From positions 3,922,540 to 3,986,539 of the forward strand of contig NZ_KQ031391.1 of NCBI RefSeq assembly GCF_000966285.1: a DNA stretch of 64,000 nucleotides. Reading direction: 5' to 3'. Origin of the DNA: Pseudofrankia sp. DC12 (GTDB lineage: Bacteria > Actinomycetota > Actinomycetes > Frankiales > Frankiaceae). Below, piece after piece: positions 1 to 64,000 of the stretch. Each line of letters starts with the position of its first letter. Within the stretch, counting starts at the first letter, position 1. The notes under the pieces are model-generated. The model saw only the letters and a program-made list of their open reading frames with translations, ran no database searches and was not told where the DNA came from. The position numbers were made by a program, and so were the translations under genes.

Positions 1-435
1 CATGCGGCAGATGATCAGGCCTACGGCCAGCAGCGGCAGCCCGGTGATCGTGATCGCGAGCCCGCTACCGAGGGTCAGAAGGACGACCATCGAGACGAAC
101 CCGGCGATGGCTAGCGGCAGGTTCAGCAGCTCGAACGCGACCTGTTTCCAGGCCCGCGCACCGATCCCCAGCAGGGGAATCGGCTCCGTCGCCGGCTTCC
201 GCGCATCCAGCGGCGAGGCCCCCGCGGCGCTGGCCAGGGCGGCCGGCGCATCGGCGGGACGAGGCGGCGGCCCCTCGGCAACTTCGGCTTCGGCGTCGCG
301 CTGCGCCCAGGCACCCGCCGCCTCGGCGTCGTTCTTTTCCGAGGCATCCTCTGCTACGGCGTCGTTCTTTTCCGAAACGCCCAGGTACGGCTTGCCGGGA
401 ATGGCGCGTTCCGCTGCCACACGATCGGGTTCCAC
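1..435 (-). CDS. Sensor-domain membrane protein, N-terminal part (runs off the window)
   Basis: The frame runs from a GTG at 435 to the window edge (145 codons) without a stop. The first ~95 residues are an Ala/Glu/Pro-rich linker containing two copies of SEKNDA. A tract near residues 97-145 (WKQVAFELLNLPLAIAGF, then two hydrophobic stretches) resembles the putative sensor domain that precedes histidine kinases in streptomycetes and relatives. The rest, and any kinase domain, lies outside. A GTG at 465 is an alternative start; 435 is chosen because AGGCTGGAG sits just upstream. The function is inferred from a short hydrophobic match only. Confidence 0.55.
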   Translation of the reverse strand, partial: MEPDRVAAERAIPGKPYLGVSEKNDAVAEDASEKNDAEAAGAWAQRDAEAEVAEGPPPRPADAPAALASAAGASPLDARKPATEPIPLLGIGARAWKQVAFELLNLPLAIAGFVSMVVLLTLGSGLAITITGLPLLAVGLIICRM

Positions 436-612
436 GGCTCCAGCCTGCCTTGTCGTCCCGGCCACGCACCATAGGCCGAGCCCGCCGGCCCTGGTCGGGA
501 GAACCCCACCCTGCGCCGGGGGTGTGAGGGCGTGGCCGGCGCGTCGCGAGCTGTGGCCCGGTCGTGCCAGGTGGTACCGGTCGACGTCGGCGGCGGGTCC
601 CCAGATAACACT

Positions 613-1053
613 GTGACCGTGACAGCGGCGCAGGCAGGCTACTCGGGGACCCCGATGGTGCGGAAGCTCGGCGTCAAGGCCGGACAACTGGTCGTGCTGT
701 GCGGGGCGCCAGCAGGCTGGACCATCCCGGACCTGCCGGCCGACGTGACAAGCCGGCGGTTCGCCGAGCCGCCAGCCGTCGAACCGCCCAGCGCTGCGGA
801 TCTCGTCGTCGCCTTCTGCCGGACGCCCGACGAGCCGGCGGCCGCGATCGCCGGCTTCGGGCAGGTCGTCTTCCCGGCTGGCGCGCTGTGGATCGCCTGG
901 CCACGCCGGGCGGCCGGCCACCGCAGCGATGTCACCGAGAACCTGATCCGCGACGAGGCCCTGCCGCTCGGCCTGGTCGACACCAAGGTCGCCGCCCTGG
1001 ACACCGACTGGTCCGGCCTCAAACTCGTCTGGCGCAAGGAACGGCGGAAGTAG
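613..1053 (+). CDS. DUF3052-family protein
   Basis: A protein of 146 residues. The family hallmarks are visible: an N-terminal GYSGTPMVRKLGVKAGQLV segment, a central PAGALWIAWPRR strand, and a C-terminal LVDTKVAALDTDWSGLKLVWR motif. The family is common in actinobacteria and has no established biochemical role. GTG 613 is chosen because homologues begin only a few residues before GYSGTP; GTG 619 is nearly equivalent. It stands alone between the partial sensor gene on the other strand and the amidohydrolase downstream. Confidence 0.8.
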   Translation: MTVTAAQAGYSGTPMVRKLGVKAGQLVVLCGAPAGWTIPDLPADVTSRRFAEPPAVEPPSAADLVVAFCRTPDEPAAAIAGFGQVVFPAGALWIAWPRRAAGHRSDVTENLIRDEALPLGLVDTKVAALDTDWSGLKLVWRKERRK

Positions 1054-1322
1054 CCGCGCTGCCGCCATTGCCAGCGTGGGCGGCCGAGGTAGGCGGCGAG
1101 GCGGTCGACGAGGGGCCGACAAGCGGTACCGCGAGCCGGCATGACCGGTTCCGGCGGCGTCATACCCGTAGAGGCCAGGTCCAGGGGATGTAACAGCAGG
1201 TCGGTAGCGTGCCGGCAGCTGCGACGGTACGGACTGGCAAGGCAGACGTGCGATGTGCGTCAGCCCTGCGGAGCGGGTTCGCGCCGGCAAGAGGAGCCGT
1301 GTGCGGGGACGAGGGAGCGGGA

Positions 1323-2756
1323 ATGGATGCCGGCGAGGTGGGCGCGGCCGCGTTGACGGTGGTCAACGCGCTGCTGCTGACGATGGCGGACGGGGTGGAG
1401 CCGTTCCGTGGCTGGTTGACCGTCGATGCGGACGGCACGATCTCCGGAATCGGGCCCGGCGACCCGCCAGCGGCGCCTTCGACCGGCGAGGCCGGCGCCG
1501 CCCCGGCGGCCGGGACCGCGCTGGACGTGGGCGGGGCGATCGTCGCTCCGGGGTTCATCTCCGCGCACAGCCACCTGTTCATGTCCGGCCTCCGCGGCCT
1601 CGGCGTAGGCGAGACGCTGTACGGCTGGCTTGCCGAGAACATGGCGGTTCTGACCGGAGCCGGCGTCGAGGACCTGTACTGGTTCACCCTGCACGGCGGC
1701 CTGGACTTCGCCCGCAACGGCATAACCTCGGCGTTCAACTTCGCCCAGAGCCGGGTGATCTGGAAGTACGACCCGCAGGTCGGCAGCGCCAGCCTTGGGA
1801 AGGTCCATCCGGTCGACTTCCTGACCCGCCAGGTCGACGCGGGCGCCGACGCCGGCATTCGGGTGATGTCCGCGATCCGGCTCGATGACGAGGCCTTCCC
1901 CGAGCGGCAGGTTCTCGACACGTTCGCCCAGGTGGCCGACTACATCGAGGCGAACGTGCCACCCCTGCTCAACCTCGGTGCCGCAATCTTCGGTGCCGTC
2001 CAGTGGGCCGCCACGTCCCGCACCGCCGCCGTGGAGGCCGCGCTGATGCGTCGACACGGCGTGATCAACCAGGCGCACTTCGTCGAGACGGCGGAGGCGC
2101 TTGAGCAGCAGCGGGCCAAGTTCTCCTGGTATGACGAGGCCGGCATCCTGGGCCCGCGTTTCCTGTTCGGCCACTTCGTCCACCCGACCGACGAGATGGT
2201 CAGCAGAGCCGCGGTCGCCGGTGCCGGGATGGTGTGGCAACCGACGTCGAACGGCCGCCTCGGCTCGGGAATCGCCGACATTCCACGGCTGCGGGCGGCG
2301 GGCATCCGGATCGGGGTCGGTCTGGACGACCAATCGTGCACTGACATCTCCGACCCGTTTCAGAACATGCGGATCGGGATCTACACCTTGCGCGCCCTGC
2401 ATTCCGACGCGAAGGTGCTGATGCCGCGGGAAATGCTGAGGATGCACACTCTAGGTTCCGCGGAGGTGCTTGGCGTCGCGGACCGGCTTGGCAGCCTGGA
2501 GGTCGGCAAACACGCGGACTTTCTGGTCGTGGATCCCCGCGAGCCGGATACCGGTCCCATCTGGGATATCTACGCCACGTACGCCTTCGCCTGCGGGTTG
2601 CGTAACCTCAAGCAGGTCTACGTCGGCGGCAAGCCGGTCTATGACGCCGCCGAGCCGCCGTCCGAACTGACCGTCGCCGCGACGACCGAGCTGCATGCCC
2701 GGGTCGCACATGCGGCCCGGGCGGCCGGCGTCACGCCCGGGCCGTTTGCCTTCTGA
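1323..2756 (+). CDS. Amidohydrolase of the ATZ/TRZ (SsnA-like) family
   Basis: A metal-dependent hydrolase of 477 residues with the usual composite fold: an N-terminal beta-sandwich half, a TIM barrel and a C-terminal return. Metal ligands are visible: H82-S-H84 in APGFISAHSHL, QAHFVET near 240, FGHFVHP near 280 and the aspartate in GVGLDDQSCTD. The family deaminates or dechlorinates purines, pyrimidines and triazines; the substrate cannot be told here. The ATG at 1323 is preceded by GGGAGCGGGA. It converges on the Nudix gene, with only 18 nt between the stops. Confidence 0.82.
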   Translation: MDAGEVGAAALTVVNALLLTMADGVEPFRGWLTVDADGTISGIGPGDPPAAPSTGEAGAAPAAGTALDVGGAIVAPGFISAHSHLFMSGLRGLGVGETLYGWLAENMAVLTGAGVEDLYWFTLHGGLDFARNGITSAFNFAQSRVIWKYDPQVGSASLGKVHPVDFLTRQVDAGADAGIRVMSAIRLDDEAFPERQVLDTFAQVADYIEANVPPLLNLGAAIFGAVQWAATSRTAAVEAALMRRHGVINQAHFVETAEALEQQRAKFSWYDEAGILGPRFLFGHFVHPTDEMVSRAAVAGAGMVWQPTSNGRLGSGIADIPRLRAAGIRIGVGLDDQSCTDISDPFQNMRIGIYTLRALHSDAKVLMPREMLRMHTLGSAEVLGVADRLGSLEVGKHADFLVVDPREPDTGPIWDIYATYAFACGLRNLKQVYVGGKPVYDAAEPPSELTVAATTELHARVAHAARAAGVTPGPFAF

Positions 2757-2774
2757 TCTCGGCCCGGCCCGCGG

Positions 2775-3215
2775 TCATCCTCCGAGCAGAGCCAGCAAGC
2801 CCGGAGGTAGCAGCGTGGGCACCGATGGGTCAGGGTTCCGGAACCGCGAGATCGGCTGCCAGCTGACCTCGTCGTTCGCGTCGAGGACCTTGCCGAGCTG
2901 ATCACGCGCGTAGAACGACGCATCGACGAGGTCGGCGGCGAAGACGAAGGCGATCTCGTGATGCGGCCGGCCTTCCCATTGGAAGACGTTCTCCAGCACC
3001 CCCAGCAGCCCGACGTTCGTCAACTCCGCGCCGAGCTCCTCGCGCAGCTCACGGTGCACCGCCTCGACCGCCCGCTCGCCGAACTCGACCCCGCCGCCCA
3101 GCGGCCGGAAGATCCGCTGGCCGTCGACGCGGTCGACGCCTTCGTAGACCAGGAGGTCCTCACCACGCCGCACGGCCGCGAGTGCGATAGGCCGAATCCG
3201 CAATGATTTCACCAC
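2775..3215 (-). CDS. Nudix hydrolase
   Basis: A protein of 146 residues carrying a full Nudix box at about residues 40-63: GGGVEFGER, seven residues, then RELREELG. This is the Mg-binding loop that hydrolyses nucleoside diphosphates linked to another moiety. The rest of the chain is the plain Nudix fold, with no extra domain to fix the substrate. GTG 3215 is chosen because a TAACGT hexamer lies 7 nt upstream (leaderless start). GTG 3212, 5 nt after AGGA, is the alternative. Confidence 0.85.
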   Translation of the reverse strand: MVKSLRIRPIALAAVRRGEDLLVYEGVDRVDGQRIFRPLGGGVEFGERAVEAVHRELREELGAELTNVGLLGVLENVFQWEGRPHHEIAFVFAADLVDASFYARDQLGKVLDANDEVSWQPISRFRNPDPSVPTLLPPGLLALLGG

Positions 3216-3222
3216 GTCCTGG

Positions 3223-3228
3223 ACGTTA
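3223..3228 (-). promoter_or_regulatory. Probable -10 hexamer of a leaderless Nudix transcript
   Basis: TAACGT on the minus strand ends 7 nt before GTG 3215. An 11-bp palindrome, CCGATGATCGG, lies just upstream at 3230-3240 and could be an operator. The promoter is inferred from spacing only. Confidence 0.45.
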
Positions 3229-3317
3229 GCCGATGATCGGCGACCATACGGGCGACTTTGGCGTGGACCTGTCGGAGGCACGTTCCCCGCGGTCGGTCAG
3301 CCCGTCAGCCCCGCCAA

Positions 3318-3545
3318 TCAACGGCTGAGGTACCGGCGGATCGGCCAAGCTTGTCGGTGGGCGTGCTTCTCGCCGCCCTGGGCGGCCACATCGGTCCGGA
3401 CTGTGTCCATGTCGACGGCCTTGGCCTGCGTGATGAGGTCCTCCAACGCTGCCTCCGGCAGGGCGCCCGGCTGGCACTGGCTCTGTTCCCGCGGTCTCCG
3501 TCGGTTGCCACCGATCACGCGGCGCCACCGGTCACGCGGCGCCAC
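3318..3545 (-). CDS. Possible hypothetical protein or gene remnant
   Basis: A 75-codon frame whose middle, ALPEAALEDLITQAKAVDMD, reads like genuine helical protein. Its first ~12 codons fall inside a 17-bp tandem repeat, so the start is doubtful. I do not recognise the family. It may be the C-terminal remnant of a decayed gene. The rest of the gap between the Nudix gene and 3845 shows no other convincing coding frame. Confidence 0.25.
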   Translation of the reverse strand: MAPRDRWRRVIGGNRRRPREQSQCQPGALPEAALEDLITQAKAVDMDTVRTDVAAQGGEKHAHRQAWPIRRYLSR

Positions 3546-3565
3546 CGGTCACGCGGCGCCACCGG
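3507..3565. repeat. 17-bp tandem repeat, about 3.5 copies
   Basis: Three consecutive 17-bp units of the form GCCACCGGTCACGCGGC start at 3507, 3524 and 3541, and a partial fourth starts at 3558. The first copy differs at one base. The period is not a multiple of three, so it is unlikely to be a coding repeat. Confidence 0.85.
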
Positions 3566-3587
3566 GCCGAGACCGTGGCCCGCGTTC

Positions 3588-3613
3588 GGGCCGGCTCAGC
3601 GGGCCGGCTCAGC
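3588..3613. repeat. 13-bp perfect tandem duplication
   Basis: GGGCCGGCTCAGC occurs twice head to tail (3588-3600 and 3601-3613), shortly after the 17-bp repeat array. It adds to the impression of slippage-prone non-coding DNA. Confidence 0.8.
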
Positions 3614-3844
3614 GGCCCGGGTCGTGGTGCTCCGGTCTCGGCCTGACCTTGGTCGGCCCATGGCGAGCCGCCTCGAGGTGGGCTCTGCTCAGGAGGCCCG
3701 GGCCAACACCCCACAATGTGGAAAACGCTTTCGAAATCTCGAGCGAGGCGCTTTCCGGTAACCCGGCCGATGGTTTCTGAGGTGCCCGTCAGCCTGCGCA
3801 AAATTCGCTGGACGCCGGTCGGAGCCGGCCCGGAGGATGGCTCC

Positions 3845-4474
3845 ATGCTGAGCCCGACCCGTTACCATGATCGTTTCGTCGCCGACCACGCGGCCGTGCG
3901 CGCCGTCCTGGATGAGGCACTGTTCTGTCACGTCGGCGTCGTCGTCGACGGCCGGCCGCACGTGCTTCCCACGCTGCACGCCCGCGTCGGCGACACTCTG
4001 TGCGTACACGGATCAACGGCGGCGAGGATTCTTGCGGCGGGCCGCTCCGGGCCTTTGCCGGTATGCATAACGGTCTCGCTGCTCGACGGGCTGGTGATCG
4101 CCCGGTCCGCGTTTCACCATTCGTTGAACTACCGGTCGGTCGTCGTGCACGGCGATGCCCGCCTGGTCACCGGCGCGGCGGAGAAGGGCCGGATGCTGGA
4201 CGCCCTGGTCGACCGGGTCGGCACCGACCGGTCCGCCCAGTGCCGCCCGCCGACGGCGAAGGAGCTCGCGGCGACGTCGGTGCTCGCCGTCGACCTCGCG
4301 GCCGAGACCACGGATGTCGCGCTCAAGACCCGGACCGGCGGGCCGATCGACGACGAGGCGGACCTCGTGCTCGGCCACTGGGCCGGCGTCGTGCCGGTTC
4401 GGCTCCACGCGGAGTCCCCGGAACCTGTGTGTGACCTCCCCATCCCGGCCGGTCTCGCGCCCTCCCTCAGGTAG
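3845..4474 (+). CDS. Pyridoxamine 5'-phosphate oxidase-like flavin-binding protein
   Basis: A protein of 209 residues. It shows the split-barrel pattern of the Pyridox_ox_2 group: AVLDEALFCHVGVVVDGRPHVLPT near the N-terminus, then LCVHGSTAAR, then the AFHHSLNYRSVVVHGDARLV core strands. Such proteins bind FMN or a related cofactor and often reduce or bind haem or F420 substrates; the real substrate is unknown. ATG 3845 has GGAGG 8 nt upstream, which outranks the further upstream starts in the same frame. It stands alone. Confidence 0.8.
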   Translation: MLSPTRYHDRFVADHAAVRAVLDEALFCHVGVVVDGRPHVLPTLHARVGDTLCVHGSTAARILAAGRSGPLPVCITVSLLDGLVIARSAFHHSLNYRSVVVHGDARLVTGAAEKGRMLDALVDRVGTDRSAQCRPPTAKELAATSVLAVDLAAETTDVALKTRTGGPIDDEADLVLGHWAGVVPVRLHAESPEPVCDLPIPAGLAPSLR

Positions 4475-4656
4475 GACTCGCCTGGTTGGCCTGGCCGACA
4501 TCCGGCGGGCATGGGCGGAAAATTCGGGGGACCGATGACATCGGCGCGGCGGGCAGGTCCAAGAAGCATCTCAGTGACCCCGCTCACGGACCAGGAAGCG
4601 CGCCGGCCAGGCAGCCACGTTTCCGCTGGTCCGTGCGTCGCAATGGAGGAGCCGCC

Positions 4657-5445
4657 ATGCCCAAGCCAGACAGCACCGTCGCCGGCGGACCGACCTGGAT
4701 CGACCTGATGACGAGCGACCCCGAAGCGGCCCGCGCCTTCTACGGAGAGCTGTTCGGCTGGACGGCCGACGCCGGTAGCGAGGAGTTCGGCGGATACTTC
4801 AACTTCCTGCGGGCGGGGGAGCAGATCGCCGGCGGTATAGGCTACCAGCCGGGGATGCCAGCCGAAGCGGTGGCCGACCGCTGGTCGGTCTACCTGCGTA
4901 CCGATGACGCGGAGAAGACGGTCGCCGCGGTCACCGAGCGCGGCGGCCAGGTGGTCGCCCCGCCCATGCCGGTCGCGGATCTGGGCGTGTTCGCGGTCGT
5001 CCTCGACCCCGGCGGCGCCGCCATCGGCCTGTGGCAGCCTGGCACTCACCCCGGGTTCGCGAAGGTCGGCGAGCCGGGTGCGCCCGTGTGGTTCGAGCTG
5101 TTCACCCGGGATTTCGCGGCTGTCCTCGACTTCTACCGGGACGCGTTCGGCTGGACCGTCCAGGTGGTGTCCGACACCGACGAGTTCCGCTACGCGACGC
5201 TGGTCAGCGCCACCGGTGAGCAGCAGGCTGGGGTCATGGACGCGAGCAGCTTCCTTCCGGCCGAAGCGCCGTCCAGCTGGTGGGTGTACTTCAACGTCGA
5301 GGACGCCGATGCGGCGCTCGCGAAGATCGTCCAGCTGGGCGGGAAGGCCATCCGGCAGCCTGAGGACACGCCCTACGGGCGACTCGCCGAAGCCGCCGAC
5401 GCGACCGGCGCCCCCTTCAAGATCATGGGCCCGAACAAGGGGTGA
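4657..5445 (+). CDS. Two-domain VOC (glyoxalase/bleomycin-resistance fold) protein
   Basis: A protein of 262 residues made of two vicinal-oxygen-chelate modules: residues ~10-125 (TWIDLMTSDPEAARAFYGEL) and ~140-260 (VWFELFTRDFAAVLDFYRDA). Each has the paired beta-alpha-beta-beta-beta units of the fold. It resembles the mycobacterial Cfp30B/Rv0577 group and streptomycete 'hydroxylase' proteins, whose reaction is uncertain. ATG 4657 has GGAGGA 6 nt upstream. The gene ends at a symmetric terminator shared with the convergent methyltransferase gene. Confidence 0.82.
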   Translation: MPKPDSTVAGGPTWIDLMTSDPEAARAFYGELFGWTADAGSEEFGGYFNFLRAGEQIAGGIGYQPGMPAEAVADRWSVYLRTDDAEKTVAAVTERGGQVVAPPMPVADLGVFAVVLDPGGAAIGLWQPGTHPGFAKVGEPGAPVWFELFTRDFAAVLDFYRDAFGWTVQVVSDTDEFRYATLVSATGEQQAGVMDASSFLPAEAPSSWWVYFNVEDADAALAKIVQLGGKAIRQPEDTPYGRLAEAADATGAPFKIMGPNKG

Positions 5446-5458
5446 CCGCCGCGAACTC

Positions 5459-5495
5459 GGTGAGCGCCCGGAGCCAGCGGGTTCAGGCGCTCACC
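5459..5495. terminator. Bidirectional terminator hairpin
   Basis: GGTGAGCGCC (5459-5468) pairs perfectly with GGCGCTCACC (5486-5495) across a 17-nt loop. It lies between the convergent stops at 5445 and 5520. No T-run follows, which is usual for actinobacterial hairpin terminators. Confidence 0.6.
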
Positions 5496-5519
5496 GGGTG
5501 GTCACCCCGGCCACCCCGG

Positions 5520-6293
5520 CTAGACGGCGGGTGCCTCGAAGATGTGGACCGGGCTGCGTAGCGCGCTCGAACGAGGGCGGTCCTGGTCTGGCAGCCGGCG
5601 TAGCCGCTCGATCGTCGGCTCGACCACCTCGGCCCACGTGTCGGTCGGGAGGTCCCACAGCCGGGACCAGAGCCGCTGCTCGACCTCCGCTGCCGCCTGC
5701 GCCGGGGTCGTCTCGCCGATCTCGCGCATGACGAAGAACTCCTCAACCAGCCGCAGTCCCGCCTGTTCGGCCGTCGTCCCCAGACTGGCGTCCTGCGCCT
5801 CGCGTTCCTTGAGCGAACCGCGTGCCAACTGTGCCTGCATGACCGCCATGACCTCGGTGATGTCCGAGATCTCGACGTTGGCCCCTCCGCCGACAACCGC
5901 CAACCGGCCGCCGGGCCGCAGGACTCGGGCGACCTCGGTGACGACCGCCGGTGCGTCCCCGACCAGGTGCATGACGTGGACGGCGAGACAGGCGTCCACA
6001 CAGCCGTCGGCAACCGGGAGCTTCGAGGCGTCGGCACGGGCCACTCGACCGGGCACCCGCCGCGCGGCGTAGGCGAGCATCCTTTCGGAAAGGTCGATGC
6101 CGACGACCTCCCAGCCCAGACCGGCGAACGCGGCGGCGATCAGGCCGGTACCCACCCCGATTTCCAGCAGCCGCCCATTCCGCGTCGGCAGGTGCGGCGC
6201 CAGGTCTTCGGCGACCAGGTAGCCGCGCCGCTCGCCACCCCTGGTCGCGTCGTAGCGGTCAGCCATCCGGTCAAAGTTGACGGAGTTCGGCAC
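5520..6293 (-). CDS. Class I SAM-dependent methyltransferase
   Basis: A protein of 257 residues. The N-terminal NFDRMADRYDATRGG is typical of Methyltransf_11/UbiE-like enzymes. SAM motif I is LLEIGVGTGLIAAAF (~43-57) and motif II is VVGIDLSERML; LAVHVMHLVGD and VLRPGGRLAVVGGG follow. The acceptor substrate is unknown. GTG 6293 is supported by a TAGGCT hexamer 6 nt upstream, consistent with a leaderless transcript. Confidence 0.83.
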   Translation of the reverse strand: MPNSVNFDRMADRYDATRGGERRGYLVAEDLAPHLPTRNGRLLEIGVGTGLIAAAFAGLGWEVVGIDLSERMLAYAARRVPGRVARADASKLPVADGCVDACLAVHVMHLVGDAPAVVTEVARVLRPGGRLAVVGGGANVEISDITEVMAVMQAQLARGSLKEREAQDASLGTTAEQAGLRLVEEFFVMREIGETTPAQAAAEVEQRLWSRLWDLPTDTWAEVVEPTIERLRRLPDQDRPRSSALRSPVHIFEAPAV

Positions 6294-6299
6294 GGCCTC

Positions 6300-6305
6300 A
6301 GCCTA
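6300..6305 (-). promoter_or_regulatory. Probable -10 hexamer, leaderless methyltransferase transcript
   Basis: TAGGCT on the minus strand ends 6 nt before the GTG at 6293. The spacing fits an actinobacterial leaderless promoter; there is no other support. Confidence 0.4.
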
Positions 6306-6502
6306 GGCGGCCTGGCTGGCCGGCTCAGCGCCTTCACCCATTGCTCATCGGCTCGGGCCCGACCATTCCTCGGCCGGGTGGACCGGGACCGGTCGGGTGC
6401 CGCCCCGCGGCGAGTCGAGTCCGGCGCCGGGCCGCTCGCGCACGTGGGCGTGCCCTCGCGCTGCGAGGGGCCGAAGCCGCCGTTCCGTGCCCCTGGTGCA
6501 AG

Positions 6503-7588
6503 ATGGCGGGACGGCGGGGCGGGTCTTGGTCGTGGATGGGAGCGGGCGTGGGTCAGGGGCTGCAGTGGCTGTCGCTGGTCGCGATCGTGGCCAGCCTGCC
6601 GGTGGTCGTGCTGATCAGCAACGTGCTGCACGAGATAGGGCATGCGCTGGCCGCGCTGGCGGTCGGGTATCGCGTCCGCGGGTTTGTCGTCGGCGGCACC
6701 AGCGCGGACTTCTCCCGCGACGGCGGCTTTCTGCAGTTCGGCCGCAAGTTCGGGCGGGCGGCGACGCTGATCTCGCCTGGAAGCGGCTGGATAACCGGCT
6801 GGCGGGGGATGGTCACCTACGGTGCCGGCGCCGCGGTGAACCTCTTCGTCGTCGTGGTGACGGCACCCGCGAGCATCGGCTGGGAGTTCGAGCACGGCGT
6901 CGTGGTGCAGCCGGGGGCGCACACCTACCTCCCGGTCGTCACGGTCTTCTTCTTCGTCGTGAACCTCGTCTTCCTGGTCGCGAACCTCATTCCACGGGTG
7001 CACTCGTCCGGCGCGGTGAGCGACGGGCAGCACCTGCTGAACCTGCTGCATTCGCGGCGGCTCATTGAGTGGATCAAGATTGGCGAGTCGTCGGTCGTCA
7101 TCGACCGGCCCCGAGCGCAGGTGTGGCATTTCCTCGACGACCCGCGCAACGTCACCAGCTACGACGACAGGGTCGAGCGCGTCTACCAGAAGCCCGGTAC
7201 GCCGGCGGGTGTCGGCCGGATTCTGGTGGCCCACATGGTCCCGGTCCCGCCGGCGACCGTCGGGGATGTCGTCGAGTCCGAGACCGTCGCGTTCGACCCG
7301 CCGCGGCGGATGATGGCGCGCGGCGCCCGTAACCACTCCCTGCGCGTCGAGACGGCGCTGCGCGCGGTCGGGCCGGACAGCACTCGGCTCACTCGGACCG
7401 CGTGGCTCGGGGCGAAGCCCCTCGCTCCAGAACAGCGCCAGCGCCTGCTCTCGACGCTCGGCGAAGCCGGTTCGCGGCTCTCCCAGGAGAACGAGCGGAT
7501 CCGGCGCATCCTCACGCCGGATACGACCGCGACGCTCGCGATTCCCGGAGCGCGGGCCCGCCGTCGCGCCCGCGCTCGCCGCGTCTAG
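6503..7588 (+). CDS. Membrane M50-type metalloprotease fused to an SRPBCC domain
   Basis: A protein of 361 residues with two parts. The first ~190 residues are membrane-embedded and carry the zinc motif HEIGH inside a hydrophobic helix (NVLHEIGHALAALAVGY), two or more further membrane segments, and a SDGQHLL segment after NLIP. That segment matches the second (DG) motif of site-2-protease-like M50 enzymes. Residues ~205-330 look like an SRPBCC/polyketide-cyclase domain (SSVVIDRPRAQVWHFLDDPRNVTSYDD), which usually binds a hydrophobic ligand. The fusion suggests ligand-gated proteolysis, but that is inference. The start is uncertain: ATG 6503, ATG 6536 and GTG 6548 are all possible. Its stop overlaps the convergent transposase remnant. 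Confidence 0.72.
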   Translation: MAGRRGGSWSWMGAGVGQGLQWLSLVAIVASLPVVVLISNVLHEIGHALAALAVGYRVRGFVVGGTSADFSRDGGFLQFGRKFGRAATLISPGSGWITGWRGMVTYGAGAAVNLFVVVVTAPASIGWEFEHGVVVQPGAHTYLPVVTVFFFVVNLVFLVANLIPRVHSSGAVSDGQHLLNLLHSRRLIEWIKIGESSVVIDRPRAQVWHFLDDPRNVTSYDDRVERVYQKPGTPAGVGRILVAHMVPVPPATVGDVVESETVAFDPPRRMMARGARNHSLRVETALRAVGPDSTRLTRTAWLGAKPLAPEQRQRLLSTLGEAGSRLSQENERIRRILTPDTTATLAIPGARARRRARARRV

Positions 7589-8011
7589 GACGCGTCTCGT
7601 GGATCTTCGGCTAGCCAGATGAAGATCGACACGATGATGATCTCGTTGTAGAAGTAGTGGGCGCGTTTGGTGTAGCCGGTCGCCCAACGCGCGCCACTGC
7701 TTGAGCCGGTTGAAGAACCGCTCGACGACGTTGCGGTTCTTGTAGCGCTCCTTGTCGAACTTCGGCGGTCGGCCGCCGGCGGAGCCGCGCCGGGCGCGGT
7801 TGTTCTTCTGGTCGGTGCGTTCGGGGATCGTGTGGCTGATGTTGCGGCGCCGCAGCTCGGTCCGGATCGCCTTCGAGCTGTAGCCCTTGTCCACGAGGAC
7901 ATGTTCGGGCCGGGTCCTCGGCCGGCCGGGACCGTCGCGGCCGACCCGAATCCCATCCATGACCGGTTCCGTGTGGGGCCGCGGTGGGCAAATGCTTGAC
8001 GCCGACGTCAA
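7585..8011 (-). pseudogene. IS5-family transposase remnant (truncated and frameshifted)
   Basis: The minus strand reads MDGIRV..GRPRTRPEHVLVDKGYSSKAIR, then KNRNVVERFFNRLKQWRALG, which is the C-terminal half of an IS5-group DDE transposase including its conserved E region. After RALG the frame breaks and continues one frame over as GYTKRAHYFYNEIIIVSIFI to the TAG at 7585-7587. The N-terminal half is missing beyond ~7980. No terminal inverted repeats are visible, so this is a dead fragment. Confidence 0.85.
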
Positions 8012-8234
8012 TATCTGGAACCTAGCTCACACGCCGTGACGACAGCTGGGGTGCCCGGCGCCGTGAGGCCGTTCCAGGTGTGGGCCGACAGGGCCGACAG
8101 CCGCCGGAAACCCGCGAACGCCTACCCGCTCCGGCGCCCGGGAACTCGCCTGGCCCGATTGGCCGGTTACAATTCTCCGGGCCGAAGTGGCAAAGGAAAC
8201 AGGGAAGGCGTATTTTACTGTCCGGGGAGTCGTA

Positions 8235-10634
8235 TTGTCAAACGAAGAAGTGGAGCGCGAGCAGGAGTATGTCTCGATGCTCTACGAGCGTCTTGACGGC
8301 TTCCGGGAACAGGCGGCCACCCGGCTCGCCGAGGTGCTCGCCGAGCGGCCGGGTGGCCGGCCGCAGGCGCACACCGAGCGGCAGGCGGCGGCCTCCACCT
8401 ACTCGCGCCAGCTTGCCCGGTATGACGCCGCCGAGGACGGGCTGTGTTTCGGCCGGCTCGACCTCCTCGACGACGAGACCCGCTACGTCGGTCGCCTCGG
8501 CATCTTCGACGAGTCGGGCGACTATGCCCCGCTGCTGATCGACTGGCGGGCCCCGGCCTCCCGGCCGTTCTACCTCGCGACGGCGGCCTCTCCCGAGGGT
8601 GTCCGCCGTCGCCGCCAGATCCGGACGGCGCGCCGGCGAGTCGTCGGGATAGACGACGAGGTGCTCGATCTGGCGGGCGCCGACGCTGAGACCGGCCATG
8701 AGTCGCTGACCGGCGAAGCTCGGCTGATGGCGGCGCTCACCGCGGGCCGGACCGGCCGAATGGGCGACATCGTCGAGACGATCCAGGCCGAACAGGACCG
8801 CATCATCCGGGCCGAGAACGCCGGGGTCCTTGTCGTCCAGGGCGGCCCGGGTACTGGGAAGACGGCCGTCGCGCTGCACCGGGCCGCCTACCTGCTCTAT
8901 ACCTACCGGGAGCAGTTGGCCAAGCGAGGCGTCCTGGTCATCGGCCCGAACCCGACCTTCCTGCGGTACATCTCCCATGTGCTGCCCGCGTTGGGCGAGA
9001 CCAGCGTGGTGCTGTCGACCGTTGGCGACCTTTTCCCCGGCGTCCAGGCCACCCGAACGGAGTCGCGCGAGACGGCTGAGCTCAAGGGCGGCCCACGGAT
9101 GGTCGAGCTGATCGCCGCCGCTGTCCGCGATCGGCAACGGGTCCCCGACGATCCGCCGGAAATCCCCTTCGAGGGCGACACCCTGCTGCTGGACGCGGCC
9201 ACCTGCGAGGCCGCCCGTGACCGCGCCCGCGCGACGCACCGGCCGCACAACCAGGCCCGTTCGGTCTTCGTCCACGCCGTCGTCGACGCGCTGGCCCGGC
9301 AGTACGCCGATCGTCTCGGAGCCGACCCGTACGCCGACGATCCGCTGGGCGAGGACGACGCGCCCGGCAGCGGCAGCAACCTGTTGGGCGCGGAGGTCCT
9401 CGACGACATCCGCCAGGAACTGCTCGGGGACGAGGCCGTGCTCACCGCGCTCGACGAGCTCTGGCCCGTCCTGACGCCGCAGTGGCTGCTCGCCGACCTG
9501 TTCGCCGACGCGGATCTGCTCGCGTCCGCCGCCGAGTCGGCCGAGCTGACCGACGCCGAGCGTGACCTGCTGCCGCGGCCCGACCCGCACGGTGGCCGCG
9601 CGGCGGACCGGATGTGGACCTCGGCCGATGCGCCGTTGCTGGACGAGGCCGCCGAGCTGCTCGGCGACGACGAGGCGGCGGCGCTCGCCGCGGCCGAGCG
9701 CCGCCGCCGCGAGCGGATCGCCTACGCGCAGGGCGTGGTCGACATCCTCACCCGGGATATGGATGACGACCCGGACATCCTCATGGTTTCCGACCTCATC
9801 GACGCCGAGCGGCTCGCCGAGCGGCATGAGGACTCCGACGACCGTTCGACCGCCGAGCGGGCCGCCGCCGACCGGACCTGGGCGTACGGGCACATCATCG
9901 TCGACGAGGCGCAGGAGCTGTCGCATATGGCCTGGCGCATGGTGATGCGTCGGTGCCCGAGCCGTTCGATGACGCTGGTCGGTGACGTCGCCCAGACCGG
10001 TGACCTCGCCGGCGCCTCGTCCTGGGCCCGCGTTCTGGGCCCGCATCTGGGCGACCGCTGGCGGCTCGAGCGCCTGACGGTCAACTACCGGACCCCGGCC
10101 GAGATCATGGCGGTGGCCGCGGGGGTGCTGGCAGCGATCGACCCTGGCCTGGAACCACCTCGTTCCGTCCGGGAGACGGGTACCTCGCCTTGGGAGCTCC
10201 TGGTCGGTTCGGACGCGCTGGCCAGCCAGTTGGCCGTGATCTGCGCCCGTGAGGTCGCCGAGCTGCGTGAAGCCCTCGGTGACGGCCCGGACGGCGGCCG
10301 TGTCGCGGTTCTCGTCCCCTCAGCCCTGCTCGGCGACGTCCGGCCCGTCATCGGGGCGGCCCTCCCCGGCGTCACGACCACCGGCGACGACCCGGACCTC
10401 GAATCGCCCGTCGCGATCCTCACCGTCCGCCAGTCCAAGGGCCTGGAGTTCGACGCCGTCCTCGTCGTCGAACCCGACCGGATCGTCGAGGAGTCTCCGC
10501 GTGGCCTGAACGACCTCTACGTGGCGCTGACCCGGGCCACCCGCTCGCTCGCCGTTCTGCACACCGCTGAGCTCCCCGCCGCCCTCAGGAGGCTGGAACC
10601 CGGCCCCGCGGTGGCCGAGGCCGCCGCGCGCTGA
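8235..10634 (+). CDS. helR: HelD/HelR-type RNA polymerase-recycling ATPase
   Basis: A UvrD-like superfamily 1 protein of 799 residues. The N-terminus EREQEYVSMLYERLDGFREQ is the coiled-coil arm of HelD proteins. Walker A is GGPGTGKT at ~203, the Walker B-like IIVDEAQELSHMAW is at ~554, and the C-terminal motif VRQSKGLEFDAVLVVEPD is at ~728. In actinobacteria HelR/HelD removes stalled or rifamycin-bound RNA polymerase from DNA. TTG 8235 is chosen over GTG 8187 because GGGGAG lies 5 nt upstream and homologues start close to this point. No rifamycin-associated element (GGGGCTTGC dyad) is seen upstream. Confidence 0.85.
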   Translation: MSNEEVEREQEYVSMLYERLDGFREQAATRLAEVLAERPGGRPQAHTERQAAASTYSRQLARYDAAEDGLCFGRLDLLDDETRYVGRLGIFDESGDYAPLLIDWRAPASRPFYLATAASPEGVRRRRQIRTARRRVVGIDDEVLDLAGADAETGHESLTGEARLMAALTAGRTGRMGDIVETIQAEQDRIIRAENAGVLVVQGGPGTGKTAVALHRAAYLLYTYREQLAKRGVLVIGPNPTFLRYISHVLPALGETSVVLSTVGDLFPGVQATRTESRETAELKGGPRMVELIAAAVRDRQRVPDDPPEIPFEGDTLLLDAATCEAARDRARATHRPHNQARSVFVHAVVDALARQYADRLGADPYADDPLGEDDAPGSGSNLLGAEVLDDIRQELLGDEAVLTALDELWPVLTPQWLLADLFADADLLASAAESAELTDAERDLLPRPDPHGGRAADRMWTSADAPLLDEAAELLGDDEAAALAAAERRRRERIAYAQGVVDILTRDMDDDPDILMVSDLIDAERLAERHEDSDDRSTAERAAADRTWAYGHIIVDEAQELSHMAWRMVMRRCPSRSMTLVGDVAQTGDLAGASSWARVLGPHLGDRWRLERLTVNYRTPAEIMAVAAGVLAAIDPGLEPPRSVRETGTSPWELLVGSDALASQLAVICAREVAELREALGDGPDGGRVAVLVPSALLGDVRPVIGAALPGVTTTGDDPDLESPVAILTVRQSKGLEFDAVLVVEPDRIVEESPRGLNDLYVALTRATRSLAVLHTAELPAALRRLEPGPAVAEAAAR

Positions 10635-10734
10635 GGCTCAGCTGGCACTGGACGGTTCGCTGGGAGCTTCCGCCTGGGGCGTCTCCTACCTGTCGCCGGT
10701 GCTCTCGCACCCGGGCCTGCACCTGTCGGTCGAG

Positions 10735-11484
10735 TCAGGAGCCGGTCCGCGCCACGGGTTTCCGATGCCGGCCACACTCTGCCGCGGCGATCTTGTCGAG
10801 AGCCGCGGCCAGCGCGGCCGGCTGGCTGATCATGCACATGTGCGCGGCGTCCAGGTCGACCACCGAACAGTCGCCGCCGACGTTGCCCACGAACCGCAGC
10901 TGCTGCTCGGGCGCGACGATCACGTCCCGCATCGTGCGGATCCAGGTTCGTGGCGTCGGTGACCGAAGCGGCGCCAGGTTGACCGGCTCGGCCGGCAGGC
11001 CCGGCGCCTCGGGCACCATCCGCGCCATGCACCAGGCGAACTGCTCGTCGTCCAGATCGTTGCCGAACACCGTCCGGGCGAAATCCGAGCCGAGGAGGCC
11101 AGACCCACTGGATGACCCCGCCTTCGTGGCGCGCTCCCGGAAGCCGGGGTCGAGCATGTCCAGGCAGCTCGTGCCGTCGTCGGGGACGGTGCAGCCGACG
11201 AACACGCTGTGCCGGACCCGGTCACCCAGGAGCTTCATGACACCCGGGATCGTGCAGCCGGCCATCGAGTGCCCGACCAGGACGATGTCGTCGAGCCCCG
11301 CCGCGTCCACGTCGGCGGCGACCGATGCCGCGCAGTCGGCGAAGCTGACCGATCCGAGGTCCGCCGGATGTACGCCGCGGCCAGGCAGGTCGACCGCGAT
11401 GGCCGGCATGGTCAGGTCGGGCAGCAGCAGGTCCCAGCACGATGCGGCGAAGCCGCCGCCATGGATGAGCACGATAGAGGCCAT
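10735..11484 (-). CDS. Alpha/beta hydrolase (esterase / hydroxynitrile-lyase-like)
   Basis: A protein of 249 residues. MASIVLIHGGGFAASCWD holds the oxyanion-hole HGGG, LVGHSMAGC the nucleophile elbow (Ser ~77), and DAAHMCMISQP the catalytic His near the C-terminus. The short cap region and overall length match the Abhydrolase_6 / methyl-esterase group. The substrate is unknown. ATG 11484 gives the family's usual N-terminus directly at the first strand. It is convergent with helR and divergent from the sigma-factor gene. Confidence 0.8.
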   Translation of the reverse strand: MASIVLIHGGGFAASCWDLLLPDLTMPAIAVDLPGRGVHPADLGSVSFADCAASVAADVDAAGLDDIVLVGHSMAGCTIPGVMKLLGDRVRHSVFVGCTVPDDGTSCLDMLDPGFRERATKAGSSSGSGLLGSDFARTVFGNDLDDEQFAWCMARMVPEAPGLPAEPVNLAPLRSPTPRTWIRTMRDVIVAPEQQLRFVGNVGGDCSVVDLDAAHMCMISQPAALAAALDKIAAAECGRHRKPVARTGS

Positions 11485-11688
11485 GGCGGGCAATTGTGCC
11501 GGCTTGTCCCGACCGGCGCGACGAATATGCCCCCCTTCCCGGGCTGCCGAGAGGTTGGCGAGAATTGTGGTGCCGGGACCAATCCGCGCGCCGGGTTGTG
11601 TCGAACTACTGGATGACAGCGGCCCGGCGTGGGCGGCGCCCTCGGGCGGCGCCCTCGGGCCTCGCCTCACAACCCGGAGGTTCCGGTC

Positions 11689-12333
11689 ATGCCGCGACGC
11701 GCGGACGAGGACGACGGTCCAACGCTCCATGCCGTCCAAACGCCCGACTTCGGAGTCAGTCCCACGGGTGGCAGCGTCCCTGAGGTCGAACAGCTCCTTC
11801 AACGCACTGGCCGGGGTGACGGCGACGCCTTCGCCGCGTTCTACGACCAGCTCGCGGCAAGGGTGTTCGGCCTGGTGAAGCGGGTTGTCCGTGACCCGGC
11901 GCAGGCCGAGGAGGTCACCCAGGAGGTGTTCGTGGAGATCTGGCGGCTCGCGAGCCGCTTCGACCCGACGAAGGGCAGCGCGGTCGGATGGGTGTGCGCA
12001 CTCGCGCACCGACGCGCCGTCGACCGGGTGCGTTCGGCGCAGGCCGCGACCGACCGCGAACGTCGTGTCGGCGTCGCCTGGGCGGCGCGCGTTGAGGACA
12101 ACGGCTACGACGAGGTGACCGAGCAGGTCGAGCTGAGGCTCGAATATGAGCGGCTCCGGCGCTGCCTCAGCGGTCTCACCGACCTCCAGCGTGAGTCCAT
12201 TCTGTTGGCCTACTACAACGGCCATACCTATCGCGAGGTCGCGCAGCTGCTCTCGACGCCGGTGCCGACGGTCAAGACTCGCATGCGCGACGGACTGATC
12301 CGGCTGCGCGACTGCCTGGGGGTGGAGGCATGA
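11689..12333 (+). CDS. sigK: ECF RNA polymerase sigma factor, SigK-like
   Basis: A protein of 214 residues. Region 2 lies near 45-115 (FAAFYDQLAARVFGLVKRVV, then AEEVTQEVFVEIWRLA, the core- and -10-binding helices). Region 4 is near 160-205 (LTDLQRESILLAYYNGHTYR, PTVKTRMRDGLIRLRD). It overlaps the next gene by 4 nt (ATGA), and that gene encodes its membrane anti-sigma factor. This is the arrangement of SigK/RskA, in which the regulon responds to redox or envelope signals. ATG 11689 has CGGAGG 8 nt upstream. A tandem GGCGGCGCCCTCGG repeat lies just ahead at about 11633-11660. Confidence 0.85.
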   Translation: MPRRADEDDGPTLHAVQTPDFGVSPTGGSVPEVEQLLQRTGRGDGDAFAAFYDQLAARVFGLVKRVVRDPAQAEEVTQEVFVEIWRLASRFDPTKGSAVGWVCALAHRRAVDRVRSAQAATDRERRVGVAWAARVEDNGYDEVTEQVELRLEYERLRRCLSGLTDLQRESILLAYYNGHTYREVAQLLSTPVPTVKTRMRDGLIRLRDCLGVEA

Positions 12334-13073
12334 CATCCCCGTCTCCGGAGGCGCACCTGCTCACGGGTGCCTACGTCCTGGACGCGCTCGACCGCCGCGA
12401 TCGGACCGAGGTCGAGGCGCATCTGGCCGGCTGCCCGACGTGTGCCCGAGAGGTGACCGAACTGCGCGTGGTCGCCGGTCTGCTCGGCGAGTCGGTGCCA
12501 GAGACGCCACCCGGCACGCTGCGCACCGCGGTACTCCGGGAAGCCGCTCGGACCCGGCAGCTGCCGCCGCTGGTCGTCGAGGCCGATGACGAGCTCGCCG
12601 GGCGGCGGGAGCGGCGGCGGCTGAGGACGATCACCGCGGTGGCCAGTGCCGCCGCGGCCGTCGCCCTCGTCGCGCTGGGCGTCGTCGGTGGCGTCTCCCT
12701 GGACCAGCATCATCAGCTGACCGCCGAACGCAGCCGGGCGGCCGACCTGGACTCGGCCGTCGCGGCCGCGGCTGACCGGCTGGCGCAGCCGGTGACGGGC
12801 GGCGGGACCATCGCCGTGATCCGGTTCGGAAACCAGGCGTACGTCGACGTCCAGCACCTGCCGCCGCTGTCCGGCGGCCGGGTCTACCAGCTCTGGATGT
12901 CGAGCCCGCAGGGCGTCGAGTCCGCCGGAGTCGTCGGAGGAAATGCCCAACGGGCCGCGCGGGTGCTCTCGCTGCGCAAGGGTGTGGACTCGGTGAAGAT
13001 GACGGTTGAGCCGGCCGGTGGTTCCCGGCAGCCGACGACGCCGGTGATCGGCTCCGCCGCGGTGCACAGCTGA
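12330..13073 (+). CDS. rskA: Membrane anti-sigma factor, RskA-like
   Basis: A protein of 247 residues. The cytosolic N-terminus has the zinc-anti-sigma motif AHLAGCPTC (HxxxCxxC). A single membrane helix follows at ~95-118 (TAVASAAAAVALVALGVVGG). The extracytoplasmic C-terminal half, with VYQLWMSSP, is the RskA domain. It should hold the upstream sigma factor at the membrane until regulated proteolysis. Translation is coupled through the ATGA overlap. The M50-like protease at 6.5 kb could act in such a cascade, but nothing in the sequence links the two. Confidence 0.87.
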   Translation: MTSPSPEAHLLTGAYVLDALDRRDRTEVEAHLAGCPTCAREVTELRVVAGLLGESVPETPPGTLRTAVLREAARTRQLPPLVVEADDELAGRRERRRLRTITAVASAAAAVALVALGVVGGVSLDQHHQLTAERSRAADLDSAVAAAADRLAQPVTGGGTIAVIRFGNQAYVDVQHLPPLSGGRVYQLWMSSPQGVESAGVVGGNAQRAARVLSLRKGVDSVKMTVEPAGGSRQPTTPVIGSAAVHS

Positions 13074-13202
13074 GGCCGTTCGCATCCGGCGGCGCGGCCG
13101 CGGCTGGGCGGGTTCGCCCGCTCGTGCCCCGGTGCGGACGAGCACAGGCTTTCCACAGGTTGCGCTCAGGAAGCCCACAGCCGGCCGGCGGAACCTAGGG
13201 AC

Positions 13203-14189
13203 ATGGGATGGCGTGAACCAGTGTCGACGTCCACCTCCGCTTCGCGGATTGATGACGGGGCCGCTTCGCGGGCCGATGGCGAGGTCGCCCCGAGCGGTGC
13301 CGTGGGTGGCGCTTTCGCGGGGCCGGGTGGTGGGGCCGGGTCGGTGGCCGGTGTGATGCCGCTGCCACCGGCGGGCGCGGGCCCTTCGGCCGAAGACGCC
13401 GGGACACGCGGGCTGCGCAGCGGTTCACGCGAGACTCGGGCGGCCGACGGCCGAGCGCTGCGGGTGCTGGTCGTCGACGACGAGTCCGTGCTCACCGAGC
13501 TGCTGACCATGGCACTGCGCTACGAAGGCTGGGAGGTCGCCGCCGCTGGCAACGGGACCACCGCCTTGCGGATGATCGACGACTTCCAGCCGGACGCAGT
13601 GGTTCTGGACATCATGCTGCCGGACATGGACGGGCTCGCGGTGCTGCGTGGGATGCGTTCGGTTCGGCCGGATATCCCGGTGCTGTTTCTGACCGCGAAG
13701 GATGCGGTCGAGGACCGGGTTCTTGGCCTGACCGCTGGCGGCGACGACTACGTGACGAAGCCGTTCAGCATCGAGGAGCTTGCCGCCCGGTTGCGCGGGC
13801 TGATGCGGCGGGTGCACGGCACCGTCGCGGCGCGCCGCAACGTCCTGTCGGTCGGCGACCTCACCCTCGACGAGGACAGCCGCGAGGTCTACCGCGACGG
13901 TGCCGAGATCCACCTCACCGCGACCGAGTTCGAGCTCCTTCGCTACCTGATGCGCAATCCGCGGCGGGTGCTGAGCAAGGCGCAGATCCTCGACCGGGTC
14001 TGGAACTACGACTTCGGCGGCCAGGCCAACGTCGTCGAGCTCTACGTGTCCTACCTGCGCAAGAAGATCGACGCCGGTCGCCAGCCAATGATCCACACGA
14101 TGCGGGGCGCGGGCTATGTGCTCCGGCCGGCCGCGTCACCGGCCAGCGCCGGCCCGGTCAGGGCGGCGAATCCGGCGGCCATCGGGTGA
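13203..14189 (+). CDS. OmpR-family response regulator
   Basis: A protein of 328 residues with an unusually long, disordered Gly/Ala/Ser-rich N-terminus (~80 residues). The receiver domain follows: RVLVVDDESV, phospho-Asp in VVLDIMLPDMDG, Lys in YVTKPFSIEELAARL. A winged-helix DNA-binding domain (LTATEFELLRYL, NVVELYVSYLRKKID, TMRGAGYVLRP) completes it. The start could lie later than ATG 13203, for example at GTG 13224, because the extension is low-complexity. It overlaps its kinase by 4 nt (GTGA) and leads a block of glycosyltransferases. Confidence 0.87.
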   Translation: MGWREPVSTSTSASRIDDGAASRADGEVAPSGAVGGAFAGPGGGAGSVAGVMPLPPAGAGPSAEDAGTRGLRSGSRETRAADGRALRVLVVDDESVLTELLTMALRYEGWEVAAAGNGTTALRMIDDFQPDAVVLDIMLPDMDGLAVLRGMRSVRPDIPVLFLTAKDAVEDRVLGLTAGGDDYVTKPFSIEELAARLRGLMRRVHGTVAARRNVLSVGDLTLDEDSREVYRDGAEIHLTATEFELLRYLMRNPRRVLSKAQILDRVWNYDFGGQANVVELYVSYLRKKIDAGRQPMIHTMRGAGYVLRPAASPASAGPVRAANPAAIG

Positions 14190-16261
14190 CCACCGCCGTG
14201 GGCCAGGAACCGGCAGGCAACCCGACAGCGGCCGAACGAGCCAGTGGTGCGGGCGCTGGCGAGCAGACCGGTGCCGAGACGGGGCCGCGCGGCCGCGGGC
14301 ATCGGCAACCGCGCTCGGGGCCCGGCCGCGGCGCGCGACGGCGTCCGGCCGCGCGCCCGGACCGGGTGAGACACCGTGAGCGAACGTCGCGCCGGGTGCT
14401 CTCCCCAGGGCGGTGGTCGCTGCGGACCCGGCTGCTGGCGTTGCTGCTTCTGCTGCTGACGGCCGTGTCGACGGCGATCGTCGGAGTGACCGCGCTCGAA
14501 CTGCGCTCCTATCTGATCCACCAGGTCGACGTGCGTCTCGTCGCGGTCGACCAGCGCTGGGTCAAGCCGCTGCCCACCGATCCCAACGCGCGGGTTGGCG
14601 GCGCCTTCGGGCCCAGCGCCACCGGGACGCCAGGCTCGGGCGAAAGCACGCCGGGCGACGGGACTGGCCTCGGCTCGACCACCGGGCCAGACGGTGGCCA
14701 GGCTGGTGTGCCGCCCTGGCAGGGCACCCCGGCCGAGTTCGTCGGCCTGCGGGGGCAGTCGACGGGCACCGTCGCCGCCCACATCGTCGGCAGCAAGGCC
14801 GAGAACGCGGTGCTCCTGGCGCCCGGCGGCGTCACCGAGCAGCTTCCGGCGAGCGAGGCGGCCAAGCTGGCGGCCGTGCCCGTCGATCACAGGCCACGAA
14901 CCGTGACGCTGGGCAGTTACGGGGAGTACCGGGTGACCGCCCGGCTGGTCCCTGACGGCACCGCCGTCGTCAGCGGACTCTCGCTGAGCGAGGTCAGCGC
15001 GACGGTCGACCAGTTGATCATCGTTGCGGGCTGTGTCGCCGGCGGTGGCGTGCTGCTGCTCGGCGTGGTCGGGGCGGTGACCGTTCGCCGCACCCTCCGT
15101 CCGCTACGCAGGGTGGCCGCGACCGCCGCTCGGGTCGCCGAGCTGCCGTTGGACCGAGGCGAGGTCACGCTGCGGGTGCGGGTCCCGGAGGTCGACACCG
15201 ACCCGAGGACCGAGGTCGGCCAGGTGGGCGCGGCCCTGAACCACATGCTCGGCCATGTCGGCGCGGCGCTCGCCGCCCGGCACGCCAGCGAGACGCGGGT
15301 GCGCCAGTTCGTCGCCGACGCCAGCCACGAGCTGCGCACCCCGCTGGCCGCGATCAGCGGCTACGCCCAGCTGACCAGGCGGATCGGGGCTCAGAACGGC
15401 TTCGACGACCCACGCCAGTCCCACGTGCCGCCGGACGTCGTCTACGCGCTGAGCCGGGTGGAATCCGAGACGAAGCGGATGACCGCGCTGGTGGAGGACC
15501 TTCTCCTGCTGGCGCGCCTCGACTCGGGCCGGCCGCTCGAACATGGCTGCGTCGACCTGTCCCTGCTCGTGGTGGACGTGGTCAGTGATGCGCATATCGC
15601 CGCGCCCGGGCATCGCTTCAGCTTGTCCCTGCCGGCCGACCCGGTGACCGTACGTGGCGACCAGGCTCGGCTGCACCAGGTATTGGCGAACCTTCTGGCG
15701 AATGCGCGTACCCACACCCCGGCCGGTACCTCGGTCGTGGTCGCACTGGAACTGGCGCCCGGAACCGCGGACTCGTCGACCGGGGAGGCCCGGCTTTCGG
15801 TCATCGACGACGGGCCGGGTATCCCCGCCGAACTGCTGCCCAACGTCTTTGAACGATTTGCCCGCGGCGACACCTCGCGCTCCCGGGCGGCTGGTAGCAC
15901 GGGGCTGGGGCTGGCGATCGTCGCCGCCGTCGTCGAGGCGCACGGCGGCCGGATCAGCGTGTCGAGCGCCCCAGGGCGCACCGCCTTCACGGTCACGCTT
16001 CCGCGCACGGTTCCGGCCGCGTCGCCGGCGGTAGCGGGCGTCGCCGGTGACCTCTGCACGGCCGATGCGCGCCATCCCCGGAGTGTCCAGCATCCTTCGG
16101 ACGACGGGTACGCGCCGGACGAGTTCGACGCGTCAGACGGCCTGGACGCCCCGGACGAGTTGTACCTGCCGGATGACGCCGATGCCGTCGACGACCGGGA
16201 CCCGGTGGTGGACCTTGCTACGGCCGGAACCGGGGCGCCGGCGGAGATCCGGGCTCGCTGA
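14186..16261 (+). CDS. Sensor histidine kinase
   Basis: A protein of 691 residues. It has a cytosolic basic leader, TM1 at ~82-106 (LLALLLLLLTAVSTAIVGVT), an extracytoplasmic region of ~170 residues with a Gly/Thr-rich insert, and TM2 at ~276-300. A HAMP region, an H-box (DASHELRTPLAAISGY, His ~381) and a HATPase domain (LANLLANARTHTP, DDGPGIP, GLGLAIVAAV) follow. The C-terminal ~75 residues are an acidic Asp/Pro-rich tail unusual for the family. It is co-translated with the upstream regulator, and the two probably control the downstream glycosyltransferases. Confidence 0.87.
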   Translation: MTTAVGQEPAGNPTAAERASGAGAGEQTGAETGPRGRGHRQPRSGPGRGARRRPAARPDRVRHRERTSRRVLSPGRWSLRTRLLALLLLLLTAVSTAIVGVTALELRSYLIHQVDVRLVAVDQRWVKPLPTDPNARVGGAFGPSATGTPGSGESTPGDGTGLGSTTGPDGGQAGVPPWQGTPAEFVGLRGQSTGTVAAHIVGSKAENAVLLAPGGVTEQLPASEAAKLAAVPVDHRPRTVTLGSYGEYRVTARLVPDGTAVVSGLSLSEVSATVDQLIIVAGCVAGGGVLLLGVVGAVTVRRTLRPLRRVAATAARVAELPLDRGEVTLRVRVPEVDTDPRTEVGQVGAALNHMLGHVGAALAARHASETRVRQFVADASHELRTPLAAISGYAQLTRRIGAQNGFDDPRQSHVPPDVVYALSRVESETKRMTALVEDLLLLARLDSGRPLEHGCVDLSLLVVDVVSDAHIAAPGHRFSLSLPADPVTVRGDQARLHQVLANLLANARTHTPAGTSVVVALELAPGTADSSTGEARLSVIDDGPGIPAELLPNVFERFARGDTSRSRAAGSTGLGLAIVAAVVEAHGGRISVSSAPGRTAFTVTLPRTVPAASPAVAGVAGDLCTADARHPRSVQHPSDDGYAPDEFDASDGLDAPDELYLPDDADAVDDRDPVVDLATAGTGAPAEIRAR

Positions 16262-16562
16262 CTCCGGGCGGGGCGGGGGTGGAGCCGGCGCGTCGCGTCG
16301 CCCGCCCGCGCCGGGGCCTCGGGCGGACATGCCCGTGAAACATTTCCGGCCTCAGCCGGTCATTGTTGCAGCGTCCGCGATATTGTCGCGGGCGCGACTG
16401 TAGATCGTCCGTCGACGGCCTGCTGTATATGTCTTTCGACCTGCGGCTCGTGCGCGGATGGCTGGTTCGGACCCGGTTCCGCGCGCGGCGGCGCGGCGCA
16501 TTCACAGCGGACCCACAGTTGGCCGCAATGGAGAGCACAGGCCGAGCCGGCAGCCTGGAACC
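16262..16562. other. Intergenic region with a small dyad
   Basis: No coding frame is convincing in this 301-nt gap between the kinase and glycosyltransferase genes. An inverted repeat CCGCGA-TATTG-TCGCGG lies at 16375-16391 and could be an operator. The gap is long enough for a separate promoter for the glycosyltransferases. Confidence 0.5.
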
Positions 16563-17930
16563 ATGACCACGACAGGGCACCCGCAAGGCAGCGCGGCGCT
16601 GGTCGAGCACATTCCGGCTCGATCGGAGCAACTGGGGCCACGTCCCGTGCTGGACGTGGTAATTCCCGTCTACAACGAGGAAATCGACCTGGAGCCGTGC
16701 GTCACCCGACTACGCCGGCACCTCGTCGAAACTTTTCCTTATCCTTTTCAGATAACGATCGCGGACAATGCCAGCACCGACCAGACGCTGGCCGTCGCCA
16801 ACCGCCTCAAGGAGCTGTTTCCCGAGGTCGCGGTGCTGCATCTCGACGCGAAAGGCCGCGGCCGAGCGCTGCGCACGGCGTGGGGGCTGTCCCCGGCGCC
16901 GGTCCTCGCCTACATGGACGTCGATCTGTCCACGGACCTGCGGGCACTGCTTCCCCTGGTCGCGCCGCTCATCTCCGGGCATTCGGACCTGGCGATCGGC
17001 AGCCGGCTCGCGCCGGGCGCCCGGGTCGTGCGTGGCCCGAAACGCGAGGTGATCTCGCGCTGCTACAACCTGTTGCTGCGCCGCGCGCTGTCGGCCCGTT
17101 TCTCGGACGCGCAGTGCGGATTCAAGGCGATCCGTCGCGACGTGGCCCGTGCCCTGCTGCCGCTCGTCCAGGACACCGACTGGTTCTTCGACACCGAGCT
17201 GCTCGTGCTCGCGGAACGCTCGGGGCTGCGGATCTATGAGGTTCCCGTCGACTGGGTCGATGATCCGGACAGCCGGGTCGACATCGTGGCCACCGCCATG
17301 GCGGACCTGCGCGGGATCGCCCGCCTCGGCCGGGACCTGGCCACCGGCCGGCTGCCGGTGCGGGAGGTGCGGGCTCAGCTGGGCCGGCGCACGCTGACCG
17401 CGGGAACGCCGGCGGCGGCCGAGGCCACCGGTCAGCGTCAGCTGATCCAGCAGCTGGCCCGGTTCGGCGCGATCGGGATCGCGAGCACCGCGGCCTACCT
17501 GGCGCTGTTCGTCCTGCTGCGCGGCTGGTTCGGCGCGCAGGGCGCGAACTTCTTCGCCCTGCTGGTCACCGCCGTCGCGAACACGGCCGCCAACCGGAGG
17601 CTGACGTTCGGGCAGCGCGGCGTCGGCGCTCGCAGCCAGATCGAGGGCCTGATCGTCTTCGGTCTCGGCCTGGCGCTCACCAGCGGCGCGCTGGGCGCGC
17701 TACGAGCGCTCGCGCCAGGAGCCGGCCGCGGGGTCGAGCTCTCGGCGCTGATCGCGGCGAACCTCATGGCGACGCTGCTGCGCTTTGTCGCCTTCCGGGC
17801 GTGGGTCTTCCACCCTCGCCGAACCGGCCCCGGCGCCAGCCACCCGCCGACCGGTCAGGAACCGGCCGAGCCGGTGCCGGGCCGCCTCTTCCGGCCCATC
17901 CGCCCGCGGAGCCCGCACAGCGACGAGTGA
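16563..17930 (+). CDS. Bifunctional GT2 glycosyltransferase / GtrA-like membrane protein
   Basis: A protein of 455 residues. The N-terminal GT-A domain resembles dolichyl-phosphate-mannose/glucose synthases: LDVVIPVYNEE, IADNASTDQT, the metal-binding YMDVDLSTDL (~115-124) and SDAQCGFKAI. From ~295 a GtrA domain with four membrane helices follows (LARFGAIGIASTAAYLALF onward). Together they would make a polyprenyl-phosphate sugar and move it across the membrane. The GT39 enzyme encoded next would use that donor. ATG 16563 is the first start that leaves a normal N-terminus. Confidence 0.85.
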   Translation: MTTTGHPQGSAALVEHIPARSEQLGPRPVLDVVIPVYNEEIDLEPCVTRLRRHLVETFPYPFQITIADNASTDQTLAVANRLKELFPEVAVLHLDAKGRGRALRTAWGLSPAPVLAYMDVDLSTDLRALLPLVAPLISGHSDLAIGSRLAPGARVVRGPKREVISRCYNLLLRRALSARFSDAQCGFKAIRRDVARALLPLVQDTDWFFDTELLVLAERSGLRIYEVPVDWVDDPDSRVDIVATAMADLRGIARLGRDLATGRLPVREVRAQLGRRTLTAGTPAAAEATGQRQLIQQLARFGAIGIASTAAYLALFVLLRGWFGAQGANFFALLVTAVANTAANRRLTFGQRGVGARSQIEGLIVFGLGLALTSGALGALRALAPGAGRGVELSALIAANLMATLLRFVAFRAWVFHPRRTGPGASHPPTGQEPAEPVPGRLFRPIRPRSPHSDE

Positions 17931-18138
17931 GCACGGCGACGGGCACCGGGCGCGTCGGCCCACGCGCCTCTTCCCCGCCCGGCCCTGCCTCCCTTCCCCG
18001 CCCGGCCCTGTGTCCGTTCCCGGCCTGGCGCCGCTCCTCCGCCTGGCCGGCACCGCCCCGAGCTGGCCCTGCGCTTACCGCACCTGTCCGGCCCGGCAGC
18101 TACTTCCCCGCCTACCACTGGAACTCGGAGAACGACCG

Positions 18139-20649
18139 ATGAAAGCGGACGAGGGCGCCTGGCGCGCCCCGCAACACTCCCTTGACCCCTACTCCACCCA
18201 TCCGCCGCAGGCGAGTCCCTACACGGTGGACGTGAGCCAGCCCGGTGGGATCGACGTCGTCGAGACCTGGCCAGGCCGCCAGGCCCCCGAGTCTCCGCAC
18301 AGCGGCGAGCCAGCCGGCGGCTCCGGCGACGGTGCCGGCCCGGCGGGCGGCACCGGGGGCGGTTCCGGTGACGGCTCGGGTGGCCCGGGATCCGGCGGCG
18401 GTCGGCATGGCCGGCACGGCCGGCCCGGTCGGCTCCTGCGCGGCCGGCCCGAGGACCCGCGCTGGGCCCGCCCGGCGCTGCTGGTCCTGCTCGCCGCGGC
18501 CGCGGTCCTCTACCTGTGGGGTCTCGGCGCGTCCAACTACGGGAACAGCTTCTACGCCGCAGCCGTCCAGGCCGGCACGAAGAGCTGGAAGGCCTTCTTC
18601 TTCGGCTCGATCGACGCGTCGAACTACATCACCGTCGACAAGCCGCCCGCCTCGCTCTGGATGATGGCGCTGTCCGGCCGGATCTTCGGATTCTCCAGCT
18701 GGAGCATGCTCGTTCCGAACGCGCTGTGCGGCGTCGCCTCGGTAGGGCTCCTCTATGGGGCGGTCCGGCGGGTGGCCGGGCCGGCTATGGGGCTGATCGC
18801 GGGCGCCCTGTGCGCGTTGACGCCGGTCGCGGTGCTGATGTTCCGCTTCAACAACCCGGACGCCCTGCTCGTCCTGCTGCTGGTCTTCGCCGCGTACTGC
18901 GTGACGCGGGCGCTGGAGATCGCGTCGTGGCGGTGGCTCACGCTGGCGGGCATCGTCCTCGGCTTCGGCTTCCTCACCAAGATGCTCCAGGCGTTCCTGG
19001 TTGTTCCGGCGTTCGCGGTGGCCTACCTGATCGCCGCGCCGACCGGGCTGCGGGCCCGGATCGGCCACGTGCTCCTCAGCGGCGTCGGCATCGTCGTCGG
19101 CGCCGGATGGTGGGTCCTGGCCACCATCCTGTGGCCGGCGAGCTCGCGGCCCTATTTCGGCGGCTCCGGTAACAACAGCGTGCTGGGCCTTGCTTTCGGC
19201 TACAACGGCCTCGGGCGGATCTTTGGCGGCGAGGGCAACGGCGGTGGCGGCGGAGGCCGGCCGACCGGACAGGCGGCGGACGCGCTGGCAGCGTTCGGTT
19301 CCAACGCCTCCGGCGACGCGCCGAGCGCGACGGCTGGCGCGGCGGCGCGGGCAGCCGAAGGCTTCGCGGGGGGAGCGCCGGCAGGTGGTGGCGGCGGCTT
19401 CGGCGGCGCGGCCGGCATCACCCGGATGTTCGGCGACAACTTCGGCGCTCAGATCTCCTGGCTGTTGCCGGCGGCGCTGATCCTGCTGGCCGGGGGCCTG
19501 TGGGCGACCCGGCGGGCGCCCCGGACCGACCGGCTCCGGGCGGCGCTGGTCGTCTGGGGTGGCTGGACGGTCGTCACCGCTCTGGTCTTCAGCTACATGA
19601 AGGGCACGATCCACGAGTACTACTCGGTCGCGCTCGCGCCTGGCATCGCGGGGACGGTCGCGCTGGGTGCGTGGTCGCTGTGGCGGACCCGGGACCAGTT
19701 GGCCAGCCGAGTCGTTCTCGCCGTGAGCTGTGGAGTCACCGCGGTCTGGGACTTCGTCCTGCTCGGCCGCACCGACTGGCAGACCTGGTTGCGCTACCCC
19801 GTTCTGCTCACCGGCCTGCTGGCCGCCGTCGTCCTGCTGGCCTGGCCGCGGCTGTCCGACCGTGAGGACATCGACGCCCCGGCCGGCCGGCTGACCCCGG
19901 CGCGCCGGGCCGTGGTCATCGTCGCGCTGGCGGCGGCCGCGTTCGGGACGGCCGGCGCGCCGGCCGCCTACGCGCTGGAAACCGCTTCGGTCGCGCACAC
20001 CGGCTCCACCCCGCTCGCCGGGCCGGCATCGGCCCGAGGCGGCGGCTTCGGCGGGCCGGGTGGCGCCTTCACCCCGGGCACCGCCCGTGACACCGACGGG
20101 ACCAACCAGGCTGGCGCCGCACCCGGGGGCTTTGACGGCTTCGGCGGTGCAGGCGGGCCGAACGGCGCCGGTCAGCCTGGCGGCTCGGCTACCGGCGGTC
20201 AGCCAGCCACCGGTAACGAGGCCCCGTCCGCAGGCGAGACCTCGGCCGAAGGCCAGACCGGCGCGGCTGCTCGCTTTGGCGGCATGGGCATGGACGCTCA
20301 GGCCGACAGTGCGGTGACGAAACTGCTGTCGACGAACGCCGGCCTGTACCGCTGGGTCGCCGCTGTCAGCAGCTCGCAGTCCGCGGCCTCGTTGGAGCTG
20401 GCCAGCGGCGGCCTCCCGGTCATGGCACTCGGCGGCTTCACCGGCAGCGACAACGCCATAACCCTGGCCCAGTTCCAGCAGTACGTCGCCGACGGCAAGA
20501 TTCACTACTACTTCGGCGAGGGCGGCGGCGGCTTCGGTGGCGGCGGCAACGGCGTGATCAGCCAGATCACCACCTGGGTCGAGGCGCGCTACTCGACCGT
20601 CACCGTCAACGGCCAGACCCTGTACGACCTGACCAAGCCGAAGTCGTAA
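18139..20649 (+). CDS. GT39-family (ArnT/PMT-like) membrane glycosyltransferase
   Basis: A protein of 836 residues. A Gly/Pro-rich cytosolic N-terminus (~1-110) is followed by about a dozen membrane helices. The donor-site loop SIDASNYITVDKPPASLW is at ~155-172, the signature of PMT_2/ArnT-like enzymes that transfer sugar from a lipid phosphate. A large Gly-rich insert interrupts the helices (~365-430). A second Gly/Ala-rich stretch leads to an extracytoplasmic C-terminal domain near 715-836. ATG 18139 has GGAG 8 nt upstream. The likely donor comes from the GT2/GtrA protein; the acceptor (protein or cell-wall glycan) is unknown. Confidence 0.85.
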   Translation: MKADEGAWRAPQHSLDPYSTHPPQASPYTVDVSQPGGIDVVETWPGRQAPESPHSGEPAGGSGDGAGPAGGTGGGSGDGSGGPGSGGGRHGRHGRPGRLLRGRPEDPRWARPALLVLLAAAAVLYLWGLGASNYGNSFYAAAVQAGTKSWKAFFFGSIDASNYITVDKPPASLWMMALSGRIFGFSSWSMLVPNALCGVASVGLLYGAVRRVAGPAMGLIAGALCALTPVAVLMFRFNNPDALLVLLLVFAAYCVTRALEIASWRWLTLAGIVLGFGFLTKMLQAFLVVPAFAVAYLIAAPTGLRARIGHVLLSGVGIVVGAGWWVLATILWPASSRPYFGGSGNNSVLGLAFGYNGLGRIFGGEGNGGGGGGRPTGQAADALAAFGSNASGDAPSATAGAAARAAEGFAGGAPAGGGGGFGGAAGITRMFGDNFGAQISWLLPAALILLAGGLWATRRAPRTDRLRAALVVWGGWTVVTALVFSYMKGTIHEYYSVALAPGIAGTVALGAWSLWRTRDQLASRVVLAVSCGVTAVWDFVLLGRTDWQTWLRYPVLLTGLLAAVVLLAWPRLSDREDIDAPAGRLTPARRAVVIVALAAAAFGTAGAPAAYALETASVAHTGSTPLAGPASARGGGFGGPGGAFTPGTARDTDGTNQAGAAPGGFDGFGGAGGPNGAGQPGGSATGGQPATGNEAPSAGETSAEGQTGAAARFGGMGMDAQADSAVTKLLSTNAGLYRWVAAVSSSQSAASLELASGGLPVMALGGFTGSDNAITLAQFQQYVADGKIHYYFGEGGGGFGGGGNGVISQITTWVEARYSTVTVNGQTLYDLTKPKS

Positions 20650-20691
20650 CCCACTACCCGCAGGCCTTCGGCAGCGGGTGCGGCCCAGGGC

Positions 20692-20728
20692 GCTGGTGCC
20701 GGCGCGACCCGCCGGCACCAGCACCTTT
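20692..20728 (+). terminator. Strong intrinsic terminator after the glycosyltransferase block
   Basis: GCTGGTGCCGGCG (20692-20704) pairs perfectly with CGCCGGCACCAGC (20710-20722) over a 5-nt loop, and ACCTTTT follows. It ends the co-directional block and also separates it from the convergent LysR gene. Confidence 0.85.
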
Positions 20729-20814
20729 TCGTTGAAGACGCCCGATCCAGCCAGACGTCCCTTTACCAGCGACGAGCAACCAGCGACGAACGACCGGAAG
20801 CCGGCCCGGCGCGG

Positions 20815-21750
20815 TCAGGCCGGCGGGTGCGGAGCCCAGGCGGTGGCCGCGGCGCCGAGATGCTGGAGAAGAGCGGCGGTCGTCGGCGGGTCCGGCGGCT
20901 CGCCGTGGACGGTCGCGGTCACGGTGCGGGCGAGACCGGGAATCTCCGTGACGCGGACGCCGGGGTGGCGGTGCGAGCGCAGGCTCAGGCCGGGCAGCGT
21001 GGTGACGCCGAGACCTGCGGCGACCAACGCCTGGACCGCCAGGTAGTCGTCGGTCGTGAAGGCGATGTCGGGGGAGAAGCCGACCGCGGCGCAGGACTGG
21101 ACCAGCGCGGTGCGACACCGTTCGCAGCCGGCGATCCACCGCTTGGCGCTGTGGTCGACGAGCCGATCTCCGGGCATGTCCTTCGGGGTCACCAGATAGA
21201 TCGGCTCGGTGAACAGCGGCACCCGCCGCAGGCCGTCGTCGGCCGGCTGATGAGCGGTCTCCGCGTCCTGCGGCCCGTTCCCCGCCGATGGCCCGTTCTG
21301 ATAGCTGAAGATCAGGGCGACGTCCACCTCGCCGGAACGCAGCAGCCGGACGGCGTCAGGCGGCTCGGCCTCGGTGAGGCGCAGTTCGAGGTCGGGGCTG
21401 GCGACGGCGAACGCGGCCGCGGCCGTCGGCACGAAGGTCCCGAGGGCGGACGGGAACGCGGCCAGCCGGACCCGCCCCGCCCGTAGCCCGGTATACGCGG
21501 CCAGCTCGGCCTCGGCGGCGTCGATCCGGCCGAGGATCTCTTCCGCCCGCTCGGCCAGCACCTGGCCGGCCTCCGTGAGGCGAATGCCCCTGCCGACCCG
21601 CTGGATCAGCTGGCTGCCGGTTTCCGCCTCCAGGCGGGACAGGTGGTGGCTGACGGACGGCTGCGCGTACTGGAGGGCCCGGGCCGCGGCGGTCACCGAA
21701 CCGTGCCGAGCGACCGCCACCAGTACCCGCAGCCTGGTCACGTCCAACAT
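20815..21750 (-). CDS. LysR-family transcriptional regulator
   Basis: A protein of 311 residues. The N-terminal winged helix is typical (MLDVTRLRVLVAVARHGSVT, then QPSVSHHLSRLEAETGSQL). The effector domain spans ~90-300. It is divergent from a PLP-dependent dehydratase gene. A perfect dyad in the shared promoter region overlaps the regulator's own predicted -10 (TACGTT, 6 nt before the ATG). Autoregulation together with control of the dehydratase, probably by an amino acid or its product, is the natural reading. Confidence 0.87.
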   Translation of the reverse strand: MLDVTRLRVLVAVARHGSVTAAARALQYAQPSVSHHLSRLEAETGSQLIQRVGRGIRLTEAGQVLAERAEEILGRIDAAEAELAAYTGLRAGRVRLAAFPSALGTFVPTAAAAFAVASPDLELRLTEAEPPDAVRLLRSGEVDVALIFSYQNGPSAGNGPQDAETAHQPADDGLRRVPLFTEPIYLVTPKDMPGDRLVDHSAKRWIAGCERCRTALVQSCAAVGFSPDIAFTTDDYLAVQALVAAGLGVTTLPGLSLRSHRHPGVRVTEIPGLARTVTATVHGEPPDPPTTAALLQHLGAAATAWAPHPPA

Positions 21751-21753
21751 CCG

Positions 21754-21784
21754 CCAAACGTATCAATCTTGTTGATGGGTTTGG
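21754..21784. promoter_or_regulatory. LysR operator: 31-bp interrupted dyad
   Basis: CCAAAC (21754-21759) and ATCAA (21762-21766) are mirrored exactly by TTGAT (21772-21776) and GTTTGG (21779-21784) around position 21769. The inner arms form a T-N11-A LysR box. The dyad starts 4 nt upstream of the LysR start codon and covers its predicted -10. Confidence 0.8.
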
Positions 21785-21833
21785 CCAAGAGCTGGCATTA
21801 GACCGATGTTAGGTCGCGACGGACCATGCTCAT

Positions 21834-22832
21834 ATGGAAGACGGTTGTGCCTCGCTCCCCACTTTTGCCGACATCGCCGCCGCTCGTGATCTTCTGGCCG
21901 CTCATCTCCCGGTGACGCCGATGTGGTCGTATCCCGCCCTCAACGCCGCCGTCGGAGCGACCGTCTTCCTCAAGCACGAGAACGTCCAACCAACCGGGGC
22001 GTTCAAGGTCCGCGGCGGCCTGAACCTGCTCGCCGGCATGTCGCCGGCTCAGCGCGCAATCGGGACGATCACGTACTCGACGGGGAACCACGCCCAGTCG
22101 ATGGCCTATGCCAGCGCCCAGTTCGACGCGCCCTGCACCGTCGTCATGCCGTCGAACGCGGCATCCTCGAAGGTGCGAGCGCTGACGGCCCTTGGCGCCG
22201 TCGTCGAGCTTCATGGACTCGACATGGCGTCGGCGCAGGCCCGAGCTGAGGAGCTTGCCGTCGAGACGGGTCAGCTCCTCGTCAGCCCTGGTGACACCCC
22301 TGAACTGATCGCCGGCGTCGGAACGGCCTATGTGGAGATCTTCGAGGCCCGGTCCGCCTTCGACGTCGTGATCGTTCCGATTGGCAGCGGCACCGGTGCC
22401 TCGGGAGCGTGTCTGGCTGCCGCCCGGCTCGCGCCGCACTGTCGGGTGATCGGCGTGCAGTCCACGGCCGCACGGGCCGCGCACGACTCCTGGCGCGCGG
22501 GCGAGTGCGTGCGCCGGCCAATCCGGACCCGGGCCGATGGCCTCGCCACCGGGCGGGGCTACCGGTTGCCGCAGGCGGTGATGTGCAGCGGCCTCGCGGA
22601 CTTCCAGCTCGTCACGGACGACGACATCCGGTCCGCGCAGGCCCTGCTGGCCAGCGATGCCCACACCTTGGCCGAAGGCGCCGGGGCAGCATCCTTGGCC
22701 GCGATCCTGGCCCGTCCGGCGCGATTTGCCGGGAGGCGCGTCGCGGTCGTCGTCACTGGCGGGAACGCGTCACCGGCCGAGATCGCTGCGCTCGCGGGCG
22801 CCGCGAGGACTGCCGTCTCCGACGCGGCGTAG
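21834..22832 (+). CDS. PLP-dependent threonine/serine dehydratase-like enzyme
   Basis: A fold-type II PLP enzyme of 332 residues. The PLP lysine is K58 in PTGAFKVRGG. The substrate loop is YSTGNHAQSMAYA, the phosphate-binding loop is PIGSGTGASG (~183-192), and the C-terminal motif is VVVTGGNAS. The length matches catabolic threonine dehydratase/serine racemase types that lack a regulatory ACT domain. The substrate could also be hydroxyaspartate or another beta-hydroxy amino acid. It is divergent from its likely LysR regulator. Confidence 0.85.
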   Translation: MEDGCASLPTFADIAAARDLLAAHLPVTPMWSYPALNAAVGATVFLKHENVQPTGAFKVRGGLNLLAGMSPAQRAIGTITYSTGNHAQSMAYASAQFDAPCTVVMPSNAASSKVRALTALGAVVELHGLDMASAQARAEELAVETGQLLVSPGDTPELIAGVGTAYVEIFEARSAFDVVIVPIGSGTGASGACLAAARLAPHCRVIGVQSTAARAAHDSWRAGECVRRPIRTRADGLATGRGYRLPQAVMCSGLADFQLVTDDDIRSAQALLASDAHTLAEGAGAASLAAILARPARFAGRRVAVVVTGGNASPAEIAALAGAARTAVSDAA

Positions 22833-22994
22833 ATGCGTCCGGCGCGCTCCGCTCCCGTCGACCAACCCCAGCGGGGTCGCCCGCCCGCCCGGCGAACTGG
22901 CGATGATGCTCAGGCACGCGCGAACGGGCGGCGGTGCGCGCCACTTTCCGGGGCGCACCCACGGCCCGGCGTGGTGTAGTAGTCGGACATGTGA

Positions 22995-23011
22995 TTCTCG
23001 CCAGGCGAGAA
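22995..23011. promoter_or_regulatory. 17-bp perfect palindrome upstream of the acyl-CoA genes
   Basis: TTCTCGCC-A-GGCGAGAA is perfect about position 23003. It lies 71 nt before the MaoC start, with a TTGACA at 23020-23025 just after it. The size and symmetry fit a TetR-type operator; the regulator is not in the adjacent DNA. Confidence 0.6.
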
Positions 23012-23081
23012 GCTGACTGTTGACATAGTCGGGCTGACACGTCGGGCCAGAGCTGGCGCAGGACCTGAGGAGGCGAGTGCG

Positions 23082-23555
23082 GTGAGCCGGAGGATGGGTT
23101 CCTGGTTCGAGGAGCTACCGGTAGGGACCATCGTGCACCACGCGATCACCCGCACGCTGACCGAGGCCGACAACGTGCTGTTCACGACGCTGTCGATGAA
23201 CCCGCAGCCACTGCACCTCGACCACGAGTTCGCGGCCCGGAGCGAGTTCAAGCGGCCCCTGATGAACTCGATGATGACGATCGCCACCGTCGTCGGCCTC
23301 GCCGTGCCTGAGCTCACGCTGGGAACGACGGTGGCGAACCTGGGCTTCGGCTCGATCGACTTCCCCAAGCCGATGTTCGCCGGCGACACCCTGCACGTCG
23401 TGACCGAGGTGACGAAGGCGCGGCTGTCCAGCTCGCGGCCCGGTGTCGGCATCGTCGAGTTCCGCCACGACGGCTACAACCAGCACGACGAGCTGGTCTG
23501 CCGGGCGTTCCGGTCCGCGATGATGCACTGCCGCCCGGCCGGCGAGGCCGAGTGA
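23082..23555 (+). CDS. MaoC-family (R)-specific enoyl/mesaconyl-CoA hydratase-like protein
   Basis: A hot-dog-fold protein of 157 residues. FEELPVGTIVHHAITRTLTE and LFTTLSMNPQPLHLDHEFA contain the MaoC active-site helix region, with Asn/His/Asp in NPQPLHLD. GTG 23082 has GAGGAGG 8 nt upstream. The following acyl-CoA dehydrogenase and the convergent CitE-like lyase recall the mycobacterial Rv2498c-Rv2499c-Rv2500c (citE-MaoC-fadE19) set for branched-chain acyl-CoA breakdown. Here citE is on the opposite strand. Confidence 0.82.
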   Translation: MSRRMGSWFEELPVGTIVHHAITRTLTEADNVLFTTLSMNPQPLHLDHEFAARSEFKRPLMNSMMTIATVVGLAVPELTLGTTVANLGFGSIDFPKPMFAGDTLHVVTEVTKARLSSSRPGVGIVEFRHDGYNQHDELVCRAFRSAMMHCRPAGEAE

Positions 23556-23669
23556 GCCGGCCCACGGCCCGCCACGGCCGCACGTCGCCCTTACCTATGG
23601 GCTGGTAACTGGAAGAGGTCCGTCACCCCTTGCCGCGCAGCGGTTGTAGGAGAGGCGCGAGGAGTCTCC

Positions 23670-24836
23670 GTGGAGTTCGAGGAACCCGCCGAGCACACGG
23701 CCATTCGCGAGGCCGTGCGGGACATCTGCAAGGGGTACGACGCCGAGTACTGGCGCCAGCACGAGAAGAACCACGAGTTCCCGTGGGAGTTCTACAACGA
23801 CCTGGCCGCGGCCGGCTGGGTCGGGATCGCGATCCCGGAGGAGTTCGGCGGTGGCGGTGGCGGCATCACCGAGGCCTCGATCGTGATGGAGGAGGTGGCG
23901 GCGGCCGGCGGCGCGATGAACGCGGCGAGCGCGCTGCACATCTCCATCTTCGGTATGAACCCCGTGGTCAAGTACGGCAGCCAGGCGCAGAAGGAGAGGT
24001 ACCTGCCGAAGGTCGCCACCGGGGAGATGCACGTCGCCTTCGGCGTCACGGAGCCGGACGCGGGCACCGACACGACCTCGATCTCGACCCGCGCGGTCCG
24101 CGACGGCGACGACTACATCGTGCACGGCCAGAAGGTGTGGACGACCAAGGGCCACATCGCCGAGAAGGTGCTGCTCCTGGTGCGGACCACCCCGCTGGAG
24201 GAGGTCAGGAAGCGCACCGACGGCATGACGCTGCTGCTGGCCGACCTGCGTCGGCCCGAGGTCGACATCCACCAGATCGACAAGGTGGCCCGCAACGCGG
24301 TCGGCTCCTGCGAGGTCCGTTACGACGGTCTGCGTGTCGCCGGCTCGGACCTGGTCGGTGAGGAGGGCCGGGGCTTCAAGTACCTGCTCGACGGGCTGAA
24401 CCCGGAGCGGATTCTCATCGCCTCCGAGGCGCTCGGCATCGGCAAGGCCGCGCTGCGCGTCGCCGCCCAGTACGCCAACGAGCGGGTCGTCTTCGGCCGG
24501 CCGATCGGCAAGAACCAGGGCATCGCGTTCCCGCTGGCCGAGGCGCACATGCGCCTCGCCGCCGCCGAGCTCGTCATCCGGCAGGCTTCCTGGCGTTACG
24601 ACCAGGGCCTTCCGTGCGGGGAGCACGCCAACTCGGCCAAGTTCCTGGCTTCCGACGCGGCCTTCTTCGCGGCGGACCGGGCGATGCAGACGCACGGCGG
24701 TTTCGCGTTCGCGACCGAGTACCCGGTCGGCCGTTTCTGGGCCGAGTCGCGGCTGATGAAGATCGCCCCGGTCTCGCAGGAGATGGTGCAGAACTACATC
24801 GCCGAGCACGTTCTCGGCCTGCCCCGGTCGTACTGA
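23670..24836 (+). CDS. Acyl-CoA dehydrogenase (FadE19-like)
   Basis: An FAD enzyme of 388 residues. The N-terminal helical domain runs to ~110, the middle beta domain includes FGVTEPDAGTDTTSISTRA, and the C-terminal helices include YANERVVFGRPIGKNQGIAF and MQTHGGFAFATEYPVGRFWAE. It should oxidise an acyl-CoA to the 2-enoyl-CoA and pass electrons to ETF. A branched short-chain substrate is inferred from the context (MaoC upstream, CitE-like lyase nearby). GTG 23670 has GAGGAG upstream. Confidence 0.87.
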   Translation: MEFEEPAEHTAIREAVRDICKGYDAEYWRQHEKNHEFPWEFYNDLAAAGWVGIAIPEEFGGGGGGITEASIVMEEVAAAGGAMNAASALHISIFGMNPVVKYGSQAQKERYLPKVATGEMHVAFGVTEPDAGTDTTSISTRAVRDGDDYIVHGQKVWTTKGHIAEKVLLLVRTTPLEEVRKRTDGMTLLLADLRRPEVDIHQIDKVARNAVGSCEVRYDGLRVAGSDLVGEEGRGFKYLLDGLNPERILIASEALGIGKAALRVAAQYANERVVFGRPIGKNQGIAFPLAEAHMRLAAAELVIRQASWRYDQGLPCGEHANSAKFLASDAAFFAADRAMQTHGGFAFATEYPVGRFWAESRLMKIAPVSQEMVQNYIAEHVLGLPRSY

Positions 24837-24846
24837 CCGCGCGTCG

Positions 24847-24892
24847 GCGCCCAGCGCCGGGCGGCGGTGTTCGGCCGTCAACCGCTGGGCGC
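24847..24892. terminator. Hairpin, first of two in a convergent gap
   Basis: GCGCCCAGCG (24847-24856) pairs perfectly with CGCTGGGCGC (24883-24892) over a 26-nt loop. It follows the acyl-CoA dehydrogenase stop by 10 nt. The long loop makes it weaker than the second hairpin. Confidence 0.5.
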
Positions 24893-24918
24893 TAGCGGCG
24901 CTCGGCCGCCACCGGTCG

Positions 24919-24947
24919 GGCGGCTGGCTCATGAGGAGCCAGCCGCC
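24919..24947. terminator. Bidirectional terminator hairpin
   Basis: GGCGGCTGGCTC (24919-24930) pairs perfectly with GAGCCAGCCGCC (24936-24947) over a 5-nt loop. It lies between the convergent acyl-CoA dehydrogenase and CitE-like genes. Confidence 0.75.
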
Positions 24948-24967
24948 GTGACGTGCGCTGCCTGGCC

Positions 24968-25834
24968 TCAGGCTCCGGCGGCGAGGACGCGGCGGGCCTG
25001 GGCGACGAGCGGGACGTCGACCATGCCGCCCTCGAAGTTGATCGTCCCCCGGCCCTCGCGCTGGGCCTCCTCGTAGGCGTCGATCAGCCGGCGGGCCCGG
25101 TCATACTCCTCGGACGACGGGGTGAACGCCTCATGCGCCAGCGCGACCTGCCCGGGGTGGATGCACAGCTTTCCGCCGTAACCCAGGTCCCGAGCGAAGG
25201 ACGCCTCCTCCAGGAACCGGTCCCGGTCGCCGATCGCGGTGGTGACCTGGTCCAGCGCGACGACACCCGCCAACCGGCAGGCGATCGCCACCTGGGAGCG
25301 GGCGGAAAGCACCTCCAGATTGGACCGGGTCCGCCGGCCGCCCAGGTCGGCGATGAAGTCCTCGGCGCCGAAGTAGGCCGCGTCCACCCGGGCTGTGCTC
25401 GCCGCGTGGGCCAGCACCTCCGCGGCCCGGTGCACGCCGGCGACCGACTCGAGCCCGTACATCACGGCCCGGTCGCCGAGCCCCCGTGTGCCCAGCGCCG
25501 CGGCCAGCACGTCGACGTCGCCGGTCGTCTCGATCTTCGGCACGACGATGCCCTCGAGGCCCAGCTCGGCGTAACAGTCCAGGTCGGCGTCGAAGTTCTC
25601 CGCGTCCGTCACCCCGTTGACCCGGAGGAAGACCGCGCCGTTGAACTCGGCGCGCAGCTTCGGGACCGCCTCGATCGCGCCGGCCCGGCCCGCGGCCTTG
25701 GCACCGAGGGGTGTCCCGTCCTCCAGGTCGACGATCACGATGTCGGCGCCGAAGCGGGCCTGCTTGGCGATCAGGTCGGGCCGGTTGGCCGGCGTGAACA
25801 GTGGCGACCGCCACCGAAGCGCTCCCGTGGTCAT
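24968..25834 (-). CDS. CitE-like CoA-ester lyase (HpcH/HpaI aldolase family)
   Basis: A TIM-barrel protein of 288 residues. RSPLFTPANRPDLIAKQARF opens it, DIVIVDLEDG binds Mg, KIET and AAYFGAEDF are the conserved glutamate/aspartate segments, and KLCIHPGQV is the C-terminal signature. The relatives include malyl-, citramalyl- and beta-hydroxyacyl-CoA lyases. ATG 25834 is chosen because TAGCGT lies exactly 7 nt upstream (leaderless) and family members begin here. Confidence 0.85.
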   Translation of the reverse strand: MTTGALRWRSPLFTPANRPDLIAKQARFGADIVIVDLEDGTPLGAKAAGRAGAIEAVPKLRAEFNGAVFLRVNGVTDAENFDADLDCYAELGLEGIVVPKIETTGDVDVLAAALGTRGLGDRAVMYGLESVAGVHRAAEVLAHAASTARVDAAYFGAEDFIADLGGRRTRSNLEVLSARSQVAIACRLAGVVALDQVTTAIGDRDRFLEEASFARDLGYGGKLCIHPGQVALAHEAFTPSSEEYDRARRLIDAYEEAQREGRGTINFEGGMVDVPLVAQARRVLAAGA

Positions 25835-25841
25835 GGCCGGA

Positions 25842-25847
25842 ACGCTA
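25842..25847 (-). promoter_or_regulatory. Probable -10 hexamer, leaderless CitE-like transcript
   Basis: TAGCGT on the minus strand ends 7 nt before ATG 25834. It matches the same hexamer and spacing seen before the AhpD-like gene at 49102. Confidence 0.45.
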
Positions 25848-25903
25848 GCGGTGACCGGCCGCGGGTTCACCTGGGATGTGACGGATTCTGGGATGTGACG
25901 GAC

Positions 25904-27052
25904 TCAGCCGCGGGCCACGACCAACGGCACGTTCATCTCCGCGGGCGTCAACGAGCCGTGCTGGCCGCGCATCGCGGTGAGGTGCGGCTCGATGTCCGGC
26001 CGGACCAGCACCGTCGTCCCTCGGGCCGCCGCGATGACGTGGCCCAGCCGGTGGACGACCCGCCGGCGAACCACGGGCCCGAACCACCCGTCGGCCACGG
26101 CCTGCTCAGCCGACACCACCCACGCCTGCTCGCCGAGGACCTCCGACCAGGCGGCCAGGACGTCCTGCGCCGCACCCGGCTGCGCGTAGACATACCGGGC
26201 CCGCGGCTCGCCGGCGATCGCGCGGACGCCGGCCAGCAGTTCGGGCGCCGCGTCCAGGCTGACCCGGTCGTCCGGCGTCACGGCGACCATTCCGTGATCG
26301 CCCGTGACGGCGAGCAGCGAGTCCTGAGGCAGCGCCTCGGCGAGCGCCGCGACCAGGCGGTCGACCAGTGCGAGCTGCGTCCGCCAACCCGGTGAGGAAG
26401 GGCCGAGCACGTGCCCGGTCGTGTCCAGGTCGGAAACGTAGGCATAGACGAGGCCGGGCTCGTGGAGCGCGGAGGTGACCGCCTCGACGAGCGTTCCCCA
26501 GGTGGGCGCGCCGATGTAACGGCCCCCGCGCAGCCCGGCCCTGGTCAGCCCCGACTCCCGGAACTGTGGTGACGAGACCGAGGTGACCGGCAGGCCGCCG
26601 GCCGCCGCACGCTCGAAGGCAGTCAGTTCGGGCTGGAGCTGTTCGGGAGCGAGGGTGTCGAGGAGTGACCGGTCCTGGCCCTGGAACTGCCAGCGCAACG
26701 CGTTCAACAACCCGCCGGCACCGGCGAACGGCTCGAACAGGTAGCCGATCATCCCGTGGTCGCCGGGAGTGCGGCCGGTGCCGATGGACGTCAGGCTGGT
26801 GACGGTCGTCGATGGGTAGCAGGTGGTCAACGCCCGGGCACGCTGGGCGGCCAGGGTTGGCGCGGTCTCCGGGTGCGCGGTCAGCAGTTCGTCGCCAAGC
26901 CCGTCCACAAGCAGCAGACAGGCCGACCGTGCCTGTCCCAGCCTCAACCGGGACGCACCGGCGAACCCGGGGGCTCCGACCGAATCCAACAGCGCCGGCA
27001 CCAGCTCGGCCAGCGAGTCATCGCCATACCGGGGAAGCGCGGGAGGCTGCAC
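25904..27052 (-). CDS. Nucleotide pyrophosphatase/phosphodiesterase (alkaline phosphatase superfamily)
   Basis: A protein of 382 residues. The metal-binding residues of the NPP fold are visible: LLLVDGLGDELL (first Asp), the nucleophile Thr in CYPSTTVTSLTSI, DLDTTGHVLG (Asp/His) and AVTGDHGMVAV (Asp/His). No signal peptide is present, so it is probably cytosolic. The substrate is unknown (nucleotides or phosphonates in the family). The GTG start at 27052 gives the common N-terminus LPRYGDDSLAEL. It may share a transcript with citE downstream (69 nt gap). Confidence 0.83.
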   Translation of the reverse strand: MQPPALPRYGDDSLAELVPALLDSVGAPGFAGASRLRLGQARSACLLLVDGLGDELLTAHPETAPTLAAQRARALTTCYPSTTVTSLTSIGTGRTPGDHGMIGYLFEPFAGAGGLLNALRWQFQGQDRSLLDTLAPEQLQPELTAFERAAAGGLPVTSVSSPQFRESGLTRAGLRGGRYIGAPTWGTLVEAVTSALHEPGLVYAYVSDLDTTGHVLGPSSPGWRTQLALVDRLVAALAEALPQDSLLAVTGDHGMVAVTPDDRVSLDAAPELLAGVRAIAGEPRARYVYAQPGAAQDVLAAWSEVLGEQAWVVSAEQAVADGWFGPVVRRRVVHRLGHVIAAARGTTVLVRPDIEPHLTAMRGQHGSLTPAEMNVPLVVARG

Positions 27053-27181
27053 GGCTTGAGTCTCTCGCGCCGAACACCGGCGGGCGAACCGGTTTGGTTT
27101 AGTGGCCGCCGCCGAGCGGCCGATCGACCCGGCCGGTTCGTCCGGCGGCCGGGCCGATCGGCCGGGTCGATCGGGAGGTGC

Positions 27182-28396
27182 TCAGGCGGCGGTCAGCTGA
27201 GCCTGGGCGTTGCGGAGCGCCATGTTGGCGTTCTCCGGCAGGGCCAGCAGGGGCTGAGCGACTTCCTCGACGGTCGGGCCGTACCGCGCCGCGAGTGGGG
27301 CAAGCGCATCGAGGTCGAAGTCGTAGAGCCTGGCGGCGTTGCCGCCGAGCGTGTCGCGCAGCTCGGCCTCGGACAGGTGGTGGAGGACCTGGCGGAGGGC
27401 CTCGTGGGTGAAAGGCGTGGTTCCCTCGTCATGCGGGTAATCGTTGCCCCACATCCACCGATCGGCGCCGATCACGCTGCGCGCGGCGACGTCGTCGGGA
27501 CGGGGGAAGCTCGCGCCAACCCAGCAGCTCTGCTTGAAGTACTCGGTGGCCGAACGCGGGAGCGCGTCTTCCCTCCGGTACTTCAGCTCGCCGATCGCGC
27601 CACCGCGGATGTTCGCGAGGATGCCGTCCAGCTGCTTCAACAGCGGCGGGAGTCCCGCGGCGGACGCCTCTGTGATGACGAACTTCAGCCTTGGGAACTT
27701 CTCGAACACGCTGGCCAGCAGCATGTGCACGAAGGGGCGCATGCCGTAGAAGGCCACTTCGCTGATCAGGAGGGCCGGGGTGGCCGGGTAACGGCCGTAG
27801 TTGGGTGATCCGGTGCCGCCGTGCAGGTTGACCGGAATCTCCAGGTCCTGCAGCGCGGCCCACAGCCGGTCGTACTCCGGGTCGTAGAGCGGCTTCACCC
27901 ACGTCACGTCGGGCGCCACGTTCGGCAGGAGCACCCCGCCGCGCAGGTTGTGCTCCTTGATCCAGGTCGCGTCCGCGATGGCGTCATCGATGTCGTTCAG
28001 GAAGATCTGACCGACGCCCGCCCGCTGCGCCGACTTGCGGGCGCAGAAGTCTGCCAGCCACCGGTTGTGCGCCTGGATGCCGGCGCGGCGATGGCGGTAC
28101 TCCTCCGCCTTCGGCGGCCCGGCGAACAGCACGAAGCCCGGGTAGAAGGGCGGCACGGTGTTCGGGAAGATCACTTCGCCGACGACGCCCTGGGCCAGCT
28201 GGTCGCGGTCGCGGCGATCGTCGTCCCAGTTGCGGACACGCAGATCGGTGTCGCGCAGGTCCTTCCAGGGGTTCTTGTACCTGCCCCGCCAGGCGTCGAA
28301 GTCCTCGAGGAACGACGGGTCCAGGTACTCGCGGTAGGTCTCGTGGTTGGCACCGGCATGGGTGTCAGCCGAGATGATCGTGTACCGGGCGGCCAC
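27182..28396 (-). CDS. Amidohydrolase-2 (ACMSD-like) family metal-dependent hydrolase
   Basis: A protein of 404 residues. The N-terminal IISADTHAGA gives the D-x-H metal pair. VNLHGGTG carries the next His, ITEASAAGLPP an acidic ligand, and MWGNDYPHDEG the catalytic Asp. The family includes decarboxylases and hydrolases of aromatic ring-cleavage products; the substrate is unknown. GTG 28396 is chosen because AGGGAG lies 6 nt upstream; GTG 28402 is two codons earlier. Confidence 0.82.
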   Translation of the reverse strand: MAARYTIISADTHAGANHETYREYLDPSFLEDFDAWRGRYKNPWKDLRDTDLRVRNWDDDRRDRDQLAQGVVGEVIFPNTVPPFYPGFVLFAGPPKAEEYRHRRAGIQAHNRWLADFCARKSAQRAGVGQIFLNDIDDAIADATWIKEHNLRGGVLLPNVAPDVTWVKPLYDPEYDRLWAALQDLEIPVNLHGGTGSPNYGRYPATPALLISEVAFYGMRPFVHMLLASVFEKFPRLKFVITEASAAGLPPLLKQLDGILANIRGGAIGELKYRREDALPRSATEYFKQSCWVGASFPRPDDVAARSVIGADRWMWGNDYPHDEGTTPFTHEALRQVLHHLSEAELRDTLGGNAARLYDFDLDALAPLAARYGPTVEEVAQPLLALPENANMALRNAQAQLTAA

Positions 28397-29013
28397 GGGC
28401 ACTCCCTGATCGCGGCGTGGTGGACACGACTGATAGAACGTGATTTCAGGTTTGGCTGTCAAGCGATCGAATTGAAGGCGGCGCCTGCTGGCTGGCCACG
28501 CTCAGCTGTGCATGATCGTTGGCCTCGATCGGGCGGCGGTCGGCGTAACTGTCTTGCAATGATGTTCTCGCGCAGGGTGCCTCGACCACGGCGATGGGAG
28601 ACCGGCCTCGTGCGGGCGCGTCCTCGTCAGGGGGCAGGCGCGGTTGGGGCGGCCAACCCCGGCCACAGCGGCGGTCCGTGGCTCGCAGGCTTCCGCTCAC
28701 TGCTCATCCGTGCCCGGACAGGATCGGCGGGTCGCTTCAGGCTGACCTGGCTCTGCCAGGCCGAGGTGGCAACCTCAGACCGCACGATCCGTCGGTGCGA
28801 GGGGCGCACTGCGTCCGGGCACCATCGTGGAACGCTCGCATGGCCGAGGCTCGCGACGGCGATCGCATCGGCCGCGCGGCATCGCCTGCAGCCCGAAGCT
28901 CGCCGTCCGGCGGGCTGTCGCCGTCAGCCTCTTCGGCCGGCTGAGGGCCAGACGGCGGCCACGGGCCACCAGGCTGAGCGGGTGCGGCCGGGACCTACGG
29001 GGGACGAGCTTCC
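28397..29013. other. Intergenic region without a convincing gene
   Basis: Six hundred bases between the amidohydrolase start and the tatA stop. Open frames on both strands have atypical, Arg-rich composition and no recognisable domain. A short hairpin CCTGGCTCTGCCAGG lies near 28748-28762. The DNA may hold promoters for the amidohydrolase. Confidence 0.5.
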
Positions 29014-29271
29014 CTAGGAGGCGCTCGGGTCCTTGGCCATCGCTACCGGGGCCGGGGTCGGCTCGGCGGGGGGAGCCGGGACGGCGGCCGGCGGCGCGGG
29101 GGCGGCGATCGCGGCGGGCCTGTCGTCCTCCTGCAGGCCCTTCACCTCGGACTTGAAGATCCGCATGGACCGGCCGATCGACCGGGCGGCCTCGGGCAGC
29201 TTCTTTGACCCGAACAGGACGACCGCCACGATGGCAATGATGATCAGTTCTGGAGCGCCCAGATCTGGCAT
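29014..29271 (-). CDS. tatA: Sec-independent translocase protein TatA/TatE
   Basis: A protein of 85 residues. [20 protein letters not shown] is the membrane helix, followed by the hinge [20 protein letters not shown], an amphipathic helix and an Ala/Pro-rich tail. TatA oligomers form the channel of the twin-arginine export system; tatB/tatC are not nearby, which is normal in actinobacteria. ATG 29271 is set by the conserved N-terminus and a GAGGGG upstream. Confidence 0.88.
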
Positions 29272-29428
29272 GGGTTCCGCCCCTCCCCTCTTGGAGGCCG
29301 GCATGACGCCGGCGCTCACCGGATGCTACGGCGCCCATGTGACAGCCGACGCCCGGACCACCGACTCCGCCCTGTGGTCTGGCCCGCGTCCGTGTGCCGA
29401 CGGCACCCCGCGGGCCGGCGACAGGCCG

Positions 29429-30241
29429 TCATCGGGGCGGTTGGCACGTGTGGCACCAGAAGAGGTTGCGGCCGGCCAGCTCCGTCGTCAGAACCAGGTT
29501 CTCGCAGATCAGGCAGGGCTGGCCGGTGCGCCGGTAGACGTACACCTCGCCGCCGTGGTCGTCGACCCGGGGCGGGCGGCCCATCGCCTCCGGGGTGTGC
29601 CGCGGCCGGACCGTGTCGATCCGTCCGGTACGCACGCCCTCGGCCATCAGGAGGCCCAGATCGGCCCAGAGCTCGGCCCATTGCGGCGCGGTGAGGTCCT
29701 TGCCCGGCAGCCGAGGGTCGAGCCCGGCCCGGAAGAGCACCTCGGCCCGGTAGATGTTGCCGGGCCCGGCGACGACCGCCTGGTCCATCAGCAGCTGCGC
29801 GATGACCGTCCGGCTCCGGCCGATCCTGCGCCAGGCGAGCTCGGGATCGGCGTCGGCGCGCAGCGGGTCGGGGCCAAGCCGGTCGAGCAGCGACTTCACG
29901 TCGCCGGGCTCCAGCAGTTCGCAGGCATTCGGGCCGCGAAGGTCGGCATAGCCGCCCTCGGTGGCCAGTCTCAGCCGGACGGCCCCGGTCGGCGCCGGCG
30001 CGGGCGACGGGCCGAGCGTGTACTTGCCGTAGATCCCGAGGTGGACGTGCAGAACCTGCTCGTCGTCGAACCGGAGCAGCAGGTGCTTGCCATAAGCGTC
30101 GGCGCTTTCCAGTACCCGTCCGGTCAGCCTTCGCGCGCCGTCGGCAAAGCGTCCCTGCGGGCTGGTCACCGCCACCGGCCGTCCACGGAACATCTCCGCG
30201 TGGGCGGCGGCCAGCCGGTGCACTGTGTGACCCTCGGGCAT
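29429..30241 (-). CDS. nei: Fpg/Nei-family DNA glycosylase (endonuclease VIII-like)
   Basis: A protein of 270 residues. After Met removal the catalytic Pro-Glu is present (MPEGHTVHRLAAAH), as in mycobacterial Nei. The N-terminal beta sandwich, the H2TH region (VIAQLLMDQAVVAGPGNIYR) and a C-terminal zinc finger (CLICENL to WCHTC) are complete. It excises oxidised bases and nicks the backbone. ATG 30241 is fixed because the proline must be residue 2. Confidence 0.9.
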   Translation of the reverse strand: MPEGHTVHRLAAAHAEMFRGRPVAVTSPQGRFADGARRLTGRVLESADAYGKHLLLRFDDEQVLHVHLGIYGKYTLGPSPAPAPTGAVRLRLATEGGYADLRGPNACELLEPGDVKSLLDRLGPDPLRADADPELAWRRIGRSRTVIAQLLMDQAVVAGPGNIYRAEVLFRAGLDPRLPGKDLTAPQWAELWADLGLLMAEGVRTGRIDTVRPRHTPEAMGRPPRVDDHGGEVYVYRRTGQPCLICENLVLTTELAGRNLFWCHTCQPPR

Positions 30242-30360
30242 GCCTGCGCCTTTTTCGCTGTCGCTGGGAGGACGGCTGGCGCCGGAGGCACGGCCGAAGC
30301 CCTGGTTTCGCGTGGCCAAGGCTTGGCCCGAGCCTATCGACGCCGCCGCCCGCCCGGGGG

Positions 30361-31125
30361 TCAGGTGTTGCGGCCGCCGTTGACGCCGAAGACCTGGCCG
30401 GTGACGTAACCGGCCTCCTCGGAGGCGAGGAAGGAACAGGCCGCGGCGATGTCCTCCGGCAGGCCCATCCGGCGCACGGGCGTCCGCGCGATGAGGTCGT
30501 CGGCGGTGTTCGAGCCCCAGCGGCCGCGGGCCTCCTCCTGGCGCAGCATCGGGGTGTCGACGAATCCCGGCGGGATCGTGTTCACCGTGATGCCGGCCGG
30601 GCCGAGTTCCAGTGCGAGCGCCTTTGTGAAGGCGATGACGCCGCCCTTGGACGCCACATAGTGGGTCATGAACGCCTGGCCACCCTGCGCGCTGGACGAC
30701 GAGATGTTCACGATCCGGCCCCAGCCGGCCTCGACCATGTCCGGGACGACCGCCTGGCAGCAGAGGAACGTGCCGGTCAGGTTGACGGTCAGTACCGAGG
30801 TCCACTGCTCCAGGGTGATGTCCATGAACCGCTTCGAGCCGGTCTTCCCGGCCGAGTTCACCAGGATGGTGACCGGACCGAACTGGGCGCGGGTAGCCGC
30901 CAGGGCGCGTGCGACGCTCTCGGGGCCCGCCACGTCGGCGGCCACCGCCAGCGCCGCGCCGCCGGCGGCCTGGATCTCTTCGGCGACAGCCTTCGCGTCA
31001 CCCTCGTTGAGATCGAGCACGGCGACCGACGCGCCGTCCCGGGCCAGGCGCGTCGCACACGCCCGACCGATGCCCGACGCGGCGCCCGTGACGACCGCGA
31101 CCCGGCCGACCTGATTCCCGGCCAT
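30361..31125 (-). CDS. Short-chain dehydrogenase/reductase (FabG-like)
   Basis: A classical SDR of 254 residues. The cofactor motif is TGAASGIG (~14-21), with NSAG at ~91. The catalytic Ser is in NISSSSAQGG, with Tyr/Lys in HYVASKGGV. The C-terminus YVTGQVFGVNGGRNT is typical of FabG-like enzymes. Acidic residues after the second strand (VLDLNE) suggest NAD rather than NADP. AAAGGAAC precedes ATG 31125. The pseudogene upstream on the same strand ends 42 nt away. Confidence 0.86.
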   Translation of the reverse strand: MAGNQVGRVAVVTGAASGIGRACATRLARDGASVAVLDLNEGDAKAVAEEIQAAGGAALAVAADVAGPESVARALAATRAQFGPVTILVNSAGKTGSKRFMDITLEQWTSVLTVNLTGTFLCCQAVVPDMVEAGWGRIVNISSSSAQGGQAFMTHYVASKGGVIAFTKALALELGPAGITVNTIPPGFVDTPMLRQEEARGRWGSNTADDLIARTPVRRMGLPEDIAAACSFLASEEAGYVTGQVFGVNGGRNT

Positions 31126-31166
31126 CTGGTTCCTTTCAGCTCGCCCGATTCCGACGGGCTTGTCGG

Positions 31167-31682
31167 CTAGCGCTGGCTCTGTGCCGCGGCCACGTAGTCG
31201 GCCGCGGTCTTGTACGGGTGGCGGATGAGAATCTCCTGGTCGTTGATCGGGAACTCTCGGACCACCCGCGACTCGAGCATCTTCTGCGTCGCCTCAAGGG
31301 TGTTCGAGTGACCAGGTAGGGCGGGACGTCGATGTTGGTCATCCCGACCGTCAGTGGCCGATTATCGACGCGCACCTCTACCTTGCGTAGGACCGCGTAG
31401 GACCTGCTCCGAGTAACTCCGGGCTTCGCTGCCCGAGATCTGCCGGTCATGGTCGGCACCCACGACGCCCAGGACCTGCGGCGTGAGGAGGACGCCGGGC
31501 GAAAGATCCAGCTCGAGGCTCACTTTGGACGGTGCGAGCGTCACGTAGGACGCTTGCACGTACACGTCGAGCGGATGTGCGGAGGCAGAACTGGCCGGCA
31601 GCACAATGGCGAGGACCAGGATAGCGGGCCCCAGCAGTAGCGCGCGCAGAGTCCACCGGGCCGCAGGGCCGCGTGGATTCAC
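31167..31682 (-). pseudogene. Broken gene for a HupE/UreJ-type secreted/membrane protein, joined to another fragment
   Basis: GTG 31682 begins a signal peptide (LRALLLGPAILVLAIVLPAS, ending ASAHPLDVYVQA) and a beta-rich, EF-hand-like domain (GADHDRQISGSEARSYSEQVL). The frame breaks near 31370 and goes on in another frame as VEVRVDNRPLTVGMTNIDVPPYL. It breaks again near 31310; a third frame, VVREFPINDQEILIRHPYKT, ends at 31167 and may belong to a different gene. The membrane half expected for the family is gone. An apparently intact protein of the same broad type is encoded at 61916. Confidence 0.72.
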
Positions 31683-32109
31683 GAGGTGATCGCAGCGCCC
31701 AGCTTCGTGATCTACAAGCGGTGTGCCTGCCTCTTTGCCCGCGGCACGTTGCCCAGCCGTGTCCACCCCCGCGAACCGCCCGCTGGCAGGCCCGTCGCCC
31801 GAACCAGGCCAGCCGCGCCTACCAGTCAAATCGCGAACGTGCGAGAGCCCTGGGGCGCAGGCGGCGGCCCCGGCATTCTTCGCTCGGGCGCCGCGTCGGG
31901 CTATGGAACGCGACGGCCCGATAGCCGGGCCGGCGTGGATTCTCAGGGACGCGCCGTGGCCGCGCCCCGGAACGGACTTTTCAAACGAGGCCGATCGGCT
32001 TCGGTCTAGAGTTCCACCGAATTCGACGGCCCATTAGCCGGGCGCCGCGGCCGCCTTCTGAAGCGGAGGTTCCGGCCGTCTCGCGGCCTTTCCGCAGCCC
32101 AGGAATGTG
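31683..32109. other. Intergenic region without a convincing gene
   Basis: About 430 nt between the HupE-like pseudogene and the acyltransferase gene. All frames give Arg/Pro-rich translations without a recognisable motif. AGGAA at 32101-32105 is the likely ribosome-binding site of the next gene. Confidence 0.45.
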
Positions 32110-33450
32110 GTGGTATATATGTGCCCTCGGGCCGCCGACGCGAGCCCGCGCCCGCTGAGCCGGATGGACCGGGCACTGCTGGGATATCAGCGGGAGAACC
32201 GGGCCACGCCGCTGAGCGTCGCCTACCTGCTGCGAGCCGAGGGCAGGTGCTCCGTCGGCGCGCTGCGGGCGGCCGTTCTGGAACGGTCGGCCCGGTTCCC
32301 GCTGCTCGCCCATCGGGTGACGCACCCCGCGGGGCAGGCCAGTTGGCCGCACTGGACGCCGGACCCGTGGTTCGACGTGATCACCCATGTGCGTGAACAC
32401 CACATCCCGGCCGGTGCGGACGAGTCGGACGTGCGGGCTCTCGTCGCACGGCGCTGCCAGACGCAGATTCCGCTGGACGCGCCGCCCTGGGAGCTTTGCC
32501 TGTTGCACGCTCCGGGCACGGACGAGTTCTACGTCCTGTTCCGCGCGAGCCATGTCTGGCTGGACGGGACCGCGTTGCACCAGGTGTTGACCGCTTTGTT
32601 CGGAGCGGAGACCGCGGTCGGCTCGGCAGGCTGGCTGCGGGACGGACGGGTGACCCCCCGAACGCTGGCCGCGGCCGGCGGGCGGCTCGCTGGCTGGATG
32701 ACGCCGACGGCCAGCCTTGAGGCACTGGCCCGCCCAGTCGCCGGGGAGCACGACCTCTACTGGGCGTCGACCAGTGTCGAGCTGCTACGCACCCTTGGGC
32801 GGGCCTATGGGGCGACCGTCAACGATGTCTTCCTGGTCGCGCTGGGAGGGGCCTTCGAGGCTTGGTCCCGGCCGGTGGGTGGCGCGCGTCGGCTGAAGAT
32901 CCTGATGCCGGTCAGCGCACGACGACCAGAGGAGAGCAACCACCTGAGCAACTTCGTGGTGGGTACCCGGGTAGGGCTGCCCTGCGGCCTCGGTTCGCCG
33001 TCGCGACGATTTGGTGTGGTCAGGCGGCAGACCGCGCGCTATCGGAGTGGCACGGCCGCGGGGGCCGGCGAGCGCTGGTGGTTCGAGCGGGTCCCCACCC
33101 GCTTCGGCCGGGTCGCGGTCGCGATGGGTATGGATCCACGCAGAGTCGCGGTCTCGACGTCCAACCTGGGCGTCATGGCTGCTCCGTTGACGATCGCGGG
33201 TAGCCCGGTCACCGAGGCGGTCCCGGTGCCGGTTCCCGTTCCGGGCCAGCGCATGTTCGTCATCCTCGGCGGTGTCGGCCCGAAGGCGTCACTGGGCGTC
33301 GCGATCGACCGCAACGTGCCCCGCGGCGCGACCCTGGCCAACCTCTGGCTGGCCGAGCTCGACGCGCTGACCCGGGCCGCCTCCACGTCGAGCGGGTTCT
33401 CGCATACCTTCCGGCCGCGGTCGCGCCGACAGCCACAGCGGACGGGATGA
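32110..33450 (+). CDS. Wax ester synthase/diacylglycerol acyltransferase-like protein
   Basis: A protein of 446 residues of the WS/DGAT superfamily. LSRMDRALLGYQ matches the family's N-terminal motif. The active-site HHxxxDG reads SHVWLDG, so the catalytic second His and DG are kept but the first His is Ser. NDVFLVALGGAF is the conserved PLW-neighbour region, and the C-terminus has VSTSNLGVMAAP. Many actinobacterial paralogues make triacylglycerol or wax esters; weak ones may act as other CoA acyltransferases. The start is uncertain (GTG 32110 or ATG 32119). Confidence 0.72.
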   Translation: MVYMCPRAADASPRPLSRMDRALLGYQRENRATPLSVAYLLRAEGRCSVGALRAAVLERSARFPLLAHRVTHPAGQASWPHWTPDPWFDVITHVREHHIPAGADESDVRALVARRCQTQIPLDAPPWELCLLHAPGTDEFYVLFRASHVWLDGTALHQVLTALFGAETAVGSAGWLRDGRVTPRTLAAAGGRLAGWMTPTASLEALARPVAGEHDLYWASTSVELLRTLGRAYGATVNDVFLVALGGAFEAWSRPVGGARRLKILMPVSARRPEESNHLSNFVVGTRVGLPCGLGSPSRRFGVVRRQTARYRSGTAAGAGERWWFERVPTRFGRVAVAMGMDPRRVAVSTSNLGVMAAPLTIAGSPVTEAVPVPVPVPGQRMFVILGGVGPKASLGVAIDRNVPRGATLANLWLAELDALTRAASTSSGFSHTFRPRSRRQPQRTG

Positions 33451-33680
33451 CGCAGGGGACGCGAGGTCCTCGCCGGGGCGCCAGGGCGGGTGCTCCGGTC
33501 TGCGCAGTACGTGCCTTGCCGGGCCAGACGCGCGCATGCTAAGCATCTGATGCGGCATTTTTTGGCGACTGCCCAACCGGTCGCCGGGTGCTGACGCACG
33601 GACTGGCACCGCCGACCCCGGCCGAGCCTGGCCCGCGGACACAGCGCGCTCAACTCACCGCCGCTACCGAGGAGGACGCC

Positions 33681-34745
33681 ATGGCGACCACCGGCCACCC
33701 CTTACGGGTCGTGCAATGGACGACGGGAAAGGTGGCCAGTGAGGCCCTCAAGGCCATCGCCGAGCGCCCCGACCTCGAACTGGTCGGTGTGTTCGCCTTC
33801 AGCAAGGAGAAGGTCGGCCAGGACGCCGGCGAACTCGCGAACGTCGGGCGCGGCCTCGGAGTCGCCGCCACCGATGACCTCGACGCCCTCATCGCTCTAA
33901 AGCCGGACTGCGTCGTCTACATGCCGCTGAACCCGGACATCGAGCAGCTGGCCCGCCTCCTGCGGGCCGGAGTCAACGTCGCGTCGACGGCCGGCTTCAT
34001 CACTGGCCGCGCCTACGGCACCGAGGCGCGTGCGGCGCTGGAAGAGGCCGCCCAGCAGGGAAACGCCACCCTGTTCGGCAGCGGCATCAATCCGGGCTGG
34101 GTCGCGTACCTCGCCACGGTTGCCACCGGCCCGTGCCGCGAGGTGACCTACCTGCGGGTGATCGAGTCCGTCAACATCGGGCCGTGGGCCGCGGATGCGA
34201 ACCAGGACGAGCTCGGCTGGGGCCGGCCGGCGGGCGACCCGGGCCACGCCGACGACATCCGCAAGGCGACCGCGGTCTTCGCCGACTCGGTCGAGTCGAT
34301 GGCCGCCCAACTCGGGCTGGAGCTTGACGACATCCGGTGCGAGGTCGCGTTCGCCCACGCGGTCAGTGACGCCGACGTGCCGGGCCGGACGGTCAGGCGC
34401 GGCACGGTCGCGGGCATCGACGCCAAGTGGATCGGCGGCAGCGACGGCGTCGACCGGGTGGAAGCGCAGCTCCGCTGGACGGTCGCCGCCGGTCTCGACC
34501 CGGCCTGGGAGGTCGCGAACGGCCACCTCGTCGAGGTGCTCGGCTCGCCGCAGATCCATCTCCGGGTGGACGTCCTGCCGGAGAACCTGGAGACGTTCAC
34601 GCTCGAGGACGCGTCGATGATGGGCTCGATGCTCACCGCACTGCCGGTGGTCAACGCCATTCCAGCCGTCGTGGCGGCCCGGCCGGGCATCGTCACCTAC
34701 GCCGACCTTCCGACCGTCGCCTCGCGTTTCGCGCCGAAGCGCTGA
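33681..34745 (+). CDS. NAD(P)-dependent dehydrogenase of the dihydrodipicolinate-reductase-like / amine-dehydrogenase family
   Basis: A protein of 354 residues. An N-terminal Rossmann domain (RVVQWTTGKVASEALKAIAE, then DLELVGVFAFSKEKVG and PDCVVYMPLNPDIEQLARLL) precedes a larger catalytic half with FGSGINPGWVAYLA. The family includes 2,4-diaminopentanoate dehydrogenase and engineered native amine dehydrogenases. The substrate is unknown here. ATG 33681 has GAGGAGG close upstream. It is followed by an SDR gene in the same direction, 155 nt away. Confidence 0.8.
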   Translation: MATTGHPLRVVQWTTGKVASEALKAIAERPDLELVGVFAFSKEKVGQDAGELANVGRGLGVAATDDLDALIALKPDCVVYMPLNPDIEQLARLLRAGVNVASTAGFITGRAYGTEARAALEEAAQQGNATLFGSGINPGWVAYLATVATGPCREVTYLRVIESVNIGPWAADANQDELGWGRPAGDPGHADDIRKATAVFADSVESMAAQLGLELDDIRCEVAFAHAVSDADVPGRTVRRGTVAGIDAKWIGGSDGVDRVEAQLRWTVAAGLDPAWEVANGHLVEVLGSPQIHLRVDVLPENLETFTLEDASMMGSMLTALPVVNAIPAVVAARPGIVTYADLPTVASRFAPKR

Positions 34746-34900
34746 GCGCGGGCTGACGTCCGAACGGGCCGCGCCGGCCGCTACCGAGGCTGGCGCGGCC
34801 CGCGGCGCAGAGCCCTCGTTCCGATCCGCGCGGATCGTGCCTCTCGTGCCCTGATGTGTGCATGATCAGGCGCTGGTCCGAGACGTGGGGAGGAACCCGG

Positions 34901-35689
34901 GTGGATGTCAAAGGCGCAGTCATCGTGGTCACCGGCGCGGGCAGCGGGATCGGGGCCGCGCTGGCACGGCGGTTCGCCGCTGGCGGCGCCACGGCCGTCG
35001 TGGTCAGTGACCGGGACGCGGCCGCCGCCGCGAGCGTCGCGGCCGAGATCGGTGGACGGGCGGTCCGGACGGACGTCACGGACGAGACGGCCGTCGCCGC
35101 CCTGGTCGAGCAGACGCTCGCCGAGTACGGCCGGATCGACCTGTTCTGCTGCAATGCCGGTGTGTCCGTCGGCGGCGGTCTGGAAGTCGAAACCAAGACG
35201 TGGCTGGACACCTTCGCGGTCAACACGCTCGCGCACGTCCATGCGGCCCGCGCCGTCGTCCCGTCGATGCTGGAGCGGGGCAGCGGCTACCTGCTCAACG
35301 TGGTCTCGGCCGCGGGTCTCCTGACGATGCCCGGCGACGCGCCGTACGCCGTCACCAAGCACGCTGCGCTCGCCTTGGCGGAATGGCTGGCCGTGACATA
35401 CGGAGACAAGGGAATTCGGGTCAGCGCCGTCTGCCCCTTGGGAGTGGCCACGCCGCTGCTGCTCGACGGCCTTCGGGAAGGCCACGCGGCGGCCCGGGTC
35501 GTCGCCGCGTCGGGAACGCTGCTCACGGCCGAGGACGTCGCGGAGGCGGTGATCGACGGCCTCGCCGCGGAAAAGTTCCTTATCCTGCCTCATCCTGAGG
35601 TAAGCGGGTACTACGCGCAGAAGGCGGCGGACCCCGACAGATGGTTGGCCGGAATCCGGCACCTGGCGCGCAAGGTGGAGGAGTCCTGA
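34901..35689 (+). CDS. Short-chain dehydrogenase/reductase
   Basis: A classical SDR of 262 residues. The cofactor loop is TGAGSGIG (~13-20), with CNAGVSVGGG at ~84. The catalytic residues are Ser in NVVSAAGLLT and Tyr/Lys in PYAVTKHAAL. VVVSDRD after strand 2 suggests NAD. The C-terminus (KFLILPHPEVSGYYAQKA) is shared with actinobacterial SDRs of unknown substrate. GTG 34901 has GGGGAGG ~8 nt upstream. Confidence 0.85.
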   Translation: MDVKGAVIVVTGAGSGIGAALARRFAAGGATAVVVSDRDAAAAASVAAEIGGRAVRTDVTDETAVAALVEQTLAEYGRIDLFCCNAGVSVGGGLEVETKTWLDTFAVNTLAHVHAARAVVPSMLERGSGYLLNVVSAAGLLTMPGDAPYAVTKHAALALAEWLAVTYGDKGIRVSAVCPLGVATPLLLDGLREGHAAARVVAASGTLLTAEDVAEAVIDGLAAEKFLILPHPEVSGYYAQKAADPDRWLAGIRHLARKVEES

Positions 35690-35788
35690 GCGGCGGGCGC
35701 CGGCCGCGGTAGGCCGGGCCGGCTCACCCAGCCGATGGGAAGGGCATTCGCGCGGGACCGAGGCAGGCGCCGGACCCGACGGCTGGGA

Positions 35789-36154
35789 TCAGCCGACGCC
35801 GAGCAGGTCGACGACGAAGATCAGGGTCTCGTTCCTCTTGATCGGCCCCGCGCCCCGGACGCCGTAGCCCAGGTGCGGCGGAATGACGAGCTGGCGGCGG
35901 CCGCCGACCTTCATGCCCTGCACGCCCTGGTCCCAGCCGGCGATGACCTGTCCCGCGCCGAGCTGGAACCGGAAGGGCTTGCCGCGGTCGTAGGAGGCGT
36001 CGAACTCCTTGCCCGAGCTGAGGGCGACGCCGACATAGTGGACCGAGACCGCCCGGCCGACGGTGGCCTCGGCGCCGTCGCCCTCGGTGATGTCCTGGAC
36101 GACCAGGTCTTTCGGCGGCGTCTTGTCCACGAGTTCGATCTTTGGCTTCTCCAT
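35789..36154 (-). CDS. FKBP-type peptidyl-prolyl cis-trans isomerase
   Basis: A single-domain FKBP of 121 residues. VSVHYVGVALSSGKEFDASYD, FRFQLGAGQVIAGWDQGVQGM and the C-terminal LIFVVDLLGVG are the standard strands, with most FK506-site residues (Tyr, Asp, Phe, Val-Ile, Trp, Tyr) kept. There is no signal peptide, so it is cytosolic. ATG 36154 is supported by TAGGGT 7 nt upstream (leaderless) and by the loss of family similarity before MEKPKIELVD. Confidence 0.88.
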   Translation of the reverse strand: MEKPKIELVDKTPPKDLVVQDITEGDGAEATVGRAVSVHYVGVALSSGKEFDASYDRGKPFRFQLGAGQVIAGWDQGVQGMKVGGRRQLVIPPHLGYGVRGAGPIKRNETLIFVVDLLGVG

Positions 36155-36161
36155 GGCCCCC

Positions 36162-36167
36162 ACCCTA
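36162..36167 (-). promoter_or_regulatory. Probable -10 hexamer, leaderless FKBP transcript
   Basis: TAGGGT on the minus strand ends 7 nt before ATG 36154. This is the same geometry as at the Nudix, CitE-like and AhpD-like genes. Confidence 0.42.
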
Positions 36168-36223
36168 CGGGCGCTCTGGCGCCGGTTCCGCGGCGACATC
36201 GACAGCCGTGACGACAGCGCCTC

Positions 36224-37087
36224 CTACCGGCTTCTGTCGATCTTTCGGAGTACGTCGGCGGTGCGGTCCGGCGTGCTGCTGTCCAGGCAGAGGCGGTCCA
36301 TCGCGATCGTGTAGCGGTCGACCTCCTCGCGTTTGTCCAGGTAGGCCGCGCCGAAAAGCTGTTCGAGATAGACGATGTCCGACATCTCGGGGTCGGGGAA
36401 ACGCAGGATGCTGAACGCGCCGCCCTCCGCGGTGTGACCGCCGAAGGCGAACGGCATCACCTGGAGCGTCAGGAAGGGGCTGTTGATCAATTCCAGCAGG
36501 TGGTTGATCTGCGCATGCATGATCTTGTCACCGCCGATGGGCCGCCGAAGCGCAGCCTCGTCGAGCACCACCCAGAGCCGGAGCGGGTTTTCCCTGGTCA
36601 GTACCTGTTGGCGGCTCATCCGGACGTTGACTCGGCTGTTGATCACTTCCTTCGGCGCACCCAGGGCGCCTCGGGTGATGACCGCGCGTGCGTAGCCCTC
36701 GGTCTGAAGCAGGCCGGGGATGAACTGCAGCTCGTAGGTACGGATCTGGGAGGCCGACTCCTCCAGCCCGATGTACGGCTGAAACCAGCTGGGCAGGACG
36801 TCGGAGTACGACTGCCACCAGCCCTGCTGGTTCGCCTCCCTGGCCAGCGTGAGCAGGGCGTTTCGTTCGGTCTCGTCGGTGACGCCGTAGAGGACCAGCA
36901 GGTCGTTGACGTCGCGTTCCTTGAAGCCGACCCGGCCGAGCTCAAGCCTGCTGATCTTTGACTCGGAGGCGCGAATGTGATAACCGGCGTCCTCACGGCT
37001 GATCTGTTTGTCCTCCCGCAGCCGCCGTAGCTGAGAGCCCAAGAGGATGCGGCGCACGGTCGGGCTGCCGCCCGCCGGTACGGCCAC
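36224..37087 (-). CDS. XRE-family regulator with DUF5753 domain
   Basis: A protein of 287 residues. The N-terminal HTH (LGSQLRRLREDKQISREDAG, SESKISRLELGRV) is followed by the DUF5753 domain (IRTYELQFIPGLLQTEGYAR, LPSWFQPYIGLE). Such genes are very numerous in actinomycetes and normally sit beside a small DUF397 gene. No DUF397 partner is visible on either side, so it is an orphan. It may be a developmental or prophage-like regulator. Confidence 0.85.
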   Translation of the reverse strand: MAVPAGGSPTVRRILLGSQLRRLREDKQISREDAGYHIRASESKISRLELGRVGFKERDVNDLLVLYGVTDETERNALLTLAREANQQGWWQSYSDVLPSWFQPYIGLEESASQIRTYELQFIPGLLQTEGYARAVITRGALGAPKEVINSRVNVRMSRQQVLTRENPLRLWVVLDEAALRRPIGGDKIMHAQINHLLELINSPFLTLQVMPFAFGGHTAEGGAFSILRFPDPEMSDIVYLEQLFGAAYLDKREEVDRYTIAMDRLCLDSSTPDRTADVLRKIDRSR

Positions 37088-37127
37088 GCCTGTTCCCCCG
37101 CTTCACTCGCCTGGTTGACAGCGCAGT

Positions 37128-37599
37128 TTATCGGGGCGGCGACGATATGGCGGACGTCGCCCGCCCGGTGTTCGCCCGGCCCGCGAACACGCCGCCGTAG
37201 ACGACCATCGAGCTGGCCAGCACCAGGCGCCCGAGGCCCGCGCGGGCCATCGCGGCGAGCAGGACGGCGGTGCCGAGGTCGTTGTTGGTGACGTACTGGG
37301 CCAGGTCGTCGAGGTCGACGCCAAGGCCGACCATCGCCGCCTGATGGCAGACCGCGTCCATTCCGGTGAGTGCCTCCTCGACGGTCGCGCGGTCCGTGAC
37401 ATCACCCGCGATCAGCTCGGCAGCACCATGAATCTCGGGCTTTGTCCGATGAACGGCCGGCAGCAACGCGTCGAGCACGCGGACGTCATGGCCGTTGTCG
37501 ACCAGCGCGGCGACGACGTGGGAGCCGATGAAACCGGCGCCGCCGCAGGGCGGCGCGGGTCGCGACGAACGGGTCCGGACGGGTGCCAACCTCGGTCAT
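37128..37599 (-). pseudogene. NAD-dependent epimerase/dehydratase remnant
   Basis: ATG 37599 opens a frame (MTEVGTRPDPFVATRAAL) that should lead to the Rossmann motif, but GGAGFIGSHVVAAL lies in a different frame, so there is a frameshift near 37550. The extended-SDR pattern then continues (DVTDRATVEEALTGMDAVCHQAAM, LVLASSMVVYGG) and stops at 37128, about half the normal length. The catalytic YxxxK half is missing. Confidence 0.75.
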
Positions 37600-37652
37600 G
37601 CTGCTCCTGCCAGCGTCACAGCTCACCCGTGCTCACACCGTGTGCCTCTGCT

Positions 37653-38648
37653 TCAGGCCGGGACCGAGAGGCTGACGGCGAAGTCGCCGTCGGGGTCCGT
37701 CCACCAGTGGGTCATGCCCCACCCGGCGGTGGCGAGCTCCTTCTCGATCCCGTCGCGGCGGAACTTCGCGCTGATCTCGGTCCGTAGCTGCTCGTCCTCG
37801 TCGAACGGGACGGTGAGGTCGAGCGCGCCGATCCGGGCCTTCTGGGTGTGGCGGGAGCGTAGCCGCATCTCGATCCACTCGGCGTCCGGATCCCACACGG
37901 CGAGGTGCGCGAAGCCATCCGGGTCGAGGTCGCCGTCCAGCTCGCGGTTGACCACCTTCAGGACGTTGGCGTTGAAGGCCGCCGTCACCCCGGCGGCATC
38001 GTCGTAGGCCGCGACCAGCCGGGCCGGGCTCTTCACCAGGTCGGTGCCGAGCAGCAGCACGTCGCCGGCCGAGGCAGTGGCCCGCAGCCGGGCCAGGAAG
38101 ACCTGCCGTTCGTCCGGGCGCATGTTGCCGATCGTGCTGCCCAGGAACGCGACCAGCCGGGCCTCGGCCCGCGGCAGCTGGCCCAGATGGTGGTCGAAGT
38201 CGCCGACCAGCGCGTTCACCCGCAGCGCCGGGCGGGTCGTGGCCATGGTCTCGACGACGTGGCGCAGGACGGCCTCGTCGACGTCGAAGGGGACGAACCG
38301 GTGCAGCGTTCCCGTGTCGCCCAGCGCGTTCAGCAGCAGCTGGGTCTTCTCCGACGTGCCCGAGCCCAGCTCGACGAGGGTGTCCGCCCGGGAGAACGCG
38401 GCGATCTCAGCGGCGTGCTCGGTGAGGATCGCCCGCTCGCGCCGCGTCGGGTAGTACTCGGGCAGCCGCGTGATCTCGTCGAACAGCTGGCCACCGGCCT
38501 CGTCATAGAACCATTTCGGCGGCAGCTCTTTGGGTGTCGCGGTGAGGCCGTGCAGCACGTCGGCGGCGAGCTGGGTGGCCCGGTCGGCGGCGGTCAGATG
38601 GACCGCTACGCGACGGTTGCCGGTGTCGCTCAGCTGGGTGGGAACCAT
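37653..38648 (-). CDS. egtD: L-histidine N-alpha-methyltransferase
   Basis: A protein of 331 residues. LPPKWFYDEAGGQLFDEITR, then LPEYYPTRRERAIL and the SAM motif LVELGSGTSEKTQLLL are diagnostic of EgtD, which trimethylates histidine to hercynine in ergothioneine synthesis. GDFDHHLGQLP and FLGSTIGNMRP follow. AGGAG precedes ATG 38648. It lies 30 nt downstream of egtA, so the two are one operon. The sulfoxide synthase gene egtB and amidohydrolase egtC that usually sit between them are absent. Confidence 0.9.
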   Translation of the reverse strand: MVPTQLSDTGNRRVAVHLTAADRATQLAADVLHGLTATPKELPPKWFYDEAGGQLFDEITRLPEYYPTRRERAILTEHAAEIAAFSRADTLVELGSGTSEKTQLLLNALGDTGTLHRFVPFDVDEAVLRHVVETMATTRPALRVNALVGDFDHHLGQLPRAEARLVAFLGSTIGNMRPDERQVFLARLRATASAGDVLLLGTDLVKSPARLVAAYDDAAGVTAAFNANVLKVVNRELDGDLDPDGFAHLAVWDPDAEWIEMRLRSRHTQKARIGALDLTVPFDEDEQLRTEISAKFRRDGIEKELATAGWGMTHWWTDPDGDFAVSLSVPA

Positions 38649-38678
38649 CGGGGCGATCTCCTGTTCCTGGCTGGCCGG

Positions 38679-40007
38679 CTAGCTCGGTTGCGGTACGTCC
38701 ACGCAGGTCGTCGCGTCCATCAGTACGGCCGTCGCGCCGCCGGTCCGCCAGGCGGCGAGCGCGGCGTCGGCGGGGCACCGCCCCCGCCGCACGAACGTGT
38801 CGGCGAAGTCTGCGACCGCGGCCGTCTGGGCCGGGGACAGGCCCAGCCGCGCGGCCGCCTCGACCACGGCCATCACACATCGCAGCGCCGCCCTGCGCAG
38901 GTCGGGCTGGGCGAGGCCGAGCGCCGCCGCCTCGGCCCACTGGCCGGCCACGCCCGCGCAGGCATCGCGGGCGGTGTCGGCGGCCAGCGGGTCGTCGAGC
39001 AGCGCCGCGGTGACCGTGACCGCGACCGGCCACAACGCCGCCGACTGGGCGTCGACGTAGCGAAGCTCCAGCCAGCCGCGGGGCCGCACCGGCGGGAAGA
39101 CCGTGCTCGCGTGGTAGGACAGGTCGTCGAGGGTCGGGCGGCGGCGCACCGGGCCGGCGCCCGCCACCCAGTCGCCGAAGGTCGAGCCGTCGAGGACTGG
39201 GATGTGGCGGCCGTCGCCGTCACGAACCAGCATCAGCCGGGCGTCGAGCAGGTAGCGGGCCCACTGTTCGGCCGGGCCGCCCGGCGTGGGTGGTTCTCCG
39301 GCGGCGGCGACAGGCCTGGTCCGGGTGGAGTCGATATCCGACCAGACGCCCTGGCGGGACGACACGCGGCCGGTCGGCCGGCCCGCGAGGACCGGCGACG
39401 AGGCGAACATCGCCACCAGCACCGGCCCCAGCGTGTGCGCGAGCCACCATCGGTCGTCCCAGCCCGCCTTCGGGCCTGCCTCCAGGTTGACCTGCAGCGC
39501 CGCGGTCGAGCACATCATCACCGGGCCGGCGGGGAACCCGCCGGTCTGGAAGAACTCCTCCATCGCCGCGTAGCGACTGTGGGTGAGCAGCCGCCGGGGT
39601 GTACGCAGCGGGTCGGCGCCGAGGCCGGCCAGCAGCAGCCCGTCGTCAGCGAGGCGGAGCCGCACGGCGGTCAGGTCGGCGGACATCGCCCGCATCGCCG
39701 CGGGAAGCGCGAGTGGCGGGCCGGAGAGCTCGAACTGGCCGCCCGGCTCGAAGGTGATCCGGCTGCCGCCGGGAAGGTCCGGATCGAGGCCGCCCAGCGC
39801 CGCCCGGGTCCGTTCCGGCGCGACGGGTCGGTCGGGGGAGTGACCGTCGACCACGAACCATTCGGTCTCGATCCCGACCCGGCCCACGGCCGTATCGGCG
39901 AGCATCGTCCGCTCGGCGAAGCCGTGGACGTCGGCGGGCCGCTCGACCACATCGCCGAGGTCGTCCACCGGACGCGTCGAGACGTCCGGCGTCTGCCGTC
40001 GTGCCAT
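38679..40007 (-). CDS. egtA: Glutamate-cysteine ligase of ergothioneine biosynthesis
   Basis: A protein of 442 residues. VGIETEWFVVDGH, RITFEPGGQFELSGPP and MMCSTAALQVNLEAG are the GCS2-type ATP-grasp-like motifs of actinobacterial EgtA. It makes gamma-glutamylcysteine, the sulfur donor for EgtB. ATG 40007 has GGAGGGG upstream; earlier in-frame codons belong to the leader. It is the first gene of the egtA-egtD operon. Confidence 0.88.
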   Translation of the reverse strand: MARRQTPDVSTRPVDDLGDVVERPADVHGFAERTMLADTAVGRVGIETEWFVVDGHSPDRPVAPERTRAALGGLDPDLPGGSRITFEPGGQFELSGPPLALPAAMRAMSADLTAVRLRLADDGLLLAGLGADPLRTPRRLLTHSRYAAMEEFFQTGGFPAGPVMMCSTAALQVNLEAGPKAGWDDRWWLAHTLGPVLVAMFASSPVLAGRPTGRVSSRQGVWSDIDSTRTRPVAAAGEPPTPGGPAEQWARYLLDARLMLVRDGDGRHIPVLDGSTFGDWVAGAGPVRRRPTLDDLSYHASTVFPPVRPRGWLELRYVDAQSAALWPVAVTVTAALLDDPLAADTARDACAGVAGQWAEAAALGLAQPDLRRAALRCVMAVVEAAARLGLSPAQTAAVADFADTFVRRGRCPADAALAAWRTGGATAVLMDATTCVDVPQPS

Positions 40008-40325
40008 GAACCCCTCCAGGTCCGGACCGGCCAGCCGTGTGGGCTGGCCGCGGGTCGGCGCGGGTCGTGGTGGTCGGGTCTGCCGGCAGGTTCTCTGCCG
40101 AGGCAATCAACGGACGTTCACGGGCGGACATTCCGACCTGCGGTCCCGAATCCGCCTTTCGTGCGTCAGCGGGAGCGGCCGATGAGACCGGGGCCGGAAG
40201 CGCCAGAAGCCCAGGCAGCGCGCGACATGTCCCCAGGCTAGCGGTGGCGGTGCAGGAGGCCAGGGGTGTGACCGGCGCCCAGTGGAGGTCCGGGTGCGGG
40301 CGTCCGGGACGGCGCCGGGACGGCG

Positions 40326-40371
40326 CTGGGCCCGGTGGTCCGCCCGTTGCGCGGTGGACCACCGGGCCCAG
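40326..40371. terminator. Long perfect hairpin (16-bp stem)
   Basis: CTGGGCCCGGTGGTCC (40326-40341) pairs perfectly with GGACCACCGGGCCCAG (40356-40371) over a 14-nt loop. It lies ~210 nt after the small secreted-protein gene on the minus strand and ~320 nt before egtA. It may end that transcript; no T-run follows on either strand. Confidence 0.55.
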
Positions 40372-40441
40372 ACCTTCTTCCGCCTTACCTGTGCGTGCGA
40401 TCGTGCGGACACGACTCCCCGCCGCCCGGCTGTCCTGCCGG

Positions 40442-40555
40442 CCCGGACCCCGACCACCAGGCATGACTCGACGCGCGAAGCCAGATCAAGCCATACCGGG
40501 CGGCTGCTGGTCTCGGCCCGGTCCCAACCACCGGGCATGACTCAACGCGCGGAGC
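40442..40555. repeat. Degenerate direct repeat, two ~39-bp copies
   Basis: The copies lie at about 40442-40481 and 40517-40555. Both contain CATGACTC-ACGCGCG-AGC preceded by a CCACC-GG run, with a few mismatches. No coding frame spans them convincingly. They lie between the hairpin above and the small secreted-protein gene. Confidence 0.6.
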
Positions 40556-40579
40556 GACCCGGAGCGACCTGCGCGGAGG

Positions 40580-40795
40580 TCATCCGCAGACGCGGACGGA
40601 CCGCGGCGGAACCCACCGTCGGTGCCCGTTCTCCCAGACCCAGTGGCCGCTTACCGTGCGCCAGTAACAGTGGTAGGCGGTACCGGTGACATGGCTTGTG
40701 GCCACTGAAGCCTGGGCGGGAGCCGCGGACAGGACGGAACCCAGCGCCGCGGCGGCGATCAGCAGGGGGAATGTCTGGCTCTTTCGGTACGCCAT
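40580..40795 (-). CDS. Small secreted protein
   Basis: A protein of 71 residues. A Sec signal peptide is evident (MAYRKSQTFPLLIAAAALGS, cleavage after APAQA). The mature part is ~40 residues, aromatic and basic (YHCYWRTVSGHWVWENGHRR), with two cysteines that could form one disulfide. GGAGGGAG precedes ATG 40795. I do not recognise the family; the start, ribosome site and signal peptide make it a real gene. A cell-wall or extracellular role is inferred. Confidence 0.7.
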   Translation of the reverse strand: MAYRKSQTFPLLIAAAALGSVLSAAPAQASVATSHVTGTAYHCYWRTVSGHWVWENGHRRWVPPRSVRVCG

Positions 40796-41371
40796 GTTTG
40801 CTCCCTCCGGCGTATTGCACCATTCGTCGAAGAAGTACCGGCCGGATTTCGCGGGTCCGAGATACCCGCGATTACCGAGCGGCAACCACGCCGGCGGCAC
40901 GCGGTAGTCCAGGCCCGAACCGTCGGGAGCTTCTCCGGCTGGCCTCGTGTCTGGAGACAACTGGCCGAGGTGATTGGCCGCGGACCGCGCGCCGGCGGCC
41001 GCTCACGCCGACGGTCGGCGTGGCGGTGGCCGCCGGGCTCGACTGGCGTTTCAAACCCATGACCGCGCGTGGACCGGGCAGGGCGGGCACATCGAGCCGG
41101 CGCGCGGGCCCGCGCGGAGTGCCGCGCTGATCCCGGCGCGGGCCCTGTGCGTGATTCGCGCCTGGCCTGGGTCCTGGGCTACCGGCCGCTGTCTTGGCTT
41201 GTCGGAGGGCTCGCCGCGGCGTGGGCCCTATGTCGACGGAACCGCTTGGGCATGTCCAGCGACGCCCGGTCGGCCATGAGCGCGGCCGTTTGCCGGGTCC
41301 CACCGAGACGCTCGCGAACCGGGGCCCGGACCGGTGGTACCCGGGGCGCCGATGGCGCGTAAGGTGGTGGC
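40796..41371. other. Intergenic region without a convincing gene
   Basis: No frame in this stretch has a recognisable domain or good ribosome site. It separates the secreted-protein gene from the promoter/leader of the first cold-shock gene. Confidence 0.45.
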
Positions 41372-41419
41372 GTTGCCTGTTCTCCGCTGTATGAGCGTCA
41401 TGCATCGCCGAACGGAACG
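41372..41419 (+). promoter_or_regulatory. Conserved block in the first cold-shock gene leader
   Basis: A 48-nt block containing CCTGTTCTCCGCTGT and GAGCGTCATGCATCG recurs with three mismatches upstream of the second cold-shock gene (43621-43668). It ends 92 nt before this gene's start. It is either a shared promoter or part of the structured 5' UTR. Confidence 0.65.
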
Positions 41420-41511
41420 ACGGCTGCAAAGTGATCAGCAGAGTGATCGGCGGCCGGTGCGAGACCGGGAGACGACGGACGTCTACCGGAGAAACATCAA
41501 GGAGAACGCTC

Positions 41512-41715
41512 GTGGCTCAGGGTACCGTCAAGTGGTTCAACGCGGAGAAGGGGTTCGGCTTTATCTCCGTGGACGGTGGCGGTCCGGACGTGTTCGTCCA
41601 CTTCTCGGCGATTTTGACAGACGGTTACAAGTCGCTGGACGAGGGGCAAAGCGTGCAGTTCGAGATCGTGCAGGGCCAGAAGGGCCCGCAGGCTGACAAG
41701 GTTCAGCCTGTCTGA
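41512..41715 (+). CDS. csp: Cold-shock domain protein
   Basis: An OB-fold protein of 67 residues. RNP1 is KGFGFISV and RNP2 is VFVHFSAI, after the usual [10 protein letters not shown] start. It binds single-stranded RNA and acts as an RNA chaperone. GTG 41512 has AAGGAG 8 nt upstream. It differs from the second copy at 43752 by only a few residues and shares its leader. The transcript has a long leader (~90 nt or more), as in cspA-type genes. Confidence 0.92.
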
Positions 41716-41735
41716 CACACCCAGACCTCAAACGG

Positions 41736-41766
41736 AACAGCGCGCGGCCGGGGGCCGCGCGCTGTT
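41736..41766 (+). terminator. Intrinsic terminator of the first cold-shock gene
   Basis: AACAGCGCGCGGCC (41736-41749) pairs perfectly with GGCCGCGCGCTGTT (41753-41766) over GGG. It lies 20 nt after the stop. Confidence 0.85.
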
Positions 41767-42019
41767 CTCGTTGTAAGGCCGTTCGCGGAACGAACCCCGT
41801 GGGCCCGGCGGCACCTCGTCGCGCAAACCGCGCGGCCGCCCCCTGACGCCTCGGCGCCACGTCACAGCCTTCGCGCAGGCCGCGTCGCGACAGCAAGATC
41901 GCCGTCCCTGGCCTCTCATGGTCGTAGAACGGCCGCGAGGACAACCACTACGGAGCTGAATCAGCGATCTTGTCTGCGGCGGAGTGCGGTCGAGTTCGGC
42001 CGACCGGCCGGCTGCCGAC

Positions 42020-43216
42020 CTATTCGAGGTAGGACCGCAGGGCCTCGGACCGAGCGGGATGGCGCAGCTTCGCCAGTGTCCGCTGCTCGATCTGGCGGAT
42101 GCGCTCACGGGTCAGCCCGAACTCGCGGCCGATCTCCTCCAGCGTGTGCACCTGGCCGTCGGCCAGGCCGAACCGCAGCTGGATGACGCGGCGCTCCCGG
42201 TCCGGCAGGGCCCGCAGCACGGCGCTCAGCTGCGCCGCGCGCACGGAGACCATGGCTGCCTCGACCGGCTCGATCGCGGCCGTGTCCTCAATCAGGTCGC
42301 CGAGCTCGGTGTCGGCGTCGTCACCGACCGGGCTGTCGAGGGAAACCGGCTCCCGCGAGATGCGCTGAAGCTCGTCGACCCTGCCCGCGGTCACGCCGAG
42401 GGCGGCGGCGAGCTCCTCCCGGGTCGCCTCGCGGCCGAGCTCCATCAGCAACTCGCGGCGCAGCCGGACGAGCTGGTTGAGCAGCTCGACGAGGTGCACC
42501 GGAAGGCGAACCGTTCGGGACTGGTCGGCGAGCGCCCTGGTGATCGCCTGCCGGACCCACCAGGTGGCATAGGTCGAGAACTTGTAGCCCTTGGTGTAGT
42601 CGAACTTCTCGACCGCCCGGATGAGGCCGAGATTTCCCTCCTGCACCACGTCGAGGAAAAGCATTCCGCGTCCGGCGTACCGTTTCGCGATCGAGACGAC
42701 CAGCCGGAGGTTCGCCTCGACGAGCTGTCGGACGGCCACCTGACCGTCCCGCTCGATGGCGATGAGGTCCAACCGCTGGCCCGGGGACATCTCGTCGTCC
42801 GCCGTCTCCAGCTTGTGGCCGGCGAACAGCCCCGCCTCGATCCGTTTCGCGAGGTCCACCTCGCCCTCGGCGGTCAGCAGCGGCGTCTTGCCGATGCTCG
42901 CCAGGTACATCCGCACCGGGTCGAAGACGGTCGTCGACGTCGTCCGCGCCGCCGCCCGCCGCCGCGCGGGCTGCTTCGTCTCGTCGGCCGGGTCGCCGTC
43001 GTCGGCAGGGCCGTCCTGCGCCGCGTCGTCCGCACCGTTCTCGACGCTGTTCTCCGGATCGCCACCGGTGTCGAGGCCGGTCTCGACCTCCGGATGGCCA
43101 CTGACCAGGCTGAGGCTGGTCTCGCCGTCAGGCTCGCCCACGACACGGACCGGGCTCGTCGTGGTCCGCCGGCCCGTGGGGGCGCGTCCGCCGGCGAGCC
43201 GGGTCGTGCTCTGCAT
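42020..43216 (-). CDS. Sigma-70 family RNA polymerase sigma factor (group 1/2, HrdA/SigB-like)
   Basis: A protein of 398 residues. An acidic, low-complexity N-terminus (~1-95) is followed by region 1.2 ([20 protein letters not shown]), region 2 ([40 protein letters not shown]), region 3, and region 4.2 ([20 protein letters not shown]). Region 2.4/3.0 reads [12 protein letters not shown], slightly off the housekeeping IRIPVHMVE, so a group 2 factor is likelier than the principal one. It lies antisense between two cold-shock genes. Confidence 0.85.
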
Positions 43217-43620
43217 GGCTAACTCCAGCCTGTTGAAGGGATCCGTGCGGTGGAGTCACCGAAGTCATGGGTCACGACCCAGGCTGCCTCAAGTCCGTGG
43301 GGGCATCGTTCGCGGCGGCATGCGACTGTCGTCTGGCGATGGTTGCAGTTGGGTAGTGCTGACGTCCAGCGTCGGTTGTGTTGGACGATGGAATGGGTGG
43401 CGGCAGTGTGCGCCGGTCTACGCCAGGCTACGCCACCACACGGCGCCCACCGGGACCCGAGCCCGCGCGGCGCCGGCCGCCGGAACCACCCTGGCCTGGT
43501 CGGGGATGCCGGCCTCGTCCGGGGCCAGGCCACGGTCGGTTTCCTGATTTTGCGCTGTGGGCTGGGCCGGGACCGGCGCGCGGTGGGGCCGGCGGGGCCG
43601 ACGACGAGTACGATGGCCGC
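43217..43620. other. Intergenic region without a convincing gene
   Basis: About 400 nt between the sigma-factor start and the conserved cold-shock leader block. It must carry the sigma-factor promoter. The open frames are Arg/Pro-rich and without domains. Confidence 0.45.
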
Positions 43621-43668
43621 GTTACCTGTTCTCCGCTGTGTGAGCGTCATGCATCGACGAACGGAACG
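43621..43668 (+). promoter_or_regulatory. Conserved block in the second cold-shock gene leader
   Basis: The partner of 41372-41419 (45 of 48 positions identical by eye). It ends 83 nt before the second csp start. Between block and start the two leaders diverge, except for AGCGAGACCCGGGAGACGA-like and AAGGAGAACGCTC segments. Confidence 0.65.
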
Positions 43669-43751
43669 GCCGAGCGTGGAGCGATCTGCGGCCGGAGCGA
43701 GACCCGGGAGACGAGAGACGTCAGCCGGGAAAGCTAGCAAGGAGAACGCTC

Positions 43752-43955
43752 GTGGCTCAGGGCGCTGTTAAGTGGTTCAACGCGGAAAAGGGTTTCGGCT
43801 TCATCTCCGTGGACGGGGGCGGCCCGGACGTGTTCGTCCACTTCTCCGCGATCGTGGCCGACGGCTACAAGTCGCTTGACGAGGGACAGACCGTGCAGTT
43901 CGAGATCGTGCAGGGCCAGAAGGGCCCGCAGGCTGAGAAGGTCATGCCTGTCTGA
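43752..43955 (+). CDS. csp: Cold-shock domain protein, second copy
   Basis: A protein of 67 residues, nearly identical to the copy at 41512 (differences near residues 5, 32-33, 40 and the C-terminus). It has the same GTG start, the same AAGGAGAACGCTC ribosome site, and complete RNP1 and RNP2. The shared leader and coding sequence point to a duplication that now brackets the sigma-factor gene. Confidence 0.92.
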
Positions 43956-43975
43956 CGACACACAGACCTGAACGG

Positions 43976-44009
43976 AAAAGCGCGCGACCGGCAGGCCGCG
44001 CGCTTTTTT
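43976..44009 (+). terminator. Intrinsic terminator of the second cold-shock gene
   Basis: AAAAGCGCGCG (43976-43986) pairs with CGCGCGCTTTT (43997-44007), and the T-run extends to 44009. It is a textbook rho-independent terminator. Confidence 0.9.
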
Positions 44010-44348
44010 GTACTACCTGCTGCCGGAATGTCGGGCCCGCCCGAGATGACCGGCTGCGTGAGCGTGCGGTGTGAACCGGAGATCAGGCGACAAGCTGAGA
44101 GGCAGACACGTTAAGCAGCTAATCGAGCACGTGCGCCATCTTTGTCGCGTCGCGCCGGCTTTGTCAGGCGAACCGCCGCCACGGCGCGCCGGTCGGCCCG
44201 CGGCGAGCCCGGGGCCGGATTCCGGGGTAGCTTCTCGGCCCGAGACCTGGTCCTCCCGGAGGACGCCGACGCCGGCGAACCTCCGTCCGCGCGGCCAAGG
44301 GGGCGCGGCTGTGATGATCGCTTGCCCACTGGGCGCGGCGCGGGTGAC
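44010..44348. other. Intergenic region without a convincing gene
   Basis: About 340 nt between the second cold-shock terminator and the reductase start. Frames here continue into the reductase frame but are Arg-rich and lack the family's sequence. It presumably holds the promoter of the reductase/desaturase pair. Confidence 0.45.
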
Positions 44349-45458
44349 GTGACCGTGCGAACCGCCTCGCGGAGGCTGGCGTCGACCGCCGCCTCGCTGC
44401 TGATGACGCCCTTGCGGCTGGATGACTTCGTCGAACTCGTCAATCCGCTCTGGTCGAGCCGCCAGCTGTGGGGCCGGGTCGAGGCCGTCCGGCCGGAGAC
44501 CACCGACGCCGCCACGCTGACGATCAGACCCGGGCGGGGCTGGCGGGAGCACCGCGCCGGCCAGTACGTGGGGACGGCGGTGCGGGTGGCCGGAGTATGG
44601 CGGCAGCGCGCGTACTCGGTGTCCTCCGCGCCCGGCCGTCCGGACGGCTGTTTCGAGATCACGGTGAAGGCCGTCGCGGGCGGCCGCGTGTCAGGCCAGC
44701 TCGTGTACGGAGTGATGCCGGGCACCGTCGTGCGCCTCGATTCGCCGACCGGGGAGTTCGTACTACCCCAAACTGTCCCCGAGCGGATTCTCTTCCTGAC
44801 GGCCGGCAGCGGGATCACGCCGGTCATGTCCATGCTGCGCGATCTCGCGCTGCGTGACGCGATGCCCGACGTCGTCCTGCTGCACTCGGCCCGCTCCCGT
44901 GCCGATGTGATCTTCGGGGCGGAGTTGCGGGGGCTGGCCGACCGGTGCGCGAGCCTGCGGCTGCACGAGCGCCACACCAGGCCGGGCGGCGACGCCGCGC
45001 GGCCGGCCGACCGTGAGCGTCCGCCGCTGGCGGAGCTGCTGGCCGCCTGCCCGGACTGGTCGCGGCGGTCCACGTGGGCGTGCGGGCCGTCCGGCCTGCT
45101 CGCCGAGGCGGAGACGTTGTGGCGTGAGGCCGGCGTCGCGGACCGGCTGCGGGTAGAGCGGTTCCGGCCTGCCATCGCCGACGTCGACGCCGGCGCCGCG
45201 GTCGGCGGCACCGTCCACTTCACCCGCAGCGGCCGCCGGGTGGCGACCGACGCCGGCACGCCGCTGTTGGCCGCCGGCGAGAGTGCCGGAGTTCTGATGC
45301 CGAGCGGCTGCCGGATGGGCATCTGCCGTACCTGTGTAAGCCGGCTCGGCGCGGGCCGGGTCCGTGACCTGCGCACCGGCGTCGAGCATGGCGAGGCCGG
45401 CGACTACATCCAGACCTGTGTGTCGGCCGCTGCCGGCGACGTTGACATCGATCTTTAG
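44349..45458 (+). CDS. Ferredoxin-dependent flavin oxidoreductase (desaturase partner)
   Basis: A protein of 369 residues. The FAD domain has RQRAYSVSSAPG (the RxYS motif), the NAD(P) domain has LFLTAGSGITPVMSML and WACGPSGLL, and a C-terminal plant-type 2Fe-2S ferredoxin domain has PSGCRMGICRTCVSRL plus a later Cys in YIQTCVS. It passes electrons from NADPH to the desaturase encoded 22 nt downstream, like mycobacterial Rv3230c with DesA3. GTG 44349 is chosen; GTG 44355 is equally possible. Confidence 0.83.
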   Translation: MTVRTASRRLASTAASLLMTPLRLDDFVELVNPLWSSRQLWGRVEAVRPETTDAATLTIRPGRGWREHRAGQYVGTAVRVAGVWRQRAYSVSSAPGRPDGCFEITVKAVAGGRVSGQLVYGVMPGTVVRLDSPTGEFVLPQTVPERILFLTAGSGITPVMSMLRDLALRDAMPDVVLLHSARSRADVIFGAELRGLADRCASLRLHERHTRPGGDAARPADRERPPLAELLAACPDWSRRSTWACGPSGLLAEAETLWREAGVADRLRVERFRPAIADVDAGAAVGGTVHFTRSGRRVATDAGTPLLAAGESAGVLMPSGCRMGICRTCVSRLGAGRVRDLRTGVEHGEAGDYIQTCVSAAAGDVDIDL

Positions 45459-45480
45459 TTCACCAGCACAGGGAGGCACG

Positions 45481-46812
45481 TTGCCGGACAGACGCGAGAT
45501 GACCGTGGCGGAGATCGAGGAGCTGGGCCACGAGCTCGACCAGCTTCGGGCCTGGGTGCTGGCCAGTCTCGGGGAGGATGACTCCCGCTACATCCGCAAG
45601 GTGATCGGCGTCCAACGCCTCCTGGAGATCGCCGGGCGAATCACGATGTTCGCCGGGTTCCTGCCGCCCGCCTGGATCGCGGGTACCGCGATGCTGACGA
45701 CGGCCAAGATTCTCGACAACATGGAGATCGGGCACAACGTCCTCCACGGGCAGTGGGACTGGATGGGCGATCCCAGGATCCACTCCACCACCTGGGAATG
45801 GGACGCCGTGTCCCCGGCCGGCCACTGGCGCCAGGCGCACAACTACCGGCACCACACGTTCACGAACGTGCTCGGCAAGGACCGGGACATCGGCTTCGGC
45901 ATCCTGCGGATGACGCCGGGCCAGCGCTGGAACCCGGTCTACCTCGCGCAGCCGCTCTACAACCTCGGCCTCGCGGCCACGTTCGAGTGGGGCATCGCGA
46001 TCTTCGACGTGGAGGTCGACCGCGCCTGGAATGGTGAGAAGAGCTGGAAAGAGGTCGTCAGCGAGTTCGGTGCGGTGCTGCGCAAGGGTGGCCGGCAGGT
46101 CCTGAAGGACTACCTGGTATTCCCGTTCCTGGCCGGCCCGGCCTTCGTCCCGGTCCTCCTCGGCAACCTGACCGCGAACGTCATCCGGAACCTCTGGGCA
46201 CATACGATCATTTTTTGCGGCCATTTCCCCGAGGGCGTGGAGGTCTTTGCCCCGGAGCAGGCCGAGAACGAGACCCGCGGCGAGTGGTACCTGCGCCAGT
46301 TGTGCGGCTCCGCCAACATCGAGGGCCCCCCGCTCTTTCACGTCCTGAGCGGGAACCTCAGCCACCAGATCGAGCACCACCTCTTCCCCGACCTGCCCAG
46401 CAACCGGTACTCCCAGATCGCTCCGCAGGTGCGCGCGCTGTGCGAGCGGTACGGGATCCCGTACACGACGGGGTCGCTGCCGCGGCAGAGCGCGAGCGTC
46501 TGGAAGCGGGTCCTGCGACTGGCCCTGCCGGGCGGGGGGCCGGCTGCCGCCGCGTCCACCAGATCCACCACGTCGTCCGTCGGCACCCAGTCCGCCGCCA
46601 CCGCCGTCAGCCAGGCCGTCACGGCGGGCGCGCCGCGACGGCCGGGTCGCCTGATCGGGGCCCGACCGGGCGATCGGGCCGACGCCGCGCGACAGGGAGC
46701 CGGCTGGCAGGGCCTGGTCAGGAGGCTGCCCGCGCAGCCGCGTCGCCGGGTCGAGCCGGCCATGGTGTCCCTCGGGCGGCGCACGACCGCCGGCCGGTTT
46801 GGCACCACCTGA
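45481..46812 (+). CDS. Membrane fatty-acid (acyl-CoA) desaturase, DesA3-like
   Basis: A protein of 443 residues. The three histidine boxes of the di-iron site are visible: GHNVLHGQ, HNYRHHTF and QIEHHLFP. Membrane helices lie near 60-80 and 215-250. The C-terminal ~70 residues are a low-complexity extension. It should introduce a delta-9-type double bond into stearoyl-CoA, with electrons from the upstream reductase. TTG 45481 has GGGAGG 5 nt upstream; ATG 45499 is the alternative. Confidence 0.85.
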   Translation: MPDRREMTVAEIEELGHELDQLRAWVLASLGEDDSRYIRKVIGVQRLLEIAGRITMFAGFLPPAWIAGTAMLTTAKILDNMEIGHNVLHGQWDWMGDPRIHSTTWEWDAVSPAGHWRQAHNYRHHTFTNVLGKDRDIGFGILRMTPGQRWNPVYLAQPLYNLGLAATFEWGIAIFDVEVDRAWNGEKSWKEVVSEFGAVLRKGGRQVLKDYLVFPFLAGPAFVPVLLGNLTANVIRNLWAHTIIFCGHFPEGVEVFAPEQAENETRGEWYLRQLCGSANIEGPPLFHVLSGNLSHQIEHHLFPDLPSNRYSQIAPQVRALCERYGIPYTTGSLPRQSASVWKRVLRLALPGGGPAAAASTRSTTSSVGTQSAATAVSQAVTAGAPRRPGRLIGARPGDRADAARQGAGWQGLVRRLPAQPRRRVEPAMVSLGRRTTAGRFGTT

Positions 46813-47158
46813 CGAGCGGCCTGACATCGCCTCGATCCCGTTGAGCCGCGAACAGCCGCCTGTTGGGCCAAACTTGACCCAACAAGGTCTTTCGTAAAAT
46901 TCGAGGATTGCGACACGCCGATGTAACGCGGGCTGGCAACGGCTACGGACAACCAGGGTATTGGTGGCACATCCCACACCCGGCCCCGACGTGACCCGGC
47001 CCCGCGCGTCGCGCTCTTCCGCTCCGTTCGCGGTCGCGCGGCCGGAATTCTTCGCGGTCCCGGCCAGGTGACCTGGAATCCTTCGCCCAAAGGGGCGTCC
47101 GCGAAGGGCGAAGGCCCGCCACACGCCCCCAGCGAAGCCTCGCGACCACCGTCGCTAA
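46813..47158. other. Intergenic region without a convincing gene
   Basis: About 350 nt between the desaturase stop and the convergent DUF4062 gene. CCAACAGG...CCTGTTGG-like and TTGGGCCAAACTTGACCCAA segments near 46863-46883 form a small inverted repeat (TTGGGCC / TTGACCCAA). It could serve as a terminator for the desaturase. Confidence 0.45.
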
Positions 47159-47186
47159 GCTCCCCGTCAGGCTCCTGACGGGGAGC
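47159..47186. terminator. Near-perfect palindromic hairpin overlapping the DUF4062 stop
   Basis: GCTCCCCGTCAGG (47159-47171) pairs perfectly with CCTGACGGGGAGC (47174-47186) with 2 nt at the centre. The last six codons of the minus-strand DUF4062 gene lie inside it. It may be a terminator fused to the gene by truncation, or the end of a lost element. Confidence 0.65.
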
Positions 47187-47604
47187 CAACAGCTCTTTGG
47201 CAAAGAGGTAGGGCGCCGTAGGCGACGTCGGCGAGCCATTCGTGCGTTCCGATCGTGCGTTTCTCGTCGAGCAGGAACACCAGGCGTTCTAGTCCGAGCT
47301 CGGTGGCCGTGTCGAACTCCAGCTCGGTGTACAAGACGTCCTCGCGCCCGCGCACGGGGGAGCCGTACCGGAATCCGATGATTCCCAGGTAGATCTCGCA
47401 GTCCTCGACCCGGCGCCGGCACATCTCGGCCGGGTCGTCGTCCTCCGGTTCGAAGCCGGACATGTCGACCGCGACATGACCGGAGTCCGTGATCGCTCTT
47501 TTCGCGGCCACGACGAACGGCAGGCGCGCAGGGTGCCGGTCCAGCTCGCTGGTGTGGCTGATGAAGATCCGCCACGGCGGGTTCAGTGTGCGGCGTGTCG
47601 GCAA
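47167..47604 (-). CDS. DUF4062 (TIR-like) domain protein, truncated
   Basis: A protein of ~145 residues. WRIFISHTSELDRHP is the first strand, followed by AAKRAITDSGHVAVDMSGFE, CEIYLGIIGFRYGSP and LYTELEFDTATELGLERLVF, which is the full DUF4062 fold. In actinobacteria this domain normally heads a much longer protein with an NB-ARC/STAND ATPase and repeats, some with anti-phage roles. Here the chain ends soon after the domain. TTG 47604 is chosen because it lies just after the MocR stop; longer frames would overlap that gene. Confidence 0.65.
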   Translation of the reverse strand: MPTRRTLNPPWRIFISHTSELDRHPARLPFVVAAKRAITDSGHVAVDMSGFEPEDDDPAEMCRRRVEDCEIYLGIIGFRYGSPVRGREDVLYTELEFDTATELGLERLVFLLDEKRTIGTHEWLADVAYGALPLCQRAVGSPSGA

Positions 47605-47617
47605 CAAAGTCCGGGCA

Positions 47618-49054
47618 TCAGGCGCCAGGATCGGTCGGCTCGGCCAGCAGTGCGGCCAGCCGGGCGATCGCGGACGTGAAGGCATGATCGGGAGGAGTGG
47701 CGTAGCCGACGACGAGCGCCGGCCGGTGCGGCTGCCCGGCGAGGTTGTAACTGCCCAGCCCCCCGACGGCGAGCCCGCGCCGCGCGGCCCGGGCCAGGGC
47801 GGCGGCCTCGGTCTGGCCGTCGGGCAGCTCGACCATCGCGTGCAGCCCGGCCGCGATCCCCCGGATACGCAGCTGCGGGACCGCTCGGCGGAGGGTCTCG
47901 ACGAGGTGGTCCCGCCGGCGCCGGTAGGCGAGCCGCCGGCGGCGGACGTGCCGGTCGTACTCGCCGCGGGCGAGGAACTCGGCCAGGGTCAGCTGCTCCA
48001 GCGCGCCGCACTGCCGGTCGGCCGCGGCCTTCGCCGCGGCGACCTCGGCGACGAGCGGCGCGGGCAGCACGAGCCAGGCCAGCCGGAGCCCCGGCGCGAG
48101 GGTCTTGCTCGCGGTGCCGGCGTACACGACGTGCTCGGGGGCCAGGGCCTGCAGAGCGCCGATCGGCTGGCGGTCGTACCGGAACTCGCCGTCGTAGTCG
48201 TCCTCGATGACGAGGCCGCCGGTGTCGGCGGCCCACCGGACCACATCGGCCCGCCGCGCGGGGGACAGCGACTGGCCGAGCGGGAACTGGTGCGCCGGGG
48301 TCAGCAGGACGGCGTCCGCGCCGGTCGCGGCACCGACGCGGGCGCCCCGCGGGTCGACGGGCAGGAAGAGCGGGCGCATCCCATGGCTGGTCACCGTATC
48401 GGCGTTGCCGGTCAGCCCGAAGGCCTCGGTGGCGATGGCCGTCGCCCCCCGCGCCCGCAGCACCTGGCACAGGAGGGCCAGGGCCTGGGCGAACCCGGCG
48501 CAGACGACGATCCGGTCGGCGGTCACGCGGACGCCCCGGGCGCGGGCGAGGTATTCGGCCAGCGCCTCCCGCAGCTGCGGGAGCCCGCGCGGGCTGGTGT
48601 AGCCGAGGGCGTCCGACGATGTCGCGAGCAGCGCGCGCCGGCCCGCCGCGAGCCAGCTGGCCCGTGGGAACGAGGCGAGATCGGGCGATCCGGCGCGCAG
48701 GTCGTACCGGGGCGCGGCAGCGACGATCGAGGCCGCGTTGGCGCGGGGAGCGGATCCGCGGCCTGCGCCGGGAGCCGGCCCGGGCCTCGTCGGCCGGTCG
48801 GCGACCCTGGTGCCCGAGCCCTGCCGGGCGACCAGCCAGCCTTCGCCGACGAGCTGGCCGTAGGCCTCGGCGACCGTGTTGCGGGCGAGCCCCAGATCCT
48901 GGGCCAGCGTGCGCGACGACGGCAGGCGTGTGCCCGGGACCAGTCGGCCGGTCCGCACGGCGTCCCGCAACGCGGCCTCGAGCGCCGTCCGAACGCGAGG
49001 GCCGGTCAGGTCCAAATGCAGGTCGAACCCCGAAGTGGCCCACGTATCTGGCAC
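47618..49054 (-). CDS. MocR/PdxR-family GntR-aminotransferase regulator
   Basis: A protein of 478 residues. The N-terminal GntR HTH (ALRDAVRTGRLVPGTRLPSS, LGLARNTVAEAYGQLVGEGW) is linked to a fold-type I aminotransferase domain with the PLP Lys in YAGTASKTLAPGLRLAW and DDYDGEFRYDR. MocR proteins sense PLP or an amino-acid adduct. It is divergent from the AhpD-like gene at 49102, with three spaced repeats between them that look like its operators. Confidence 0.87.
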   Translation of the reverse strand: MPDTWATSGFDLHLDLTGPRVRTALEAALRDAVRTGRLVPGTRLPSSRTLAQDLGLARNTVAEAYGQLVGEGWLVARQGSGTRVADRPTRPGPAPGAGRGSAPRANAASIVAAAPRYDLRAGSPDLASFPRASWLAAGRRALLATSSDALGYTSPRGLPQLREALAEYLARARGVRVTADRIVVCAGFAQALALLCQVLRARGATAIATEAFGLTGNADTVTSHGMRPLFLPVDPRGARVGAATGADAVLLTPAHQFPLGQSLSPARRADVVRWAADTGGLVIEDDYDGEFRYDRQPIGALQALAPEHVVYAGTASKTLAPGLRLAWLVLPAPLVAEVAAAKAAADRQCGALEQLTLAEFLARGEYDRHVRRRRLAYRRRRDHLVETLRRAVPQLRIRGIAAGLHAMVELPDGQTEAAALARAARRGLAVGGLGSYNLAGQPHRPALVVGYATPPDHAFTSAIARLAALLAEPTDPGA

Positions 49055-49088
49055 AGAAATGGACCTTACTCGCGGGCTAATCCGGACC
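49036..49088. promoter_or_regulatory. Three direct repeats in the MocR/AhpD intergenic region
   Basis: TGGCCC (49036), TGGACC (49060) and CGGACC (49083) occur at 24- and 23-bp spacing. The first two are preceded by GAAG and GAAA respectively. MocR regulators are known to bind direct repeats about two helical turns apart. The first copy lies inside the regulator's own coding start, and the last abuts the AhpD gene's -10. Confidence 0.55.
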
Positions 49089-49094
49089 TAGCGT
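49089..49094 (+). promoter_or_regulatory. Probable -10 hexamer, leaderless AhpD-like transcript
   Basis: TAGCGT ends 7 nt before ATG 49102. TTACTC, 17 bp upstream at 49066-49071, may be the -35. The third MocR-type repeat overlaps the upstream edge. Confidence 0.5.
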
Positions 49095-49101
49095 GGACAC
49101 C

Positions 49102-49605
49102 ATGACAACGACCCCCGCCACCGCGTCCCCTGCCCGTTCGGTCCCGGTCCGCCTGGACTTCGAGAGCCACGCCGGCGCGTTCTACCGCGCCGTCTCGCAC
49201 CTCGACCACGCGGCGACGAAGGAGCTGGACCGGGTCGGCCTCGACGCGCGGCTGCGCGAGCTGGTCCGCGTGCGGGCCTCGCAGCTCAACGGCTGCGCCT
49301 ACTGCATCGACATGCACACGAAGGACGCCCGGGCGATCGGCGAGACCGAGCAGCGCCTCTACGCGCTGTCCGCCTGGGCTGAGACGCCGTTCTTCACCGA
49401 GCGGGAGGGCGCCGCCCTCGCGTTCACCGAGGCGGTCACCCTGATGGCCGTCAACCACGTCCCGGCCGCGGCCTACGACGCGGTGGCCGCCCACTTCAGC
49501 CCGGACGAGATCGCGGCGTTGCTCGCCCTGATCGTCGCGATCAACGCCTGGAACACGCTCGGTGTCACCACCCAGGCCTGGGAGCCGGGCTCCTACCAGC
49601 CCTGA
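49102..49605 (+). CDS. Carboxymuconolactone decarboxylase/AhpD-family protein
   Basis: An all-helical protein of 167 residues. RASQLNGCAYCIDMHTKDAR holds the CxxC and following His of AhpD-type alkylhydroperoxidases, which reduce peroxide adducts through a thiol relay. YRAVSHLDHAATK and INAWNTLGVTTQAW are also typical. It is regulated in all likelihood by the divergent MocR. ATG 49102 fits a leaderless transcript; no ribosome site is present. Confidence 0.85.
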   Translation: MTTTPATASPARSVPVRLDFESHAGAFYRAVSHLDHAATKELDRVGLDARLRELVRVRASQLNGCAYCIDMHTKDARAIGETEQRLYALSAWAETPFFTEREGAALAFTEAVTLMAVNHVPAAAYDAVAAHFSPDEIAALLALIVAINAWNTLGVTTQAWEPGSYQP

Positions 49606-49894
49606 CGCCCCGACAGCGTGCCCCCGGCGACACCGACCGACGTTCGACCTGGCCAGGACCAGGGAGATCATCGGCCAGGGCGAGCTCGTCGGCCCAGGCG
49701 ACTACGTCTACGAACCGGCGGGCGACGTCGACTCCTGGCAGGCCGTCGGCGACACCGCCTCCATCGTGCACCTCGAGGTCACCGGTGCCGTGGCGCCCAC
49801 GGCTGTACCTGGAGATCGAAGGCGCCGCCGTAGAGCGCGGCCATCCCGCCGTCAGCGGCCCCGCCACCCGAGCAGGCGGCCTCGCCCGAGCCGT
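49606..49894. other. Intergenic region, no convincing gene
   Basis: About 290 nt between the AhpD-like gene and the PKD remnant. A plus-strand segment encodes LDVARxREIIGQGELVGPGD-like sequence resembling a cupin-type anti-oxidant protein fragment, but it is broken and not assigned. Confidence 0.35.
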
Positions 49895-50430
49895 TGACGC
49901 GACCTGAGCCGGTGGCGCCGCCCAGGCCTGCCAGGTTCGGGGGCGACCGTTCCGGTGGCTGTGAGCGTCACGGGCTGGCCGACTGGGGCGCTGGCCGCGC
50001 TGGCTGTGATCCGCGGTGGCGACGCGTTGTAGACGGTCACGGACTGGGTCCTCGACGCCGACTGGCCGGCCCCGGCGTCGAACACGGTCACAGTCACCTG
50101 GAAGGTGCCAGCTTTCGCGAAGGTGTGCGTTGCCGTGGCGGCGGCTTGCGGGCCGACGACTGTGCCGTCGCCGAAGTCGAACTGGTAAGTGAGCGCGCTG
50201 TGCCGGTGGAGCCCGTGGCGTTGGCGGTGACCTGCAACGGGACCGAACCGGTGGTCGGAGGAGAGCGCCAGGGCGGCTCTCCGACGGAGCCGGGGTGGAC
50301 CGTGGCGGTCCCGGTGGTCGCGGCCTGGCCGACGGTGCGGCCTGCGGTGTCGGGTGTGGAGCCGGTTCGCACTCCCGGCGCTGGCCTCCGAGAACCGGCC
50401 CTCTTGAATCGGCGCAAGGCCGACATCTAC
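49895..50430 (-). pseudogene. PKD-domain surface-protein remnant (frameshifted)
   Basis: The minus strand encodes TTGSVPLQVTANATGSTGT in one frame and, after a shift near 50205, LTYQFDFGDGTVVG, then AAATATHTFAKAGTFQVTVT, a classical PKD beta-sandwich with its DFGDG turn. A second PKD-like segment begins (ITASAASAPVGQPVTLTATG) and is lost near 49895. There is no start or signal peptide. It is a relic of a secreted or cell-surface protein. A further segment, [20 protein letters not shown], lies upstream to about 50520. Confidence 0.75.
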
Positions 50431-50583
50431 GTGGTGTCCACGGGTACGTCTGACGCGGCGCGACACGGACCAGGTCGATATCGCCGCCCACCTTCACGTC
50501 CTGGCCGACGTTGCGGAAGGTGACGATCAGTCTGGATCCTCGGGGAGCGTCTGCGGACTTCGATCGCGTCCGCTCAACTCGGG

Positions 50584-50972
50584 CGTTCCGTGATCGACCA
50601 CTTCAAGCTCTACAACGATCACTTCGGACATGTCGCCGGTGACCGATGCCTGCGGCAGGTCGCCACCTGCCTCGCCGACAACGTCGGCGGGGCTCTCTCC
50701 TCGCCGCGCGCTACGGCGGCGAGGAGCTCACCGTCGTGATGCCCGACACCGACCTGGCCGCCGCCACCCGTCTGGCCCGGCGCCTCTGCCACGCGGTCAA
50801 GGACCTGGCCGAACCGCATCCGCTGACGACCGAGCACGTCGTCACGGTCGGCATCGGCGTGACCGCGGCCCACCCCGCCGCCGAAGCCGCCGGAGAGGCG
50901 GCCGGCGCGAGCCGCCTGGCGGCCTTCGTCAAGTCCGCGGACGTCGCCCTCCACCGGGCGAAGCACTGTTGA
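50584..50972 (+). pseudogene. GGDEF (diguanylate cyclase) domain remnant
   Basis: [20 protein letters not shown] reads in one frame. After a frameshift near 50695 the chain continues as [20 protein letters not shown] and VTVGIGVTAA to the C-terminus KSADVALHRAKHC at 50972. The signature is GGEEL, close to GGEEF. The N-terminal sensory part is missing. A cyclic-di-GMP enzyme once stood here but the frame is broken. Confidence 0.8.
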
Positions 50973-51095
50973 CGCAACCACGTCGAAGCGGCGGTGCCGT
51001 GAAAATGATCGAGGAACAACCGTGGGAGTGCGTCGCTGATGGGCCGGCCCCACCAGCCGTCCGCGACCGCCGCGATCGCGTCGTAGTCGTTCGGG

Positions 51096-52553
51096 TCAGC
51101 GGGCCGGTGCGGAGCTCGCCGAGGACGGTGGTGAATCAGGCCCCGATCCCAGGAGCAGGTAGACGAGTCCGCCGAGGAGACCTCGATCGGGCGGTGCTGA
51201 TGAGGTGGCCTGGGCCGGAGAGGAGCTTGGCGTCGCGGTGGCACTGGGCTCCAGCGACGGCGCCGCGCTGCTCGCCGCCGTCGATGGGAGCGGCGAGGCT
51301 GGGTGGAGCGGGTTGGCGCTGGTCGCTTGCGGTGTTTCGGGGAGAGTGGCGGGTGTCGGTGCCGGGGACATCGACGCGGAGCCTGTGGCGGTGGTCCCGT
51401 GCCGGTGTCCGAGGACGACGAGCAGGGCGCCGACGAGGAGCAGTAGCGTCGCGGCCGCAGTGGCGGCGAGGATCCCGGCCATCACCCGAGGGGCGCGGCT
51501 GGCGGGGACTATACGGCTTGCTGGGGCGGGGATCACGAAGTCCTCGGTGCTGGACTCCTCGACGCCGGCCAGGTGGGGCCCCGGCTCGGGACCGGGTCGC
51601 GCCAGGGTGGTCGCGACGGCTCTCCGGTAGGTGCTGATCTCGGCGGTGATCGTGTCGGGGAGCCAGCCTTCGCCGAGCAGGCCGCGGTAGGCCGTTGGGA
51701 CGGTGGCGCTGTCGACCCGTACCGCAAGCTCCATGGACAGCCTGCGACACAGATCGATGATCTCCGCGCAGCTCGCGCGATGCGCCGGCGTCTTCGCGAG
51801 GCATCGGGTGAGGACCAGCGGCAGCGGCCACGGGACCGGCTGCCAGTCGGGCTCGCCGTACTCGATGCGGTGAAACACGGTGCCGTCGCCGCCGAAAGGA
51901 TAGTCGCCCGTCGCCGCGAAATAGGCGGTGGAGCCGAGGGAGAAGATGTCCGACGCATGGCCGATATGGCCGTTCTCGACCTGCTCCGGCGACATGAACA
52001 CCGGCGTGCCCACCGCCACGCCAGGCCGGCTGAGCTCCCGGCCCGTGCCTTCGACCGCCCGTGCGAGACCGAAGTCGATGACCAACGGTCCCTCGGCTGC
52101 CACCATGACATTGCCCGGTTTGAGATCACGGTGGATCACGCCGGCCTCGTGAATCGACTCGAGTGCCTCCGCGACCCCGGCCAGCAGGCCGAGCACCGCC
52201 CTGGCTGGCAACGGGCCAGCGTGGCGGACCGCTGCCGAGAGGTTCGGCGCGGGTATGTATGACGTGGCGACCCACGGCCGGGCGGCATCGGGATTGGCAT
52301 CGACCACCGGAACGGTGTACGCGCCCTGCACCCGCCGCGCGATGGTGATCTCAGCGGCGAACCGGCGACGGAAATCGGCATGGTCGATGAACTCGGGCCG
52401 TATCAGCTTCAGCGCGATCGGTCGTCCAGCCCGGCTGGTCGCGAGGAACACCGTGCCCATGCCGCCCTCGCCGATCCGAGCGCGCAGCTGATAGCCACCC
52501 ACCACGCGCGGGTCGGCATCCTGCAGGGGCAGAAAGGGACGCTCGTCTGCCAC
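51096..52553 (-). CDS. Membrane Ser/Thr protein kinase (PknB-like)
   Basis: A protein of 485 residues. The kinase domain spans ~20-280: IGEGGMGTVFLA (P-loop), ALKLI (Lys), HRDLKPGNVMV (catalytic loop), DFGLA, and GTPVFMSPEQ. One membrane helix lies at ~357-381 (VMAGILAATAAATLLLLVGA). The outside part is a Ser/Pro/Ala-rich tail of ~100 residues with no PASTA or other sensor domain. The GTG start is 52553. It is a single gene between pseudogenes and appears intact. Confidence 0.87.
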   Translation of the reverse strand: MADERPFLPLQDADPRVVGGYQLRARIGEGGMGTVFLATSRAGRPIALKLIRPEFIDHADFRRRFAAEITIARRVQGAYTVPVVDANPDAARPWVATSYIPAPNLSAAVRHAGPLPARAVLGLLAGVAEALESIHEAGVIHRDLKPGNVMVAAEGPLVIDFGLARAVEGTGRELSRPGVAVGTPVFMSPEQVENGHIGHASDIFSLGSTAYFAATGDYPFGGDGTVFHRIEYGEPDWQPVPWPLPLVLTRCLAKTPAHRASCAEIIDLCRRLSMELAVRVDSATVPTAYRGLLGEGWLPDTITAEISTYRRAVATTLARPGPEPGPHLAGVEESSTEDFVIPAPASRIVPASRAPRVMAGILAATAAATLLLLVGALLVVLGHRHGTTATGSASMSPAPTPATLPETPQATSANPLHPASPLPSTAASSAAPSLEPSATATPSSSPAQATSSAPPDRGLLGGLVYLLLGSGPDSPPSSASSAPAR

Positions 52554-52951
52554 ACGCGAGTTCCGGGTGAAAACAGAATGGCTACGCCTGCCCGAGCTTC
52601 CCTGCCTGGCGGGATCGGTCCGCGTGCGCGGAATCGTTGGCTCCTCACAGCCGGCTGACGCCCAAGGCCACCGTGGCGTCAGCCCGCGGAACAGTCAGCC
52701 ACCAGGCAACCGTGGCCTACAGCGCGGGTATGTCCCATCCAACTGGTCCAAACAGGTATGTCACCGATCGCACTGTATCGAATCCGCCGGGACACCGCTG
52801 CGTCTCCACTCGCGATGGACTGCGCGGGGTGTCCAGGCCGTCTCGCGGGCAGGGCCGTCGCCGTCGGCTGACCAGTGGTGTGCTGGTAGAAATGGTCCAG
52901 ATCTTGCCGTGCGGTCGTCGCGGCGAGTCACGCCGCGGAGGGGGCGGAGCC
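52554..52951. other. Intergenic region without a convincing gene
   Basis: About 400 nt between the kinase start and the methyltransferase pseudogene. It contains GGCGTCAGCC-type inverted segments around 52655-52690 (GGCTGACGCC / GGCGTCAGCC, with an ~18-nt loop) that form a good hairpin, but no gene frame. Confidence 0.5.
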
Positions 52952-53340
52952 GTGAGCCTGTCGGACAGCGAGCACGAGGCGGTCGAGCCTTCCCAGGTGG
53001 ACGGGCTGGACGGCGCGGTCATCCCGCGGAGGGCGCGACCGACCGAGCTGCACACGGGACCGGCCCCACTCGGCGCGGATGTACGACTACTACCCGGGCG
53101 GTGAGACGAACTATCCGGCGGACCGCGAGGCCGCCGAGCAGGTTCTGGCGACGTTCCCGAGCGCGGGGATCACCGCTCGGCAGAACCGGGCGTTCCTGGG
53201 CCGCGCGACTCGCTATCTGGCGGAGGCCGGCATCGGGCAGTTTCTCGACGTCGGGGCCGGTATCCCCACCTCGCCGAACCTGCATGAGGTCGCGCAGGCG
53301 GCCACGCCGAGCGCCCGTGTGATCTATGTCGACAACGACT
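52952..53340 (+). pseudogene. SAM-dependent methyltransferase (Methyltransf_19 type), frameshifted and truncated
   Basis: GTG 52952 begins LSDSEHEAVEPSQVDGLDGA and runs to TELHTG. An extra G near 53057 then shifts the frame, after which RPHSARMYDYYPGGETNYPA, TARQNRAFLGRATRYLAEAG and FLDVGAGIPTSPNLHEVAQ follow. The chain stops abruptly at VIYVDND (53340), where normal members continue for ~150 residues. Both defects together mean no active enzyme. This family is highly multiplied in actinomycetes. Confidence 0.82.
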
Positions 53341-53353
53341 GTTGCAAGTCGGG

Positions 53354-53380
53354 TTGTACACACCGCCCATCTAGTCACGG
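53354..53380 (+). other. Short 16S-rRNA-like fragment at a recombination junction
   Basis: GTACACACCGCCC is followed by ATCTAGTCACGG. The 16S 3' decoding region reads GTACACACCGCCC then GTCAAGTCACGA. By eye only about three positions differ over 25. No other rRNA sequence is recognisable around it. It begins 14 nt after the point where the methyltransferase is cut, so it may mark a breakpoint. Chance similarity is not excluded. Confidence 0.45.
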
Positions 53381-53461
53381 CCGCCCCCAGCCCCCTAGGC
53401 CGCCGACGCGGCGTCGGGTGGCCCCGACTCGAACGCAGACACCTGGTAGCCCCCGCCTGCA

Positions 53462-53490
53462 GCCCGCTTGCTATAGCAAGCGGGCTTTTT
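53462..53490 (+). terminator. Intrinsic terminator
   Basis: GCCCGCTTGC (53462-53471) pairs perfectly with GCAAGCGGGC (53476-53485) over TATA and is followed by TTTTT. It is plus-oriented, but no intact plus-strand gene lies upstream. It overlaps the end of the HTH gene on the other strand. This kind of terminator often follows a tRNA or an element end. Confidence 0.85.
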
Positions 53491-53695
53491 CGGGTCGGTG
53501 CTGTCTAGGGGGCGTCGTCTGGCTTGGGTTGGGTGGCCGTCCGCCGTGGCCGGGTCTGGAGCGCATCCACGCCTCGAACGTCGACAGACGCCAGCGCGGC
53601 CGGTCGGGTACCGGCTCGTCGTCGGGCGGGGGTAGCCGGCCCTGGTGCCGGTAGGACCGGAGCGTGACGGGCTTGATGCCCGCGCGCTCGGCCAT
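53471..53695 (-). CDS. Excisionase-like / AlpA-type helix-turn-helix protein
   Basis: A protein of 74 residues. MAERAGIKPVTLRSYRHQGR is a winged-helix HTH of the kind seen in integrative-element excisionases. LPPPDDEPVPDRPRWRLSTF and EAWMRSRPGHGG complete the domain. The stop lies inside the terminator hairpin. Upstream codons in this frame do not continue the family, so the N-terminus may be cut. No integrase, RepSA or other element gene is visible, so it is probably a leftover of an AICE or prophage. Confidence 0.6.
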   Translation of the reverse strand: MAERAGIKPVTLRSYRHQGRLPPPDDEPVPDRPRWRLSTFEAWMRSRPGHGGRPPNPSQTTPPRQHRPEKARLL

Positions 53696-53907
53696 CTCGC
53701 CGGCAACCGAACAACGGGGTCGTCACCGCCGACGAGATAGCAGTGGATCTTGCTGGCCGGACGGAGCAGATCATTCCCGCGCGGAGACCGACCGAAAGAT
53801 CCGGGGGCAGCGTCAGGTTCGCGCGTCATTGTGCGCCTGCCTGGACGTCGCCGCCTACTGCCAGCAGACTAACGACTCAGGAAACTAGATTCAGGACCAT
53901 CGATATT

Positions 53908-54204
53908 CTATCGGAGTGCTGTCGGTGGGCGTTCGACCCCGAACAGTCGAATTTCAGCGTCAGTGGGCGGCCTGGTTGCAGAGAGAAGGTATACTCCGTC
54001 AACAATTTTGCATGGCGACGATCCAAGTGCGAGCGATGCGCCATTCAGCACATTCCCAACACTCAAGCGCTCATCTTCAGGAACCGCCCGGACATCGACA
54101 ATCAAAGGCTCGCTCTTCGCAAGGCCTGTGATGGTCGCGAGAACCTCGCGATGTGTCGCTGCGACGGAGACTTCAGCGACCTCATTCCCGTTCGCCGCCC
54201 TCAC
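53908..54204 (-). CDS. SepF-like protein
   Basis: A protein of 98 residues. The stretch ATITGLAKSEPLIVDVRAVP, then VGNVLNGASLALGSSPCKIV and DGVYLLSAT aligns without gaps to the SepF core (VVLNLxxLD..RRxVDFxxGxxxAxxGxxxKVxxxxFLxxP). SepF polymerises and links FtsZ to the membrane. The N-terminal membrane-binding helix of ordinary SepF is missing. Its GTG start (54204) directly follows the TGA of the upstream membrane-protein gene, so the two are translationally coupled. The DNA is AT-richer than its surroundings. The assignment rests on pattern, not on a database match. Confidence 0.55.
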   Translation of the reverse strand: MRAANGNEVAEVSVAATHREVLATITGLAKSEPLIVDVRAVPEDERLSVGNVLNGASLALGSSPCKIVDGVYLLSATRPPTDAEIRLFGVERPPTALR

Positions 54205-54390
54205 TCACCGAGTTAACGCTGGCAGGCTCGAGGGCCAGGGCCAAGCGCGCAATCTTACGCGGTACCAGCCGGTGAAGAGCAGGGCGACGACCAGCAGGAC
54301 GACCAGGGCCGCCGCGAGGAGCCGGACCACCGTAGGGCGCGCCGGGCGTCCTCCCGATCGGCCGGGAACGGGCCGGGCGATCTCGGACAC
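54205..54390 (-). CDS. Small single-pass membrane protein
   Basis: A protein of 61 residues. A basic N-terminus (EIARPVPGRSGGRPARPT) is followed by one strong membrane helix (VVRLLAAALVVLLVVALLFT) and a short basic/Trp tail. GTG 54390 has GGGAG ~10 nt upstream; TTG 54405 is also open. Its TGA abuts the start of the SepF-like gene, which suggests the two proteins are made in fixed ratio. I do not recognise the family. Confidence 0.5.
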   Translation of the reverse strand: MSEIARPVPGRSGGRPARPTVVRLLAAALVVLLVVALLFTGWYRVRLRAWPWPSSLPALTR

Positions 54391-54513
54391 GAGAGCGGCT
54401 CCCAAGGACGTATAGATTCAGCCTAGAAACCAAATTCTATCGCCGTTGTTGCGTTCTGCGGCAGTGGCGCGTGCCGACGGGCTCGGGACGCGGCCGACAG
54501 TCGAGCGACTCAC

Positions 54514-54861
54514 CCGCCGGACTACTCGTCTGGCTATTGGAACGCCTGGAGCGACAACGGCGGCGACCTCGAGTCCGTCTTCACCAAGGACGACATGCTC
54601 ACCCACGCCACGATCTACTGGGCGAACAACTCCATCGCCACATCGATGCGCTACTACGCCAACGCCAACCGACACCCCTGGACGCCCGCCCACGGCCGCA
54701 CCCCGGCCGTGCAGGCCGTTGGCCTCACCTTCGTCACCTACGAGAACCCACCCGGCATCCATACCGCCGCCGAGCGCGTCCAGGCGTTCACGACCGGCCC
54801 GCAGGCCGACTGGTTCAACCACGCCAACGTCAACGCCCACGACCACGGCGGCCACTTCATC
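54514..54861 (+). pseudogene. Epoxide hydrolase-type alpha/beta hydrolase, C-terminal remnant
   Basis: Reading begins at SGYWNAWSDNGGDLESVFTK and goes on through MLTHATIYWANNSIATSMRY, then YANANRHPW and VGLTFVTYENPPGIHTAAER. It ends with the catalytic-His region NVNAHDHGGHFI, after which the family sequence stops. The N-terminal two thirds, with the oxyanion hole and nucleophile Asp, are absent. Confidence 0.78.
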
Positions 54862-54959
54862 CGGTCGGCGATCAGAGTGTCCGCGGACATGGCGTCCCCT
54901 TTTTCTGTGGGCAGTGATGTTGTCGTTGGGTCAGGCGGCGAGTTCGGGGAGCGAAGGGC

Positions 54960-55215
54960 TCAGGCGCCGGCCAGCACCGCGTTGGCCCGGTCGAGCACGA
55001 TGCCCAGGACGCGGCCCGCGGTCGCGAGGTCCTCGGCCGGCAGGTCGCCCCACAGCCTCTGGGTGATCGTGCCGATGGCGGCGCGGACCTCCGCCCACCG
55101 TGCCAGTCCCTCGTCGGTGACCTGGACGCGGTCGTCGCCGCCGTCGCGCAGGAAACCCGCGGCGGTCAGGAGCCCCGGGCGCAGACGTGGCGACTCGGGT
55201 CTCACCGGCATTCGC
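54960..55215 (-). pseudogene. MarR-family regulator, C-terminal remnant
   Basis: FLRDGGDDRVQVTDEGLARW, then AEVRAAIGTITQRLWGDLPA and EDLATAGRVLGIVLDRANAV match the wing and last dimer helix of MarR proteins. The recognition helix and N-terminal dimerisation part are lost upstream of ~55215, where the sequence no longer fits. The remnant lies between the epoxide-hydrolase fragment and the TetR gene. Confidence 0.72.
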
Positions 55216-55352
55216 GACGCCGCGGACGCTAGCCGCTCAGCAAGCGCGTTACTAGTCGCTCGTAAGGTAGATCACCTGTCAAACGGCTAGGATCTTGCTT
55301 GACGAACGACAGGTCTGCTCCGCGCGCCGACGGTGCCGTGCGCCGGCCGATC

Positions 55353-55381
55353 GGCAAGTTGGTTCCTTGCCAACCGGCAAG
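55353..55381. promoter_or_regulatory. TetR operator-like cluster of half-sites
   Basis: GGCAAG (55353), CTTGCC (55366) and GGCAAG (55376) form two overlapping inverted repeats (spacers of 7 and 4 nt). TAGGCT at 55383-55388 may be the -10. The cluster lies 39 nt before the TetR start, so autoregulation is likely. Confidence 0.6.
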
Positions 55382-55419
55382 CTAGGCTGTGGTCCATTGA
55401 GGACTAGCAAGGAGCGATC

Positions 55420-56037
55420 ATGAGCCCGACCGCGCTGAAGGCACCCGCGGCAAGCGACACCCGGCAGCGCATCATCGACACGGCGGTCCGCCTGTTCACC
55501 CAGCACAGCTTCGCGGGCACATCGCTGCAGATGATCGCCGACGAGCTGGACGTCACCAAGGCGGCGCTCTACCACCACTTCCACACCCGCGAGGAGCTCC
55601 TCGCAGCGGCAGTCGAGCCGGTGCTCGGGCCGTTGCGGACCATCATCGAGACGGCCGAGGCGCAACGCACTCCCCAAGCCCGCGCGGAACACATGCTCGT
55701 TGGCTACGCCAACCTCGCGGTACGCAACCGTGCCATGCTCTCGGTGTTGGCCGCAGACCCTGGCGTTACCGATCAGATCCTCACCCGGCGTGGACTCGAC
55801 GGCTTGATCGACCGTCAGCTGAATCTTCTCGCCGACGTCGACCGCGGCCCCAGCGGGCGGATCAAGGCGGCCCTCGTGCTGGCCGGAATCCCCGGCGCGG
55901 TCGCGCCGAGACTGATCGACCTCGACGACGATGTCCTACTCCAGCACGTCGTCGAAGCGGGCCGCCGCACGCTGGGACTCCGCACGCCACGGCGGTCCAC
56001 CCGAAGTACGGCACCCCTCGCGACCGATCCTCGATAG
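55420..56037 (+). CDS. TetR-family transcriptional regulator
   Basis: A protein of 205 residues. The HTH is DTRQRIIDTAVRLFTQHSFA, then GTSLQMIADELDVTKAALYH and HFHTREELLAAA. The ligand domain spans ~70-190. GCAAGGAGCGATC precedes ATG 55420. It is followed by the antiporter gene on the opposite strand. Its intact neighbours give no clue to its ligand; the half-sites just upstream suggest it represses itself. Confidence 0.87.
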   Translation: MSPTALKAPAASDTRQRIIDTAVRLFTQHSFAGTSLQMIADELDVTKAALYHHFHTREELLAAAVEPVLGPLRTIIETAEAQRTPQARAEHMLVGYANLAVRNRAMLSVLAADPGVTDQILTRRGLDGLIDRQLNLLADVDRGPSGRIKAALVLAGIPGAVAPRLIDLDDDVLLQHVVEAGRRTLGLRTPRRSTRSTAPLATDPR

Positions 56038-56151
56038 AAGGTCAGGCAAATCCGCCGCAGCAGAGGGCGCGACCCTGCGAGAGGTATTGGTCCGGAATCC
56101 GCCGAATGCGGCTGCAACGCTGAGGACTGGCTGCTACCGGGCGGGGGCGGC

Positions 56152-57699
56152 CTACTGGTCGCCGAGCGCGGCCTCCTGCCGGTCGAGGTCGTGTTGCAGA
56201 CGGCGGCGGGTCGTGTCGCTGATGAGGTTCTCGTCGTAGAGGCGGCGCAGCTCGGTGCTCTGGACTGCGATCACCTCGTGCCGTAGCCCACGGTAGGCCG
56301 CGTCCACAGTGGGGGTTTCCGGGCCGTCGGTGCTCCGGTCAAGGCGGGCGGCGAGGGCGCGCCGCACGCGGTCGATGGCCGGTTCGGGATGCGTCTCCAG
56401 GCCCGCGAGGCGCTCGACGTGGTCGAGGGCGACCAGGTTGAGCGCGTCGCTGGCCCCGTCCTCCTCGCGCGCTGTGTGCTCCGGCTCCAGAGCGAGCCCC
56501 GAGCGGGCGACCACCGGCGCGAGGGTTAGGCCCTGTCCGACCAGCGTGAGCACGACGACCGCGGTGGTGAGCACGAGCACCAGCGGACGCCCGGCCAGCA
56601 CGCCACTGTTGTTTGTGGTGAGCGGGATGGACAGTGCGGCGGCCAAGGGCATCACACCGCGGGTGCCAGCCCAGGTGACCACTACGGCCATCCGCCACGA
56701 GGGCCTGCCCCGGCTCGGCTTGACCGCGCGGGTCAGCGGCAGCGTCCACACCACCCGCACCGCGAGCAGCACCGCCGCCAAGGCCAGCGCCTGTACCGGC
56801 CACCAGGCGGCGCCGTTCGGCAGGTCGCGCACGAGCGTCGGTAGCTCCAGTCCGACGATGCTGAAGATCACGCTCTCCAGGAGGAATACCAGTACCCCGT
56901 ACACGGCCTGGACCTGCAGCCGGATCCGGGCGTCGCTCGGCCGGTGCCCCCCGCGGCCCAACAGCACACCGGCGACGACGACCGACGTGATACCCGATGT
57001 GTGCGCGGATTCCGCCAGCACGTAGGCCGCGTACGGCGTCACCAGCGCGATCACGGACCCCAACACCGGATCGGTGGTCCGGCGCCGGAGCAGACCAACG
57101 AGGCCCGCCACGGCCGCGCCGATCAGGGTTCCGCCACCACCGAGCAGCAGGAACTCTCCGCCCGCCGCCGGCAGGCTTGCCGAACCGCCGACGGCCACGG
57201 CTATGCCGACCGCGACCTTGAACAGCACCAGCGACGTCGCGTCGTTGAACAGGCTCTCGGCCTGAACCAGGACCTGGACCCGGCCGGGCAGGGCGAGGCG
57301 CCGGCCGAGGGCGGTCACGGCTACCGGGTCGGTGCTCGCCAGTACCGCGCCGAGCACGAACGCCATCGCGGGCGGCAGGCCGGTCACCGCGGCTGCCGCG
57401 AAGCTGACCGCCGCGGCCGAGGCGAAGACGAGGCCGAAGGCGAGAATCGTGACCGGCCGCCAGACCAGTCTCAGGTCGCGCAGCGACAGTTCCTCGGCCG
57501 AGGCGTACAGCAGCGGCGGCAGGACTACCAGCGCGATCGCCTGCGGCGGGATGTGCAGCGTCGGCGTTCCGGGAATCAACGCCACTGCGAGACCGGCCAG
57601 TACCAGAAGCGAGGGCGCCGGTATGCGCCAGCGCCGGGCGAAAGTGGCCACGACGGTGGCCAGAACGACCAGGAGCAGGATGATCCCTACGGCACGCAC
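56152..57699 (-). CDS. Monovalent cation:proton antiporter (CPA1/NhaP-type)
   Basis: A protein of 515 residues. About twelve membrane helices span ~1-400. The ion-site segments are VLASTDPVAVTALGRRLALP and AESLFNDATSLVLFKVAVGI (the ND pair), with TSGITSVVVAGVLLG and VTWAGTRGVMPLAAALSIPL later. A cytosolic tail of ~115 residues follows, typical of Nha1/NhaP proteins. It exchanges Na+ or K+ for H+. The GTG start is 57699. Confidence 0.87.
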   Translation of the reverse strand: MRAVGIILLLVVLATVVATFARRWRIPAPSLLVLAGLAVALIPGTPTLHIPPQAIALVVLPPLLYASAEELSLRDLRLVWRPVTILAFGLVFASAAAVSFAAAAVTGLPPAMAFVLGAVLASTDPVAVTALGRRLALPGRVQVLVQAESLFNDATSLVLFKVAVGIAVAVGGSASLPAAGGEFLLLGGGGTLIGAAVAGLVGLLRRRTTDPVLGSVIALVTPYAAYVLAESAHTSGITSVVVAGVLLGRGGHRPSDARIRLQVQAVYGVLVFLLESVIFSIVGLELPTLVRDLPNGAAWWPVQALALAAVLLAVRVVWTLPLTRAVKPSRGRPSWRMAVVVTWAGTRGVMPLAAALSIPLTTNNSGVLAGRPLVLVLTTAVVVLTLVGQGLTLAPVVARSGLALEPEHTAREEDGASDALNLVALDHVERLAGLETHPEPAIDRVRRALAARLDRSTDGPETPTVDAAYRGLRHEVIAVQSTELRRLYDENLISDTTRRRLQHDLDRQEAALGDQ

Positions 57700-58331
57700 C
57701 GGCGAAAGTCCCCATCACGACCAGCGGGGTCACCGCCGCCCGAGCGTCGCGGTCGTCCCCCGAGCCGACCAGGCTTCCCGGCACACCGGAACGAATCCTA
57801 CCGAGACAACCGGCCACGATCATCAGTGCGGGCCAGTTGCGTCCGCGGTGAGATACATGCGCGAGTCTCGCCGCCGACGTGGGTCTGGCCCAGCCGCCCC
57901 CGCCAGAGGCACGGGCGGCAGACGCAGCCGGTACGAGGACAGCCAGCGCTCCAGACCGGTTCGGCCACCGGGTTCCCTCGGCAGCGGAGAAACCGGCGAC
58001 GGCGGCCCGTCACCGGGCCAGCGTTCGCTCCGGTCTGATCGGTGGCGGTGTTCCAAGGCTCGCCGCCTTGGCCGGCGCGACGGGCGGCGTTCCAGGGCGT
58101 GTCAGAGATCGGCCGTTTGCGCGTGGCCAGCCGTTTCGTCCGCGCTGACGGCTCGGACCAGATCGCGTCGGCTACGGTGGGCTCGGTGCGCCGGGAAGCC
58201 TGGTCGGCAGCGTGTGACCCGACCCCTCGGTGAGGAGCGCCGCCGTGAGCCAGACCCCGCTCGACCGGTTCGACCTGTTTGACCGCTGGTCGTGGCCTGA
58301 GACACGCTGCCACCTCACGTTACTTTTCGGG
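57700..58331. other. Intergenic region with possible gene scraps
   Basis: Two weak candidates are noted. On the minus strand 57823-58056 encodes 77 residues (MEHRHRSDRSERWPGDGPPS onward) without a recognisable domain. On the plus strand GTG 58245, after a good GAGGAG site, begins SQTPLDRFDLFDRW and then loses sense, as if a gene were cut after its start and joined to the kinase region. Neither is called as a gene. Confidence 0.35.
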
Positions 58332-59801
58332 TCAGTCCCGCTTGGCCCGGTCGGGTTGGTCAGGTGTGGTGGGGAGGGCGAAGGTTACGGTTAGGCCGCC
58401 GCCCGGGGTCCGCGAGGCGGTCACGTGTCCGTTCCAGCTTTTGACGATGGTCGCCACGATGGACAGGCCGAGGCCGCTACCGCCGACCTGCCGGGATCGG
58501 GACGGGTCCTTGCGCCAGAACCTGTCGAACATGCGGGCCCGCTCGTCGGCGGCGAGCCCAGGGCCGTCATCGGCTACGGCGATGATGACGTTCGCGCCCT
58601 CGTGCCGGGCATCGATCTGGATGCGCGTTCCTGGGGGAGTGTGCGCGCGGACGTTGCCGATGAGGTTGTCCAGCACGCGATGCAGCCGAGCTGGCTCGGC
58701 CGCTACCATGCCGAGACCCGCAGAAAGTGTCAGTGTCACGGGCCAGCGTGGATCGACGGTGACCGCCGTATCAACCGCCTGTCCGATCACTGCCGCGAGG
58801 TCAGCGGTCGGGGCTTCCTGCTCAGGAGATTCTTCCGCTGCGGCGAGGGTCAGCAGGTCCTCGGCAAGGTCACGCATCCGCGAGGTCTCACGCTGGATGC
58901 CGGCCATCGAGCGGGCGAGATCTGGCGGCCGGTCCCGGGCACCGAGATCGAACAGCTGTGCGTACGCCGACACGGCGGCGATCGGCGTCCGGAGTTCGTG
59001 TGAGGCGTCAGCTATGAACCGCCGCAAGCCCTCCTGCGTGGCCTGCTCCTTCGTGAACGCGCCGTCCATGCGCTGCAGCAGCAGGTTGGTCGCGGTCGCC
59101 AGCTCGTGCACCTCGCGTGTTGTCGTGTCGACCTGGACGCGGACGGCCAGGTCGTTCGGGCTCAGCGACTCGACGGCGTCGGCCAGCCTTCGCAGCGGTG
59201 TGAGACGGCGCCGGACCACCCAGAAGGCGGCGCCGGACGCCAGCAGCAGCGCGGCCGCCGTGACGCACGCCTCGACCCCTCCCAGGCGATGCAGCAGCCG
59301 GTCGTTCTCGCTGCGGGGAAGAGCCAGGATGACGACCCGGCCGTCCTTGTCCGCCGAGACCTTCACCCGCAGCCGGGGGCCTGACGGCTCGCGGGACCGG
59401 GTGTCGAAGAACGCGGCGGGTCCGCCGGGGCCATCTGATCGGGCGACCGTCGGCAGGATGGACGGCAGACTGGCTGTGAAGGGCCGCCCGGAGGCATCGC
59501 GGCCTGCCTGGGTAAGCAGAACGGTGCCGTCAGCGCTGATGAACTGTGCGAACGGCGCGACTCGCGGGCCGAGTGGGACATCGTCGTCCCGATGGTCCGT
59601 CGCGTCCTGATTGGCAGTGCCGCTCGTGTAGTGGTTCAACACGACCGGGGTGTCGCGCAGCGCGGCATCGAGCCGATCGCGCAGGTACGCCCCGAAAGCC
59701 AGATAGGTGGCCACGCCGGACAGCCCCAGGGCCGCGAGCAGGACCGCGGCGACAACCACCGCCAGCCGCGCCTGCAGTGTTCGTGGCTGGCGAGGTCTCA
59801 T
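58332..59801 (-). CDS. Sensor histidine kinase
   Basis: A protein of 489 residues. TM1 is at ~12-36 (RLAVVVAAVLLAALGLSGVA), followed by an extracytoplasmic sensor of ~140 residues and TM2 at ~180-200. HAMP, H-box (DASHELRTPIAAVSAYAQLF) and HATPase (LDNLIGNVRAHTPPG, DDGPGLAADE, GSGLGLSIVATIV) domains follow. It overlaps the regulator gene by 4 nt (ATGA) and is translated after it. The signal is unknown; the divergent lipoprotein/HupE genes suggest a metal or an envelope cue. Confidence 0.87.
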   Translation of the reverse strand: MRPRQPRTLQARLAVVVAAVLLAALGLSGVATYLAFGAYLRDRLDAALRDTPVVLNHYTSGTANQDATDHRDDDVPLGPRVAPFAQFISADGTVLLTQAGRDASGRPFTASLPSILPTVARSDGPGGPAAFFDTRSREPSGPRLRVKVSADKDGRVVILALPRSENDRLLHRLGGVEACVTAAALLLASGAAFWVVRRRLTPLRRLADAVESLSPNDLAVRVQVDTTTREVHELATATNLLLQRMDGAFTKEQATQEGLRRFIADASHELRTPIAAVSAYAQLFDLGARDRPPDLARSMAGIQRETSRMRDLAEDLLTLAAAEESPEQEAPTADLAAVIGQAVDTAVTVDPRWPVTLTLSAGLGMVAAEPARLHRVLDNLIGNVRAHTPPGTRIQIDARHEGANVIIAVADDGPGLAADERARMFDRFWRKDPSRSRQVGGSGLGLSIVATIVKSWNGHVTASRTPGGGLTVTFALPTTPDQPDRAKRD

Positions 59802-60583
59802 GGAGCACCCGCTCGGGCGAGTGCCGCTGCTCCGTCCTGTGGGTGCAGGGCGTAGCCGACGAGGCGAACGGTTTTGATCAGGGATGGCCCGTGTTGGTCA
59901 AGCTTGCGCCGTAGGTGACCGACGTACGCCTCGACGATGTTCGGAGTCCCGCGGAAGTCCTCGTCCCAGACTGCGTCCAGGATCTGCTGTTTGGACAGCA
60001 CGCGCTGCGCATTGTTGAGGAAGAACGCGAGGAGGCGAAACTCGGTTGCCGTCAGATGGACGGCCACGCCCGCACGCCAGACCTGATGACAGTCCAGGTC
60101 GAGAACGACGTCGTCGCACACCAGCCGCCGGCTTCCTGACGGGGTGGATCCGTCTCGACCTGCCTGGCCGAGCAGTTCCACGGGTGGGGAGGCCATCGAC
60201 ATTGCCCTGCGCCGCATGACCGCATTCGTCCGGGCCACGATCTCCGCCAGGGAGAACGGCTTGGTGATGTAGTCGTCCCCGCCGGCGCCGAGGCCCGTGA
60301 CCTTGTTGGCGAGGTTGCCGCGCGCGGTCAGGAACAGCACGTGGCAGTCCTGACCGGCCGCCCGCAACTGCCGGCACACCTGAACGCCGTCGATGTCAGG
60401 GAGCATCAGGTCGAGGATGACCACGTCCGGGGGCTGTTCCCTGGCCGACTGCAGCGCCGCACGACCCGTGGCGGCTTCGCCGACGTCGAAGCCCTCGTAG
60501 CGCAGCGCAGTCGCGACGGCGTCCCGGATCGAAGGCTCGTCGTCCACGACGAGGACGCGGCCGGTGTTGGCGGGTGCGGGCAC
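59798..60583 (-). CDS. OmpR-family response regulator
   Basis: A protein of 261 residues. The receiver has RVLVVDDEPSI, phospho-Asp in VVILDLMLPDIDG and Lys in YITKPFSLAEIVART. The winged helix has LTATEFRLLAFFLNN, NIVEAYVGHLRRKLDQ and TVRLVGYALHP. GTG 60583 is chosen since the receiver starts only 8 residues later. It is divergent from the DUF3500 gene; a tandem 11-bp box lies between them. Confidence 0.88.
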   Translation of the reverse strand: MPAPANTGRVLVVDDEPSIRDAVATALRYEGFDVGEAATGRAALQSAREQPPDVVILDLMLPDIDGVQVCRQLRAAGQDCHVLFLTARGNLANKVTGLGAGGDDYITKPFSLAEIVARTNAVMRRRAMSMASPPVELLGQAGRDGSTPSGSRRLVCDDVVLDLDCHQVWRAGVAVHLTATEFRLLAFFLNNAQRVLSKQQILDAVWDEDFRGTPNIVEAYVGHLRRKLDQHGPSLIKTVRLVGYALHPQDGAAALARAGAP

Positions 60584-60659
60584 GGGCCCATTGTCGCGTG
60601 GGGCTTCGGGCGCCCGGCAGCCGGTCGGGGTGCCCGCGGGGCCCCTGTCCGTCCCCACG

Positions 60660-60681
60660 TTCAGCCGGCATTCAGCCGTCA
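60660..60681. promoter_or_regulatory. Tandem 11-bp box (OmpR/PhoB type)
   Basis: TTCAGCCGGCA (60660-60670) is followed directly by TTCAGCCGTCA (60671-60681), and another TTCAG starts at 60689. Head-to-tail 11-bp repeats are the usual binding sites of OmpR/PhoB-type dimers. The box lies 77 nt from the regulator start and 74 nt from the DUF3500 start, so it can control both. Confidence 0.7.
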
Positions 60682-60755
60682 GCGGGGGTTCAGAAGTGCT
60701 GCGTACGCTCCCGGAGCGGTACCCCGCCCCGAGCCCGGATGACCAGAGGAGACAC

Positions 60756-61913
60756 ATGTATCGACGCCTTGCCGTCACGTCCTGCGCTTTGATATCGGCG
60801 ACTCTCGTCATTGGGGGCTGCAGTTCAGGTAGTTCCACCACTGCGTCGCCGTCAGCGAGCGCTACAACGCAGTCGAGCAGCAGCCGGAGCGCGGGCGGCG
60901 TGGGCGGAGGTATGCAGCAGGTCACGGCGGTCAACCTCAACACCAACGGAGCAAGCCCCGGCGGGGCGAACACCGCGGAAGTCGTCAAGGCGGTGAACAC
61001 GTTCCTCGCCACGCTCGACGCCACCCAGCGAGGCAAGGTCGAGTACGACTTCTCAAACAACAAGGCGCGGCAGACGTGGTCGAACTTCCCCTCGACCGCC
61101 GTGCCCCGCGAGGGCATCGTCCTGTCCGACCTCAGTGCCAGCCAGCAGAAGGCCGTTGCCACAGTGCTCCAGGTGGCACTGAGCCCCAGCGGCGCCCAGG
61201 AGGACATCGACATCCAGAAGGCCGACGACTATCTGAGCAGCCTCGGGGGCCAGGGCGCGGACGGTTTTGGCAGCCTCAAGGACTACTACATCGCCGTTTA
61301 CGGGCAGCCGTCGACGACGCAGCCGTTCATGGTCCAGTTCGGCGGGCATCACCTGGCCCGAAACCTCACCTACAACGGCGACAAGGTGAGCGAGACTCCG
61401 CAGTTCGTCGGATCCGAGCCGACGTCGTTCCAGTCCGGTGGCATCACGGTCGAGCCGGTGAAGGCCGAGTCGTCAGCCATGTTCGGCATGCTTGCGGCGC
61501 TCGACGACCAGCAGAAGACCGCCGCGCAGATCACGTCGGGGACATTCGACGACCTGGTCATGGGCCCTGGCAAGGACTCGGGGACCTTCCCCGCCTCCGA
61601 GGGGCTGTTGGTGTCACAGTTGAGCGCCGACCAGCAGAAGCTGGTCATCGCGGCGATCCAGGCGTACGTCGGCGACCTCAACGCCCCGGCCGCCACCAAG
61701 CTGATGGCCAAGTACGAGTCCGAGTTGGGCCAGACTCGCATCGGCTGGTCCAGCAACACCAGCCCGAGCGGTGAGAACAGCTATATCCGCATCGACGGCC
61801 CCAGCGTGTGGATCGAGTTCATCAACACCCGCAGCCAGAGCACGCCCGACATCCACTTCCACACGGTCTACCGGGACAAGACCAACGACTACGGCAGCAG
61901 CAAGCCGAGCTGA
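60756..61913 (+). CDS. DUF3500-domain lipoprotein
   Basis: A protein of 385 residues. A lipoprotein signal peptide is clear (MYRRLAVTSCALISATLVIG, lipobox IGGC), followed by a Ser/Thr linker. The DUF3500 domain spans ~70-380: FLATLDATQRGKVEYDFSNN, MVQFGGHHLARNLTYNGDKV, TFPASEGLLVSQLSADQQKL, and PDIHFHTVYRDKTNDYG. Its His-rich motifs (GGHHLA, HFHTVYRD) suggest metal binding, but the family's function is not established. AGAGGAGAC precedes ATG 60756. It is co-transcribed with the HupE-like gene, 2 nt downstream. Confidence 0.85.
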   Translation: MYRRLAVTSCALISATLVIGGCSSGSSTTASPSASATTQSSSSRSAGGVGGGMQQVTAVNLNTNGASPGGANTAEVVKAVNTFLATLDATQRGKVEYDFSNNKARQTWSNFPSTAVPREGIVLSDLSASQQKAVATVLQVALSPSGAQEDIDIQKADDYLSSLGGQGADGFGSLKDYYIAVYGQPSTTQPFMVQFGGHHLARNLTYNGDKVSETPQFVGSEPTSFQSGGITVEPVKAESSAMFGMLAALDDQQKTAAQITSGTFDDLVMGPGKDSGTFPASEGLLVSQLSADQQKLVIAAIQAYVGDLNAPAATKLMAKYESELGQTRIGWSSNTSPSGENSYIRIDGPSVWIEFINTRSQSTPDIHFHTVYRDKTNDYGSSKPS

Positions 61914-61915
61914 CC

Positions 61916-63298
61916 GTGGATCTCGTAGCTGTGCCCCGACCTGCGCGCGGCAACCGCCGCAATTCCCGGCCCGGCCCGCTCCGAACGTGGGCGGCCCGAG
62001 CCGGGATGCTGCTCGCGTGTCTCGCAGCCATGTGGGCAACGGCGACGGTCATGGCACCAACGCGCGCGGACGCGCACCCGCTCAGCACCACGGCGATTCT
62101 GCTTGACGCCGCACCGGGCCGGGTGACCGGCGAGGTCGAGTTGCCCATCGACCGGCTCGCCATCGCTCTCGACCAGCCCCTCACTGCGGCGGCCGTCGTC
62201 CAACCGGCCAAGCTCGAGGAACTCCGCCGCTACCTGCTCAGCCACACCTCCGCGGCCGACCAGAACGGCGCCCGGTGGAGCGTCACAGCCAGCGGCGGCC
62301 GCGTGGAGAACATCGACGGCGTCGACCACCTCGTCTTCGACCTCGTCCTGGCGCCGCCCGACGGCACGGTGCACGACTTCAAGCTCACCTACGACGCGAT
62401 CGTGCACCACTTGCTGTCACACCAGGTCGTCGTCCTGGTGCGCCCGCGCGGCTCCGGCAGCTACACCACCGTAGGAGTGCTCGACTGGCAGCAACACACC
62501 ATCGCCGTACCAGCCGCCGGCGCGACTACCGAGCAGGGTTTCGCGACCGCCGTACACCTGGGCATCCGGCACATCGCCGAAGGCGCCGACCACATCCTTT
62601 TCCTGGTCATGCTCCTGCTGCCGGCACCGCTCCTCGTCCGCCGCGGCCGATGGGTCCGCGCCGACAACCTGCGCCGCAGCTGCTGGCGTGTCATGCACGT
62701 CGTCACTGCCTTCGCCGTCGGGCACTCCATCACCCTCGCCCTCGCGGCCCTCGGCTACATCAGCGCTCCCGCGCGCGTGGTGGAAAGTCTGATCGCCTTG
62801 TCCATCCTGGTCTCCGGCATCCATGCCGTCCGGCCGCTCGTCCCCGGTGGCGAGGCGTGGATCGCCGCCGGGTTCGGGCTCATGCACGGCCTCGCCTTCG
62901 CCGCACTACTCGGCGGCCTCGACCTCGGCCACGGATCCCTGGTCGTCGAGCTGCTGGGATTCAACCTCGGCATCGAACTGACCCAGCTCATGGTGGTCGC
63001 CCTGCTCATGCCGTCACTGATGGTCCTGAGCCGTACCCACATCTACCCGGCGGCACGCCTCATCACCGCCGGCATCGGAATCGTGCTGGCCGCGGCATGG
63101 CTCGCCGAACGCAGCGCCCTGATCCCGAGCAACCCGCTCAACCACGTCTCCGATGCGCTCATCGCGCATCCATTCGTCGTCGCTGGAACCGTCGCGGTCA
63201 CCGCGGCGGTCAGCTGGGCGATACCTGGCCTGCGAGTAGGTCGTGCGGCGGAAAGCCCTCGGTCCGTCCGAGGCGTAACGGGCTCGCTCGATCGGTGA
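61916..63298 (+). CDS. HupE/UreJ-type membrane protein
   Basis: A protein of 460 residues. An N-terminal signal-anchor (ARAGMLLACLAAMWATATVM) precedes a mature start ADAHPLSTTAIL and an extracytoplasmic beta domain to ~205. A HupE/UreJ_2-like membrane domain follows, with VHLGIRHIAEGADHILFLVM, VTAFAVGHSITLALAALGY and AGFGLMHGLAFAALLGGLDL. The His residues inside helices are those thought to carry Ni2+ or Co2+ in HupE. GTG 61916 is chosen because it follows the previous stop by 2 nt. A broken relative lies at 31.2-31.7 kb. Confidence 0.83.
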   Translation: MDLVAVPRPARGNRRNSRPGPLRTWAARAGMLLACLAAMWATATVMAPTRADAHPLSTTAILLDAAPGRVTGEVELPIDRLAIALDQPLTAAAVVQPAKLEELRRYLLSHTSAADQNGARWSVTASGGRVENIDGVDHLVFDLVLAPPDGTVHDFKLTYDAIVHHLLSHQVVVLVRPRGSGSYTTVGVLDWQQHTIAVPAAGATTEQGFATAVHLGIRHIAEGADHILFLVMLLLPAPLLVRRGRWVRADNLRRSCWRVMHVVTAFAVGHSITLALAALGYISAPARVVESLIALSILVSGIHAVRPLVPGGEAWIAAGFGLMHGLAFAALLGGLDLGHGSLVVELLGFNLGIELTQLMVVALLMPSLMVLSRTHIYPAARLITAGIGIVLAAAWLAERSALIPSNPLNHVSDALIAHPFVVAGTVAVTAAVSWAIPGLRVGRAAESPRSVRGVTGSLDR

Positions 63299-63843
63299 CG
63301 CGCAGCTCGATGTCGACGAGCCCGTCGCAAGGCGGAAAAATTCGGGCGAATCGGCAACCATTGGCGATCGCGGATCGACCTCGGTGCCGTCCGGCAGCGT
63401 CCAATAGCACTCGACTCCGCCATCGCCACCGGCTCCGTGCAGCGTCCTGTCATCGGCGAGTCCGGCCGCTTAGGCATTCAGGAACGTCAGCGCAGTTTAT
63501 GCAAGGTGAACCTCGTCGGCGCCGGGTACCCGGCGGTCTCCTCGGCCTTCACGGTCACCTTGAGTGGCTCACGCCTCGGCCTTCGGCCCTCCCTCGGCGC
63601 GCCAGCGCGGGGCGCGTTCCAGCCCCTACGCGGTCACCCAATCCTCACCTCAGCGGCCCAAAGCGTCTGGCACGGTACACGCCGCGGTGTCATCCCGCCT
63701 TGTCTCCCCGCGCGCAATCGTTCGTCTTTTCCTGTTCTCGGCACATTTCGGGCTCTTCGCACTTCGCCGGAGGCCGTGTTCGATCGACGACCCGGAGTCA
63801 CGGTTGCCGCTGACGCCACGTAGCTGGGAGCCGGCCGGCGGCC
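63299..63843. other. Region without a convincing gene
   Basis: About 540 nt after the HupE-like stop. Frames on both strands change often and show no domain. GTCATCGGCGAGTCC- and GGCGCGCCAGCGCGGGGCG-type segments occur but no clear terminator is seen. Confidence 0.45.
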
Positions 63844-63960
63844 TCACGGCTTGAGCACCAGCAGCGTCCTGACCTGGTCCTCCGTTTCGAGCGCCGCGTC
63901 GGCTGCGTCCTCGAACCCCTCGGATGGGCAGCGGATAGTTACCTCGCATCGACCCGTCCC
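63844..63960 (-). pseudogene. Possible C-terminal scrap of a dehydrogenase-like gene
   Basis: Read on the minus strand from just after an in-frame TAA near 63970, the frame gives CPSEGFEDAADAALETEDQV and then RTLLVLKP, ending in a stop at 63844-63846. The pattern (an aromatic residue, a helix, then a strand ending LLVL) is like the C-terminus of medium-chain dehydrogenases, but the piece is ~37 codons and too short to be sure. Confidence 0.3.
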
Positions 63961-64000
63961 GTAGCCGGACGGTTACAGGTTCCGGTCAAGCGCGAAGAGC

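Follow-up and report, generated by a model that had tools for sequence, protein, structure and literature searches.

A 98-residue open reading frame (ORF) of Pseudofrankia sp. DC12 codes for a SepF-domain protein that is too divergent to be recognized by Pfam on its own. Taken as a whole, the likely picture is that of a short SepF paralog of the Frankia family, probably a cytoplasmic Z-ring tuner, that is represented here by a fast-diverged copy and is abutted by chance by the stump of another gene. The source genome consists of one contig (C1) of 6.88 Mb, and the window is the complete 64-kb stretch that was analyzed (C1:3922540-3986539). Positions are those of the window, unless they are given with the contig. 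The initial annotation had described two ORFs at this site, and both are present, with the TGA of a membrane-protein ORF directly before the GTG of the SepF-like ORF. The features are:

53908..54204, reverse strand: SepF-like ORF, 98 aa, GTG start, with the SepF core but without an N-terminal amphipathic helix or linker; its elements are (by residue) E11-14, H18-30, E34-37, H43-59, E65-68, E71-74 and H82-88

53989..54009, reverse strand: codons 66-72 of the SepF-like ORF, with Lys66 and Tyr72 aligned with K125 and F131 of Corynebacterium glutamicum SepF

54205..54219, reverse strand: junction, where similarity to a membrane-protein family stops (last aligned base 54220) and the SepF-like ORF starts

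54205..54405, reverse strand: truncated front of a gene for a single-pass membrane protein of ~145 aa; 66 aa when read from a TTG, 61 aa if read from the GTG at 54390

The assignment to SepF is not obtained from the single sequence. The 98-residue protein alone has no match in Pfam or NCBIfam, even at E 10, and no SepF chain was returned when it was compared with the PDB by phmmer. A search of 146 genomes of relatives yielded nine homologues (E 4.8e-11 to 2.4e-4), which are located in nine other genomes, all from the taxonomic family of the window. Weaker matches than 2.4e-4 were left out of this set (72 of the 146 genomes match at E<=1). The nine homologues align with the window protein over the whole length with few gaps and 26-38% identity (alignment A1, which consists of the window protein and these nine). 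A comparison with the SepF profile, proposed in the initial annotation, gave nothing for the window protein, which is the only A1 member without a PF04472 match at E<=10, and gave matches for all nine relatives (best E 6.5e-9, some matches being weak). In a PF04472 scan of whole genomes (E<=0.01), three copies scored above the curated cut-off (G004, G006 and, with frame neighbours, G014) and five others below it; the copy in G027 was not listed.

Profiles built from several sequences lead to SepF. With the A1 profile, SepF chains from Bacillus and Corynebacterium are found in the PDB, the best three at 9.3e-5 to 1.1e-4. A profile of the nine relatives, from which the window protein was excluded, scores this protein at 56.8 bits, compared to 10.4 bits for the best of 2000 shuffled copies. 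A local profile from canonical SepF only is too narrow and does not rank the window protein above shuffled copies. When other paralogs are added to canonical SepF, the window protein scores only 14.1 bits (E 0.017 at Z=10000), and the best of the shuffled copies reaches 7.1 bits. The resemblance to SepF that had been noticed by eye over ~43 gapless residues is real and extends further, the core alignment to canonical SepF covering ~70 columns almost without gaps.

The SepF core fold is also predicted for the window protein by structure modelling, as had been suggested for a check. AlphaFold2, supplied with an alignment of the window protein and eight of its own relatives, returned a model with pLDDT 80.8 and pTM 0.72. 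In a Foldseek search with this model, the first 19 ranks are all taken by SepF or archaeal SepF-like proteins; the best has E 6.9e-5, and three are at E<=0.001. Two of these entries are titled "BCR" (3p04, a C. glutamicum protein) and were counted as SepF since they align with SepF. VIA-align to C. glutamicum SepF (6sat) results in Z 9.2 and 2.5 A over 83 residues, while the best unrelated entry reaches Z 6.8. The core glycines, the SP motif and the predicted fold are kept in the window protein.

The relatives define a family of their own. Among 35 genomes of the taxonomic family, the family profile matches 15 at E<=0.01. Ten matches are strong (E 3.1e-43 to 3.5e-32, window included), and these are the same sequences that built the profile. 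Across the class, 15 of 296 genomes match (A2, E<=1e-6), 12 of them in the taxonomic family of the window. Three of the 12 (G003, G008 and G020) match only via other SepF-like paralogs, and the three matches outside the taxonomic family (all from family f11) coincide with the places of their canonical SepF. PF04472 itself is matched above cut-off in 95 of 97 genomes, including the source genome, whose canonical sepF (L001, at C1:5946900) is about 2 Mb away from the window ORF. In a tree of 40 rows, the SepF-like family of the window forms a clade of its own (support 100/100). The window protein is grouped with the copies from Frankia torreyi, Frankia canadensis, Frankia tisae and Frankia sp. 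AgB32 (98/86) and not with those from its own genus; the long branch makes its exact position uncertain. The relatives are under purifying selection: of 13 listed pairs, 12 have a dN/dS of 0.16-0.52, and the remaining one is saturated. We consider it likely that the ORF is a lineage-specific short SepF paralog which, as far as searched, is confined to the taxonomic family of the window, comprising Frankia and its kin.

All ten members share an anchorless architecture. Their SepF core starts about 10 residues in, without an N-terminal amphipathic helix or linker, and their N-termini are unlike MGLGRRAMVYLGL from the SepF of the source genome. Sequence and length discriminate between the two types of N-terminus, whereas hydrophobic-moment values overlap and do not discriminate. 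The initial annotation was thus correct in stating that the membrane-binding N-terminus of SepF is absent from the 98-residue protein, and it is equally absent from all nine relatives. In C. glutamicum SepF, K125 and F131 are the two residues that were mutated to abolish FtsZ binding (PMC7118173). The nine relatives have R, R, V, R, R, A, M, R and V at the position of K125, and Y, F, Y, Y, Y, L, L, Y and L at that of F131. Because the relatives vary at these positions, binding of FtsZ is not assured.

Other loci of Frankia-family genomes (L111 and L117-L120) also encode short SepF-like paralogs that have no N-terminal helix and represent at least two other groups. These have a common C-terminal tail of the LR.RY type. 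The source genome contains an additional SepF-like paralog (L002, C1:2865257-2868406, about 1460-1760 in the locus), whose match to SepF is limited to positions 3-51 of the 72 in the model. Its C-terminal ELRRRYAD tail, which is like that of L111, lies in another frame, and the copy looks damaged.

The membrane ORF upstream is not a gene in its own right. In 58 searched genomes, six homologues of the 66-residue protein were found (E 1.5e-18 to 3.8e-9). Weaker matches were left out (56 of the 58 genomes match at E<=1), among them L052 (E 0.0021), which has stops in frame. The six homologues (L046-L051) are uninterrupted frames of ~145 aa and are 48-64% identical to the window ORF (tblastn). After the sequence WPWPSSLP (WPWSSSLP in three), they continue with D(R/H)V.YC and end with YxLSGGP. 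In the window, similarity ends at 54220 after WPWPSSLP and is followed by ALTR, so that a stop is reached four codons later. The window ORF is devoid of the C-terminal ~86 residues of its ~145-aa parent. When the whole genome was searched with L047, the stump itself and two chance-level matches were obtained (E 0.12 and 0.31, with in-frame stops), and thus the genome has no other credible copy of the missing ~86 residues. The "membrane protein" of 61 or 66 residues is the truncated front of a ~145-residue gene. From the initial description of a 61-residue membrane gene, the ORF, its hydrophobic segment and the TGA/GTG contact stand, but not its status as a gene. The ~145-aa family (about 1450-1950 in the loci), from Frankia-family genomes, is uncharacterized; it has the motifs WPW[PS]SSLP, PCAM and YxLSGGP, and the two members that were scanned (L047 and L048) are without a Pfam match.

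The chromosomal setting was analyzed with respect to division genes and mobile elements. The neighbours of the two ORFs are:

50736..50972, forward strand: GGDEF-like fragment, 78 aa, covering the C-terminal half of the model only and below the Pfam cut-off

51096-52553: Ser/Thr kinase, whole-looking

53004..53339, forward strand: S-adenosyl methyltransferase remnant (PF04672), front part (114 of 291 residues), 64% identical to its counterpart in Frankia torreyi

53471..53695, reverse strand: possible MerR/HTH fragment (Pfam E 1.1e-4, below cut-off)

54492..54672, forward strand: frameshifted remnant (E 2.9e-6 to 1.1e-4)

55420-56037: TetR, whole-looking

56152-57699, reverse strand: antiporter-like gene

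The longer piece of the frameshifted remnant has 33-37% identity to a segment (residues ~270-314) of proteins of ~384 aa from other genomes; we take the remnant to be epoxide hydrolase-like. The antiporter is presumably of the NhaP type. A second antiporter-like copy is found in the source genome (C1:4622529-4624070; 82% identity to the window copy). For an empty-site comparison, the antiporter relatives in G001 and G002 and this second own copy were inspected, and the run of fragments is absent around them. Only the adjacent TetR-like gene is common to the surroundings of the antiporters (DNA matches of 80-136 bases; a protein match in L134 and L135), and thus no empty site can be defined. 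The region is indeed a lower-GC patch, as initially described: the SepF-like ORF has a GC content of 0.69/0.50/0.56 by codon position, and its third-position value of 0.56 compares to 0.82-0.89 in four host genes. The Pfam scan of 17 window proteins revealed no division gene beside the SepF-like ORF, which is thus not placed in a division gene cluster.

Four other explanations have to be weighed against these data. That the protein is not SepF and owes its likeness to chance in a spurious GC-rich ORF has a negligible probability in our estimate: while the single sequence matches neither Pfam nor a SepF in the PDB, and a profile from canonical SepF only performs no better than with shuffles, the homologues, the score against the left-one-out profile and the fold search contradict it. 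The initial annotation favoured a coupled pair in which the 61-residue membrane protein is the membrane anchor of the SepF-like protein, split off into a partner. The hydrophobic segment and the TGA directly before the GTG, a junction at which translational coupling is possible, are in its favour. However, the membrane ORF represents only the front of a ~145-aa gene, so that the term "coupled gene pair" does not hold, and the same two-gene order, the absence of which had been named as grounds for refutation, was not encountered in any of the relatives examined. The membrane gene is beside none of the nine SepF-like relatives (fetched flanks, at least 1.3 kb on the upstream side), and the SepF-like gene is beside none of the six membrane-gene relatives (fetched flanks, E<=0.01). 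The nine SepF-like relatives have no abutting upstream membrane ORF at all; the maximal 19-residue Kyte-Doolittle averages of their upstream ORFs of at least 40 aa do not exceed 1.13. Since the relatives are anchorless without such an ORF, the lack of an anchor characterizes the family as a whole and is unrelated to the neighbour in the window. The split-anchor pair was rejected on the grounds of the truncation and the lack of pairing in the relatives examined, and we attach almost no probability to it. The two-gene partnership is probably only apparent. The TGA/GTG contact would be the point where two sequences were joined, a chance abutment and not a designed operon, and the preceding "membrane gene" would be the stump of an unrelated gene, the remainder of which is gone.

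The initial annotation also located the genes among element remnants and considered an element-borne division inhibitor. Such an inhibitor, carried by a phage, a plasmid or an integrative element, would poison SepF/FtsZ of the host. Several observations fit: occurrence is patchy (strong matches in 10 of 35 family genomes), third-position GC varies from 0.56 to 0.89 across members, the neighbourhoods of members are mostly unrelated, and a putative IS4/5-family transposase is encoded 1.2 kb from the Frankia torreyi copy. Ten neighbour proteins of the relatives were scanned, and only L090/L094 and L091/L095 are syntenic pairs. The neighbours comprise a HIT protein with a response regulator, a P450 with an alpha/beta hydrolase, a type III polyketide synthase, DUF6204, a 2-hydroxyacid dehydrogenase, a D-Ala-D-Ala ligase, an IS4/5-type transposase and one protein without a match. 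Against an element, the copies in two genomes of the window's own genus (L090 and L094) are at a syntenic site, and the 17 distinct window proteins scanned with Pfam, SepF-like and membrane ORFs included, contain no integrase, transposase or phage protein. The identifiable neighbours in the window are fragments of ordinary-looking chromosomal genes, and the term "element remnants" is not confirmed. Pattern scans of viral_contigs, which reach close relatives only, gave no match, phages contained no homologue, and plasmids returned only one chance-level match (E 0.6, in an ABC-transporter gene). The element-borne origin was rejected on these grounds, and an inhibitor of this kind is very improbable. 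In the window's own genus (G006, L094; syntenic in G004), the SepF-like gene (8226-8501) overlaps the start of an alpha/beta hydrolase gene (8498-9460) by four bases, with a divergent P450 gene alongside.

The most serious competitor concerns the state of the window copy, which may already be non-functional: a degenerating relic, stranded among gene fragments, with a fortuitous GTG start. Its divergence is accelerated and far faster than that of its relatives. Its end branch has 2.03 changes per column, compared to at most 0.41 for other members, and its left-one-out profile score of 56.8 bits compares to 107.7-138.3 bits for the others. It keeps eight of the 15 positions that are invariant in the other members (one relative with an X was left out of the count) and has lost seven. 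Several neighbours are truncated genes, and damage is also apparent in the other SepF-like paralog of the genome. By eye, no clear Shine-Dalgarno sequence precedes the GTG. An overlapping GTG, four bases upstream, opens the frame VSEGGERE-stop. Its similarity to MSEG, with which three relatives start, suggests a frameshift near the start of the ORF. These points are consistent with a relic, but the frame of 98 codons has no internal stop, and core glycines, SP motif and predicted fold are retained. In comparison with every relative, pN (0.41-0.51) is well below pS (0.75-0.85), which, together with the intact frame, argues against a long-standing death; dN/dS of the window copy is not computable because its synonymous sites are saturated. 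We give the relic somewhat less than an even chance. The window copy may be decaying, and we keep both readings: it may be functional and diverging fast, or it may have become a relic recently.

For the family as a whole, a function can be proposed by analogy. What the family keeps is the SepF core, which dimerizes and binds FtsZ in characterized SepF, while the membrane-binding helix and linker are absent. Its members would act in the cytoplasm, where they would pair with SepF cores and/or bind the C-terminal tail of FtsZ. Such binding would tune the assembly of Z-rings, and the family would be comparable in this to the additional SepF-like proteins that Streptomyces has. The family is probably a SepF/FtsZ modulator, and a modulation of division by it is plausible. 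With canonical SepF (PF04472; own copy L001), the window protein has in common the predicted core fold and the order of strands and helices. At the two FtsZ-contact positions of C. glutamicum it has a basic and an aromatic residue, which is not so in all of its relatives. It differs in having 98 aa, compared to about 180, and in the absence of a division gene among its scanned neighbours, in addition to its missing N-terminal region and its divergence from the Pfam model.

On SepF paralogs in Frankia, nothing was found in the literature searched, but SepF2/SepF3 and SflA/SflB from Streptomyces were. We take family f18 to be Streptomyces, based on gene sizes and copy number, and SepF2/SepF3 to be probably SflA/SflB of Streptomyces coelicolor. 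By its title, Zhang et al. 2023 reportedly describes that SflA/SflB prevent ectopic localization of FtsZ and DivIVA. The window family resembles SepF2/SepF3 in that these are additional SepF-domain paralogs beside canonical SepF in a filamentous actinobacterium. It is, however, not orthologous, as it is a separate clade (100/100) apart from the extra copies of f18, and one f18 type keeps an N-terminal helix of the MGSVRKASAWLGL type. The two extra SepF-like proteins of Streptomyces are described as of unknown function (PMC8748795, PMC7968930 and PMC3781837), and one of them, SepF2, is bound by DynB. In C. glutamicum, core-only SepF still affects FtsZ polymerization in vitro, cannot complement and forms foci (PMC7118173). 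This SepF-delta-ML construct is like the window family in consisting of the core only, with no membrane tether. It is a laboratory construct, whereas the window family is a natural core-only paralog with relatives under purifying selection.

It is tempting to extend this, as a speculation that we consider rather unlikely to hold in full. Natural core-only SepF paralogs of several types, all without an anchor (the window family, L111/L002 and L117-L120), might compete with membrane-tethered SepF for FtsZ or for dimer partners. Frankia-family bacteria would then have their own means to antagonize or tune septation in filaments and in sporangia, with the window copy as a rapidly diverging member. 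The false lead of a split membrane anchor is removed and is replaced by a more general one, lineage-restricted anchorless SepF cores in the Frankia family. These natural core-only proteins are ready-made counterparts to the laboratory SepF-delta-ML construct, and they could show how filamentous actinobacteria tune septum placement.
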